The translations under genes were made by a program, and so were the position numbers. From Xiphophorus maculatus (taxonomy: Eukaryota; Chordata; Actinopteri; Cyprinodontiformes; Poeciliidae): DNA of 64,000 bases. The stretch lies in NCBI RefSeq assembly GCF_002775205.1, contig NC_036458.1, positions 24,020,368-24,084,367 of the forward strand, given 5' to 3'. Of this stretch, positions 1 through 64,000 are shown piece after piece. Every line of letters begins with the position of its first letter. Position 1 is the first letter of the stretch. The notes beneath the pieces were generated by a model. That model searched no databases, had not been told where the DNA came from, and saw nothing but the letters and a program-made list of their open reading frames with translations.

Positions 1-580
1 AATTCCCCCATTTCAATCCTTTCCTACTTCAGTTTTATGTCGTCTTGTGTATCAGTTTATTTCCTCAAGAATAATTTTTCTCATTTATACGTAATTATTT
101 AAAGGCGTGGTGTGACTCCAGTTAACATTTATTTTAATTCTGAGACCCATTAAAGACAAGTTGTTTTTATGAAATTGACAAGTGTCTCCTGATCAAACCA
201 GAGTAACAGTGAGGGACTCTGGTTTGTCGGTCATTTCTGGAGTCGAGTAGCAACATTTATTTGCACTAAGCCCAGTAGTTTTTGCCTTCTGGCAGGTATG
301 AGCTATTAAAAGGTGCAGTAGCAGGCATACTGTGGGAGGGCTCCTTTTTTTTTTTTTTACCCAGAAGTAGTTGGTATAAAATGACCTGACCGGTTCTGAC
401 CTCTGGACGTGGGACAGACCATTTCTGTGTAGTCATTAGTGAGCTGCTTCCAAAACACAAATTAAAGGTTCAGATATTAATTTTAGCCGTACTCATTACA
501 AAGCTTTGTTTCTGAAAAAAAGCAGCATAAATAGACTACCTTGAGAAAAATCCAAACATGACCTTTTTCCCCCCCTGCAG

Positions 581-3500
581 TTGTGAATGATAAAGTCTCC
601 ACCATGGACCTGTCAGAAAGCAGTGGTACGTATAACGCTCCTGCCAGGCTGGCTTCTGTGTGCTCCATGTTGTTGTTGCATTCCTCATTGTTGTGACATG
701 AGCCGACTCACACTGAAAACACAGCAGCACACAGAACTGCATTCACTATATACGTTCCTGGCAGTCCACATCCGGCCCACGAGCCGTCTGATTCTGGACT
801 ACTGACCGACTACCTGCTCTCAGCAGTTTTATGGTCAGTCTACATCCTGATCCAGAAAACATGATGGATGTTGATCCGTTTTGGATTTTCCAGGTCTAAA
901 GAACAACCATTCTAACTTTGGTTTAGCTCGAACGCGCTAAAGACGTGTCAACGATCTGTTAATAGACTGTTACTATTGGCAGACAGCTGAACGCATGGGC
1001 CAAAATGGCTTTTAGAAAAAAAAAGAAGTTGGCGGTATGCTGAGTTTGGGTTAACATGACATGCTGCAAGTTCAACAGTAAAATAAGGCGAACAATGAAA
1101 ATCGATGTTCTGATAATGTGGAACTTCTGCAGTCTCAGCGCCACCTACAAGAGGAGCGCGGCAGATGATGCAGGGGGTAAGGGAGAGTGTCCTGTCAGAC
1201 TGTTGATTTAGACCTGATTTATTTCTTCTCTGTCTGACCAGCACAAGAATAATGTGCCTAAAAAAGGGTAGTAATTTGTAAAATTGACTTTTTTCAGTTT
1301 TACATCATGTTAACTTATTCCCTCATCAAAAACATACCTGGAGTGTTGCGTAGATTCTTTCATGCATGTTTGAGGAATGCGTTAATCTCTGTGGCATTTT
1401 GAAGAGGCCTTTGCTCGACAACAAAAACTCAGAAGAGCTTTCATTTTTAAATTCCTGACTTCTGTGGATCACCTTAGAATTTAACTATCGCCTCTTTTTT
1501 TGGCCTTTTGTGTTCATTGGTAAAAATGTTATTTAAACCCCCTCCTTAAATTAAATATGTAAATTTATAATGACATTTTATTTCCTTATGTTTATTGTTT
1601 TGCATGAAAAGAAACGCCATCCAAATTTTCTTCTGTTCTACAAACCAACTGAAAAGAAAAGGCAAAATGTTGATTATTTAAAAACAACCTAGTGTTAGAA
1701 AAGAATAAGTAAAAAACACAGTAGAGTGGGTAGTCTACTTTGGATCGCTGTACAACTGAAAACACAGTCTTGCAGTAGATTAACATCAGCTTGTGTTTGT
1801 TGTGTGTCTTGCTTTGTCACATCCAGTGGGAGTGTTTCATTATCACCTTAAACACACTTGGCCGGATTTCAACAGGAACTAACGGTAAATGATAAACAGT
1901 CGAGTATTGGTCAGCTGGTCAGTTTTCTATGTCATAGTTGGGCTTCAATCATACAATACATGACTGTAAATCTGGAGAACAATACCTAGAATTTGCATCA
2001 AGCACAGCAATGAAAAGATCCCCAGCTTTTATAGCTGCAGATCCTTTAATCACCATGGCAACCTATCAGCTGTGCAAAACTGGGTGGGCCTAACACCGCT
2101 TTCGAGACACAGCTTCTCATCTGAGCTGCAGTTTCCAACCTCACAGAGCAGCACTCCCCCGCAAGTCCTAGACTCAGCTCCTTCAGACTAGCCAGCAGCA
2201 ATTAGCAAACACCTGGTGGAACTGAGTATCTGCTGAGCTCATTATGAGCTACTTGTCAGTGAAATGCTGATAAAAACATTAAAGGGTTAAGAGAGGAGCC
2301 ATGTTGTGATGACTTCCTGAAGATGGAGTTTCAGAAAGAGACAGAGGCCCAATTTCAAGATATTAAATCCCAAAGTCAGATTTTTAAAAAGTCATATTTG
2401 ACATATACAGCATTTTTATAACAACGTAAGGTATCCTACTTACTTAACTATGCTATAAAATGGCACGGTGTAGCTGGAAAATACATGCTATTGCCCCTTT
2501 AAAGATATGCAACTCTTTAGTACTGGTATATAAATTCTGTCATAACTTTGTTAGGATAGAAAAATCTAGAAATGTCAACGTCACATTTCTTGAAGCAGAA
2601 CCATTCTATTCTGGGTTTGTTAGATTTCAGTAAAATGTGTTACTATGAACTTACAAATGTTATTACATATATTGACTAAAATTAGTTTGTAGTTTCTCAT
2701 TCAGTCAGGTTCATCTGTTATTATTTATACTCATTCAGCAATGTGTCTCAGAGGTGTCTGTGTGTTTACGTGAGTCACTGAACATCGTGTTTGAAGAAAT
2801 CTGTTCCACACTCTAATCGAGCTGTTTTTATTCCAGATCAGGTTCATGCCGGTTCAGCTGCTGGCTCCCGAAAATTGAAATTTAGTCACAATTAGCAAGT
2901 ATTTGATTAGTTGACCTTTTGAGTCTGACTCGGTGATGTTCTGTGCTTGTAAAGTGCCTGTGGAGAACGGTGACACAGAAATGACGTCGGAGGAACCATG
3001 GGACCAAAAAGACGACGAAGCGACCGAAGAGGAGCCGGGAGGTGGGGACCGGGGGCCGGGGGAGTCGGCCTCGCCGGAGGACACGGCTCCAGAGATGATG
3101 GAGGAGGAGGAGGAGGTGTTAGTGCCAAAGGTTCCAGCTGTACAGCCAGACGCCCCCAAGAAGGAACACATCAATGTGGTGTTCATCGGACACGTAGGTC
3201 AGTGCGGAGACCCTCTATTTTATTTGTGGAGGACATTGTTTAAGAAATGCAGACCTTACAATTAATCTAGAAAGTATTCACACTGCTTCACTTCTTCCAT
3301 GTTATGTTCCAGTGTTATTCCAAATTGTAACTAATCTCTAATCCCACAATTCCTTCACACAAATACCCATGACAATGTGGACTTTTATTCTAGAGCCTAA
3401 AGTTTGATTCTGTTTCCAGATGCTGGAAAATCCACCATTGGAGGACAAATTATGTAAGTAGTGTTCTGTATTGCAAGTGAAGTGTTGTAGGAGTATTAGC

Positions 3501-6500
3501 GGTAACCTCCCCGTCTCTCTGCAGGTATCTAACAGGCATGGTGGACAAGAGGACCTTAGAGAAGTACGAGAGGGAAGCCAAGGAGAAGAACAGAGAAACC
3601 TGGTGAGTGGGCCGCCTTAGCTGCTCTGTCATAACAAACCATCTCTGTTTTCATTCTTTGTCCGTACTCTTTGCCAACATTTTGCAATTGTTGCAAGCAA
3701 AATTGCAATTAAAAAATTATGAAATTTCTTAATTTCAGAAATAAGAAATGAAATTAAAATCACATGTGAATAAGTTCCTTCATGCGATAATTAAAAATCA
3801 TTTCAGCAGTGAATGTAAATGAACGAGATACATTCATAATTCAACCATGGTGCTAGCGCTCATCATCCATCAGCCAATCAGAGGAGACATCAGCGTCTTA
3901 TTCGTTGAAGCAACAAGCCCCGCCTACTTGGGAGCAGCTATGGCATTCTGGGGAAATAGTAGTCGGTGATTTTACATTAGTTATGGATTCAATACGTTGG
4001 AATGACATAACATTTTATGAACTGTGATGCTGTGGGAGTTCTGGTGGAGCCAGCTGAACATCGTCTGAAAAATACAAAAACAACCAATCATCCTTCTACC
4101 ACTTCCTGTTGTCTTTTTTGTCATTTTCTCCAGTAGTCTCATCTGGCTGTTGATTACATGACTCATGATGCAAAAGGGGTTTGAGTTGCAGTTTTGCAAA
4201 ATAAATCTATTTTGCTACAGCTAGAAAAACTCACCCCATCCTGGCTCAAAAACCTTTTATGGAAAAACATGAGTGTTTTTCTTTTTTTTTAACTGTTGTG
4301 TTTCCATTAAGAACATTTATTTTCGTAAATTCAATGTGCTCAGTTTTATGGTTAATGGAAATTAGTTATTTGTGTTTGATCCACTGCTTGGTGTGTTTTT
4401 ATGAAGGCAGATGTAGGTCATTGTGAGGAAGTTGTAAAGAGCAGTCCTTTGACAGTCGGTGACGAGCTTTCCTCTCTGTCTTCAGGTATCTGTCCTGGGC
4501 TTTGGACACCAATCAAGAGGAGCGGGACAAGGGGAAGACTGTGGAGGTGGGCCGAGCGTACTTTGAGACGGACAAAAAGCACTTTACTATCCTAGACGCT
4601 CCAGGCCACAAAAGCTTTGTGCCGAACATGATTGGAGGCGCGTCCCAGGCTGACCTGGCTGTTCTGGTGAGTAACTCACAACTGACTCACTTGGGCTCCA
4701 CCACACACAGACATGCTAAAAACTGAATAATCTCCAAACTCAACTGCTAGTTTATGTTGAATATGAATGGGATTGCTTCCCAGTATAGAGTTCCCCTGTA
4801 TAGCTGACACCACTAACTACTCCCACAGGTGATCTCTGCCAGGAAAGGTGAGTTTGAGACTGGTTTCGAGAAGGGTGGACAGACCCGGGAGCACGCCATG
4901 CTAGCTAAGACGGCCGGTGTCAAGCACCTGATAGTCCTGGTCAACAAGATGGATGACCCTACAGTCAACTGGAGTCTGGAGAGGTGGGTACAGGGAAAAC
5001 AGGGGAGGGCTAAATGTAAGCCTGCTGCAATTAATCAATTACTCGCATGATTAATAAAAATGCGTTCAGTGATTTCCATTCTGATTATATTTTTTGAAGA
5101 GCAATTTTCTTTAGATTTTTTTAATTCATTTAATTGTTTGTGGTTGTTTTTTTTTTTTAAATTATTTATTATTTTTGGTTGTTTTTATTTGGGGCAATTA
5201 AAATATCTTCCAGTTGCAATGTGAAGTGTTATGTGCAAAATTAGTGTTTATTAGTCTTTCAAATGGTGACCTTCTATTATATTAATTGAAAATGGTCTGA
5301 AAACGACAATGTTATCAGACATTGTAATGATTTTAGGGACAACTCATTGTCCAGCAGAAATGATTGTGACAGGCCTAGTTCAGTGTTGATAACAGAGATG
5401 GTTAATGATTCATGCTCTGCTGTTTTACTGTTCTAATTATAGTCCTCTATGATTACTCTGAATGTTTGTTTGAATTCTAAATTTGTCCAGGTCTCACAGT
5501 ACTCAGCCAAATAAAACAGATCAGATGACAGTTATCAGCTCTGCTGCCATGTTACCAGCTGCTAGCTCACTGTGGTGGGCTAGCAGCAGGTTTGTCTGCA
5601 GGGAGTCTCCATGTTTCTCTGGGTACTCTGTCTTCCTCCTGAGCTCCAAACTAAGCTTGTACATGAGTCATTCTAAAGTTGCCCAGAGGGGTGTGTGTTT
5701 TCACATGGTACAAGTGTGTGTAGGGATGCTCATGTTTAAATTTAATGGCATTGTTACCCCAGCAACCTGCTAATGAGGAAACATAATTGCATGATTCCAT
5801 GTTGTTGGAGTGTTTCAGCCATTTGGATTTAAATAAGAAACCAAATTAAACCCCAGCATCCTTCATCCAGATGACCTGAGACAGTCCGAGTCCAGACTGG
5901 TGAACAGTATTAGCTTAAAAGCCCCAGCCCCATCTGCAATCCTTTAAATGAACAAGGTGTTGACTAGAGACAGATGGAGGCGTGTTGACCTGTCCATCCT
6001 GGGTTAACTGAGATCCTGCAACAGCTGATATTTACATGGCCGAGCCTGAGATGATGGTTTCATCTGTCATTTCCACCTCATGAATAGAAACTGTCTCCTT
6101 GGATCGCTGGGGGTGCAAAGGTTCTTCTTCTTGTCCCTTTCATGACTCACCGTCCTGGTCAAGACATGCTCAGCGTTAGCTGATGCTCAGCTGGGTTTGT
6201 TGTCTGGTTCTGATTTTTCCCACAGAACTGGGTCACACAGTGGTTGGACCTTTTTGGAAGGAGTTGAAAAGGTTTAGAACATCATGAAGATAGAAAAGTA
6301 CAAACTTTCCCCACCCTCTGTGCTGTCATTGGACAGCTGGCTTTCAGTGACCAAAGACATTTTTAAAACAGGAAGGTTGTGTAAAATTTATTTATTTAGT
6401 TATAACATTACTGTCATCAAAAACACACCTGGAGTGTTGCCTTGATTTTTTTATGCATGTTTCAGAAATCTTTAAATCTCCCGTGGCAACCATTCAGAAT

Positions 6501-9500
6501 GAAAACACACCCGGAACAGAGAGTCACATTTTCTCCGCTGCTCTGTCTTGGATCTGTAGTTTCCAGCCGAGCTTTCCCCTCACTATATGACTCCTTCTGA
6601 CTAGCGATCAGCAAATATCAAACACTGGGTGGAACTGCACACTTGCTCAACTCATTATAAAAGCTACTTTACAATCCAACACTCCAAGGAACGGTTGTAA
6701 ATGGAATAATGGAGAAGCATTGTTGTGATGGCTTCCTGAAGGTGGAGTGTTGGAAAGAGCAGAGTCTTATAGAGACAGAATCCAATGTCAAGGTGTCAAT
6801 TCATGAATTCAAATTTCTTTAGCTATGTTTGATACATACAGTATTTTTATAATTGAAGGTAATAGTGCCATTTTATAGCACAATGTGGCTGGAAAATACA
6901 TAATACTGCCCCTTTAAGTTACTCATTCTTGTCTATAGTTATTGAAATTGTAGATATTTTCTTTAATTTCTGTATATGTACATTGATGTTGGGATTAAAG
7001 GCAGCACATTTCTAACCTTCTCTGACTGAAATGGACACTTGTGCCCTGCTTTTACTCTTCACCCTCTCGTTTCCAACGCCAAGCATTTATTCAGATGAAC
7101 CTATGTGCTGCTTTGTTTCCTGGGCTGTTAGGTATGAAGAGTGCAAGGAGAAATTAGTGCCATTCTTGAAGAAAGTGGGCTTTAACCCAAAGAAAGACAT
7201 CCACTTCATGCCGTGTTCTGGGCTCACCGGAGCCAACCTGAAGGAGGCGACTGACATGTGCCCCTGGTATACGTAAGTCTGTTTAGCTTCCTCACAGTCA
7301 GGATAACCCAAGATCATCACCTTGTCCTTCTCTAACTGCTTTTATTTGAATTTCCAGAGGTTTGCCCTTCATCCCACACTTGGACAGTTTGCCAAATTTC
7401 AACAGATCTAGTGATGGACCAGTCAGATTGCCCATTGTAGACAAATACAAGGTGAGAGCATCTGTTTGTTTTTAATGCATGTTGTATGAAAACTGCTTCC
7501 TGAAACATAGAACAGATTTTGTTGTCATGAATTGAAAATGTGTTGCTCTCTCACCAGGACATGGGGACTGTGGTACTGGGAAAGCTGGAGTCTGGCTCCA
7601 TCAGTAAAGCACAACAGCTAGTCATGATGCCCAACAGGGTAAGTCATCCAATCAGATACAGACCCACCCTGAACCAGGGCAACCAGCGGCCCACCGGGTT
7701 TTTGTTTTAAAAAATGTTTTGACTGAAAATGTCAAATATTACTGGATAATTGTTATAGGAAGACATTGTTGACAATACTTAGACATGCAGCTACAGTGTT
7801 AAAAACAACAAATAAAAAAAAAAACAATTAAGATGATAAAAAATTTTTTCACATCTGTTAAATCTCAATGAAGTAATCAGACACTAACCATACGACCTCC
7901 AGCCGGCCACTGCACTGATCATCTCTGTATGTCTCTGTATGCCAGAGACAAACGGGAAGATTTAATTTAGGAGGCCAGGATTTATTGGTGTTAGAAAAAC
8001 TAGTTAAAATAAAAAAAAGAGGCCACACTTATCCTGATGGGGAGGCAAGTATAATACACTGGGGGAAACCCTTCTGCAGAGTTTCAACTATTTCATTTAA
8101 GGTTTTTGTGGCTCTATTGGTCTTTATTCATTAGTAGTTGGACAGAGAGGAAGACGTGTTCAGGAATCAATCTGGGATCCTATGTAGCCTCTGTGGTGCG
8201 TCTGATTCAACACATCCTCAATCTGGGATTATTTGACATTTCTTAGCAGACTTAACTACTAATGCTGATTCCATTTTCTGATCAGAGTTTCCCATGAGCA
8301 AAACTGGTTCAGATTGGGAGAGGCGATGTCACACAGTGTGCAGGAGCAGGTGCTGTCAAACAGAGTCAAAATGTTTTAACTATAAACATCAGTCTCTGTG
8401 TTCCCTTAACAACATGGACCCTTAAGGCTCCCCCACACACTTCAGCAGAAGTTCTGAAATCAGTTCTCAATGTTGATGCGTGACAAAAATTGTGTCATTT
8501 TGTTTGTGGAGACAGCTGCCTGCCGAACTCAACAGGCCAGGGCCAAACTATTTCAACAGAACTCTGTGTGAAGTGCTGTCTGACTGGTTAGAGGTTTGTT
8601 TATGCTGTGTTTTATGCAGAAAGACAATCACACAGGAGTGTTAACATTTCTCTTCAGCTAGTTCTCTTTCACTACCTGGTTTTTGTATGTAGGAAATCTG
8701 ATGCAATGAGGAACTATATATATGCATGGTTCTTCACTCTAATGGAACTGTCAAACATAGTTCTTTTATATGTACATGGTTCTAAGTAGTTCTAGCATCT
8801 GTAAACAAAAACCAAATAATTGAAGCATCATGTCACTGACTTAGAGAAATCCCTCAGACTGAACATGCATAGAGTGACAAAAATGCTCACTGAATCTAGA
8901 TCATTTCTTCTCCACACAGCTCAGAAAAACAGCCTCTGCCCTCCCTGCAGAGGCCACTAGTCTCTGCATGATGTTTCTGCATCTCGTTTTTCTGTCACCA
9001 TAATTAGTTTTAAGGTCAAAATGATCAGAGGCGTTGATTTCTGATATGAGTTACATCAGGAGGGAAAGATTACTGTTTTTTTCCCCATTTAGCTCACTTT
9101 CTGTTTTAGGTATTAAAACATTTCTCATTACTGTTGCATCTCTGATTTGAGTGTCTGTGTTCCTGCAGCATGTGGTGGAGGTATTGAGTCTGCTATCGGA
9201 TGACGTGGAGACGGACGATGCAGGACCTGGTGAAAACCTCAAGCTGCGACTGAAGGGAATCGAGGAGGAGGAGATCCTGCCGGGATTTATTCTGTGCAAC
9301 TCTGACAGTCTCTGTCATTCAGGGCGCACCTTCGACGCCCAGGTGAGTCTGCTCGGCACAGCTCCTCTAGTGCAAGAAAAGTGAAATGTGTTAGATCTAA
9401 CAAAAACAAATTTACAGCACCTTAATCGTGAAATTAAATTATTTCAGTCCATAAACTTGTTAAGGGTCCATAATCCAGGCCTGGGAAAAAATGTCTTAAT

Positions 9501-12021
9501 GTTTTTTTAGTTGAACAAAGTCAGTTTAGCTGTATGTACATGTAAGGATGCAGGCTGCTGTCATCTATACTAGAGCTGCAGCTGATGATGATGTAACAAA
9601 TTATTAAATTGGTGCAATTTCATTTAAACACTTAAGCCCAGCTTGTACAATATTAATAATAACTTAAAAATGCAAGTAAACAAATAATTGTTTCTTTTTT
9701 TAAATGAGAAAATAAATATTTTATTTATCTATATTTGGTTATGAGAGGATGGGGGATATTTTTATTTGTGTTACAAGAATATGGCATCATTTATCTTGGC
9801 AACATCACACAGGATGTTTGTCTTCAAACATCCTGTGTGATTAACACACGTTTGTGTAATAAAAACGTTTTTATGACTGATACTAAGAGAACCACTAAAG
9901 TCATGAAGCTTTAATGTGCACAAGATTTCAACTTATTCTCAATTTGGTCATTTGAATCATGATGTTTTTTTTATTTGTTGTTGTAATTAAAAACCAACAA
10001 ATTAGTGCAAAATAACTGGATAAGAGGATGAATAACAGCAACAAAGATATACAAAAAAAACCTTGATGGAGGAAAACATTCAAATGGATACATTCAGAAG
10101 AAAAACAAAACACATCAAATGGTGTCACAACAAAAACAATGAAATTGTTTCACTTATGTGGGTTAGGATATATATGTTTTTGTTTAAAATGCATCAACTG
10201 CATTCCTTTATTTAGTGTAGGACTGATTTTTTTGAAAATAAATTTTCTTGGATTAACCAATAATAATTGGACAGCAAATGGCGCTAAATAGTTTCTTTTT
10301 CTTTTTTTTGTTTTTAACCAAAGCTAAAGCAGCCAGTTAGTGGTTCTGGCTAAAACATATTTATTTTTCATCTTAAATGCAAAATGATCATTTTGATCAG
10401 TCCTGAGGACTTTGACGTTTTTTGTTTTTGTTTTAGTAAACTGCCATTTGTTTGAGTCTATGCTCCTGTTAACGATTAATTATTGAATTAACTGACGATT
10501 ATTTCAATGGGTGATTAAGTGTTTCAACCCTAAAATTAATAGTAATTCCATAAGCATTTAGATAATCAAATGGTGCGGTCTAGTTTTGTATGAAAGGCTC
10601 AACATTCATCATCGTCACAACAATGATGCGTTTAAGGACTGAGGGACGAATCAGAGACTGTCTCAGTAGTTCTCTGCCTGCAGCTGTGCTCGCTCTCTAC
10701 CAAACATGACGCCGCCATTTTTATTCAATATGCAGGGGAGTCCTGTGGGAAACATCTGGTGGTAGTTGGTACTTGGGGAAACGCCAAATAACTGGACATG
10801 AGCTTTAGATGAAATTACTTGAACGTAGTATGTACCATTTTCTCCACAGATCGTCATCATCGAACACAAATCCATCATCTGTCCAGGTTACAATGCAGTC
10901 CTTCACATTCACACATGCATTGAAGAAGTGCAAATCACGGTAAGCTCCAGAGTGGGATCAATTCGCTGCTGGAATGGATCTGTATCAGAACCTGAACTCC
11001 CTGCTGACGTCTGCCTCCTGTGCAGGCCTTGATCTGTCTAGTGGACAAAAAGACAGGAGACAAGAGTAAGACGCGGCCCCGGTTCGTCAAACAGGACCAG
11101 GTCTGCATTGCCCGTCTGCGTACAGCTGGGACCATTTGCCTCGAGACTTTTAAAGACTTTCCTCAGATGGGACGGTTCACTTTACGGGATGAAGGTAGGC
11201 CTGATGCTCTGAGGTAACATCCAGCTACAAGCAGGATGGAGGTGCAGGGAATAATCCACTCCATAAACAATCACAGTAAAATGGTATATTCTCATGTGAC
11301 GTCACAACTTCTGTGAACATTGTAACCGACAGCCATCTTGGCAGGCAGTTGCTGTGACAACAATAAATCCACATGCTTAGAACTAGATCTCAACTTGTTC
11401 CTATCTAATTTAGAAATGGTATGAGTAAATTACAACTAGTACGCGACTATTCTGTGAAATACGAAGACAAATACCAGTGATATTTACTGTAGTACTTACT
11501 GCTGAATTGGCAAAATTAGCTTAGCTAATGTAGCTTTTATGTGCAATGCTCAGACAGATATGAAGCCTATGTCTGTTACTATGCGAACTCACTCTGCAAA
11601 TTAATTTAAACATTGACTGTATGCGTCCATAGATTTCAGACTGTGAGGCTCCTCCATGCTGTACAAACTCTTAATGTTCACCAAGTAGTGAACTGTGTCA
11701 CAGTGTGAGGTCAGAGGCATCTAATCCACATGGTCTGACATGTTTTCCTTTTACATGTCATACGGGTGGATCCCAACAGCAGCCATTTTGTTCATGTGTC
11801 TTTTTCTCACACATTGGTCAAAAGTGTCCACAATTTATTTATTGTTGATCTGGAAGCCATGGGTCTGATATGCATTGCTATGCACTTGGCTGCAAACATG
11901 ATCACTTCCAATTCAGACTTGTGGGAGCCATGTGTTCTAAATCGATTCAAAATGGATTTTATGATGCATTTAAGTTGTACGTGTTTGCCACTCCTGTTTG
12001 GGAGTATGTTGTATTGTTTTG

Positions 12022-12081
<60 letters not shown>

Positions 12082-12825
12082 TATTATTTATTTTTATTTT
12101 TTTTTTTAAGAAAAAGCCAGGCAGCTAAGCAAACCTAATACTGGACATTTAAGTTGCCAAATTTTATTCACAAACCTGTTTTTGTTTAAATGTAAACAGA
12201 TGAAATTTGATCCAGTTTTCTGGCTGGGTTCATCAGTTGAAATTATTTCATGACAGCAGCAGTCACACAGGAGCCATGAAATAAATACACAAAATAATTA
12301 TATTTTTAAATAATTTTATTTAAATGGACATTTTTATTTAAATTGATATAAAAATTTAGCTTTAATCAGTTCATGGGACATTTAATTGCCTATTTCATAA
12401 CATAGTTAATTATTGATGCACTTATTAATTTAGTGATATATATGTAATTGTTTAGTATTAAATGAATGATTTTAATAATTTTGATACATTTAATTTCTTA
12501 ATAGGAGATTAACACATGGTATATTTATTAAATGATGTCATCACTTTCCTTCCATAAACCTTACAAAATACATTTAAATAAATCTCCATTTGCTTAAACT
12601 CTTTCCTCTTGTCAGTCACATAAATTAAACAGAACCTCTAAAATGTTTGAATAGAAAAAATTAGATGTTTGAATCAAATCATGGCCCTAAAAATGGGAGC
12701 GGACTCTGTAGCCTGAAAGATCGCCGTGTGTAAAGCAAGGAGTTGATGTGGGTTTTGTTGTGCTGTTGCCAGGTAAGACCATCGCCATCGGTAAGGTTCT
12801 GAAGCTGGTGGCTGAGCGGGACTGA
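581..12825 (+). CDS. gspt1: eRF3a / GSPT1 translation termination GTPase (5' partial)
   Basis: Class II release factor: the GTPase that binds eRF1 and drives stop-codon peptide release in the cytosol. Exons seen: 581-625, 2955-3197, 3420-3453, 3525-3602, 4486-4666, 4829-4983, 7132-7272, 7358-7451, 7558-7638, 9169-9342, 10850-10939, 11026-11194, 12773-12825. All phases join, giving 511 residues and a TGA stop. In this partial numbering, an acidic linker (about 15-80) is followed by the P-loop GHVDAGKST (93-101), DAPGH (170-174) and NKMD (232-235), then the two beta-barrel domains. The C-terminus contains [20 protein letters not shown], the conserved eRF1-facing end; the last residues VAERD differ from the mammalian VPEKD. 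The upstream exon(s) with the PABP-binding N-terminus are outside the window. The first visible exon enters in phase 1. Teleosts can have gspt1 and a gspt1-like paralogue; I cannot say which this is. Confidence 0.95.
604..625 (+). promoter_or_regulatory. Conserved in-frame Met with strong start context in eRF3 exon
   Basis: Within the first visible GSPT1 exon the frame reads [10 protein letters not shown]. The Met codon is preceded by CCACC and followed by G, an optimal Kozak context. The matching mammalian segment (VSMELSEP) also has a Met here. Use as a start would give an eRF3 without the PABP-binding N-terminal region but with an intact GTPase. Whether it is used is inference. Confidence 0.3.
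1259..1400 (+). repeat. Left piece of TTAA-type MITE
   Basis: This piece matches the left end of the copy at 53383-54006: the AGGGTAGTA-type terminus, then TTTACATCATGTTA, then CCTCATCAAAAACAT and GGAGTGTTGC. Similarity stops near the motif TTAATCTCTGTGGCA. Confidence 0.6.
2044..2502 (+). repeat. Right piece of TTAA-type MITE
   Basis: It matches the copy at 53383-54006 from the motif TTTAATCACCATGGCAAC to the terminus TGCCCCTTTAA. Shared blocks include CTCCTTCAGACTAGCCAGCA and GAGGAGCCATGTTGTGATGA. Confidence 0.7.
3283..3410 (+). repeat. Decayed Tc1-type transposon end in GSPT1 intron
   Basis: The order GTATTCACACTGCTTCACTT, then TGTTCCAG, CCAAATTG and CCATGACAATGTGGA matches the end of the element at 55270-55945, a terminus common in Tc1-like elements of fish. 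It is short and degenerate, with no coding capacity. Confidence 0.5.
3660..4364 (+). repeat. MITE copy with TTTCCATTA-type ends in GSPT1 intron
   Basis: It is alignable by eye along most of its length to 36768-37452. Shared blocks are TACATTCATAATTCAACCAT, CAGCCAATCAGAGGAGAC, CAAGCCCCGCCTACT and TTTATGAACTGTGATGCTGT. The right end has GGTTAATGGAAAT; the left end is eroded. It fills most of the intron between the exons ending at 3602 and starting at 4486. Confidence 0.65.
4984..7131 (+). other. GSPT1 intron between exons at 4829 and 7132
   Basis: It contains a TTAA-type MITE copy at about 6378-6917. The remainder (4984-6377 and 6918-7131) holds AT-rich sequence with no exon, RNA gene or other repeat I can identify. 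Confidence 0.6.
6378..6917 (+). repeat. TTAA-type MITE copy in GSPT1 intron
   Basis: It has the same block order as the copy at 53383-54006: CATCAAAAACACACCTGGAG, the middle TTGTGATGGCTTCCTGAAGG, and the terminus ATAATACTGCCCCTTTAA. The left terminus is eroded. Confidence 0.7.
7639..9168 (+). other. GSPT1 intron between exons at 7558 and 9169
   Basis: No exon is needed here because the phases join. The 7680-8080 part looks like decayed interspersed repeat. The rest is unassigned. Confidence 0.5.
9343..10849 (+). other. GSPT1 intron between exons at 9169 and 10850
   Basis: AT-rich intron with one perfect hairpin (9804-9841). No exon or identifiable mobile element was seen otherwise. Confidence 0.5.
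9804..9841. repeat. Perfect 17 bp hairpin
   Basis: ATCACACAGGATGTTTG is followed by a 4-base spacer (TCTT) and its exact reverse complement. It sits within a GSPT1 intron. It may be the relic of a very short transposon, or nothing functional. Confidence 0.85.
11195..12772 (+). other. Last GSPT1 intron
   Basis: It contains a long TA microsatellite and A/T-rich sequence; no exon was seen. The acceptor TTGCCAG at 12766-12772 leads into the final 53-base coding exon. Confidence 0.6.
12025..12078. repeat. (TA)n microsatellite
   Basis: Uninterrupted TA dinucleotide array of about 54 bases inside the last GSPT1 intron. Confidence 0.95.
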
Positions 12826-13400
12826 AGCGGGCCGAGCGCTCGGGAGTCTTGGTGAGAAGGATCTGGCAGAATTCGCTCACATACTGCCTCTTCTGTCTTC
12901 AGCGGTGAAAGCACCTCCCCTTCACGCCCCCTTTGTGCGTGTTGAAGATCAGCTTTGGAAAAATCAACTCGTGAAAAAGCAACCTGTTTTTAAACAAAAG
13001 ACAACGAATGATTACCACAGGAGTCAGCTTTCTCATATTGAGAGCTCTGTTATGCCATTCTGGGTTAGCCCCTTCCAACTCTCCCATTCCTATTACATGT
13101 TTTTTTTCTTTTTCTTTTTGAGTTTTTAATTTTTCTTGCTGTCATAGATGACTCTCAGACGGCAGAACATTTATCCATAAACAGATGCGGACCAGGATTT
13201 TGCGAATGATTTTCAAATGCAAATGAAATTCTTGGAAAGAACTCGACCATTTGAAAGCAGAAGTGTGTCTTGGTTGTATGTTTTCCCTTTGCTTTCACCC
13301 AGTTTTGGTTTCTCATGAGACGTTCTGGCAGTGTGCTTGAGCGTTGATCAAATGTTATTAAAGCATCCAACTGTTCCAATAAAACATTAATGGGGAAAAC
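12826..13400 (+). other. Probable GSPT1 3' untranslated region
   Basis: The sequence continues from the stop without repeats to an AATAAA at 13378-13383. A usable donor (GTGAGA near 12851) and an acceptor-like TCTTCAG ending at 12901 may define a small intron inside the 3' UTR. The reverse-strand open frames here have no family features. Confidence 0.5.
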
Positions 13401-15600
13401 AAATTGTGTTTGTCAGAGCTCACTCTGCCAGCCTGATTTCTGCCATTTTCCCCAGATCAACATCCTGCAGAGCTAAAGGAGCTGAACGCGCCGACTGGTT
13501 CTAGAGGAGAGCCTTTCATTTAAACGTTTTGATATTCACTGACTAATGTTAACCCTTTTATCTGTATGCTGAAGTATTAGGGCCATACTAAGAAAATTTA
13601 AAGAAATGATTGAGAATAAAGTCGCATACGAATAAATTTGACATGAGAACTTGTACAAGAATATTATTTTGACTTTATTCTCGTCTTTCCGTATTTTGGT
13701 TTGGTCAGACTTTGAATTTTTTGTAGATTTATGGCTGTATTCCTGTATTTTTATTCTTCTTTCTTAGAATATGGCTATACAACTTTGTATATGTTAAGGA
13801 GTTGCTGCAACAGACTATTTTTTTTTTCTTGTCGGTGTTTATTCTATGCAACATCACCCTTATACTGCCACCTACAGGTACAGATGGGATGGTCAGCCAA
13901 GTCGTTCTAGTCACTGGGACCACCCTGTCAGTTATTCAGCCAATTAGAATAAAATTGTAAGTTAATTTAGTTTAGTGTCTTGATCACTATTAAAACACAT
14001 ATAGATTAGTCCCATGAGAATAGATATTCTAATTCATCAGTATGACCATGAGCATTGGCATCAGTTAGCAAATATTTAAATTTTACCACTTTGCCTAAAA
14101 GAGTAAAGAGATAAAGGAGGAATCATGAGTAATATTAGAAAATGGAAAAATGTTTTACACGTCCATATTTTAATGTCCATCAGAGATCTGGTAGAGAACG
14201 GTGACATTGCAGAATCTTCATGAAATGAATACTGAATGTATTTCTGTAGAAACTGGCTGCAGCGTTTAGAGACAGAAATGTCCCTCTTTGCTGGGTGACA
14301 GAAGCAGTGACGGGTCCGACATGTCGGGACAGCAGCACTACAGGAAGCAGTGGAGGATTAAACCACACGGCTCCTGAAGAGCTCTTTGCTGCTGCTCACT
14401 AAACGATTCCATCTGTAAATCTGCATCATGAACTGACTTCATCCAGCTGCGTTAGAACCTGAGGGTGAATATTTAACCTTCCCTCTCCAGCTAACTGTGT
14501 GAAAGATTGAGATCTGGAAGGTTCACATGGAAGCAGTGGGCACAGTATGCAAATTCTTTAGATGTTATTGGCCCTGTATCCGTCTGCAGATTTAATATTA
14601 AATGCAGGTTCCAGTGAAAGTGGATCAACAAGCAGCTGTTGCATGACTCGCCATCTGAAATCAGTTAAACCACCCAGATGCCCAAGTTTTGCAAAGTCCA
14701 ACAAAAGTGTAAAAAGTGACACTTTTCATGTCATGTCTTCATTCCTTGCTTTTTCCACATTTTTATAAGGAATCTATTAGCAATTTTCTTTTGTTTTAGT
14801 CAGGTTACCTGACATCCTGCAAATAAATTCTGTCCCTAGTTCTAGTTCAGCACAAGCTTCTTTGCTGTAAGAAGGACAGTTTTCGGTAACTCTTTATTAA
14901 TGACCTAAAATCCCACAGTGGTTGCTGAAATGGCTTGAATCTGACAAAAATAACTTACTGAGAATTAACCAGTGGAAATAGCTGATTTCCACTGGTTGTA
15001 TCTGCTGAAAAGACTAAACACAACTTCACCATACTGTAAGGTGACGTTTGATGTTCTGAAACAATGAAGTGTGAAAAACATTCAAGTCAATTAGAAAATC
15101 AGGAAGGCAGCAAATACTTTTTCCTCACATATCTTTCACATTTTGTCATCTTACAGCCACAAACAATTTAATCAAATTTAATGACAGGCTGTTACACAAA
15201 CCACCACAAGGCGGTCTTGCATTCCTGTGAACTTTGCCCTCCTTCACTCAATAGTTTGTGGATGTTGATATTTGTAGAAAATGCTATATATTAAAAAAAA
15301 ATCCTCTAAAGTTTATATATTTGTACCTAAAGTCTCTAAGCTATGAATGCTTGAGATGGAAGCCAAGATTTTTGTTTGGGCCCATAAAGCTGATTCTGAA
15401 TAAGCACAAACTGACCAGGAAAAAAAACCACTAGGAAATATTACTGATTGTTTTGGAGTCATTTTTTAGTGGATATTTAGTGCAATTATTGCATTAAACA
15501 AAGCAGATATAATAATAAATGCCTGCATTTGTTATATCTTTACTATAATCTTCATTATACATTATTGGTTGGTTCTTTATTGCTTTTTTTTTTTGCCAAA
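13401..15600. other. Intergenic region GSPT1 to TMEM238
   Basis: No gene recognised. It holds a 13 bp hairpin (14967-14979 with 14985-14997; AACCAGTGGAAAT and its complement), a degenerate Tc1-type end near 15110-15200 (CACATTTTGTCATCTTACAG), and an AT-rich stretch at 13560-13700 with inverted GACTTTATTC-like motifs. The rest is unassigned. Confidence 0.5.
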
Positions 15601-15773
15601 CTTATGAAGAGCGGCAGGTTGCGTGTAGCCTGGCAGCGGAAGGCCGTTACCGGCCAGGTGCCTCCGCAGCAGTCCCTCCTCCTGGGAGCGGAACGCCCCT
15701 CCTGTGAGGTGTGTCCGCCTGTGTGCCCGGAGCAGGACAGGTTGTCTCACCTTCCAGCCGCTGACACCTGAAC

Positions 15774-16292
15774 ATGGAGGCCGAGTACCGGGGCCTGGGC
15801 CGCTGTGTGTGCAGCTTCTGGCTGGCTGTCGCCTTTGACATCGTGGGCCTGACCGTGCTCCTCCTCGGGGTGTTCGTCAACGTGTTTTTCTTTGACCTGC
15901 TCATCTACGCAGGCGCCATCGTCATCTTCCTCAGCCTCATCTGGTGGGTGTTCTGGTACTCTGGGAACATCGAGGTGCCCCCGGGGGAGCTGGAGGATGA
16001 CGTCGGCCTGCTGAAGAAGAAGGGCCCCGCGGGCGGCATCGGCGGGGTAGTGAGGCGGCTCTCCAGCCGCGTCTCCAACGGAATCAGGAACTCTTTCCGC
16101 CGGAACGGAGGCCGCGCAAGCCGAGCGCAGAGGTCAGCCGCTGGGACTGCGGAGTCCCGGCAAACGGGACAGGTGGCCGTTGCCATGGAGACGGTGGTCC
16201 CGCAGGAAAGCCCCCCGCACACTGCTGTGTTCCCCGTGGCTGGCGGTGACGTAGAGATGCCGCACACAACTATGGAGACTTCACCCACATAA
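15774..16292 (+). CDS. tmem238: TMEM238-like two-pass membrane protein
   Basis: 172 aa in a single uninterrupted ORF. Start chosen at the ATG (15774) opening MEAEYRGLGRCVCSFW, where the TMEM238 family begins (GLGRC-x-x-FW). Two hydrophobic segments are visible: about 16-40 (including LTVLLLGVFVNVFF) and about 43-66 (including YAGAIVIFLSLIWWVFWY). The family signature NIEVPPGEL follows at about 66-74. The tail (75-172) is basic then low-complexity (RRLSSRVSNGIRNSFRRN). TMEM238 proteins are poorly characterised small membrane proteins of about 175 aa, and no function should be assumed. The ORF lies in a GC- and CpG-rich island in an otherwise AT-rich region. Which of the fish TMEM238 paralogues this is cannot be decided. 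Confidence 0.88.
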   Translation: MEAEYRGLGRCVCSFWLAVAFDIVGLTVLLLGVFVNVFFFDLLIYAGAIVIFLSLIWWVFWYSGNIEVPPGELEDDVGLLKKKGPAGGIGGVVRRLSSRVSNGIRNSFRRNGGRASRAQRSAAGTAESRQTGQVAVAMETVVPQESPPHTAVFPVAGGDVEMPHTTMETSPT

Positions 16293-17930
16293 CAGGTGGA
16301 CAGGTGAGGCCCAGATCACACACAGCAGGTCAAAGTTCAAGATGCACTGCCGCTTTATTGCGCTGAGGACATGTTAACAACAAGGATTACATTTCTCACA
16401 ATGAATAGCTTAGTTACTTGCACTATAAAAACACATCTTGGAGAGTAATAAATCAGTCATAAAAAAATGTTGACATTCTAATCAAGCATCAATTTTAAAT
16501 GTAATGTTCAATAACTATTCAATTCTGACCAGATGAAGCCATTTCACTCCTTCACCGTTTCTTAGCTTTTTATTTTTGGTCTAATTGTTTTGTAGCCTGG
16601 TGGTAAAAATTAGAGATGTACAATATTTTGGTAAGAAACCGACACCAAGTACAGGGTCTGCATCGCTGGAACAAATGAATCATTTTTATTTAAGGTGCGT
16701 TTTTGTTTCTATTTTTGAATTATCTTCTTCTAAACCCGGGACAGAATTTGGACAAGGTTTACAGGCAAGATAAGGTAATTTTATTTATATAGCACAGTGT
16801 CAGCAACAAGGCAGTTCAAAGTGCTTTACATGAATTAGAGGAAATACAACAAAACAACAAACCAAAGACAAGAGCAGAAGAAGACAAAAGAAAACGAAAA
16901 AGTATGACCTCATGTTTAAGAATAAGTAGTTGGTGATTTATAAACTAGTAGGGGTTTCTCTGGATTCTTGTTCTGATAATGTTAATCTATGGTAATCAGT
17001 AGTTTCTCTAGTTCCTCTGGACTCTAAGTTTGTTCTAGTTCCTGCTCTGGGTTGAGTGAAATCTTCTGGATATTTGTTCTAACTAATAGATTTGATTCTT
17101 TTTTGGGGTTGAGTGAAGTATGTAAACTAAATGTTCCTGTTCTGGGTTGCTAAGCAGAAGATGAATAGGTTATTTATTGGTGTCTACAAAATATTTTTAT
17201 TGGCATTAACATGACAAACAGTAACTACGGAACATTTAAAAATAACAAAGCGCCAAAAAAAATCATTTGAGGTGAAATTGAGAGGACATTTCTTCTCAAA
17301 TTGAGAGGAATTTAACTCTACCTGCTGACAGATTAAAGACACATTATACTGAGATAATACTTTGTATAACTATTAATATCGTCTTTGGCAGTGTGTACCT
17401 TTTGATCCAGTCTTAGCTCAAGACTCTTGACAAGATCAGAGGCATGTTTAGGACTTCCTGAGCAGAGCCGTTTGTCCCAGTGTCCTGAAGAAATGTGATA
17501 CATTTGTGTTGTGCTTGCCGACGCTTCAAGATGTCACCTGAAACAAGTTTCCTTTGAGCCGAGTGCTACAGGAGACCCAGTGCTTCCGAACTGTCCATCG
17601 CCTGAACTGAGGAAGATTTACTGTGGCTCATCTTCTCTGAATCCAGTGTGTGATAATAATCCCCACCGGTGGGAGCAGCTGATGCTGGCAGCGTGTGTGA
17701 CCAGTGTTGGGTGAGAGGCTGACCTCGCTGATGGTACTGGCCTCAGTGAGATGGAACTGAACCCCCTTTCATTCTCTGTCCTTTGGTTCCTGTTTCTTTA
17801 AAAGAGAGTTCAGATGACAAAAGGGAGGCTTTCCACACCGAGTCTTTGAAAAGACTGGCAAAGGTTTCAGTGTTCCTGGAGCTTGGTAGGTTGAATGAGA
17901 AGCTTCTGAATGTTAATTCTCAAAGCTAGG
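16293..17930. other. Downstream of TMEM238, mostly unassigned
   Basis: It contains an antisense LINE/SINE tail (16771-16845) and otherwise no recognised gene, RNA or mobile element. Part may be an intron of the TMEM238 3' UTR. Confidence 0.5.
16771..16845 (-). repeat. Antisense LINE 3' tail fragment
   Basis: The plus strand reads AAGGTAATTTTATTTATATA then AGCAC...GTTCAAAGTGCTTTACA. This is the reverse of the common fish LINE tail (TGTAAAGC...TATATAAATAAAATTACC). Confidence 0.6.
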
Positions 17931-17934
17931 AAAT

Positions 17935-18154
17935 AGATTCCACTCCTGGTCTGTTTTTTTTCTTTTTTCTCCCCTCCAGGGGGTCTTTTGTGGGCTCTAG
18001 TGTCCCTTATATGAAAGTAGGCTGACAGGAAAGGGGGAAGACATGTGGCAAATATCACCGGGTCTGGGAATCGAATCCGTGACGGCCGCGTCGAGGACTC
18101 AAGGCCTCCAAACGTGGGTCGCGCTAACCACTACGCCACCACAGCACGCCCCCT
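17935..18154 (-). mobile_element. AFC-like tRNA-derived SINE
   Basis: On the minus strand the element starts with a tRNA-like head: GTGGCGTAGTGGTTAG (box A, 18124-18139) and GGATTCGATTCCC (box B, 18066-18078), spaced as in a tRNA. The family tail follows: TTTCCTGTCAGCCTACTTTC, CTAGAGCCCACAAAAGACC and a C/G-rich then A-rich end near 17945. The order matches AFC-type SINEs of percomorph fishes. It is not a functional tRNA gene: the acceptor stem and anticodon arm are not maintained. Confidence 0.7.
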
Positions 18155-18174
18155 GGGCTGTTTAAACATCTGAT

Positions 18175-18520
18175 CATCCATCCATCCATTGTCTTCTGTT
18201 TATCTGGGGTCGGGTTACAGGGGCAGCAGCTCAGACTTCCCTCTCCAGCAACTTTGGCCAGATCTTCCTATGGAATTCCACAACGTTCCCAGACCAGCAG
18301 AGGAACATAGTCCCTCCATCATGTCTTGGGTCTTCCTCTGCATCGTCCTCTGGGTCTTCCTTGGCACCTCCTACTTGTGGGACGTGCCCGGAACACCCCA
18401 CCAGTGGGGCGTCCATCCTAACCAGATGCCCGAGCCACCTCTTGCTCCTCTTGATGTGGAGAAGCAGAGGCTCTGCTCTGAGTCCCTCCTAGTTGACCAA
18501 ACTTCTCACTCTATGTAATT
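18175..18520 (-). mobile_element. RTE/Rex3-like LINE 3' fragment
   Basis: The plus strand begins with an (ATCC)n run, the reverse of a GGAT-type tail. Conserved blocks follow: CAGACTTCCCTCTCCAGC, TGGGACGTGCCCGGAACACC, CCTAACCAGATGCCCGAGCC and CTTGATGTGGAGAAGCAGAG. This order is common at the 3' end of fish RTE/Rex3-type LINEs. It abuts the SINE at 17935-18154, and both read leftwards. Confidence 0.55.
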
Positions 18521-21500
18521 TATTAGAAGAAGTATATATGGTAGATCGACACGTTGATTATTATTTTCATTTAGTCATAAATATGAGGTTGATACTTTTA
18601 CTGAATGTTTTCAGTAAACATTCAGTAAATGTTTATTGAAAAAAGATTCTGGAAATGTTCAATCTTGACATTAAATGATGTGTAATTACAGATGTGCCCA
18701 TCAATAGCAAATACCTTAAAGCCTTTTTATGAGTTTCTGAGTATCAGATAAAGGTTAGGTGTATAAGCTTAAATGCACAAAAAGGGAAAGTCTTGTTATT
18801 CTTTTTTTTCTGTCGAATTCCAGACTATCACCTCTATCATGTATGTATTTAGTCCTTAGAATAAAAAAATTACCTAATCTGTCAAAATTGAAGTTAGAAA
18901 GTAATTCCTGAAAATCTGAATTTAGATATTCATTATATTTTTAGATAAAGGAGGATTGTCGGGCTTCAATAACAAACATTAACTGAAATGCATTTTCTCC
19001 TTGTTAACGGTACTACAAAGTACTTTGCTATGTATTCTTCATTCCTCAATTTACACATAAAGTTTGGATACTGCATGTCATTCGACTAGAGTCAGCAGCT
19101 GTTTATAGGAAATGTAAAATTCTGGTTTTGTGCCCCAAACGACTTCTTCATGTTGACCATCCTACCCACTGATCCCTGATCAGCTCTGTGCTCTCTGTGT
19201 TTGTGTAAAGCTTTGTTCTCTTTTAGTCAGATGTGGTTTGAATGCGGAACTGAAGGGAACTTCCCGTAGCTTTGAGGCTGTAAAATCTGATATCGCTGGA
19301 TAACCATTAACCAGCTGAGAGCTCCCTGGCAGACCAGCCCCTAGTTTAAACAATAGCAGCTTCTCCTGAAGCCGGCTCCCAGACCGGTGTATATGTTTGA
19401 TCGAACTCTGAAATCACTTTTTTTGATTCACCTTAAAATCTATTCCACCTGAGTTCAACGTCTAACGACTGTTTTCTGTTTCCCCCCCCATACAGAGACA
19501 CACCCACTTCCTCTCAGCGTTCGCTCTGGAGTCAGTCTGACCTGCAGAACTCTTCAGTTTACTCATGTGGACAACACATTTTATAACTATTTATGTTTTT
19601 AGAAGGAAAACATGTTCATATATTTCAAATCAACACCAGCAGATACTGACTTAAGATCTTCGTATTGACCTGGGAATGTGTTCTTATAGCAGCTGAAGTT
19701 TTTATGTTTGTTCCAGTTTTCCGCGTGGATATGATCTGTGTGCCGACTCCCATTTTGAAAACAGATGAAAATGATGGGTTAGAACTGAGAACGGGATTTT
19801 TATTTTGATCAGACTGAAAACTGAGAGTTAAAAAGAAACAGAATTAATGAAAAAAAACCCAATCTCTTTGCTCATGTTGTTTAAAATAATGTGTTGTATT
19901 TTATATAAAGTGAATAATGTGAAATTTTCACATTTTTTACTCTTAAATCTGACTCAGAGATATTTTCTATACTTGTTGGTGCTTGATGAACATGTTTGTT
20001 AAGATGTTTGTGTTGTGTTTGGCGTCACTGACACCTTCAGATGAAAAATACTTTAATAAAAAGACAATGCACTATATTATCAATAACAGATCTGAGCTCT
20101 GGTGTGGATGGATTACATCATTTTTCATAATGTTTATGACACAGTGGGTCTAGTTTTGATAATCAGAGCCTGCAGTTGACCTGCTCATTTGGGCTCTAGT
20201 TTCAGCACATTTTAAAGAAGTCCTTTTCTCCTGGTCCTGTCATGAACTTCATCCATCCTGCCAATGAAATGCATATCTTCCCTATTGACATATGAAGATA
20301 TGCAGCTGAATAAAACTTTGGCCCTGAAGGTTTTTGTCATTGCATCCAGAAAAGCTAAGACATTAGGTATATCACACATCGGCTTCCTCTCTAAATAAAT
20401 GTTTGCACTGATAAAAAGTCGCTTCCCTCCACATGCTGAACTGAGGGCAGAGTCAAGCTGTCAAATTCTTCAGATAACACATTATTTGACCACTTGGGGG
20501 CACCGATGAAGCACAAAACTGAAGTTCCAACAAAGAGAGTTTGTTTCTGAAACTGTTTCTCATTTCTTTATATTTTGACCAATATAGCACTCCGTTTGTC
20601 ATTATCCCAGCATATCTGCAGTTCAACAAAACATGTTACAGCAACTTCAGCATATAGCATTCCACTATGGCTAATAGAGCTGAGACAGAGCTCTTTGAGT
20701 TGTTTTTGTAGACTTTCTAAGCATTTCATGGTCTGACCTTGGGTTGAACTGGTTTGGATGTCAGCTCAAGGGAAGATGCTGCTGCTCTGAATATTCTCTC
20801 TCTACACAACGATGGAAAAGTCCATATAAGCAGCAAGCTGCCAACACTTAAGTGTTTATCTCTTAACCAAGTGTGTTTGATTAGCAGCACCTCATTATTC
20901 TGTGGTTGTATTTTAATGAATGACACATGATACATAAAAGGTAATGAACGTTCCTCCTAAAAATATTGTAGTTGCTCCTGTTTCCTTACTTCCTACTTTG
21001 CACATCTGTTTACAGGAAAAACTACTGCTTCATGGACATTATATAAATGAAAGTGTTCATGGACTCCTACAAATGTATAATTTGGCCACAGTGTATTTTG
21101 TTTGGGTCATTACTGGATTAAAGAAAGCACATCCACATAGCCTGGTAAAAAGCAGCCCCTTGTCCTACGCTTTTTGCTGTTTTTCTAGTGTAGTTGCACA
21201 GGAAGGCCACGGCCAGGCTAACATCAACATGTTGAACAGGAGGAACTCGTGTCCTTATTCCCATCTGTAGCGATAAGCACCAGTTGATAACCTTTGGACC
21301 CTGATGATGATACTTTTCCATGTTGCTCCTGACTGCAGATTAAAGCAAGCATTAGGAGGAGGGCTGCCTATAAACCACCCAATACGTTTTCACCCCAGTT
21401 TTTCCTCCTCTGTGGTTTTGGATTTCACTTCCCTAAGAAAAATCAACTTTCTCATGTGTACGGTAGTTACAGTCAGGTGTTTTTATTTGACAGGGGGATT

Positions 21501-21637
21501 GATTCTCCAAGTGCAACATAAAAATGGGTGGAAATTTAGATCAAAAGAAATTAAAAACTAAAAATGTCGAATGTATTTGTATTCAGTTAGTGTCTTTAAC
21601 ATCAAGGGTTAAATTTACCAATTTTTAATGAGAAGTT
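18521..21637. other. Intergenic, unassigned except candidate 3' exon
   Basis: Apart from the candidate UTR exon at 19496-20075, I see no coding exon with family similarity, no RNA gene and no clear mobile element. The small open frames (20944, 21304) have no recognisable features. Confidence 0.45.
19496..20075 (+). other. Candidate 3' untranslated exon (possibly TMEM238)
   Basis: A C-rich tract followed by CATACAG (ending 19495) makes a good acceptor. The downstream sequence has no repeats I recognise and ends at AATAAA (20055-20060). A donor GTGAGG lies at 16304, just after the TMEM238 stop, and could join to it. This is inference from splice signals only. Confidence 0.25.
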
Positions 21638-21736
21638 TAATATAATATAATATAATATAATATAATATAATATAATATAATATAATATAATATAATATAA
21701 TATAATATAATATAATATAATATAATATAATATAAT
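21638..21736. repeat. (TATAA)n pentanucleotide array
   Basis: About 20 units of the 5-base repeat TATAA, almost perfect. The reverse-strand open frame made of YYIIL repeats is an artefact of it. Confidence 0.95.
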
Positions 21737-22435
21737 GTATTTCCTAAATGTTCTGTTGGATTTCGGAGGTAAATCAAACGCACCATTACAATGGAATATG
21801 TTGCATTCAATGTTTTACGGAAACTCGTAAGTTTCATCATCTCACAAAATGCGGCCATTGGTGTTTTATTGAAATCATTTACATTTTTCTGTATCTCTTA
21901 AAAAGTTATGTTATTATTGCTTCTTTGACAAAGGAAAATGTTTGGCAACAGAAAACTGAGATACTAATCGGTGGCAGCCAGGTTAGATATCTTTGTCTGA
22001 GTTTCTCAGTGCACTCCTCAAAGTTTTTCTAATTCCGAGAAACATGAATGCATCATAAGACTGTCATGTCGGCCCCGTTACGGCAGGTGAGTAACCCTTA
22101 ATCCCGTGTTAGTTCCCTTCTAAAGAGCTTTAACTGTAGAAACAATGTTTCTGAACATGAACGTCCAGACATGATGGCTAGCAGAGTTAGCCGTGGTTAG
22201 TTGTTCCGCTGGAAGTCAGAATCTATGAAAGTTTCTCGTGCAGTCACTAGTAAACAACAAGCAGTTTCTCTTGACAACAGGAGGTTGTGTTGGAAAAAAA
22301 AACACGATTTAAGGCAGAGGTTTCCAATTCCAGCTTCGGGGCTACTGAGCTAAAGCTGAAGGTGCAACACACCGATTCTCTGTCTGAATGACGTCCTCGG
22401 TGTCCTTGAGCTCCGGTTGGTAGTTAGAGCGTTTC

Positions 22436-22492
22436 AGTTAGTTCAGCTTCAGTTAGTTCAGCTTGGTTAGTTCAGCTTGGTTAGTTCAGGAA
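22436..22492. repeat. Short tandem repeat, 13-15 base unit
   Basis: Four imperfect units of GTTAGTTCAGCTT with slightly different spacers. Confidence 0.7.
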
Positions 22493-22864
22493 TGATGGAT
22501 CTGCTGGGAAGTTGGAAGGCAGAGACTCTTCAGTTCTGGAGTCGAGCCCCCTAATATCAGGGAGCGGGCAGAAGACGACTTTCCTCTCCGTAATAGTCAG
22601 ACAGCTGGAAACGGGCTTCCATAGACAGCAGAGGAATGTGAAGTATTTAGTGCTTAAATTATTGATTCATTTATTGTATTCCAATAATTTTAGATTACAG
22701 TCATTTATACTTATTCACCCCTTCAACAGCATGCAGTGATCTTTGTAGACAGATGGCACCAGCGTGGAATACTAAAAATAAACTCAACATGATGTCAAAG
22801 GAAGGCACAACTTCTCTCAAGTCTCCAGTTTTAGATATCAGGGCATAAGACTAAGGATTTCCAC

Positions 22865-23012
22865 CAGGGGTCTTCAACTCTGTTCCTCCAGGGTCCTGCA
22901 ACTTGTAGATGATTCCCTGGTGGTCCATCACACCTGAGTCAAGCATGCAGTCCAGTTGTCCAGAGTCCTGCTAAGGACACCGGCCCACAGGGACTAGGTT
23001 TGAAGACCCCTG
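22865..23012. mobile_element. hAT-like MITE, 148 bp
   Basis: Terminal inverted repeats CAGGGGTCTTCAA (left) and TTTGAAGACCCCTG (right). The interior has the blocks CTCCAGGGTCCTGCAACTTG and CACACCTGAGTCAA, common in non-autonomous hAT elements of vertebrates. No exact 8-base target duplication is visible. Confidence 0.75.
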
Positions 23013-23014
23013 CT

Positions 23015-23420
23015 TACATGATCAGGTTACCTCCACGGATGACAGGCCGTTTAGGTGGCACTGCTGTCATCTGTAAAATGACTTTTCTTTTATGTCAAAT
23101 TATCGCTTCAAGTACCTGCAATTCCTTTGAGTTGATCATGGTCCGAATCGCCAAGATAGAACCAAATGCTGTTCTGATTTATCGACCATCTGGTCCGGTT
23201 TCACCTTTTCTTTTAGACTTTCAGGACTTTTTAGCTTCTACAGTCAAGCTAAATAAGATCTTCATCACTGGGGATTTTAATATTCATGTTGATCCTACAA
23301 ATCGTTCTGCTGTGATGGACTTTCTTAATTTTATGGACTCTTTTACCTTCTCACAGCATGTCTGAGCCTACTCACCCTGCAGGTCACACTTCAGACCTGG
23401 TTTTTACTTATGAACTCAAT
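23015..23420 (+). pseudogene. L2/Rex1-like LINE endonuclease fragment, frameshifted
   Basis: The frame from about 23030 reads RLGGTAVICK...FELIMVRIAK...LIYRPSGPVSPFLLDFQDFL...KIFITGDFNIHVD, the apurinic-type endonuclease of non-LTR retrotransposons (GDFNIH motif). After FSQHV the frame shifts by one base and continues as EPTHPAGHTSDLVFTYEL. The reverse transcriptase is missing. Dead fragment. Confidence 0.85.
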
Positions 23421-23814
23421 CTTAGCGATTAAAGTGTCTTACGATAAAACTTGTTGTTTTTAGTGTCTCTTTTAATATGTCTTGTTATTTGGAGATGACT
23501 TCTCAAGTTGCCAGCAAGCACAGACACTTTATTGACAATGTTGTACTTGGGGAGTTTTCTTCCTCTTTTCATTTACACTTTATTTCCTCCTGATGATGAC
23601 AGAAGGTTAAAACCTAAAGGGGCCCGGTCTTTCAGTCTGTGGCCCCAAGGCAGTGGTACAGTCTATCCTTGCTGCTCCGTTTTGTTGACTCTGTGGAGGT
23701 TTTTAAAAACCAACCACAAACATTTTTTATTTTTCCAGGCTTTTTATCTCTTGATTTAATTGCTTCTTATGTTGGTTTTATGTTTTTTGTATGGTTTTAA
23801 GGTTGATTTCTATT

Positions 23815-23870
23815 GTACAGCTCTTTGTGATTTTATGTCTGTGAAAAGCGCTTTATAAATAAAGTGCTTT
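23815..23870 (+). repeat. LINE 3' tail
   Basis: AGCTCTTTGTGATTTTATGT followed by GAAAAGCGCTTTATAAATAA, a typical fish LINE 3' end. It probably belongs to the fragment at 23015-23420, with the middle deleted. Confidence 0.6.
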
Positions 23871-24164
23871 TATTTACTTTATAAATAAGTAAGTATAAAT
23901 TGCTTACTTATTTATAAATGATTGCATTTTTACCACAAGCTAGAATGGCAAAATGTTTTTATTTGTGAACAGTGGAATAGAAATATCCTTTATGGTTCCA
24001 CAAGAGGGGAAATGTCTGAGCAACAGCAGCAAAATGACAGGAAATCAAAGAAAGCGAGACGATTCAAACAAAGATGGAAATATGCGATATATAAAAACAG
24101 AATAAGGAATAAAAATACTGTATGAAATTTCAACATAATTATGCAGCTGTAAAAAAAAATTAGG

Positions 24165-24192
24165 TTATGAGTCGAGTAAAATCGACTCATAA
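24165..24192. repeat. 11 bp hairpin
   Basis: TTATGAGTCGA, a 6-base spacer, then its exact complement TCGACTCATAA. About 360 bp upstream of the METTL22 start codon. A regulatory role is possible but there is no direct evidence. Confidence 0.7.
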
Positions 24193-24480
24193 TCTAAGAT
24201 TTGTTTGTGTTATCCATGAATTTGTCTCTTATGCTCTATTTAAAAAGTCATATTTTTTACATGATGCAGAAGTTGGTATCAGAATTGTAGTTTGAATAAA
24301 GGGCCTTCTCTGTTTTGAAGAATCTGCTCCATTTGTAAAATACATCCAAGTCAATTGGGTGATGCTCAACTAAAGTCAAATTAAATACAGTGTGATGCTC
24401 GTGAAACTTTTCTTCTACTTGTGAAAAGCACCCAGTTTTATTTAAGCTATGAAAAAAAAAAAATCTGTTGTTAATAATTG

Positions 24481-24554
24481 TTCTGTTCAATTTGAGTGTG
24501 TGCAGGTTCCAGGAAGCAGATTGTTGGGTTTATCCAGACTGTGAGTGACCACTC
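24481..24554 (+). promoter_or_regulatory. METTL22 5' untranslated sequence
   Basis: Sequence just upstream of the start codon. A pyrimidine-poor TGTGTGCAG at about 24499-24507 may be an acceptor for an upstream untranslated exon. One candidate donor exon (...GGCAG|GTGAGT, about 22087) exists 2.4 kb upstream. The transcription start cannot be placed. Confidence 0.25.
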
Positions 24555-27500
24555 ATGGATCAGATGACCTTTAAACATGACACCGTGCTGTCAGACGTTC
24601 ACATGCACCGGCCCAACACACACCACCTGATGACACGCCTCAACAGCGCCGGGCAGCCAGGTGTGTATGGCAACAGCTTTTGCTGATTGCCTGTTGGTCA
24701 GTGGAGAGGTGGCAGACAATTATTTGGAAGATGAAATCACATGGTTACAGTCACATGGTTACACAGCAGGTTTCACACGACCCAAAGACCACAGTAAGTA
24801 ATCAGAGGTGTCTTTCCAGTCCACTTGTTGCTTAGCAGCACTCTGAGTACCTGTGTATTCTGCCTGTTTCTTGTGTGTTAGTCAGAAGCTGGACACCTGG
24901 ACTATTAAAAACAGCTGCATGTTTAGTCTAAGTTCTGTTCACATGTCAACTCCAAATAGCAGCACTTGATAATGTTAGGAAACAAACCACTGTGATTCAA
25001 GTCCACTTTGCTTTCAGTCCAGTTCTGGTTAATTTGCCCCATTCAAACTAATTCATATAAACCTCAAATCACTTTATGAAGTCAGGAACATTCAGTACAA
25101 CAATACCCGAATTCAGTTCTACAATGATTTTACAAAGTAAATCATACACTGTAAAAACACAAAATCTTACCAAGTATCTTTGTCTAGTTTCTAGAGCAAC
25201 TACTTTAGCACCATTTGAACTAAGATGCACTGGATGAAATCGATTTGGTGAGGAAAAGTTTCTTCACGAGGGACTTGGACTTGAAAGGAATGACTTGTGA
25301 ACATGTCTGTTCAGTGTTCAGGTCCAGATTTAGGATCTTGGCAGAAAGTCGTGCTGATGGTGACTCTGGGACGGATTCAGCAAACGGCGAGAAGCACAAA
25401 AGTCCGAGGAGAGACGGAGGAACGTCTCCTGAACAAGATGAGGAGGGAGGTAACCAAGGAAACGTGGAGACATGTTTGGATGAAGACGGAGATCTTGACG
25501 TCACACATCGGTATGAGGGATGAAACAGTTTCAACCCAGTAGACATTAAAATGTTGGTTTTGTGATTAAGAAACACAACTTAGAATTCTTGTTTGGCAAA
25601 GTTCTAGAGAACAGAATTCCTTGGATGTTTCCTGGTCATGTCCAAAGGTTTGTGCAGGGAAATAATTTTTTTTTTTTTTATTACTTTTTATTGTTTTCTT
25701 TTATACAGTCAGAAAAATAAGTATTTGAACACCCTGCGACTTTGCAAATTCTCTCACTTAGAAATCATGGAGGGGTCTGAAATTTCATCTTAGGTGGATG
25801 TCCACTATGAGAGGCATAATCTAAAAGTATATATATATTCCGAAATCACTTATTTACAGCAATAACACACAAATAAATAATAAAAAATTAATACATTGTG
25901 ATTTTGGATTACTTTTTAAAATTTTTTTTTTTAGATTTTTTGAAATTTCTGTTTCACCTCTGATGCAGCACATATTCCACCATATTCCAATAAGCTGCTG
26001 GTTCTATGGGTCATGCTGTTTCCTAAAGAAGTTCCTGGAGCTGAGTCTAAGGTTCACACACAGGCGGATGTTTGAAATATAACAGATATGAAGGATAACC
26101 GGTCAAAGCTCCAGAAAGCCACAGACTTTTCTTACACATACACAGCAGTGTACTGGTCCAGTCACCAGTACAAAGGTTCCATGTACAATTGGAGTGGAAG
26201 ATCGGTCATTGGTGACCACAGCAGAACATGTGCAGACAAACTTGTTCTTGTTCAAGTTTTTTTGTTTTTGTTTTGAACTTTTACTTGTTAAAGTCTTTGA
26301 CTACGTTGTTTCCATGTTTCTTAAACACATCAGTGGAATTGGAGAAATATTTAAAGACTGACAGGAGAAGAACTGGAGTCCTTCAGCTGCTCTAAATAGA
26401 TCTAGTTATGCTTTATGTTTATGTTATCAAATCATTTTGAAATGGAACAGAGTCTCAGATTGGAGGATCTTCCTTAGTACCTCATTGATCTTGTTCAAGT
26501 TATTCATATTTAAGGTTAAATCTGTATAATTATGACATGCTTGATGAAGTCTTTGGTATGACCACACACACATTTCTATTCTTTTGATTTCACAGACCAC
26601 GAAAAAGATCAGTGGATGAAGGTGGCAGAGACTTGGTCTGTCCCATCATCCTCCAGCAGTCTGGTCCTGACCTGGAACAAGATGAGGACAGTGATGATGA
26701 TGATGATGATGAAGAGACTTGTTTTTCCAAAGACATTATACAGATTGGTAAGACTGAATTTATACAGTTTCAACCAAATGTGTGATGTGGCGTATTGATG
26801 TGTGTGAATGTGCTTTTGTTTGTTTTTCCTATTGCTTCATTCAGTGGATGTCAAATATTAAAAGATTTAAAAAGAAAATGTGAATTTCAGAAAATACCCA
26901 GGATGGAAAGAAACAGCTTGATTTACTGAGTTTGAAACTGTTTGTATCCTAAAGTCACTTTGAATGAATCAACTTGTGTTTCCATGGAGTAGACTTTGAT
27001 TTGATATCCCTCAATATTAAAATGGGACAATATCTAAAGGAAATCCACCTGGCAAAACGCTAACTAGCTGCTGCTAGCATGGGGCTTTGGTGGATTAAGA
27101 CAGAATATTAGCTGCTAACAATGCTAACATTTTATTTAGATCATTTCCAGATGCAGTTCTACTCTGAACAGAGTATTTACTCAGTTTGAGATTCATAAAC
27201 CCCCTTTTACTCGATTTGTGAAAACACAACATGGGAAGTTTTACTTTTCAAAAATATTTCTTGAAGCATATTTTGATGTTGTGAACTCAATATTAAATAA
27301 CAACTTTCCTCATGTGTTGGATGTATTCTTACATCTCTTCCACTTTCTGCCTCCTATGCTACTACATAGCTTTTTTTTATTGAAGTCAAAAGGAAAGTGT
27401 ATAAAACCCCATGGACATCTCTAATATTACAGACATTTAGACTGGAAGCATATTTTTTAACCCATTTTCAGTTTGGATAATGTAAGTATATCTACAGACT

Positions 27501-30500
27501 GTTTTAATGTTTGTTGGCTTTTCCATGTGTCAGGAATTCCCAGTTCGAAATTAATTATAGATGAAGACGTTGCAGACGTTGGCATCATAATGACAGATGA
27601 CTAAGGAAAATAACAACCGATCGTCATTGCAATGTGGAACAACAGTTTTACTTTTGCTTGATTTTCTAATACTTGGACTCCACAAGCAAGCAGGAAAATC
27701 CTCAAACAAAAACAGGACATTAGGAATTTCTCACAGTGGCTGAGCTCAGGTGAACGCTGGAAATGGTGGAAGAACAGAACGGAACAGGAAATCCATCCTA
27801 AAAGCGAATTATGTTCTGTTCTGATCACCAAATTCAAAGTTCACTGCTTTACACAACAGTGACACAGGATAAAAGTGGTCTGACTTTGAGTTCATAAAGT
27901 GAAGATTCATGTTGTCATGTATCTGTTGAGGTACCGGTCACCAGAATGCTTCAGTCGCTGTTTTACTCATGAACTGCTCCATTAAACCAAAAGTTTCAAT
28001 TATGTCACTAATTTTAGATCTTTAGTATGCTTTATTATTTAAATGCATTCACGTTGAGCAGACAACACAAATGACTAAATACTTTCTTACAGAACACACT
28101 ATGGCTACACCTTTAGAAGATGTTGGCAAACAGGTGAGTAGTTTCCATCCTTGTGTGTTAGTGGTATGTCACTGGCTCCACACTCTTTAGCTATGAAAGT
28201 ATGTAACATTCATAAAAAATATTTTTACATATTAGTTCAAGCTGTCACTATGTTGCCGCAGTTTGTTATGAGACAGACAATCTGTGAAAAGATGGAGCTC
28301 CTCTGCCTCCTAATGCTAAGTAGAAACAACCAATCAGAGTGAGGATTGGTTATTTCTTCAAGATCTCCAGGCTTACCCTAACAATACCATTTGTTCCAGT
28401 TAATGTACTTTTTGAACAATATTGGACAAAAACTACATCATAACTATGTTACCTTCAGTTGTTATAAAAATGCTGGATAAATCAGGAGGCGGGTTTTAGC
28501 GCTGTCAATCACCCTCTGTGAATTCTAAGGCATAGCCACCAATGATGGTGGATAAATGGTTTTCCTAGTAAGTTGTTTCTCCGCACATTGAACTGTGACA
28601 ACATGATGTTGATTGATCTCACTAAGCTCCTCCTTCTGGCTCTGATTGGTTGTTTTTGGTTGGTGCATTTCTCCAGACGGTAGTAGCACCTCCGGGAAGA
28701 GGTGGAGGAGATGGAGCTTTTCACAGATTATCTGTCTCATAATGTTCTGTCATGACATGGTGACAGTTTTAACAAATATGTAAAAGATATATATTTTTAG
28801 AAAAGTTACATACTGCAGTATTAAACAGAAATGAAGCCAAAATGAAAAAGCTACAAGTAGATAAAGTAAGTACACCCTTGAATTTGCAGCCAGATGCTAT
28901 CAGATACTGCTACTTGTGTCTCGTGTGTCTAAAGGACATTGTTCTAGAATTCTTGCGCTTCATTCAGATTCAGCTTTGGGGCGCTAAGCTCTGCTGCCAT
29001 GTTGTTTGACATAAGAGGTCGTCTCATGGCAAACCATCCAAACAACAAGGCTCATTCTAATTCAATACTTAACAACCTGTGTGGGCCTGCAGCCTCATGG
29101 AGCTCCTGGGTTCTTTTTGTTATTTCTCCGAGGATTTTTGGTTCTGGCTATGAGGTGAATTTGCTGGCATGAGTGAAGTTGGTCCTCCCATGTTCATTCT
29201 TAAGATTTTAATAAGGAGATAATCAAAGGTCAACACATTTTCTAAAACAAACAAAGCCGGTCTTAAAGGGGCAGTATTATCTGTTTTCCAGGCACATAGT
29301 TCCATTTTATAGTACAATTTAATAACTATGTTACCTTCAGTTGTTATAAAAATGCTGGATATATCAAATATGACTTAAAAGAAATTTGACTTTGTAATTT
29401 AACGCCTTGAAATTGGGCCTTTGTCTCTTTAAAACCTCCTGCTCTTTTTGAAACTCTACCTTCAGGAAGTCCTCACAACATGGCTCCTCTATTAACACTT
29501 GAACAATGTTTTTGCGAGCTTTGCTCTGAGAAGTAGCTTCTATAATGAGTGGAGCTGATGCTCATTTCCGCCAGGGGTTTGCTAATTGCTGCTGGCTAGT
29601 CTGAAGGAGCTGAGTGGAGGAGTTACGGGACAGAGCTTCTCTGAGAGGCCAAAGCTTGGAAACTTCAGCTCTGAGGAGGAGCTGTGCCTCAAAGGCGGGG
29701 CTAAGTCCAACCAGGCGTTTTGCACAATTGAATGGTTGTCATGGAGATTAAAAGATTTCTCAAACATGAAATAAAAGAATCAAGGCAACACTGCAGGTAT
29801 ATTTTTGATGAGAAAATAACATTATAACATGATGAAAAGCTCAAACAAGTTTAACTAATGCTGGCCCTTTAAGCAGTTCTATGTGTCTGGGAAAGTTTGA
29901 TCCAAAATGACAAATAAAACATGTAAGCCAGATGACCTCCTGACCTTTATGGAAATGTTGTTTTTGTCATACTGAATAGTGAGATGGGTGGAGGGTCGGA
30001 TGGAGCTGATGTTTCATGTCCTTTGGGTTGACCCAGGTCTGGCGGGGGGCCCTCCTGCTGGCTGACTTCATCCTCTCTGAGAAAGACACGTTCAGTGGGG
30101 CCACCGTGCTGGAGCTGGGAGCAGGGACAGGCTTAACCAGCATCGTCATGGCAACCACAGCCAAAACAGTCTACTGCACAGGTATGAGGCCATTAGGTAG
30201 GGCTGCTCAGAAATGGTGGGAAAAATCATTGTGTTTAGCAAAGTCACTCATTGAATGTGTAAACCTGTTTGCATTTAAAAGCTCGAGGTGCATTTCAGCT
30301 TATCTTTACTTTCCTAGTCGCTTCTCCTCAGTAAGTTAAATCAGATGGAAGGTGTAAGAAGACATGTTGCAGTCTGTCTGCGCTGACGCTGAATGTGTTT
30401 TCCAGACGTGGGTGAAGACCTCCTGAGGTTGTGCCACAGGAACGTGTTTCTGAATCAACACATGACAAAACCAGCAGGTCAGAATGTTCACATTCCCACT

Positions 30501-33500
30501 TTTCTCTTTTAAAGTTGTGCGCTTTAGATCGTTGCCAAAATGATAGATGTATTAATATTATAGTTAGAAAATATTGATACCAAAGCTAGTTGCACAGCTG
30601 GTGCATGTCGGTACAGTCCTACTGACAACTGATTTTTGTTGCATTATGTGACTGATGGGAGTGAATCAGGGTCTAATTAACTGATGCTCCTATTTTCTTT
30701 CTTTCCTCACATGATAAGCATTCTGCTCTATTTGTAGATTAATACAACTTTATATCATTCATTCTCATTTAGTTTTTTACCAAAGCGAAATTTCAGGTTG
30801 GGTCTGCTTTGGGATCCAGCTGTAAATCTATAAACTCTAAATGACTTTTTGTTGACATTTTATGTCAATTAGAACATTTTTAATCTGACATTTTTTTTTA
30901 AATTATTTTTTTTACATGTTCAATACTTATTTTACCCAAAACGTAAAATCCAAGGTTCAGCTCATAATAATAATGAAAAAAACTACATTCAAAGTTACAA
31001 CTACTCATAAGTGATTAATTCAGAACAACTGTGACATGTATTTATTTTGGACCATATAAGCTTATAAACTGACTGCGAAGCTTTAATGCTTCTTACATTT
31101 TGGGTCATTCCAGGCAGGAGGCCACCTGCAGGACGAGAAGTTGGTTTTGTCTGACATCTGGCTTTACAACTTTATTTTGAAGGGATCTGAGGAAAAGGAA
31201 AAAAGAAAAATCTAAAATATCAAGGAAGTCAGGGTTGCAACATGATGGATAGAGCAGTGGTTCTGATCCTCGGTTCTGATTCAGCTCCGTCTCTAGTTCC
31301 TCAGCTGCTGCAGACGCCTGTTCATGTGCTGCTTCCTGTGGCAGCAGAGGAACACCTAAAACCTGCCGGACGAACAGTAGACATAGTTCATTGGAGCTGT
31401 GTTTTAACTGTTGTCTGAGAAGATGTTAAATTTGAGCTCAAACACTGCGACTCTCATCTACCTTAGCGTAGCTTCTTTATCTTTGCCAGCAGCAGGTTAC
31501 ATTCATGCATTTTTTCCCACCCAGCAGGCGGGGAGGTGAAGGTAAAACATCTCAACTGGCTTCAGCACAGTCTTTGCACAGGTAACACCCTTCTGCTTCT
31601 TCTCTTAGATATCAAGCATATTAGTCAGTTCATAACCCATATTTTAATGTCGAACAGTATTAAAGTTACTAGACAGACTTTTTGCACAAATAGTCCTGAA
31701 AAAAAAAGTTTGTACTGCACTGAACCCCATTGAAAACCTCATTGTTATTCCACCAAATATTTATCCTGAACTCTTCCTGAGTTCAAACATTAGTGTTGTT
31801 GTTTCTAAATTGTTTTCTTTGCATTATTTGAGGTCTGAAAGCTTTGACCGTTTCTCATTTTCTGCAAATAAATGCTACGTTTTTGCTTGGAATTCCAGAG
31901 ACATGTTGTCAGTAGCTCATAGAATAAAAGAACAATGTTCATTTTACTCAAACATATGACTATAAAGAGTGAAATCAGAGAACTGATCGTTTTAAGTGGC
32001 TCTCTTCATTATTTCCAGTCCTGTACATGTAACTTCTTATCTGGAGTTCATCATCCATTAACCCAGCAGCTGATGATGTCACTGGACTGCTTACTTCAGT
32101 TCAACTTTTAATCATATCTGTCCACCAGTTGTGTTTAGGTTGCAGCAGGACCCTTGATGGATTTATAGATAATTTGTTAGCCTGAATGCAGATTTGAGCA
32201 GAATGATCTGCTGCAGCATCACTCCACCAACTCCACCAACTCCACCAATCACCTGCTCTTTCTGCTCTTCCTCTCTGCTTGTGTAGATGCTGACCTGGAG
32301 TTCAGCTGGACTGAAGAGGAAGTCGCTGATCTTTACGACAACACCGACTTCATTATTGCAGCTGACGGTGGGTTTGCAGTTCTAATGAAAATAAGACCAA
32401 CTTTCCATTTCTTCGTTCATCTTGATGTTCGTTTGAAGCGAGTGCATTGTACAGGCATGATGAGTCCAGTGGCTGGACGGCAGGTGCAGTTATCATGAGG
32501 TGTAGTCACTAGATGCAAATGAATTGCAAAATGTTTAATCGGTGAAAAAAAAACTTTAAATCTGTGTTTTCCTCTACACACTCATTTTCAGACCAGGAAG
32601 TGGTGCATGATGGTCAAGTTCAAGTTTTTTTTTTTTTTTAAATGGGACAATATATATACATGAACATTTACATGTAAATACATGAGATTATAGCCAGGTG
32701 GATCATTTCCATCTCTAGTCTCACTGGCAGGTTGATTTCAAAGCACAATAATAAATACAGGGTTAAAAAACACTAAAGAACAAACAGAATGAGAAATACT
32801 CAAGACAACAATCCTGACAAGAAGTCATTATGTCTAATATGTTTTCATTTGCCTCCATGTTTTATTCTAAGGGAAAGATGATCGAGTGATAATTTTTTTT
32901 TTGCATTTGTCACCATTGAAGCTGCACAGAACAGACTGTCTAATGTTTCCATGTTTGTGTCTCCAGTTTGCTACGACGACGATCTGACAGACGGCCTCTT
33001 CAGGACTCTGTACCGACTCTGCAGCAGCTTTAATCACTCCTGCACAGTTTTCATTTCTTTAGAGAAAAGGTAAAGAAAAACTGTCTATCACTGTTTGTTC
33101 ACCTAAACTGACAGTTCAGACTGCCAGCTTTGTAGAGCCGCGCCTCAAAATACAAGACATTGTAACTGCAGGAAAAGGAGGCGCTATAGAGTTAGTCTCA
33201 GTCTTAGGACACACTTCAGTCTTTAATTCTAATAAAATTTGAAAACTTTGTATCATTTTTCTTCCATTTCACATTTATGCGTTGCTTTTAATTTCCGTCA
33301 CAAAAGATTCCAACAGAATGTGCCGAATTTTGATTCAGTTTAAATGAGTTTAGTGCCATCTTGTTACAAATTTTGTCTTAAAGTCAGGTACACACACTTC
33401 AGTTTGATCCTGATCAAGTTCAGTTTATTAATCAGATCAGTTTATGTCTGAGGAAACCCAGCAGATTGCAGCGGTCACTCCTCCAACAATCACTTGACTT

Positions 33501-34996
33501 TACAGCAATCAAAGTCAATGCACCAGACTGAACATGCATCAGTCTGGTGCATGTTCAGTCAAAACCAGAAATGTATGCTATATAAAAAGACACATGCATT
33601 TTTTTCACACTGTCTGACATGAAACCAGAATGAACTTTTCCCGTTTCAGGTCAGTTAGGATTATCCAAATGTTTTATATTTGCTAATCCCAGAATAATAT
33701 GACAGGGAATTTTTTTAATGGAATTTTCATTGTTGGTAATCCTAACTGATCTAAAACAGGAAAAGTTCATTCTGGTTTCATGTCAGACAGTGTGAAAAAA
33801 ATGCATGTGTCTTTTTATATAGCATAAATTTCTGGTTTTGACTGAACATGCACCAGACTGATGCATGTTCAGTCTGGTGCATTGACTTTGATTGCTGTAA
33901 AGTCAAGTGATTGTTGGAGGAGTGACCGCTGCAATCTGCTGGGTTTGAAATAAATATAAATATCATCAGCATAAGAGAGGAATCCCATGTTCTCTGATTA
34001 TTATACCATTTCTAAATGGTAATACATGGTAAAGAGAATGGTCCAAGCGCAGAGCCCTGTGGTGCTCCAGGATTTGGCAGTAATTTTCTTCCCTTCTCTG
34101 TCTTACAGGATGAACTTCAGTCTGCGCCACATGGACATTTGCTGTGAGGCCTACAATCATTTTAAGCACTGCCTGTCCCAGCTGCAGGACATGGAGGACG
34201 GCCGGTGCAGATTCAAAGTGGAACACGTTCCTTTAAACTTCTCACAGTTTCTTCTATATGAACGTATTGAGCAGCTGGTGAGAAAAACCTTTACACCCAC
34301 AGTTTCAGCCACACTGGTTTTCTGTATTTAACCCGTCTCTCTCCCAAACTAAGCTACAGCTGCCACTAACTATCCTATCCTCTGTTTTCATCCCATACAT
34401 TGCACTACATGCTCAGTTTATCTGTGTTTCTCTGCTAGATGAAACCATTACAGCTGCTAATGCTGCCATTAGCTCTTTGTTTTTTCCTTAACATAGAAAG
34501 TATTTCTGGATCCAGCTTTTTCTGTTTTTGTGTGAATCCATCCATTTTTTTTGTTTTGTTTTTCATAGCAGTTGTGAATTTGTGCTGTATAAACAAACTG
34601 CTCTGAACTGGATTAATATGGATATTTTTTTGCGGCTATTAGAAAATACTTTGTTTTCTTATTACAGTGTGTTTTATGCAGTGAAACTAGACATTTAGGA
34701 GGAGACGAACTTACAAAGATGTATTAGGGCCATTTTAGATATAGAAACAAAAAAGAAAAAAAGTTTGAACGGTTGAAAATTTGCTAGGAAAAAAAATCTG
34801 AAATTTGAGATTAACCTCAGAAAATTTAAAGCTGCAAAAGTTAATTTCGGAGCTTTTGGCAGAAATTAACTCCCCCCCCTTATCTACAATGGTTGTCATA
34901 CTGGTTTTTGAATAACACTTCTTGTTTTTGCAGGAGCTGTGGAAGATCACTGCCTCTTCTCTTGAATCTGAACAAACCCAGTCTGACTCTGACTGA
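24555..34996 (+). CDS. mettl22: METTL22 protein-lysine methyltransferase
   Basis: METTL22 is a family 16 (METTL21-like) SAM-dependent lysine methyltransferase; the human enzyme modifies the nuclear protein KIN17. Exons: 24555-24660, 25315-25510, 26596-26747, 28093-28133, 30037-30181, 30406-30477, 31528-31581, 32287-32367, 32967-33069, 34109-34277, 34934-34996. All phases join to 393 aa and TGA (human about 404). The N-terminus MDQMTFKHDTVLSDVH matches the family start. LDEDGDLDV, an acidic run and EHTMATPLEDVGKQVWRG precede motif I VLELGAGTG (189-197). The motif DVCY (282-285) is the family DxxY position, then YDDDLTDGLF. The C-terminus is ELWKITASS, as in the family. The first and second coding exons were assigned by fit to known METTL22 and by phase. 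Confidence 0.96.
25706..25860 (+). repeat. Tc1-type transposon end in METTL22 intron 2
   Basis: CAGTCAGAAAAATAAGTATT then TGAACACCCTGCGACTTTGC and TCACTTAGAAATCATGGAGG are well-preserved blocks of a terminus common in fish Tc1-like elements. No partner end was seen in the same intron. Confidence 0.7.
26685..26720 (+). repeat. (GAT)n run coding poly-aspartate
   Basis: Trinucleotide run inside METTL22 exon 3, coding DSDDDDDDEE. It is a coding microsatellite, so its length may vary among individuals. Confidence 0.9.
26748..28092 (+). other. METTL22 intron 3
   Basis: No exon is required (phase 1 on both sides) and no known repeat was identified. Small open frames at 27218 and 27601 lack family features. 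Confidence 0.5.
28175..28815. repeat. Inverted-repeat MITE (TGTCAC...GTGACA type)
   Basis: The left arm (about 28205-28345) and right arm (about 28640-28790) are inverted copies. Paired blocks are CAATCTGTGAAAAGATGGAG with its complement near GGAGCTTTTCACAGATTATC, AACCAATCAGAG with CTCTGATTGGTTG, and TTACATATT with AATATGTAA. The outer end TTACATACTGCAGTA is a common fish MITE terminus. Related partial copies are at 50690-50920 and 63600-64000. It lies in METTL22 intron 4. Confidence 0.7.
29263..29872 (-). repeat. TTAA-type MITE copy, reverse orientation
   Basis: It begins TTAAAGGGGCAGTATTAT and ends GGCCCTTTAA. Internal blocks are the reverse complement of the 53383-54006 copy (for example CATGGCTCCTCTATTA and TGCTGGCTAGTCTGAAGGAG). 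Located in METTL22 intron 4. Confidence 0.8.
30478..31527 (+). other. METTL22 intron 6
   Basis: AT-rich; no exon or recognised repeat. The exon at 31528 follows a doubled acceptor CAGCAG. The second AG was chosen because it gives PAGGEVKVK without an extra residue. Confidence 0.5.
31582..32286 (+). other. METTL22 intron 7
   Basis: Unassigned intronic sequence, with a short CTCCACCAA triplication near 32222-32248. Confidence 0.5.
32368..32966 (+). other. METTL22 intron 8
   Basis: AT-rich intronic sequence with a T homopolymer near 32625. Nothing else recognised. Confidence 0.5.
33454..33946. repeat. Long near-perfect inverted repeat (2 x 210 bp)
   Basis: The left arm (33454-33663) and right arm (33737-33946) are reverse complements of equal length, with about four mismatches and no gaps by eye. 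A 73-base AT-rich spacer separates them. Each arm contains a smaller inverted repeat (TGCACCAGACTGA ... TCAGTCTGGTGCA). It lies wholly inside METTL22 intron 9 (33070-34108), so the pre-mRNA can fold into a long double-stranded stem. No clear target-site duplication or transposon terminus is visible. It may be a foldback-type element, a local inverted duplication, or an assembly product. Confidence 0.92.
33950..34085 (+). repeat. Unclassified interspersed repeat next to the inverted repeat
   Basis: ATCATCAGCATAAGAGAGGA and AAGAGAATGGTCCAAGCGCA then CTGTGGTGCTCCAGGA resemble a dispersed fish repeat I have seen in similar order. The class is not certain. It ends just before METTL22 exon 10. Confidence 0.35.
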
Positions 34997-35885
34997 GGAG
35001 GCTCCCAGAGATGAGCTGCTGACATTTCAGCTCTATGGATCCTGACCACAGACTGCCTGCTGGACACCCCAAAAATCCACTCTGTTACTGATCTGTGAAT
35101 GAACCATTGCTGACCGGGGGCCTTTGTTTGGTGGGAGGCTGTTCAGCCACAAAACAACCTGTTTCGGTCGAGGAACGTTACGCTGGAGGTCGTGTGAATC
35201 CTCATCAGTCTGCCAGAAGTGGAGGAGGCTGATGGATCCTGTACGTCTGACCAGCTTCCACCATGTTGAGATTTATTTACTTTTCTACAAACTTCATGAT
35301 GAGACTTCTGTCTGCTGCTCAGAGGAACTGCTACTGATTATAACCTCAGAGGTTTATTGCTCTGAATAAGAACTAAATATTTCCATGTAACAAGCAGCAG
35401 TCCTGATCACCATCATGGGACAATCTTCACATGGAAAATATTTGATAGAGCAAATGTTATTTATTTGAGTTAGTTTTTAATGCTGTGCAGTTGGTAATAA
35501 TCCCTTTATGCTCTTTGATTCTAACAGAATCTCCCCCAAAATAATCAGATCTCCAGTGACCTTGTTGGTGACATCAGTTGTTGTAGTTTTTATTAGCTGA
35601 GCTTCTCGTTCTGTTCACACAGGTTCTTTGAGAATATGGCTCAACTGTGTAACAATGTGAAATAGGAAAATAACTGTTAATATTTAAAGTAAAGAGTATT
35701 TGGGAGACTAGGATGTTTGTATCCAAGAAAGCTGAAAAAGAGTTAATAAAAGTTCTTGTTGCTTATGGAACTCACCATGAATATTTAATTTTAAAAGAAG
35801 TTGAAATGTTTTATATATATATTTGAAATATGTCACTATGTAATGAAGCTATAGAATGAGTTTCACTTTATGAAATAAATGACAA
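34997..35885 (+). other. METTL22 3' untranslated region
   Basis: Continues from the stop to AATAAA at 35745-35750 and a second at 35874-35879. No repeats were recognised. The small open frame at 35124 has no features. Confidence 0.6.
35745..35879 (+). terminator. METTL22 polyadenylation signals
   Basis: Two AATAAA hexamers (35745-35750, 35874-35879) are placed as expected for the end of METTL22. Confidence 0.55.
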
Positions 35886-36031
35886 AAAATATTTGAATTT
35901 ATAGAGCGTTACCTGTAACTTAACAGTAAGCCCATCACTGACTCCTTCACATGGAATATTTAGAAATTTCAGAGAGAAAGGACCAGAAATAAAACACATC
36001 CTCAACAGAGACAGAGAGTATTCATTCTAAA

Positions 36032-36037
36032 TTTATT
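36032..36037 (-). terminator. YIPF2 polyadenylation signal
   Basis: TTTATT on the plus strand is AATAAA on the minus strand, about 0.6 kb past the YIPF2 stop. It lies about 150 bp from the last METTL22 signal on the other strand. Confidence 0.5.
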
Positions 36038-36631
36038 AACAAAAAGTAGGTCTCAGTAGTTTCACAAAGGAAAATAAATAGCTGTAAACCTGCTACATAC
36101 TTTAGAATTTACTTTTTTTTTTAAACTAGAGTCCTGACAGTGAGCGCTGAACAGAGGAGACGGAGGCGGTCCACCATCATCACTACGTTTCCGTTTCAGG
36201 TTATTAAAACACATTCAGAACAAACAATATGTGGCCTGGAATCCATTCAGTCGGCTACGACTTCATCAGGCATGTTCAAGCTTCACTAAGCAGGATGAAG
36301 AGGAATGTCAGTGGATTCACCTCCAGTGTGTGGATTGATTGGGTTATAATGCAGGGAAGAACTGAAGGACCCCTGATTCCAGAATCTGGGAGTTCTAAAA
36401 GCAGATCTCCACTTACTGAGAGTTTAAGTTGCTCTGTTTTCACCAGAGGGGAACGGCGGCCATGTTGGACCCTCTCCATGCATCACTTCATGACAGATAA
36501 CAGTAGAAAAAGCTGCTTTTTAACTTCACATGTCAACTTCATTTCACCTTTCCAAAACTTTCCCAGTCAGGAATGGATCTAACGTCCTGCGCTCCTGATA
36601 GGCTCCACCCCCTTCCCACCTGCTGCTCTGG

Positions 36632-40707
<4,076 letters not shown>

Positions 40708-40952
40708 CGCTCGTTTAAACGAGACAAAGCAGCTTCATGCAGAACCTAAAAGAAGGAGCAAAGAGAAAATATTCTAGATGACGGGTCTCACATTTAAGAT
40801 AAATAATCTAATTTCAGTACCAACAAGAATAAAATAAATCATTAAAATGACTTTACATCGCCGCTAAAAGCTAAAACTCATAGAATGAAATAAACCAACG
40901 TCAACAAAGACACAGCTCGTCAAACGAGCCAGACTGACCGCTCTGCAGCAGC

Positions 40953-41050
40953 TCACCTTCGCATTAAAACGTTTCACCTCAGGAGGGAAGCGTCTTTCCA
41001 GGCTCAGCAGTCCCGGGGGAGGGCACATAAAACCGCTAGTCTTCACACAG
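40953..41050 (-). other. YIPF2 5' untranslated exon
   Basis: Minus strand ...ATGCGAAG|GTGAGC gives a good donor at about 40957. An acceptor TTCTTTTAG ending near 40746 leads to the exon with the start codon. The 5' boundary is a guess. Confidence 0.5.
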
Positions 41051-41380
41051 GTCTACTGCCGCTGCTGTCAGGCAGGAGCTCTTCCGGTACACGTCACCAC
41101 GTAAACAAAGCCGTCACGTGAACACAATTTTAAAATAATTTATTTTTCAACAGCAGAGCATGTATTTCTAGTATCTCAAAACATATCCGGAATTGTGTAT
41201 CTATGCAGAAAGGTATTTTTCTCTTTCTTTCCTTTTTCATTCAAGCGGAACCTTTCTGACACTACTACTTGCTGACGGAAGACCAAAGCCGGGCACCCGG
41301 TCCGCGCCATTTTGCTTCCATGTGAGCTCTCGGCTGCTTGTAGAGCTGGCTGTGGGTGAAGGTGACCGTGTTGAGTGAAA
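41051..41380. promoter_or_regulatory. Bidirectional YIPF2/TIMM29 promoter
   Basis: About 0.35 kb separates the YIPF2 5' exon (minus) from the TIMM29 start codon (plus). It holds a TCACGTGA site (about 41115-41122), which fits an E-box/CLEAR-type motif, and several GGAA/TTCC ETS-like cores (CTTCCGG near 41091, ATCCGGA near 41186, ACGGAAG near 41276). No TATA box is placed for either gene. Typical of a housekeeping two-way promoter; activity is inference. Confidence 0.6.
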
Positions 41381-43464
41381 ATGGCCTCAATGCGGACAGC
41401 CGGGAGGATGTTCTGTGCTGCGGCTCAAGCAGCGGCTACCCCGGCTCCCAGCGGCCGCTGGGAGAGGCTGAGGAGGAGCAAAGCAGGTAGGGAACGAGCT
41501 GACCGAGAGAAGTCAGCTGAGCTTCAGGCCACCATTATTCTAGATTGTTATGGGAAGTAGAATAGGTTGTCCGATTTATTATCGGAATGAATATTATAGG
41601 AAACTACTAAACGGAAAACAGAAGTGAGAAAATAACTGTTATTGTGTTAAAGAAGCGCAGACTGGAAGAGGCATTCAGTCAGCACGGTTCTCTCCGGATG
41701 CAGCTGATTGCAGCAAACTGTAGATCAGCTGGTTTATTTTGAAATGTTTAATGTAACATAATTATTTAATTTAACGACTAAACTGACTGCACATAAGCCA
41801 CAGAACCACTTTATTCGATATATCTGTTTAATTGCTTATTAACAGTAATGGCAGCTCAATGCAGGCATCTAGATATGATAAATATCTTGCTGAAGTTCAA
41901 AGCTTTATTCTAGTGAATAATTTGTTCATCCATCCTAAAGCTTCTCCCTTCATTCTACGATTCAACGATTTGTCCGTCTGGTCTTCCTGGCAGCCTTTAC
42001 TTTTAGCAAGTTCCATATTTATAGCCGGACAACACAGTGGTGTCAGTTGCAGTAAGGGTTTGGGTTTGGTCTCCCCTTTAATAGCCGATTCTCTCCAGGT
42101 ACTCCGGCTTCCTCATATGCAACATAGAATCAACATAAACATGACCGTGAGGTTACTAGATTTCTCTACATTGTCTTTAGGTGTGTGTGTGTGTGTGCGC
42201 GCGTGTGCTCGCGCGTGCCTGCTTGTTGTGATTGGCTGGCAATCTATCCAGGATGGATGTCTCCCTCCTCTACTCCAATGACTACTGGAGCAGCGTGGAT
42301 TTAAAGTGACATTTAAAGTCTTAACTCCAAAAATGAATGGGACATTTTGAAACGTGTCTGAAGTTTTCACTCGGGACAAGGGCAGTGATCCCAAGAAATG
42401 AAAAAAAAAAAAAGACTAAAAACATTGTTTCTTTAATAAGGCAGAAACGAGTTAGTACTGAACTGATTCTGTTCAACTAAACCTTAGGTTGTATCTGAAA
42501 ACGGAGCCAGTAAGATGACTGTAAGTTGTCATTTTGTGGAAGAATAAGGCATGATGTCACTCAGTGCACAAAGCATAGAATTAGCCTGAATAGATCTGTC
42601 CTTGTGGATCTGGTACATTGTCATGGATACCTGGTTTAGAATGTTTTTCCAATATCGGGACCGACACAGATGTTAAAGTCCCAATAGAAACTATACCAGC
42701 TAACTTCAGCAGTGAGGATTATCTGTGAGGTTTAGAACAGACAGATGAGAGGTGACAACCCTCCCTGATCAACTGCCTTCTTGCCTTAACTGTGTCTTCT
42801 TCTGTTGTCTCCAGGTGTGTGGTGTGGCAGCCTGCTGTCCGACTATAAGGAAGCGTTCAGGGAGATGGTTGTTAGCGCTTGGGAGCGGCCGCTAAAATCC
42901 TCTGTGTACTTGTCTCTGCTGGGCGGGGGCTATGTCTGTTTTCACACCAAACCCGACCAGTCCTCTTTTGAGGCCGCCTTGCTGGAGCGCTCCAACCAGC
43001 TGGGCCTTCTGTCACCGTGGATCCGCAACGGCATCTCTGACGGCCACATTCAAAGCCTGGTGAAGCTTCGTAACGAAGGCCGACTCCGCTACGCCAGCCT
43101 GGGACTCCTCAGTGTGGTGTACCGTGCCGACTACGACCCAGACGCCACGCTGTATGAGGCCCGCTGCTCCAACCTGTCGGTGCCCTGGAGGGAGCTTCCT
43201 CAGCGGGTGCTGGACGTCGGCTTCACTGGCTGCTGGTGGACGCTGGACTCAAAGATGAAGGACTACGACATCAACAACGATGAGTACAAACACCTTCCGG
43301 GACACCTGCAGGCAACCGCACCACCCAGCCCGCAGCAGGTGGAGAGGAACGAGAGGTTGCACAGGGATTCCTGGTTGCCGCTGACGATGGAGGACAAGGA
43401 GGAAGAAAGAAAACCTGTGGACAAAATGGAGAATGTCAGTGAACAGAGTCAGATAAAACTGTGA
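41381..43464 (+). CDS. timm29: TIMM29, subunit of the mitochondrial TIM22 translocase
   Basis: Tim29 is a metazoan inner-membrane component of the TIM22 complex, which inserts carrier proteins. Two exons: 41381-41486 and 42815-43464 (phase 1), 251 aa plus stop. The N-terminus (1-35) is rich in Ala, Arg and Ser with no acid before Glu29, as in a mitochondrial targeting sequence. The family block GVWCGSLLSDYKEAFREM follows, then a membrane-like stretch SSVYLSLLGGGYVCF (about 64-78), the conserved RLRYASLGLLSVVY and YEARC, VLDVGFTGCWW and DINNDEYKHLPGHL. Human Tim29 is about 260 aa. The ATG at 41381 was preferred over that at 41390 because it is first and has A at -3. It is head-to-head with YIPF2. 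Confidence 0.95.
41487..42814 (+). other. TIMM29 intron
   Basis: Single intron with a short (GT)n tract near 42181-42200. No other exon or clear mobile element was seen. Confidence 0.7.
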
Positions 43465-45480
43465 GGCATTTATTCTGTGAACTTTGTGCTTTTATTCTCA
43501 GTGTTGGCTCAGCAGCGTGAAAGAGAAACATCTTTGGTTCAGAGGGTCGTTAGTTTGTTTTTTCACACTAAGTGTTGGTGAATGTTTTATTACAATGTCA
43601 ATCAATCGGCCATCTTTGAACTAATGGAATCTGTTTACCAAGCTAAGCCATTACAGGTGGCAACCTTGTTCCTGGTCTTTTTGGAGAAGAAAAGCACCTA
43701 AAACGTCCACAGGTGAGACACACAGAGCCTGTGGTTTTTATTTTTTCTGATTAAAGAAAATCTGAAATATAGCAGCTCAAGCTTGGTTTTTTCATATACT
43801 TTCAATACTTTCCATAATTTCCCTCAAGAATTAGCAATAATGTGAAAAGAGTTTTACGTCAATCTGGCTAAACTTCATTTTACTCTCCTCTGTCATTCAG
43901 TGTTCTGGAATGGACACTTTATTTAAAGTCATGGCAATTATCTTTTCTGGTTTGAAGAAATCTTATAGATTTATCTCTGGTCTAAAAGCCAATGATTTGT
44001 AAATGCTTAAATGCTAGTAGCTCAGATTAGTAAAACTAAACTATTCTTATGTCTGTAAAAGTTTTTAAAAATGTCATATTTCCTCCCTCTTCACTGTTGT
44101 GCATTACTTTGTGTCATAAAATCCCACTAAAATACAGAGGAGGTTCTAATTCCAATGTGAAAAAGTTTAGTGAATTCCTCTATGAGACAGAGTAGCTGCA
44201 TGCCAGACACTAGATTACTAGCCAAAGGATGATGAAGACTTGAAATTATGTTTTGTCCTTAAGAGTTGTTCATTTCCAGAACATCAGCAAGATGAGTTGA
44301 GGTGAGGTTGGATCTCAATGTGAACAGAGTGTGATCTCTCATCCTTCTATTGACAACTCAACCACTGGGCCAGGAAGTGTAGATTATTGTTTCCACAGTG
44401 ATCCATGATGCTGGTGATAAATCATTAACACAGGATGCCAAATGTCCTGTGAAAAAAGTTACAAGTTAAGAGTCTAAGTTCTGGTTTCCACCAGCCAGGC
44501 TACTGTTTCTTTTGTATCCCAGGCTTGGTAATGGTAGCTCTTCCCCACCAGGTGGTGCTCTAGTGCAAAAGAATAGTTAACCTGATTTCTGCCGAATTGA
44601 AACAGTTTTACTTTTTCCAGCTCTATAAAGAGTTGGAACGGGAAACATGAAGAATGACTCAACATCAGCACAATGAAATGAGTCTTAAAAAGAAACACAA
44701 ACAATGCAAAGTCCAGAAAAGTAAAGATTTAATTCAGATTTCCTTTAAGGATCAATAAATATGAACAGTTTTCATATCCACTAGTATCTCCTGTAGCAGC
44801 CTGAAGTGGATAATGACCCTCCAGAGATGTGATGGCTGCAGCGTTCAGTTCAACTCTAATTTTCTATTAAACATTGATGGGGACAGTTCATCCAGGAAGG
44901 ATTCTGTATGGTTTTGTGGATTTATTTCTCTGGTGTAGTATCCGTCTTTTATTTCCCTGCATCTCTCAAAATTCCCCTTCAGAATATTTCCTTGATCTCA
45001 TGTAAAATGAAAATATTCAGGAAAAAGACGCATGTTCCAGACCATGTGTCAAACACGGAGGACATGTGACTGGATGGAAGGAGACCAGTGTTTAACATGA
45101 CCACCAGTAGAACTGGCAGAAGGATTTCTGAATCAGTCTGAATCTCTGTCTGCTCACATCACCTACACGTCACCAATGAGCCGAAGCGCTCTTCAGAAGG
45201 TTCCTGGTAGCTGCTCAGGGCAAACAGATGAAACATTCCATCCTGTCAGATGACCGCGCCCCTTAATGAGAGTGACTCTCTTCCTGAACTTTAATGAAAG
45301 CCAAAAAGAGTCTGAAACGAGAAGCAAGTGTGCCAAATGAACTTAAAAGTTAAGCATCTCCATATAAGACTCCAGTGAGTCACTTATTGTCTTCTACTAA
45401 GCTTTAAAAAACAGATACTTTAGACCATTTTTATACGTCTTATTTCTCACTACACCTGTCTTTCGGAGCGGGTGACCTCA
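43465..45480. other. TIMM29 3' UTR and downstream, mostly unassigned
   Basis: Possible polyA signals: ATTAAA at 43750-43755 and AATAAA at 44754-44759. A small Tc1-type end fragment is at 44093-44165 (TTACTTTGTGTCATAAAATC). No other gene recognised. Confidence 0.45.
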
Positions 45481-45720
45481 GCACAAGCCTCCTGTGTGGT
45501 CTCTTTCTCTCTCTCTGGCAGCCCCATAGTCATGTCTCCAAGTCCTATAGGTCCATCACCTGTCCTCAGCACATGTCCAAGTCATGTCTCACCAAGAGTT
45601 TATCCCTCTGATATACTAATTTCTAATCACTACCAATGAAAGTCTGATCATCCTTACCTCTGCCACCTTCAGCTCCATCTTTTGTTCCCCAGTCAGTGCA
45701 GCTACCTCTAAACCCTGTAG
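45481..45720 (-). repeat. RTE/Rex3-like LINE fragment
   Basis: ATCATCCTTACCTCTGCCAC then CTTCAGCTCCATCTTTTGTT and CCCAGTCAGTGCAGCTACC are typical of antisense fish RTE/Rex3 3' sequence. The left part is degraded. Confidence 0.45.
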
Positions 45721-45724
45721 ACCA

Positions 45725-45925
45725 GGGGCGTTGAACTCCAGTCCTAGAGGGTCACTGTCCTGCATTTTTTAAGTGTTCCACTGATCCAGTACATCTGGAT
45801 CAAGTGGCTAAATCACCTCCTCGGTAAGTAGGCAAGTTCTCCATAGTCCAGCATTAGCTGGATCATTAGATCCCATTTGATTCAGGTATGTTTAAGCAGA
45901 GACATGTCTAAAGGTTGCAGAACAA
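45725..45925. mobile_element. hAT-like MITE, right end lost
   Basis: It starts CCAGGGGCGTTGAACTCCAG and has the blocks GTCCTAGAGGGTCACTGTCC, AATCACCTCCTCGG and GATTCAGGTATGTTTAAGCA, then TCTAAAGGTTGCAG, in the order of common vertebrate hAT MITEs. The expected right terminus is missing. Confidence 0.6.
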
Positions 45926-47590
45926 TGCAACCGTTAGAACAGGTCTCTCAATCATCTATGAATCTTTCTACTTCCTCCCCAGACCCTGAGCTCTGCTCAT
46001 TGATGTTTTTGGGTCTTTATTCTCTTATCCTGTTTTAGCCTTTCATGTAGACACACGGGTTACCTCCATGTTCCAGGGCAGTTCTGATTTACAAAATGAA
46101 TATCTGAAGATGCCATAAGTGTGGGATCAGGACTGCAGGTGGTGACAAAGTACTCAAGGCAGGTGATCGGATGGTAATCTGATGGTGAGGGTTGGAGTGT
46201 GTTCCAGGAGGGCGAAGAGATTTAGTAAGAGACGCCAAGCAACAGGAAGCCAAGGCGACAGAACCGGAAATGGAACTCTGACAGGAAGTAAAAGTATCTC
46301 CGGATTCAGAGAGAAAATCATGAAGCCTCATTACCACGGTGGTGAGCAGAACCATCTGGCACCTGCCTCTGGTAAACTGCTGCTGATGGAGGCAGTATGA
46401 GAGAAAGAAGCCAAACCCAAGCTGCACCTCTCCCAGTGGAGATGGCATGCTATTTTATTTAGTTTTTCTAATTAAAGGCTACACTGACTTCCACTTAATG
46501 ATTTTACTCTGACTGAAGCAGTGAAAAATATTTATTGGCATTATAATTGATATCATTCCTTCTATTTATCAGAGAAAACCCTGATTAATTACTTATTGGT
46601 GTCGTATCAGGTTTCAAATTTTTGTATCACAACAACCCTGAAATCAAGATGTGAAAATCTGGTAGAAACTGCAGTGAACTGTGATTTTATTCAGAAACTA
46701 TATGGATTTTACTACTGCAATCAGAAGACATATGGGTTTCCTTTAGTCGGGCAATAAGTATAAAACCATAGGCTTGAGTTTTGAGTTTGTTATTTTGAAA
46801 TAAAAAGGGAATAAAAAAATGTAATAATTATTCCGCTTTACTTCTGCTACCTCCTTCCTCTGTTCGCATCTTTTCAAGTTTCCTGTCTGCACCTCCCTCC
46901 ATCTGCTCCGTATGGCCCCTGTCGGCCCCTACGGGCCCCTCCTCCACTCAGACAGGGAGCCGGGTTCAGTGAGGGCGGTCACTGTCAGGTGCTCTTGGAG
47001 CAATATGCAGGTTTTTTTGTTGCTTTTTTCATTAAGGGCTCGTGACGCAATCAACATCAACCGACAGCGTTCACACATAATCTGTAGTCAGGTGTCAGGA
47101 AACGTAACTTTTAGTCGACACCTTGACGTCGACTCAAGTGGATCCATTTGGAATTACAGAGAAGATCTGTAGAGCTCAAATGATTGCAGATGGGGGTTAA
47201 CCAAAACAGCTTCATATTTGCTTGATATTTTTGAAAATACGAAGAATCAGCAAGAAGTCAACATCATGATACAACAGGTTAGTTATATTACACTTTATTG
47301 TGTGCCTTTGTGTAAAAATGTGAAAACAAAGATTGTTTTCTCATAAACTGAATGTTCCTGAGGTGGAAACTCTTTCCTGGTAATGTCAGGAACCCAGAGT
47401 TCACTGAAGCCTTGAGATGTGACTACTTCCTGTCCACTCTTCACCTTCTGCACGATTATTCGGCAGGTGAGTACTTTCACCACGTCATAAGTTTAGTGAT
47501 ATTTTCCAACACCAAGCTGAATAAACTTTTGCTTAAGCAGAGAAGGTATTATGCAGCTGCTTCCCCAAAACATTTAACTGAGTGTGAATA
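45926..47590. other. Unassigned intergenic sequence
   Basis: No family-like coding segment, RNA gene or defined repeat was recognised. Open frames at 46089, 46182 and 47352 show no domain or splice support. Confidence 0.4.
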
Positions 47591-47594
47591 TACA

Positions 47595-47713
<119 letters not shown>

Positions 47714-48124
47714 CAGTACAGACCAAGAGTTTGGACACACCTTTTAATTCAATGAGAATTAATCCTTAATAAAGGAAATAACGTTTCCTTTATTTTCATG
47801 ACTATTGACATTGTAGATTCACACTGAAGGCATCAAAACTATGAATATTACATGTGGAAATATGCACTAAACAAAAAAGTGTAAAACAACTGAAAATACC
47901 CCTTATATTCTAGTTTCTTCAAAGTAGCAACCTTTTGCTGTGTTTACTGCTTTGCACACACTCTGCATTTTCTTGATGAGCTTCCAGAGGTCGTCACCTG
48001 AAATGGTTTTCACTTCATAGGTCAACCTGCCCTGTCAGGTTAATAAGTGGGATTTCTTGCCTTATAAATAGTCATGAAAATAAAGAAAACTAGACAGGTT
48101 TGTCCAAACTTTTGGTCTGTACTG
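47714..48124 (-). mobile_element. Internally deleted Tc1-like element, 411 bp
   Basis: Inverted ends: CAGTACAGACCAAGAGTTTG (left) and the complement of CAAACTTTTGGTCTGTACTG (right), flanked by TA on both sides. The inner parts (TTTACTGCTTTGCACACACT, CACCTGAAATGGTTTTCACT, AAGTGGGATTTCTTGCCTTA) are known subterminal parts of a Tc1 lineage. The transposase is deleted. Confidence 0.8.
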
Positions 48125-48136
48125 TATATATAAAAC

Positions 48137-48214
48137 CAGTACAGATCAAAAGTTTGGACACACTTTCTAATTGAATTCAATGAGAAGGTGTGTCCAAACT
48201 TTTGGTCTGTACTG
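48137..48214. mobile_element. Minimal end-to-end Tc1 derivative, 78 bp
   Basis: CAGTACAGATCAAAAGTTTG on the left and the complement CAAACTTTTGGTCTGTACTG on the right form about 28-base arms with only about 20 bases between them. Same ends as the neighbour at 47714-48124. Confidence 0.8.
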
Positions 48215-48429
48215 TATGTACAGTATATATAACATCTGAAGGTTGTTATTTCTTGATTGTGCTATAAAATGAAAATAAAGAAAACCCATTGAATTAGAAG
48301 GTGTGTCCAAATTCTCATTGAATACTTTGTTCTGTACAAAGTTCCATTTGCACAACAGCAGGTGAAATTGATTGTCAATCAGTGTTGCTTCCTAAGTGGA
48401 CAGTTTGATTTCACAGAAGTTTGATTTAC

Positions 48430-48484
48430 TTGGAGTTATATTGTGTTGTTTAAGTGTTCCCTTTATTTTTTTGAGCAGTGTATA
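48430..48484. repeat. Transposon terminus (AAATAAAGGGAACACT type)
   Basis: TTTAAGTGTTCCCTTTATTT followed by TTTTGAGCAGTGTA is a widely shared terminus of a fish DNA transposon. Its partner end was not seen. Confidence 0.6.
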
Positions 48485-48689
48485 TTGTTGCAAATGTTTT
48501 GACAAATAGTCAACAGCGTCACAAGAAACGTGTTGAGGGAAAAACCCATATTGTTCAAAGAGTTGAGAAGAATCAAAAGTGAAACTACAAGGAAGCCATT
48601 ATCTTTCAATTCTGTTATATTTCATATCTGCATCCTGTCTGAGTAGGTAGAAGTACCAGATGTTCAACGATCAGAGACACTCCTGAGTA

Positions 48690-48875
48690 ATAAGGATGAG
48701 TCTTGACCAGATGATGATTTTTATGCAGGACAATGTTCCACACCATGCATCCAAGAATTCTCTGCGTTGCTACCAAATAAAGGCAGTAAAGATGAAAAAC
48801 TTATGACATGGTCCCCTTCCCCACCTGGCCTGAACCCGGTGAGAACAAGATGGCAGCTCTGAAACGGGAGATTTC
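48690..48875 (+). pseudogene. Tc1/mariner transposase C-terminal fragment (lineage A)
   Basis: Translating across frame breaks gives pieces like MQDNVPHHASKNSL and KDEKL-MTW-PSPPGLNPV, the catalytic-core area (QDN-x-PxH and SPDLNPI region) of Tc1 transposases. It has stops and frameshifts and is dead. Confidence 0.65.
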
Positions 48876-48894
48876 CAGAGGAAATCTGTTTTGA

Positions 48895-48998
48895 TTGTTG
48901 ATTCTATGTTGCATGACGTTGTGTTTATGTGCTTGTTATGATGTTTTAAATGCCTTGCTGCTGAAATGTGCTATACAAATAAAATTTGATTGATTTGT
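48895..48998 (+). repeat. LINE 3' tail
   Basis: CCTTGCTGCTGAAATGTGCT then ATACAAATAAAATTTGATTG is a standard fish LINE 3' end with a GATT-rich tail. Confidence 0.65.
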
Positions 48999-49056
48999 TA
49001 AATACCATCATCAAAATCATGAAGCACAACACACATCAAATATGTCAGTCAATATT

Positions 49057-49245
49057 TCATTTATTATGGTTAAAAAGCAACTCTACACAGAAACTCAGTA
49101 TTTCAACTGTTTTGCAGTTTTCTGGAAGTTTGTTCCAGATTTGTGGTGCATAGAAGCTGAATGCTGCTTCTGCATGTTTGCTTCTGGGGCTGCAGAGCAG
49201 GCCCAATAACATGTGTAGATATTCTTCCAATAAAGTCAAATCCTC
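49057..49245 (-). pseudogene. LINE ORF2 C-terminal fragment
   Basis: The minus frame contains RSKHAEAAFSFYAPQIWNKL then PENCKTVEILSF, the conserved C-terminal segment (AAFxxYAPxxWNxLPE) of L2/CR1-type fish LINE polyproteins. Opposite strand to the tail at 48895-48998, so a separate insertion. Confidence 0.75.
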
Positions 49246-50289
49246 CCTTTTGCTTTCTTAAACATTCATGTTTAAGGAACATTCTAGAAGTAGACTGCTG
49301 CTTCCACTCTGAATCAACTTCAGTGGAGCTCAGAAGTTAATTTAACATTTTGGATTCACCAAGAGAACTGGAGCTGATTAGTGAAAATAATCCTCAAAAC
49401 TGACACTTGGCTAATAATGATGAACTCAGTTTACAAAGATTCTTTTTGCATTCCTTTATTCATTCTCCCTGTTTCTCCAGTACATTATGTCTGTTACTGC
49501 TGCTCTGTTTTCTATTTATCCACCAACACAATGTCCAGATGGTTGGAATATTCATCAGTCGGGTCTGGAGGTGCCACAAGGTGAAAGTGCTCTTAATGGA
49601 TCGGCTGTCACCTGATTTCTGTCAGGTCCAACAGACGCTTTCAAAACTACAATTTCTTACATTGTTTCTCATTTCTTTGGCATGTTTTTTTTTGAAACCA
49701 GCTTCTAATTTATCTCCTTAAATTAGAATAGCTTTGAAATAATTTAGAATATAATTTGAAAGTTGATTTAATGAGGTATTTCAATTCAAAGAGTTAACTT
49801 CATTCCATTTTTTGGACACATAAACATTTCTTTAATTTGTTGATTTATGTCAGTGTTGATTGTTGTGGCTTAAAGCTAATTAATATCCAAAATTTGGTTT
49901 CTCTTATATTTAAAAAGATACATCAACCAATGAAAAAGCACTTTGAATAGGTCACCCTGAAAAATGAAAACGGGTGAAACAGCTGCAATATACTGAGTTC
50001 ACTGGTCACAAATAATAACTGGGTCCAAATAAATTATCCAAGTAAATTTATTACGTTTATTAAGTCATCATGTTAAACAAATGTAAATATAGTAAGTTTG
50101 ACAAACTTCATTTGTCAAAATTCAACTATATAGTTCAAAAAAGTTGTCTTAAGGCAAAGGTCATTTAAATCAGTCATAAACACGTTCAAGTTGATGGCTG
50201 GTGATTAGGGGTGCTGTGTCATCTGTTGCTATTGGTTACAGCCTTTTAACGTGACATTTTCGAGCCCTTCATGCTTCGTTTTGCTGACA
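49246..50289. other. Unassigned AT-rich sequence
   Basis: No gene, RNA or defined repeat recognised. Confidence 0.4.
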
Positions 50290-50525
50290 AAGCTTTATGA
50301 TGCTGATTTCACTTTCTAGTAGGACTTGATACCTGCCCACACTGCCAAAAGTACCAGGACCTGCTGTAATCACCATGGTAATCCCAACAAACTGGCCTGA
50401 CCTAAACCCTGCAGAGGAGGAATGGACTGTTCAGAAGAGGAAGATGACAGACGTCAGAGTCAATGCAGAAGAGTTGAAGTGTGCTGCCAGAACAAGCAGG
50501 ATGATCAGCTTGGTGAAAAGGTAGA
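50290..50525 (+). pseudogene. Tc1 transposase C-terminal fragment (lineage B)
   Basis: CTTGATACCTGCCCACACTG codes LIPAHTAKST, and AACTGGCCTGACCTAAACCC codes NWPDLNP: the Tc1 catalytic region. Later pieces match the VKRKM-like tail in other frames. Multiple breaks. The lineage differs from the fragment at 48690-48875. Confidence 0.7.
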
Positions 50526-50689
50526 ATTACTGCAGACTGATGTTTAGTGGCTACACTGAACACAAATGTGCTCATAGCAGACGGCTGCTTCTACTGGGAT
50601 AATCCAAGGACGGTTTAATTCCTAAATTTGTTAGGAAAAGAAAAGTAAACCTTTTAAATCCAGTTTCTCCACATCAGTAGAGCCTGTTG

Positions 50690-50918
50690 TGAATGCTCAG
50701 GCTAGTTAGCACAGGCAGCAGATGAACTGTTTTCCTGTAGTGGTCAGTTGTTTCTCCACCATCAGCACATTGAGCAGCGATTGACAGCGCTAAGCCCCTC
50801 CCTCTGGCTCTGATTGGTTGTTTTTCTATTGCAGCAGGCAGCAATAGAAGCTCTGTGATCATTTTACAGATTATGTGTCTAATATTACACAGTTTCAACA
50901 AACATATATATTTATGCA

Positions 50919-50920
<2 letters not shown>
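50690..50920. repeat. Partial copy of the 28175-28815 MITE family
   Basis: Shares GATTGACAGCGCTAAGC, CTCTGGCTCTGATTGGTTGT and CATTTTACAGATTATGTGTC with the right half of the copy in METTL22 intron 4. Followed by a TA array (about 50921-50955). Confidence 0.65.
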
Positions 50921-50964
<44 letters not shown>

Positions 50965-51148
50965 TTATTTTACAACAGTTACAGCAGCTTTATTGAGTAA
51001 ATAAAAGGGCTTAGTGACACAAACTGTAGCATTTCGAGTTTCTGTCTGTTTCCATGTTTGTATTTCTGATTGTTTTTGATTGACTGATTTATATCAGGGG
51101 TTTCTGGTTCACTCTGTGGTGTCCCTCAGGGCAGAGACACTCCTTGAC

Positions 51149-51205
51149 TCAGTCAGTCAGTCAGTCAGTCAGTCAGTCAGTCAGTCAGTCAGTCAGTCAG
51201 TCAGT
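51149..51205. repeat. (CAGT)n microsatellite
   Basis: About 14 units of CAGT, uninterrupted. Confidence 0.95.
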
Positions 51206-51348
51206 TGTCAGATCCTCTGCTATTGTTAATATCAGCCTGAGATTATCATTTCATTATTCACTTCATCATGCACCTCTCCACCTCATCTCTGCATTTGGGT
51301 CTACAACAAACCTCCACCCATGAGACACTGTGTAGGCGGGGGTGCATG

Positions 51349-51625
51349 CGTGTGTGTGTGTGTGTGTGTGGTGGGTGGGGTCAGTGGGGTAGCAGTGTAG
51401 CTCTATAACGTCTGCCAGTCTTGGAGTGTGAACATGTTTGAAGGGTAGGAGCAGAAACAGTGAGGGAAGGAGAGAGAGAGAGAGAGAGAGAGGAACGGAA
51501 GGAGGGATAGAGGGAGGGAGGAGATAGCAAAGGAGGCCAGAGCAAGAAAGGAGTGGAGGAGGGGTGTCTGGTAGACAGAGAGAAGGAAAAGGGGAGAGAG
51601 AAAAAGAGAGGGGGGAGGAGAGACA
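51349..51625. repeat. GT array and purine-rich (GA/GGA) low-complexity block
   Basis: (GT)n near 51350-51371, then a G/A-rich stretch at 51450-51625 with (GA)n at about 51469-51492. It precedes the candidate first exon at 51855. The open frames across it on both strands are low-complexity artefacts. Confidence 0.8.
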
Positions 51626-51854
51626 AGCCAAGTGTGAACAGTATTCATTCAAACTGACAGAGCCTGAGTGTGTGTGTCTGAGAGTGTGTGTGCATGTCCT
51701 GGTTTGTACTTCCTATTCCTATGCTCAGTCTCTCAGCAGACAGCGGGAGGACGACAGCGGAGCGGAGCAAAGGAAAGGAAAGAGAGCGTTAAACGACAAA
51801 GGAGGAGGAAGAGGAGAAGGAGGACGAAGAGCAGAAAAGACAGAGGAAGTCAGG

Positions 51855-51926
51855 ATGGAAGTCCATCAGAGTCAAAATGAAAATGAGGACAGAGGCGCTG
51901 CTGCTCCAGCAGAGCTGATGCAGAAG
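51855..51926 (+). CDS. Candidate first coding exon of an unidentified gene
   Basis: ATG in a strong context (AGG before, G after) begins a 24-codon frame MEVHQSQNENED... that ends exactly at AAG|GTGAGT, a strong donor, in phase 0. The upstream 130 bases are purine-rich and repeat-free, as a 5' UTR might be. I do not recognise the peptide and found no following exon in phase 0 in the remaining 12 kb, so either the next exon lies beyond the window or this is chance. The frame also stays open upstream in the same low-complexity tract, which lowers its weight. Confidence 0.3.
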
Positions 51927-52239
51927 GTGAGTCAGCTCTGGTTCTGGTTCTGGTTTTGGTTCTGGCTCTGGTGCTGTGCCTCTGAAGCGTCCCCCAGCAT
52001 CCTCACCGGACCTCGGTTGGGAGAGGCTGGTATGATGTGACAGGGTGTCAGCGAGTGTTTGCCCACACTGAAGGGCGTGCATGATGCAACGCTGAGGAGG
52101 AACGCCCAGAGAGACGAGAGGATGGAGCGGAGAACAACAAGGCTAACATGGCAACCACACTGCTGTATTCTCATTCATCATGTCTCATGTCGGTCTGCTG
52201 TGAATGTGTGTGTGTTGTTTTTATTTTTTAAATGCATGC

Positions 52240-52270
<31 letters not shown>

Positions 52271-53382
52271 AGTAGAAAGGCGTGCCGGCCCTCATGCTGT
52301 GTGAGCTGCATGGCCGACTGCCACAACGCAAGAGAATGACAATTAGATTAGAGTATTGATCCAGTCTGGGGCAGGTATCAGGATGCAGACACACTCACAC
52401 ACCCAGCAGTTAGCCAAAAGCACACATTCACACACACACATACATATCAAATCCTTGTCGCATTTCAAACCAGTGATCAGAAACAGAAGAACTGTGAGTG
52501 GAAATTCCCAGGAAGACTTCAGCAGCTCTTCCTCTTCTCGCTCAAACCTCCAGTTGTGAGAATCAGTGTTTGACAAAACCCCAAAATAAACACGTCTCTG
52601 CACACACACACGCAAACACGCCTGCACACGGCTGAACTCGGCTGAGGTCACACTCTCACTCACTCACTCACACACACACACACACACACATCCCCAGCAG
52701 CAGCAGCAGCAGCAGCAGCGTGGGTGCCTCCCTTGAACTCGTTCACCAGTGAGGTCACGGGTTCAAGTCCCTGGTGGGGGGAGGGACAACGAGTGGGAGA
52801 GTGATGGTTTGAGGAAGAGGAGCGGGAGCCAGGGGTGGGGGGCTCCACTCACTCAGTCTTGCACCCTTCCCTGCTCCATTCTGCCTCCACCCCTCCCCCC
52901 TTCTCTTTATCCTTCCTCCTTTCTCTCACACAGCCGTGCTCACATGTAGATGCACCAGATTTGCGTCAGTGCATTACATGCAGCCTGCACATGCTGCTGC
53001 ATGCACGGCGTGCGTCCTGCTTCTGCGTCCCGATCGGCGGGGTTAGACTTTTATTTGGGCTGCTGCTACCTGAGCCGGTCAGCGTCTTTATCTCTCAGCG
53101 GTTTGTGATGTGGTTCCTCCATGTTTCACCCACCGCTGAGGTTTATGGAAGATCAAAGCTGTCAGGATTGATTCAAGCTGCAGCATCAGGAGCTAAAAAT
53201 AATGTTTGTTTTTGTGTTTGTTTTTTCCCTCGCCTCCTGAAGCAAGATGTCCAGCCGCCTGGTCCAGCAGTTCAGGTCTGCTATTTCTTCATCCCATTTA
53301 ATTTATTATTATTTTTTAAACATCTGAAATTATTTTCCCAAAAAGGTTTGGTGTAGAATTAGAACTTCTTAAAAGTTTCTCT
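51927..53382. other. Downstream of the candidate exon; microsatellite-rich
   Basis: It holds TTCTGG-type short repeats (51938-51970), (GT)n at 52239-52270, (CA)n at about 52664-52690 and (CAG)8 at 52695-52720. No recognised gene. Confidence 0.5.
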
Positions 53383-54006
53383 TAAAGAGGTAGTGTCATG
53401 TAAAATTTTACTTTTTTAAAGCTTTACATCATGTTATAATGTTATTCCCTCATCAAAAACATGTCTGGAGTGTTGCTTTGATTCTTTCATGTATGTTTGA
53501 GAAATCCTTCAATCTCCATGGCAACCATTCAGATGTGCAAAACGTTTGGGGGAACCTAGCCCCGCCTTTAAGGACGAAGCTCCTCCACAGTGCTGCAGCT
53601 TCCAATCTTTAGACTCACAGAACAGCACCCCCCCTCCCCCCGCCCCTCTGCCAACTCAGCTCCTTCAGACTAGCCAGCAACAATTAGCAAACACCTGCAC
53701 ATCTGCTAAGCTCATCATAGGAGCTACTTCTCAGAGCAAATGCTGGTAAGAATCCCTATTAACCCTTTAATCTTGTTAAGGGGTTAATAGAGGAGCCATG
53801 TTGTGATGACTTCCTGAAGGCGGAGTTTCAGAAAGAGCAGGAGATTTTAAAGAGACAGAGACCCAATTTCAAAGAGTTCAATTACAAAGTCAAATTTGTT
53901 TTAAGTCATATTTGACAGATACAGCATATATTATATATATTTATGGTGTGTATAAACATACATCAGGCATCATGTTCCTGGAAAACACATTATACTGTCC
54001 CTTTAA
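53383..54006 (+). repeat. TTAA-type MITE, most complete copy
   Basis: The left terminus TTAAAGAGGTAGTGTCATGT and the complement of the right terminus ACATTATACTGTCCCTTTAA are inverted repeats, each ending in TTAA, as expected for piggyBac-like insertion. 624 bp, non-coding. Other copies or pieces: 1259-1400, 2044-2502, 6378-6917, 29263-29872. Confidence 0.85.
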
Positions 54007-55021
54007 AACACCCTGTAATTTAAAAATAAGGAACTTTAACATTAATTAGGCTCATGTCGCCTTCTTTCCTGTAGCTCAGTTGCACCTCTTGCTCAGTTTA
54101 ATCTAATCTGGGAAAAAAAGAAAAAACATACAAAACCGGCTTTCAGGGTGAAATTAAGCAAACACACATTCATATTTACTGCTCCACATGAGCTCACAGT
54201 GACACACACTCACACACACAGCCTCTCTTTCATAGGAAACAAGAGTAGGCAACCTTTGACCTTAACCATTCAGCAGTCTGGAAAATACCTAGCCTGGAAT
54301 CGATCAACACTCCTCCTGACCAGACACTCAGCACCGCCCTACCTCCCACTATCACCCACCCTGCCTCACCCCACCCCGCCCCAGCCCGCCTCCAAACACC
54401 TCCTCATACTTTAAGCCACGTGGCTCCTCCATCCCCGCTCCATCGACTCCACAGCACTGACTCTTTGAGTGGGAAGCATCACTGCTTTCAAGACTTTACA
54501 GGACTGAACATAAAACACACATTTTGTTGGAAACTCACAGTTAAACAAACATTCGCCAGAATTACACTGAGATCATCTCTAGCTTCTCAGCGTTCAGGAA
54601 GCTTTCTGGCAGCATCGCAGAACAGAACCATGTCATTTATTCTCTAAATGCTGGGCATGTTCTGAACATCTGTCTTCTATAACACATCAATACACTGATG
54701 ATCTTTGAGCTTCATATCATGTTCTAGTTAGTAGTGGGACAAGATTAAAATGTTTCATTGAGTCCATCATTCACTAGAAATGAATCGCATTTTAATCAAA
54801 ATACTATTTATCACCTAAATAACATTATTAATTGGTCGTTTTTTGCCTCTAAATGATTAAATATACATTTGATCTGAGCAACAAAAATATTTGCTTTTTT
54901 AAATGTGTTTAATTAATACAATTTTAATCAAAAAACAATACATAGACAAGATAAACATTTTTGATTATTTATACATTAGCCTGTTATACAAGTTGATGCT
55001 GTGTACTTCACATTGTATCAG
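54007..55021. other. Unassigned sequence
   Basis: Short (CA)n near 54200 and C-rich stretches. No exon or known repeat identified. Confidence 0.4.
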
Positions 55022-55129
<108 letters not shown>

Positions 55130-55269
55130 AGAGATAACAAATGAAAACTACAAAATGCAAAATATATTCAAAAAAGATTCACAAAATAAATTATGGCATG
55201 AAAACCAGAGAAAAAGGTTTTCAACCAAGGTGGAAAAGGTTTATTGTTCTGTTCATCACTAAACACGTC

Positions 55270-55945
55270 ATCCAGAAACTATTCAGTGCTTCACTTTTTC
55301 CACATTTTGTTCTGTTCCAGCCTAATTCCAAATTGTCTTAATTTAATCTCTTTCTTCTGAATTCTACACACAAATACACCAAGATGACAATGTGGAATAA
55401 ACAAAAAAAATACATATATATGTTTTAGAATTTTGCAACAACAACAGCAAAAAAACCCCCAAAAAACCATCCACCCAAGTAATTCTTGTCTTTGCTTAAT
55501 ACTTTGATGATCTAACTTTGGCAGCAGTTAAAGCCTCTGGTCTTTTCTTGGAGTCTTTTTGGAGCTTCATGCCTCTCAGCTCCAACACAAATGAGTAAAA
55601 TGTTTGGATGTCCTCTTCAGGATGCCATCACGTTTGGAAAAGACCTGGTCATCGGTTTGATTCAGGTGTGGAGAAAGCCTGCAGGACAGCAGATTTTGAT
55701 GAGATGCTTTGATTTAAGCTGGAGAAACATCTCAGTTATGATCTTCATGGTGTGAATACTCACAAAAGTGTGATTTCTTAGTCTTATATTTTTGACACAT
55801 TTGCAAAAATCTCAAAAACTTTTTTTCTCCCTTGTCGCAGTCAGATACTTGTGTGTAGAATTTTGAAAAATGAGATCAATTTAATTACAACTTGGAATGA
55901 CACTGGGACATCTAATGTGGAGAAAGTGAAGAACTGTGAATTCGT
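55270..55945. mobile_element. Internally deleted Tc1-like element, about 0.68 kb
   Basis: The left end AACTATTCAGTGCTTCACTT then TTTCCACATTTTGTTCTGTT and GATGACAATGTGGAATAAAC is mirrored on the right by GTGATTTCTTAGTCTTATAT, TTTGCAAAAATCTCAAAAAC and AATGTGGAGAAAGTGAAGAA. The middle (TTTGGCAGCAGTTAAAGCCT) is a subterminal part of the lineage, and the transposase is gone. A decayed end of the same lineage is at 3283-3410. Confidence 0.8.
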
Positions 55946-57376
55946 TCCCGATGATCTGTAACTGACAGAAATTTGATCAGAAAAACATCGATTGAATGCT
56001 GCACAGCAAAAACAAACTGTTTAGATACAAGCAACATGGTCCCTAGTCATGTTCAGTGCTGCAGTTTTAACATTATTTCTAATTATAATAGTTTATTTTC
56101 AAAAAATTGACTGTGTTTTTTTATTTTATTTTGTGCTTCAGCTTCATCTGTGAGAGGAATCCTGTGCTGTCAGGAGCCACCCTAACGGCCAAGACCAGGT
56201 GAGAAATGTTGAGTCATAACCAGTGTTATGGTAATTCACAACAATGCAGTGAAAAACCCAGAACAAACCCTGTGACTGTGATTTCCCCTGAAATGAATCT
56301 ATTAATAATGATAGGAACACTATAAATGAGCAGTTCATGGATTAGGAGATCTGTATGTACAATGTGCCACTCTGAGATGAACCTAAAGTGGCATTATCAG
56401 TAAATTCCTATCATACTCCGAGGAGGGATGAGGATCCTGATCTGAGTGAGGTACACTGATCTAAACCATCCCATAATATCTCTGATTGGATGATCAGGGT
56501 GGTTGTGCGGCTGGAAGGTGAACCTCAGGTCTCAGCTCATCTGGAGCCTCTAACAGGTTTTTTCCTCCTGGATTGTCCTGATTCAGCTCCATCCAGCCTC
56601 ACATGTGTGTCTGTTGTCCATTTTGGTGTGATGGGTCCACCGGCTTCCACATGTTACTGTTCCCTATCTTGCTTCCTTTAAACAACGGCTTCAACTATTT
56701 CATAAGGGCCAGATTCCTTGGTCTTCCTGAAACAGATCTTCTTCTTCACTGTAAAACCTGACAGTACTTCTTAATTTCAGAAAGAAGTTACAATAACTCA
56801 CATTTACGAAATTGTAGTGGTCTCTCATTTCAGTCAATTAGTTAAACTCGGAGAGGAATTTTTAAAGTAATAATTCAATTGTTTTAAGTGCAGTGCAAGT
56901 TTGGGGGCATTTTTAGCAATTATAAATTATTCAACTTTGTTCCATAGACATTTTCTTAAGTTGACTTTATACCTAAAATGAAAGCCCTATTTAGTATGGA
57001 CAGTTAATTAATCATTTTTTAAATATATACATTATTGTCTTTACTTTTTGTTTATAAAACAAAATGTAGTGAACAAGTAAAAATAAAAATAGTGCATTGT
57101 AATATGTTTATGAGCTACAGAAAATTGGATGATGTTATAAAATACAGAAAAACACCGTAAATGTTTAGTTTGTAAAGCCAAAAGCTTTCACAAAGAAAAT
57201 CATGAAATTAACTGTCAACAAAACTGACCAAATACAAGACTATTTAGGCAGGGCACTGTGAATACAGGTAGCTTCTATTCTACAAATACATTTTGAGATA
57301 GTTTACATTTCTTGCCCCCAAAATTCTTCACTCTTCATTCTGTCTTCACCTGCCAAGCTCTTGTGTTCCTCCATAG
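55946..57376. other. Unassigned sequence with a weak exon candidate
   Basis: Contains the splice-bounded open segment 56142-56198. Otherwise AT-rich with no known repeat recognised. Confidence 0.35.
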
Positions 57377-57491
57377 GTCCTCCTGCGTGGCTCTCATCAT
57401 GGCCGTCTCAGCCTCACTCTGCCGGGTGACGGCTGATAAGTTTGCTGTCAGACTCACTTGTTCAAGTTGTGGGGAACATTCAACGCTGTCG
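56142..57491 (+). other. Weak two-exon open frame, unidentified
   Basis: Segment 56142-56198 (after TGCTTCAG, before GTGAGA) and segment 57377-57491 (after CTCCATAG, before GTGAGT) join in phase to a 57-residue open stretch, FICERNPVLSGATLTAKTR then SSCVALIMAV and so on. The phase does not fit the candidate exon at 51855-51926. No family recognised; may be chance. Confidence 0.12.
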
Positions 57492-60400
57492 GTGAGTTTG
57501 TAGCTCTGAAAAAAAAACCATCGACTGTTGAGTGTACCCTAACTCCTGAGTTCCCGTCGGTTTGTGTGCTGCATCGCAGCCATCATCTGCAACTCAAGAG
57601 CAGGCAGAGGCTGCAACCTCTGCTTCCAAAACACAGGTCCGAGGGCTAAAATCAGCACTGGCATTCCATGCATGGTATTTGTTGACATGCCTAGCTAAAA
57701 TACTTCTTCATGCTCCTAGCTTCTAGCTCCTTTTTCTGCATGTGTTTTTGTGTGCACTTACTTCCATATTAGTCATCATTGTCCTCAAGTCAGATAAGAG
57801 ATGATTTGAGGAAATTTCTTTCTGTCTTTATGGTCTGTTTTTTAATGCTTGTAAAGCCTCCACATTGACCGTTAAGGAAATGTTTTACCTGGCTGGGGGT
57901 TAAATGTTCTCTACAGTCTCCTGCACTTTGAGCATTCAATGCGCCTCACTGTGATTCTGCTTGATGTGTTATCTTTTATTTAAAATGTTATTTATTTGAA
58001 TAATTTTATATTTTTTATTTTTATTTTATTTTATTAATCAATCTGACTACAGTTACCTCAATTCAATATATTTCTAATAAATTTGGTATCGTTCACTTCA
58101 GTTTTATTTTTTCATTCATCTCTTCTTTTCAACGTTCTTTCCAAGGCAGAAAGGTTCAACTCATATCTGATTGAAGGTAACAGAACGGAGTCCAAATCCA
58201 TTACAGTTTCAGGCCCAGACTTACTTTAATGTTGTGTTATCAGGTCCAAATTTAAACAGAACACACACACACACACACACACACATCACGTGCAAACTCT
58301 TACAACTTCAACCTCAACATCTTTATGTGAAATTATTTTATTGCTTCACTTTTCAAACACTTTCTGCTATTGCTTAGATGGAAGTCAGAGTATGCTTTTC
58401 TTTGTTTCTTCGGTAACAGTCTTTTGGGTGGTTGATGTCTTTTGGCCATGTTGATCCTGTAGGCTGTAAGTGGTGTCCTGATTTACGCCTGAAGGTAGGT
58501 TATATTTTCACTTTGCCTAACAATGCATTCAGCTTTCTGTTACGTTAACAAACCTTTCACGGTGCAGGATTCCAGTTCACATTCATCGCTGTCGGTGGGT
58601 TAATGATGCCGTCAACTCGCTGGTGGATGAATGTCAACTGTGTCCATGCAAGGCACATATCCCTAATCGAGTTTACATGTACAACATCAAATGATTGCAT
58701 TTCTAGGCCACTGACCAAATAAATACTTTGGACTGCTGACTAAGTCGTCATCTTTTTTCTAGAGGGATTTAGCTGTTTTCTTTCTGTTGTTAAATTCAAA
58801 ATGTCACCAGTGAAGGCATAGAGAAGAAAAAAATTAACTTGTCGCCAAACGTAAGGAAGTTTTTTGTTTGGTTGACTGTCTGCTGCCAGTAAATCTTTTA
58901 CCATTGGAAAACCTGTTTATGTTCCCTCAATCAGAGCTATGTTTGTCAGGAAAATCCATTTGTGAGTGGAGCGGCAGAGTTAAGTATGTGGGTTGTTTCC
59001 AATAAAAACTTCCTAAATACTCTACCAATGCCAACATGCTTTTCACAGCCTCATTCGCTCTCACAAGTAAACTAGGCTTTTCTTTACTGGAAGCAATCTG
59101 AGTTCAGAGAGATATCGGGATGGAATTCTACAACCAGTGGCAATTCCATATCTCCTATGTTTGGGACCAAACTCGACCCAAACTCACACCCAGACAGCTG
59201 GGTTTATCAGAAACTAGCTCCAGAACTTTCTGGCATTATGGCTGCAGTCTTGACTTCAACCCCACCCTACAGTTGTAGGATCTGTTTGGGTGTTGTGATC
59301 ATCTCAGATAAACCAACATCCTGGCTGGGGAATGGGATGCCATCCATCCCACAGCAGTTTTATGAACCTTTACTTAAACAGTACTCATTTTGCATCTTTC
59401 TTTTTATTTTTATCATTCAGTTTGCAATCTTAGTCATTTTTTTCCCCAAAGGTTTTGTTGGCTCTAGAGGCCTTTATTTGATCGTTTCAAAGAACAGATC
59501 AAACTAGTCTTACATCAGGAAGGAAAAGCCTCCCTTTTTTTCTTTGGGAGCATAGCTTTCAATCATCTTAAATCTGGGTTTCGCGCCTGCCCAAAGAAAA
59601 TCACTCACTGCATTTATTTTAAATGTAAAGGTGGTGGGGGAGTAAGAACAACGTCACAGGAGCAAGGTTTGATCACCTCGTTTTCGCGACTCCAACTGAG
59701 AACAACAGAGCAACAATAAGTGCCAAAAATCAATATTTCTTTACAGACTTTTCAAATTGAAATAACTTGTTGTCTGGTTGTGAGTAGAGCCTCCTTGAGT
59801 CGCCCCAGAATCCAGAAGAAACATAGAAGGGTCCATAGCTAGTCCAGAACTTTGTGCTTGAACACACGACCATAATGGCTGAACCTGGACACTGTAGATT
59901 CTACCATGTAGAATAAGCCCAGAATGCCTTACACCAAAGGCATGGCTGAGGGTATCAAAGAGGGGCTGAAGAAGGACGGAGCTCTGACAGCTGAAGAGAG
60001 TCTGTGGAGGGAGGACAGCAGTAGGGAGGTCTTCCCCCAGCAAGGAGTTTGAGCCGTTACGACCTGAACATCTGCCTGTCAATACAGACAATACGGCCAA
60101 ACAAATCTAAGATAAAGTTCTTAGGGCTGAATTCAAAGAAATTAAATGATAGTTTATGTTATACCTTGTTTTTGTGCTTATTTTTATAATATTGTACAGC
60201 TATGAATAAAGTAGTCAAACCAGCAAGGAATAAAACTTGCATACAGCTGATGTGTCATATTTTTCATTGGCTGTTGGCAACACAAATGCAGTTGGGTCAT
60301 AATCAGTTCACATTTACTGCAGTACCTCATCACGTCCAGATGTAGTTATGAAAATACTTGGACTGTAACTGACATCGGATCAGTTCCCTTCTCACACTTG

Positions 60401-61143
60401 TATACTCTGGTCTTCACCTCCCTTCACACTAAAAGACTTTTGTGCTGACAATCAACCTGACAATCGTCTCCACCTAAATCATGCAAAAATAATCATATGG
60501 TGTCTCCAGCTGAAGTCTGAACTGACCAAAGCATATGATTACGGGTTACGTTCTGGTTCAGCAAACCTGCTGTTTACAATTGTGATGATCCCTCAGAAAA
60601 GTCTGTTTTGCAGGCATCATTCCCAAATAACCGGTTAGCATGTAGATACAGCCTAACGATTGTTATGAACACTTTATTGATGACAGCATAGTGACGCCTA
60701 TATTTGGTTCATGCTTGATTTTCTATAGTGGGAACCTTGAACCCTTTCACCTTCATCCCAGAGTGCACTGGAGGCTTTCCCAGGCATTTGCCTTATGTTC
60801 AAGGATGATAACTCAACAAGACTGGTCTCATTGTGAGTCCTCCAGAACAGACAGAGAGATACACATTACACTGTAATGGCTTTGCTCTGGGGTCAGGTTT
60901 AGGTTCGAGTTACCTCCCGGTAGAGACAGATGGCCTGTATTCCTTCACCTTTGCCCTTCCCCCATGGAAGAGCCTCACTGGCATGTTGCTCTTCTGCAGG
61001 ACCAATATCCTCACTCAGATAGCAAAGAGGCACAAAATGAGACATTTGAGGGTGAGATGGAGACATAACACTAAACTCTCACTGGATGTTACATTATGAT
61101 CATGTGCAGAAGCTGACAGGGCTAATAACAAACTCAGAAGTAG
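57492..61143. other. Unassigned sequence
   Basis: Contains (CA)n at 58260-58286 and AT-rich tracts. Open frames of 60-120 codons (59157, 59741 minus, 60833) have no recognisable domain and no convincing splice pairing. No RNA gene seen. Confidence 0.4.
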
Positions 61144-61192
61144 TAGAATAGAATAGAATAGAATAGAATAGAATAGAATAGAATAGAATAGA
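61144..61192. repeat. (AATAG)n pentanucleotide array
   Basis: About 9-10 units of GAATA. Confidence 0.95.
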
Positions 61193-61514
61193 GATCTCCC
61201 AGTGTCACTTAGTAGATATTCAGTTTTACCAGCAGCAGAGTCACAGAAGAATGGAAGGAAAAATTTAACAAAAAATAAGAAACTGTACAATAAAGACAAA
61301 TTTAAAACAAACTTCTGACATAACAGCAAAAATAATACACAATAAAAATGATTATATTATGATTATGATTTATTTAAAAAAGGCATTCTCAGATTCCAAT
61401 GTCCAACTATGTAGGGCAATTTTGAAAATGTGCAAATTAAGCGTGTATATTTCTGCATTAAAAGCAGCAAGAGATTATTTATAAGAATACTGTTCAAAAA
61501 ACAGCAGGGCTGTG

Positions 61515-62110
61515 AACTGACTCCACCGTCTGTCCGACTACGGCAGAGTCATCAGAGAGCTTCTGAAGGTGGCAGCGTGTGGAGCTGAAGGAGAAGTCTG
61601 CAGTCTTAGAGGGTGAAGAGGAGTGGTGCCAGTACTGTTCCCTGTGGGGCGCCAGGATATGATGTCATCCTCCTTGATGCCAGGCTGGTTGGTGAACTGC
61701 ACCAGAAGATGGGTGAGAACCAAGCTGTCCAGGATCTTCATCAGATGTGAGGTCAGTGCTAGCAGCATGTAGCTGCTGAGGTCCTGTGGATGTTTGACCT
61801 TTGGCACCAGAACCACACAGGACGTCTTACACAACTGTGGTACGGTCACCAGCGTCAGGTTCAGGTTGAACATGTATCCCATGATGCCACACAGCTGATC
61901 TGAGCAGCACCTCGGGATCCTGGAGCTGATGCCATCCTGACCTGCCGAACTTTCACAACTTGAGCCTCACCTGAAGTTGAAAATGACAAAATGGTGGTGG
62001 GGGAAGGAGGCTGTGGGATGATCGTGCTGAAGCACAAAAAGGTGGTGGTGGGTGGGGGGAGTGATGGCTTACAGCTGAGGGGTGAAGTTTGACATGACTT
62101 CATAGATAGA
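61515..62110 (-). pseudogene. L2/Rex1-like LINE reverse transcriptase fragment with internal deletion
   Basis: The minus frame reads GYMFNLNLTLVTVPQLCKTS then PKVKHPQDLSSYMLLALTSH and LMKILDSLVLTHL, the N-terminal finger part of the reverse transcriptase. It then jumps through TNQPGI to pieces matching the GTVLAPLLFTLYTSDF area in another frame. The catalytic core between is deleted. Confidence 0.8.
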
Positions 62111-62176
62111 AATAAGTGACAGAATGGGATCAATGTTTCTCAGTCTCTCTGTTACCAAGTTACATCTCATTTCAAA

Positions 62177-62213
62177 GTACATGAAAGTCCTTTTTTATTG
62201 GACTTTCATGTAC
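62177..62213. repeat. Perfect 14 bp hairpin
   Basis: GTACATGAAAGTCC, a 9-base T-rich spacer, then its exact reverse complement. Confidence 0.8.
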
Positions 62214-63599
62214 AATAGCTCACCAGGCCGTTCAATACATTTAATTCTTCCCGTCAGACATTAACTATGCCTTCAGAGATGAACATGTTTAGGGGTGTCT
62301 CAACGCTGAAGCAAAAAAAAAAAAAGAAAACACTGAAGTTGCTGGCTGAGGCTGGTCAGAAAGTCCACTGCAGCGTAAATGTGACAGTTTTCCCTTCTTA
62401 TGCCGTGCAGTCATCTAAAAATAAACCTTGTTGTTTTTCTGTTTATGCGTTTAGCTCCATTGTGGGTTTTTAGTCTTTTCACTGTTCATAATTTGAACAG
62501 TGAACAGTTAAATGTCCTTTAACAAACCGTTTGTGGGATTAAATGTAAAATTTGACCATATTATAAATAGTTTCAAAGTAGAAAACTGGAATAAAGAGAC
62601 TATTAACTCAGCTTCTAACATCTTCAAACAAATTCTTTCAATATTACAGCAGGAACAGAGAAAAAAGCACAGAACACAAAGAGTGTATAGACCTCTGGTG
62701 TTTCGTTGAAGTTATTACATCTGATGACTTCAAATGTTCAGGCGTTTTTTAAGCTGAGGTTCTGTTAATAAGTGATATCTAATTTATGTTACCTGCAGTA
62801 GATACTTCTCTTATAGGGGTGTACAGGAGCAGCAGATGTCTGTAGAGAATGTGGAGGTGAACAGCATGTCTTCACACCACGACTTCATTTCAGTTCTTGT
62901 TTCCAGACATTACAGAGAAGAGGGTGAACGTTGCATTTAGGAAGGAACAGAAGACAAACTTGGTGCTTTTTGTTCCTATGTATTATATTTAAAAAGCAAT
63001 TTATTGCAGCTGTTTAATATTGCAGATTAAGATGTTAACAAGTGGGGGGAAGGTTGGTGTTAAGGCTCTAGGCTAAACACAGAAGAATCCAGCGATTTAA
63101 ATGTGTTATCTAAATGTTGTCAACAAGTGTTCTTATATCAAAGCCAAACATTTAGACTATATAACAGAATATTAAGACCAGCCACTCTAATTAAAATCCA
63201 TTTCATTTTATGCCATATTGATTAGAAACAGCTTCACTCAGACCATGTTAAGGTGCGTTTTTAGCTAATTTAAGTCTGTTACAATGTTTCCAGTAGAAGC
63301 TAATGCATGGCTGTAAGCTATGTCGGAGTACAGGACAGACATAGACAGACTATTTTATGTTCAGACTAATTGTTAGAATTGACTTTGATCTGGTTTTTAA
63401 AATTGGAACTACGTGTTCCCTGCTGTTTATGCTACAAGTTTGTTGTTCCAAGTTAACTCATTAAACTGAGCAATAGCTGTGCACATTGTGATCCTTGCTG
63501 TCATTATTAGCACACAACGGTTTTATTGACAACACAACAGCATTCCATCCTCAGCAGTTTAAGACTAGCTTAGACGCTCCGTTGTTGAGTATTTCACTT
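62214..63599. other. Unassigned sequence
   Basis: AT-rich; no gene, RNA or repeat recognised. Confidence 0.4.
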
Positions 63600-64000
63600 T
63601 CCTTAAAGCTGCAGTCGATCCTTTTATAAAAATATCGATTTTATATATTTGTTAAAACTGTCACTGACCTGACATTAAAATCTGAGACAGATAATCTGGG
63701 AAAACAATCAAGTGCCTTGTCCTCCTTCCTGTAGTCCCGCTGCCATCTGCATAAGGACCATGCCTGGTCAGAATCAACCAGTTAGATCCAGGAGAAAGGC
63801 CTCAGCACTGCCAATCAAGCTTGTGTACTTGCTGCTCATAGCCTCCCCCCACTCAGCACGTACAAGCTCCAGATTTCTGGTTTGCTGCAGCAGTGCTAGA
63901 ACGGAAGTTAAACTGTAACTCTTGTTCTGTGGATGACTGCCAGAGTGGATATGTCTCCTCGCTCTCTGCTCAGGTCAAGATTGAATGTAAACAAATGTGC
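63600..64000. repeat. MITE copy of the 28175-28815 family, cut by window edge
   Basis: Begins AAAGCTGCAGTCGATCCTTT then TATATATTTGTTAAAACTGT, CACTGACCTGACATTA and GAGACAGATAATCTGGGAAA, matching the termini and inner blocks of the copy in METTL22 intron 4. It continues to near the edge. Confidence 0.6.

Follow-up and report, generated by a model that had tools for sequence, protein, structure and literature searches.

Inverted duplications that leave a single-copy spacer between a segment and its reversed copy are known from human genomes, where, in the available part of the report, short inverted homology is described at the spacer edge and the sequenced spacers range from 766 to 70,466 bp (PMC3907307). 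For yeast, the accessible portion of a study of fold-back priming places the start of the reaction at short imperfect inverted repeats, an 11-bp imperfect repeat being one example, and states that mismatches in the priming repeat are corrected in sae2-deletion clones (PMC10622511). Local events have also been described: the gold-standard template switches of great apes have, in the text available, a median length of 12 bases and do not exceed 128 (PMC7954356), and the copies in small inverted triplications measure, in the excerpt at hand, 148/160/148 bp on average, with a spacer of 30 bp (PMC13334657).

The locus described here is a 493-base inverted repeat in an intron of a Methyltransf_16 family gene of Xiphophorus maculatus. 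The stretch of DNA analyzed, 64,000 nucleotides in length, is referred to as the window, and all positions are counted from its first base. With arms of 210 bases and a spacer of 73 bases, the repeat resembles the fold-back duplications in having an inverted copy next to the original and a spacer that occurs once in the window. It also resembles the typical form of a miniature inverted-repeat transposable element (MITE), which has near-symmetric arms, an AT-rich unique center, and a length of about 0.5 kb. A recent MITE is expected to show a target-site duplication.

Structure of the inverted repeat

The repeat consists of the following parts:

33454 to 33663, plus strand: left arm, 206/210 complementary to the right arm
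33664 to 33736: spacer between the arms, 73 bases, 27% G+C
33737 to 33946, minus strand: right arm, 206/210 complementary to the left arm
33518 to 33560, plus strand: nested, overlapping palindromes of the left arm
33840 to 33882, minus strand: mirror copy of these palindromes in the right arm

The sequence-only reading had placed the arms at these positions, without gaps and with a 73-base spacer, and had claimed near identity with about four mismatches and a smaller palindrome in each arm. Self-comparison reproduced this geometry, gave exactly four mismatches over the 210 nt of each gapless arm (98% complementary), and located overlapping palindromes in both. In the left arm, one palindrome (33518 to 33552) has a perfect 14-bp stem with a 7-nt loop and is mirrored at 33848 to 33882 of the right arm, while the other (33526 to 33560) has 17-nt arms that match at 94% around a 1-nt center and is mirrored at 33840 to 33874. 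When the window was scanned for inverted pairs whose arms measured 40 nt or more and lay no more than 5 kb apart, 119 pairs were obtained, the longest being the 210-nt repeat. Of the best 25 by length, 23 came from a single TA array at approximately 47.6 to 47.7 kb.

The mismatches, at 33573/33827, 33642/33758, 33647/33753, and 33650/33750, divide the arms into uninterrupted complementary runs of 119, 68, 4, 2, and 13 bp. Three of the four lie within the innermost 22 pairs, with one in the outer 188. The probability of such a cluster by chance was 0.0036 for the 22-pair boundary, which was chosen post hoc, and 0.015 for three of four mismatches falling inside any 9 bases. At usual vertebrate rates, a divergence of 4/210 corresponds to a few million years or less; this would mean that the repeat is of that age, unless the arms have been homogenized.

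Host gene and intron

The surrounding gene structure, with the exon boundaries read from splice sites in the sequence, was as follows:

33070 to 34108, plus strand: intron holding the repeat (GT...AG, 1,039 bases) of a Methyltransf_16 family gene (METTL22-like)
34109 to 34277: next exon, apparently the next-to-last coding exon
34934 onward: apparent last coding exon

The exon upstream of the intron ends in AAAAG and is followed by GTAAAG at 33070; the acceptor is TCTTACAG, with its last base at 34108. The repeat is intronic, as had been claimed, and its right arm ends 162 bases from the next exon. Exon pieces joined by eye were used as the query for the host gene, and their translations matched Pfam Methyltransf_16 (PF10294) with an E value of 1.3e-19 and METTL21-type proteins among solved structures with a best E value of 2.4e-9. 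The name METTL22 fits these matches without being proven by them.

Flanking sequence

A further feature abuts the right arm, in antisense orientation to the gene:

33947 to 34077, minus strand: decayed, frameshifted LINE-like reverse-transcriptase fragment (PGAPQGSALGP ... SYADD)

The fragment is spread over two minus-strand frames, with PGAPQGSALGP in one and SENMGFLSYADDIYIYF in the other. Joined with an X, the two frames matched the RVT_1 profile at an E value of 0.0055 and 16.9 bits, below the curated cutoff of 29.6, and neither frame gave any match when queried singly. Matches to solved structures were also weak, the best being a group II intron reverse transcriptase (E value, 0.32), and a degenerate YADDTQ pattern retrieved no LINE relatives among viral contigs. 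With a profile match this weak, the LINE label depends mainly on the two motifs. The RVT_1 match stops three residues inside the right arm, and the reading frame stays open for 25 codons into that arm, where YADDIYIYF is followed by KPSRLQRSLLQQSLDFTAIK without a stop.

On the other side of the repeat, the part of the intron that precedes the left arm gave no reverse-transcriptase match in any of six frames, with a profile weak enough to miss one. Two other profiles, Ig_2 (E value, 0.16) and DUF6128 (E value, 0.033), matched the left flank below their cutoffs. Because the reverse-transcriptase fragment was found on the right and no such match on the left, the repeat does not look like a clean insertion into a continuing LINE fragment, with the reservation that a weak left-side match could be missed.

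Direct repeats at the arm ends

The sequence-only reading had noted the lack of a target duplication, and when the arm ends were compared with random site pairs, none beyond chance was found. The scan listed no direct repeat as long as 2 bp at the exact symmetric ends. When the ends were allowed to shift by ±3 bases, the longest exact direct repeat was 4 bp (GAAA/GAAA, with the left end 3 bases inside the arm), and two 5-bp pairs with one mismatch were also present; an exact 4-bp repeat was reached by 17.7% of 3,000 random site pairs from the window. A wider scan gave some exact pairs of 5 to 6 bp together with GAGGAAACCCA/GAGGAATCCCA, an 11-bp pair that has one mismatch and is situated 30 bases beyond the right arm. 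Pairs of 11 bp with at most one mismatch arose in 8% of 300 random placements, and the right member of the observed pair falls within the LINE-like fragment. These scans of the arm ends and their surroundings, together with the random controls, set back the idea of an intact MITE insertion.

Searches for related sequences

Neither the arm nor the spacer was found a second time in the 64 kb of the window; outside the repeat, the best match was 16 bases for the arm (8855 to 8870) and 19 bases for the spacer (6606 to 6624). Local alignments in which the arm, the spacer, and the flank were compared with the remainder of the window likewise gave no clear second copy. Other multi-copy repeat families are present in the window. 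The idea that the left flank and left arm are part of a dispersed fish repeat gained no support from motifs of such a repeat in the window, viral contigs, and literature searched. One motif set was absent from the window, and another motif had a single match with two mismatches at 23551 to 23567, which was equaled in 22 of 100 shuffles. None of these motifs was found in the viral contigs or the literature searched, collections without fish genomes.

Exact short patterns were also taken from the flank and arm. Those of 16, 17 (with one degenerate position), and 18 bases retrieved two sets of viral contigs, 13 and 26 in number, and 9 prokaryote contigs. These 48 matches are taken for chance, since a BLAST comparison of the 911-base region with the same loci yielded nothing that aligned over more than 37 bases (E values up to 0.01). 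The phage records contained no match, and fish introns are not expected in the viral, phage, and prokaryote collections searched. A pattern derived from a short element at 48 kb matched no viral contig. In the literature searched, primer-length strings led to one paper for each of two strings, both apparently concerned with something else, and to none for six more; METTL22 and inverted repeats occurred together in an enhancer-trap study, and no report of this locus was found.

Origin of the repeat

The repeat is read here as a local inverted duplication that arose within the intron in a single step, either by fold-back priming or by template switching, and this origin is given a probability of about 0.52. 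Either a 3' end would have folded back where the DNA was broken or a fork had stalled, or the polymerase would have switched template. In the fold-back case, the end would have paired through a short imperfect inverted repeat corresponding to the inner 22 bp or so of the present arms:

33642 to 33663, plus strand: inner left arm, 19/22 complementary to 33737 to 33758; candidate older short inverted repeat and putative primer

The primed end would then have copied approximately 190 bases backwards (range, 188 to 210 bases), and on rejoining the neighboring DNA it would have left the observed order of arm, unique spacer, and inverted arm. The clustering of mismatches in the inner 22 pairs suggests that copying was primed by an older, imperfect inverted repeat of about this length. 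That the cluster is judged from four mismatches in all, with a boundary picked afterwards, counts against the proposal. The nested quasi-palindromes of the arms look like traces of a previous event of this type on a smaller scale.

Several further observations agree with a local duplication. Within the window, a reverse-complement copy lies near its original with a single-copy spacer between them, no target-site duplication exceeds chance, and the reverse-transcriptase frame is seen on the right side only. The last of these says little, because the RVT_1 match is itself weak. Taken with the inner mismatch cluster, the LINE-like fragment at the right arm appears to favor local fold-back duplication over an intact insertion.

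The main rival is a MITE of the foldback type, bounded by long terminal inverted repeats, that inserted into the intron and whose target duplication or outer ends have since been lost or altered, an explanation that is possible rather than probable. Inverted repeats occupy both ends, as in such an element, and the near-symmetric arms, the AT-rich unique center, and the size of about 0.5 kb also fit it. The element would also share the window with the several-copy families mentioned above. Direct repeats do exist near the ends (GAAA/GAAA, the 5-bp pairs with one mismatch, the 11-bp pair, and the exact 5- to 6-bp pairs), but a 4-bp pair is common among random sites, the quality of the 11-bp pair is attained at the 8% level with one member inside the LINE-like fragment, and the exact arm ends carry no direct repeat of even 2 bp. 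A target-site duplication beyond chance was not found either at the exact ends or within 3 bases of them. An insertion should, moreover, leave the LINE resuming to its left, where no RVT match was detected, a weak objection given how poorly the fragment scores; the absence of another copy within 64 kb says little.

An artifact of assembly or library construction, in which a read was joined to its own reverse complement, is unlikely. Some library methods are known to produce inverted chimeras, but the arms of this repeat differ at four sites, stop at defined positions after 210 bases, have a unique spacer between them, and are bordered by flanks that differ on the two sides, where a read-through chimera would usually have mirrored the flank too.

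Predicted RNA duplex

The claim that the transcript would contain a long double-stranded RNA was borne out as a prediction by folding. As RNA, the 493-base repeat folded at -392.1 kcal/mol, compared with a mean of -118.2 kcal/mol for 100 shuffles (z, -51), and the lowest-energy fold of the whole 1,039-base intron kept 207 of the 210 arm pairs. At Rfam gathering thresholds, no match was found inside the repeat. The sole Rfam match of the window was mir-181 at 57464 to 57548.

A pre-mRNA duplex of such length is a plausible ADAR substrate, and double-stranded RNA and ADAR editing are accordingly plausible by-products of the repeat. If so, the effect would be incidental: a duplex of about 207 pairs would form in the pre-mRNA, could serve as a candidate ADAR substrate, and would be discarded with the intron. 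That the repeat is instead a conserved functional hairpin, controlling splicing of the methyltransferase transcript or feeding ADAR or Dicer, is very unlikely. The predicted duplex is very strong, survives in the whole-intron fold, and lies near an exon, which speaks for such a role, but no Rfam family matches at the repeat, and youth alone can account for the near-identical arms. Also very unlikely is that fold-back copying in the germ line repeatedly homogenizes the hairpin outward from its imperfect inner stem, so that an old repeat stays near-perfect and continues to supply a long RNA duplex by which the methyltransferase transcript is tuned in its splicing or editing.

Comparison with described systems

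No test result marks the repeat as an unusual system, and most simply it would have arisen as a slip of DNA copying or repair. The known inverted repeats with which it can be compared differ from it in separate respects. ADAR-edited intronic inverted repeats, such as inverted Alu pairs, share the long intramolecular duplex in an intron, which at this locus is a prediction only. Foldback transposons and MITEs share the long, near-perfect terminal inverted repeats and the short AT-rich center; the difference is that this repeat has no target-site duplication beyond chance at its arm ends. Were it nevertheless a MITE, it would be an ordinary one.

The fold-back inverted duplications of human copy number variants and of Mre11/Sae2-deficient yeast share, as far as the available parts of those reports describe them, the inverted copy beside the original, the single-copy spacer, and the short inverted homology at the spacer edge, the last being a candidate here. 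Those cases are on the scale of chromosome arms, whereas the present arms are 210 bp and the event would be interstitial. Two details count against the fold-back reading: the 73-bp spacer falls far below the range of 766 to 70,466 bp given for sequenced human spacers in the accessible text (PMC3907307), and the primer mismatches, stated in the portion available to be corrected in sae2-deletion yeast (PMC10622511), are here supposed to have survived.

Template switches and small inverted triplications share, in the excerpts of those reports, the copying of a nearby segment in reverse complement, with near-perfect inverted repeats as the result. With 148/160/148 bp and a spacer of 30 bp, the triplications come close to this repeat in size, as far as the excerpt gives their dimensions, and carry a third, direct copy, which was not found here within the window (PMC13334657). 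A copied length of 188 to 210 bases is longer than the 128-base maximum given for ape template switches in the text available (PMC7954356), which also counts against the fold-back reading. If the repeat is a local inverted duplication, it would represent natural fold-back copying of approximately 200 bases, longer than that ape maximum (PMC7954356) and far shorter than the chromosome-scale human cases as they appear in the available text (PMC3907307), and it would at the same time yield a predicted intronic RNA duplex beside an exon.

Dispersed repeats and other features

The window contains a dispersed repeat family and a repeat present in two copies, which are listed here with the other features.

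Additional features of the window
2041-2502, 6399-6918, 29260-29850, 53384-54009, with 1263-1396: copies of the dispersed repeat family
3739-4362 and 36859-37445: two copies of a repeat of ~0.6 kb
21638-21736: microsatellite (TAATA)19.8
47596-47713: microsatellite (TA)59
55023-55132: microsatellite (GACA)27.5
22913-23365 (+): open frame, LINE-like
61538-61966 (-): open frame, LINE-like
48080-48240: short palindromic element, flanked on both sides by TGTCCAAACTTTTGGTCTGTACTGTAT
57464-57548: mir-181 precursor (66.4 bits, E 5.1e-13)

Pairwise identity among the dispersed copies, including 1263-1396, was 66 to 83% over the pieces listed. The ends resemble, by eye, TTAAAGGGGCAGTATTA / TACTGYCCCTTTAA, and the family looks like a putative TTAA-terminated MITE (foldback-type transposon) family. 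The two copies of the ~0.6-kb repeat were 74% and 79% identical across two pieces.

All three microsatellites are long and near-perfect. The two open frames look like remnants of a LINE endonuclease (ITGDFNIHVD) and a LINE reverse transcriptase, labels assigned by eye because a Pfam search with the submitted pieces gave no match.

A search of viral contigs with a pattern derived from the palindromic element gave no match. Related pieces at 47698-47753 adjoin the TA array, a simple-repeat tract, and we take the element to resemble fish MITEs of the Tc1/mariner type.
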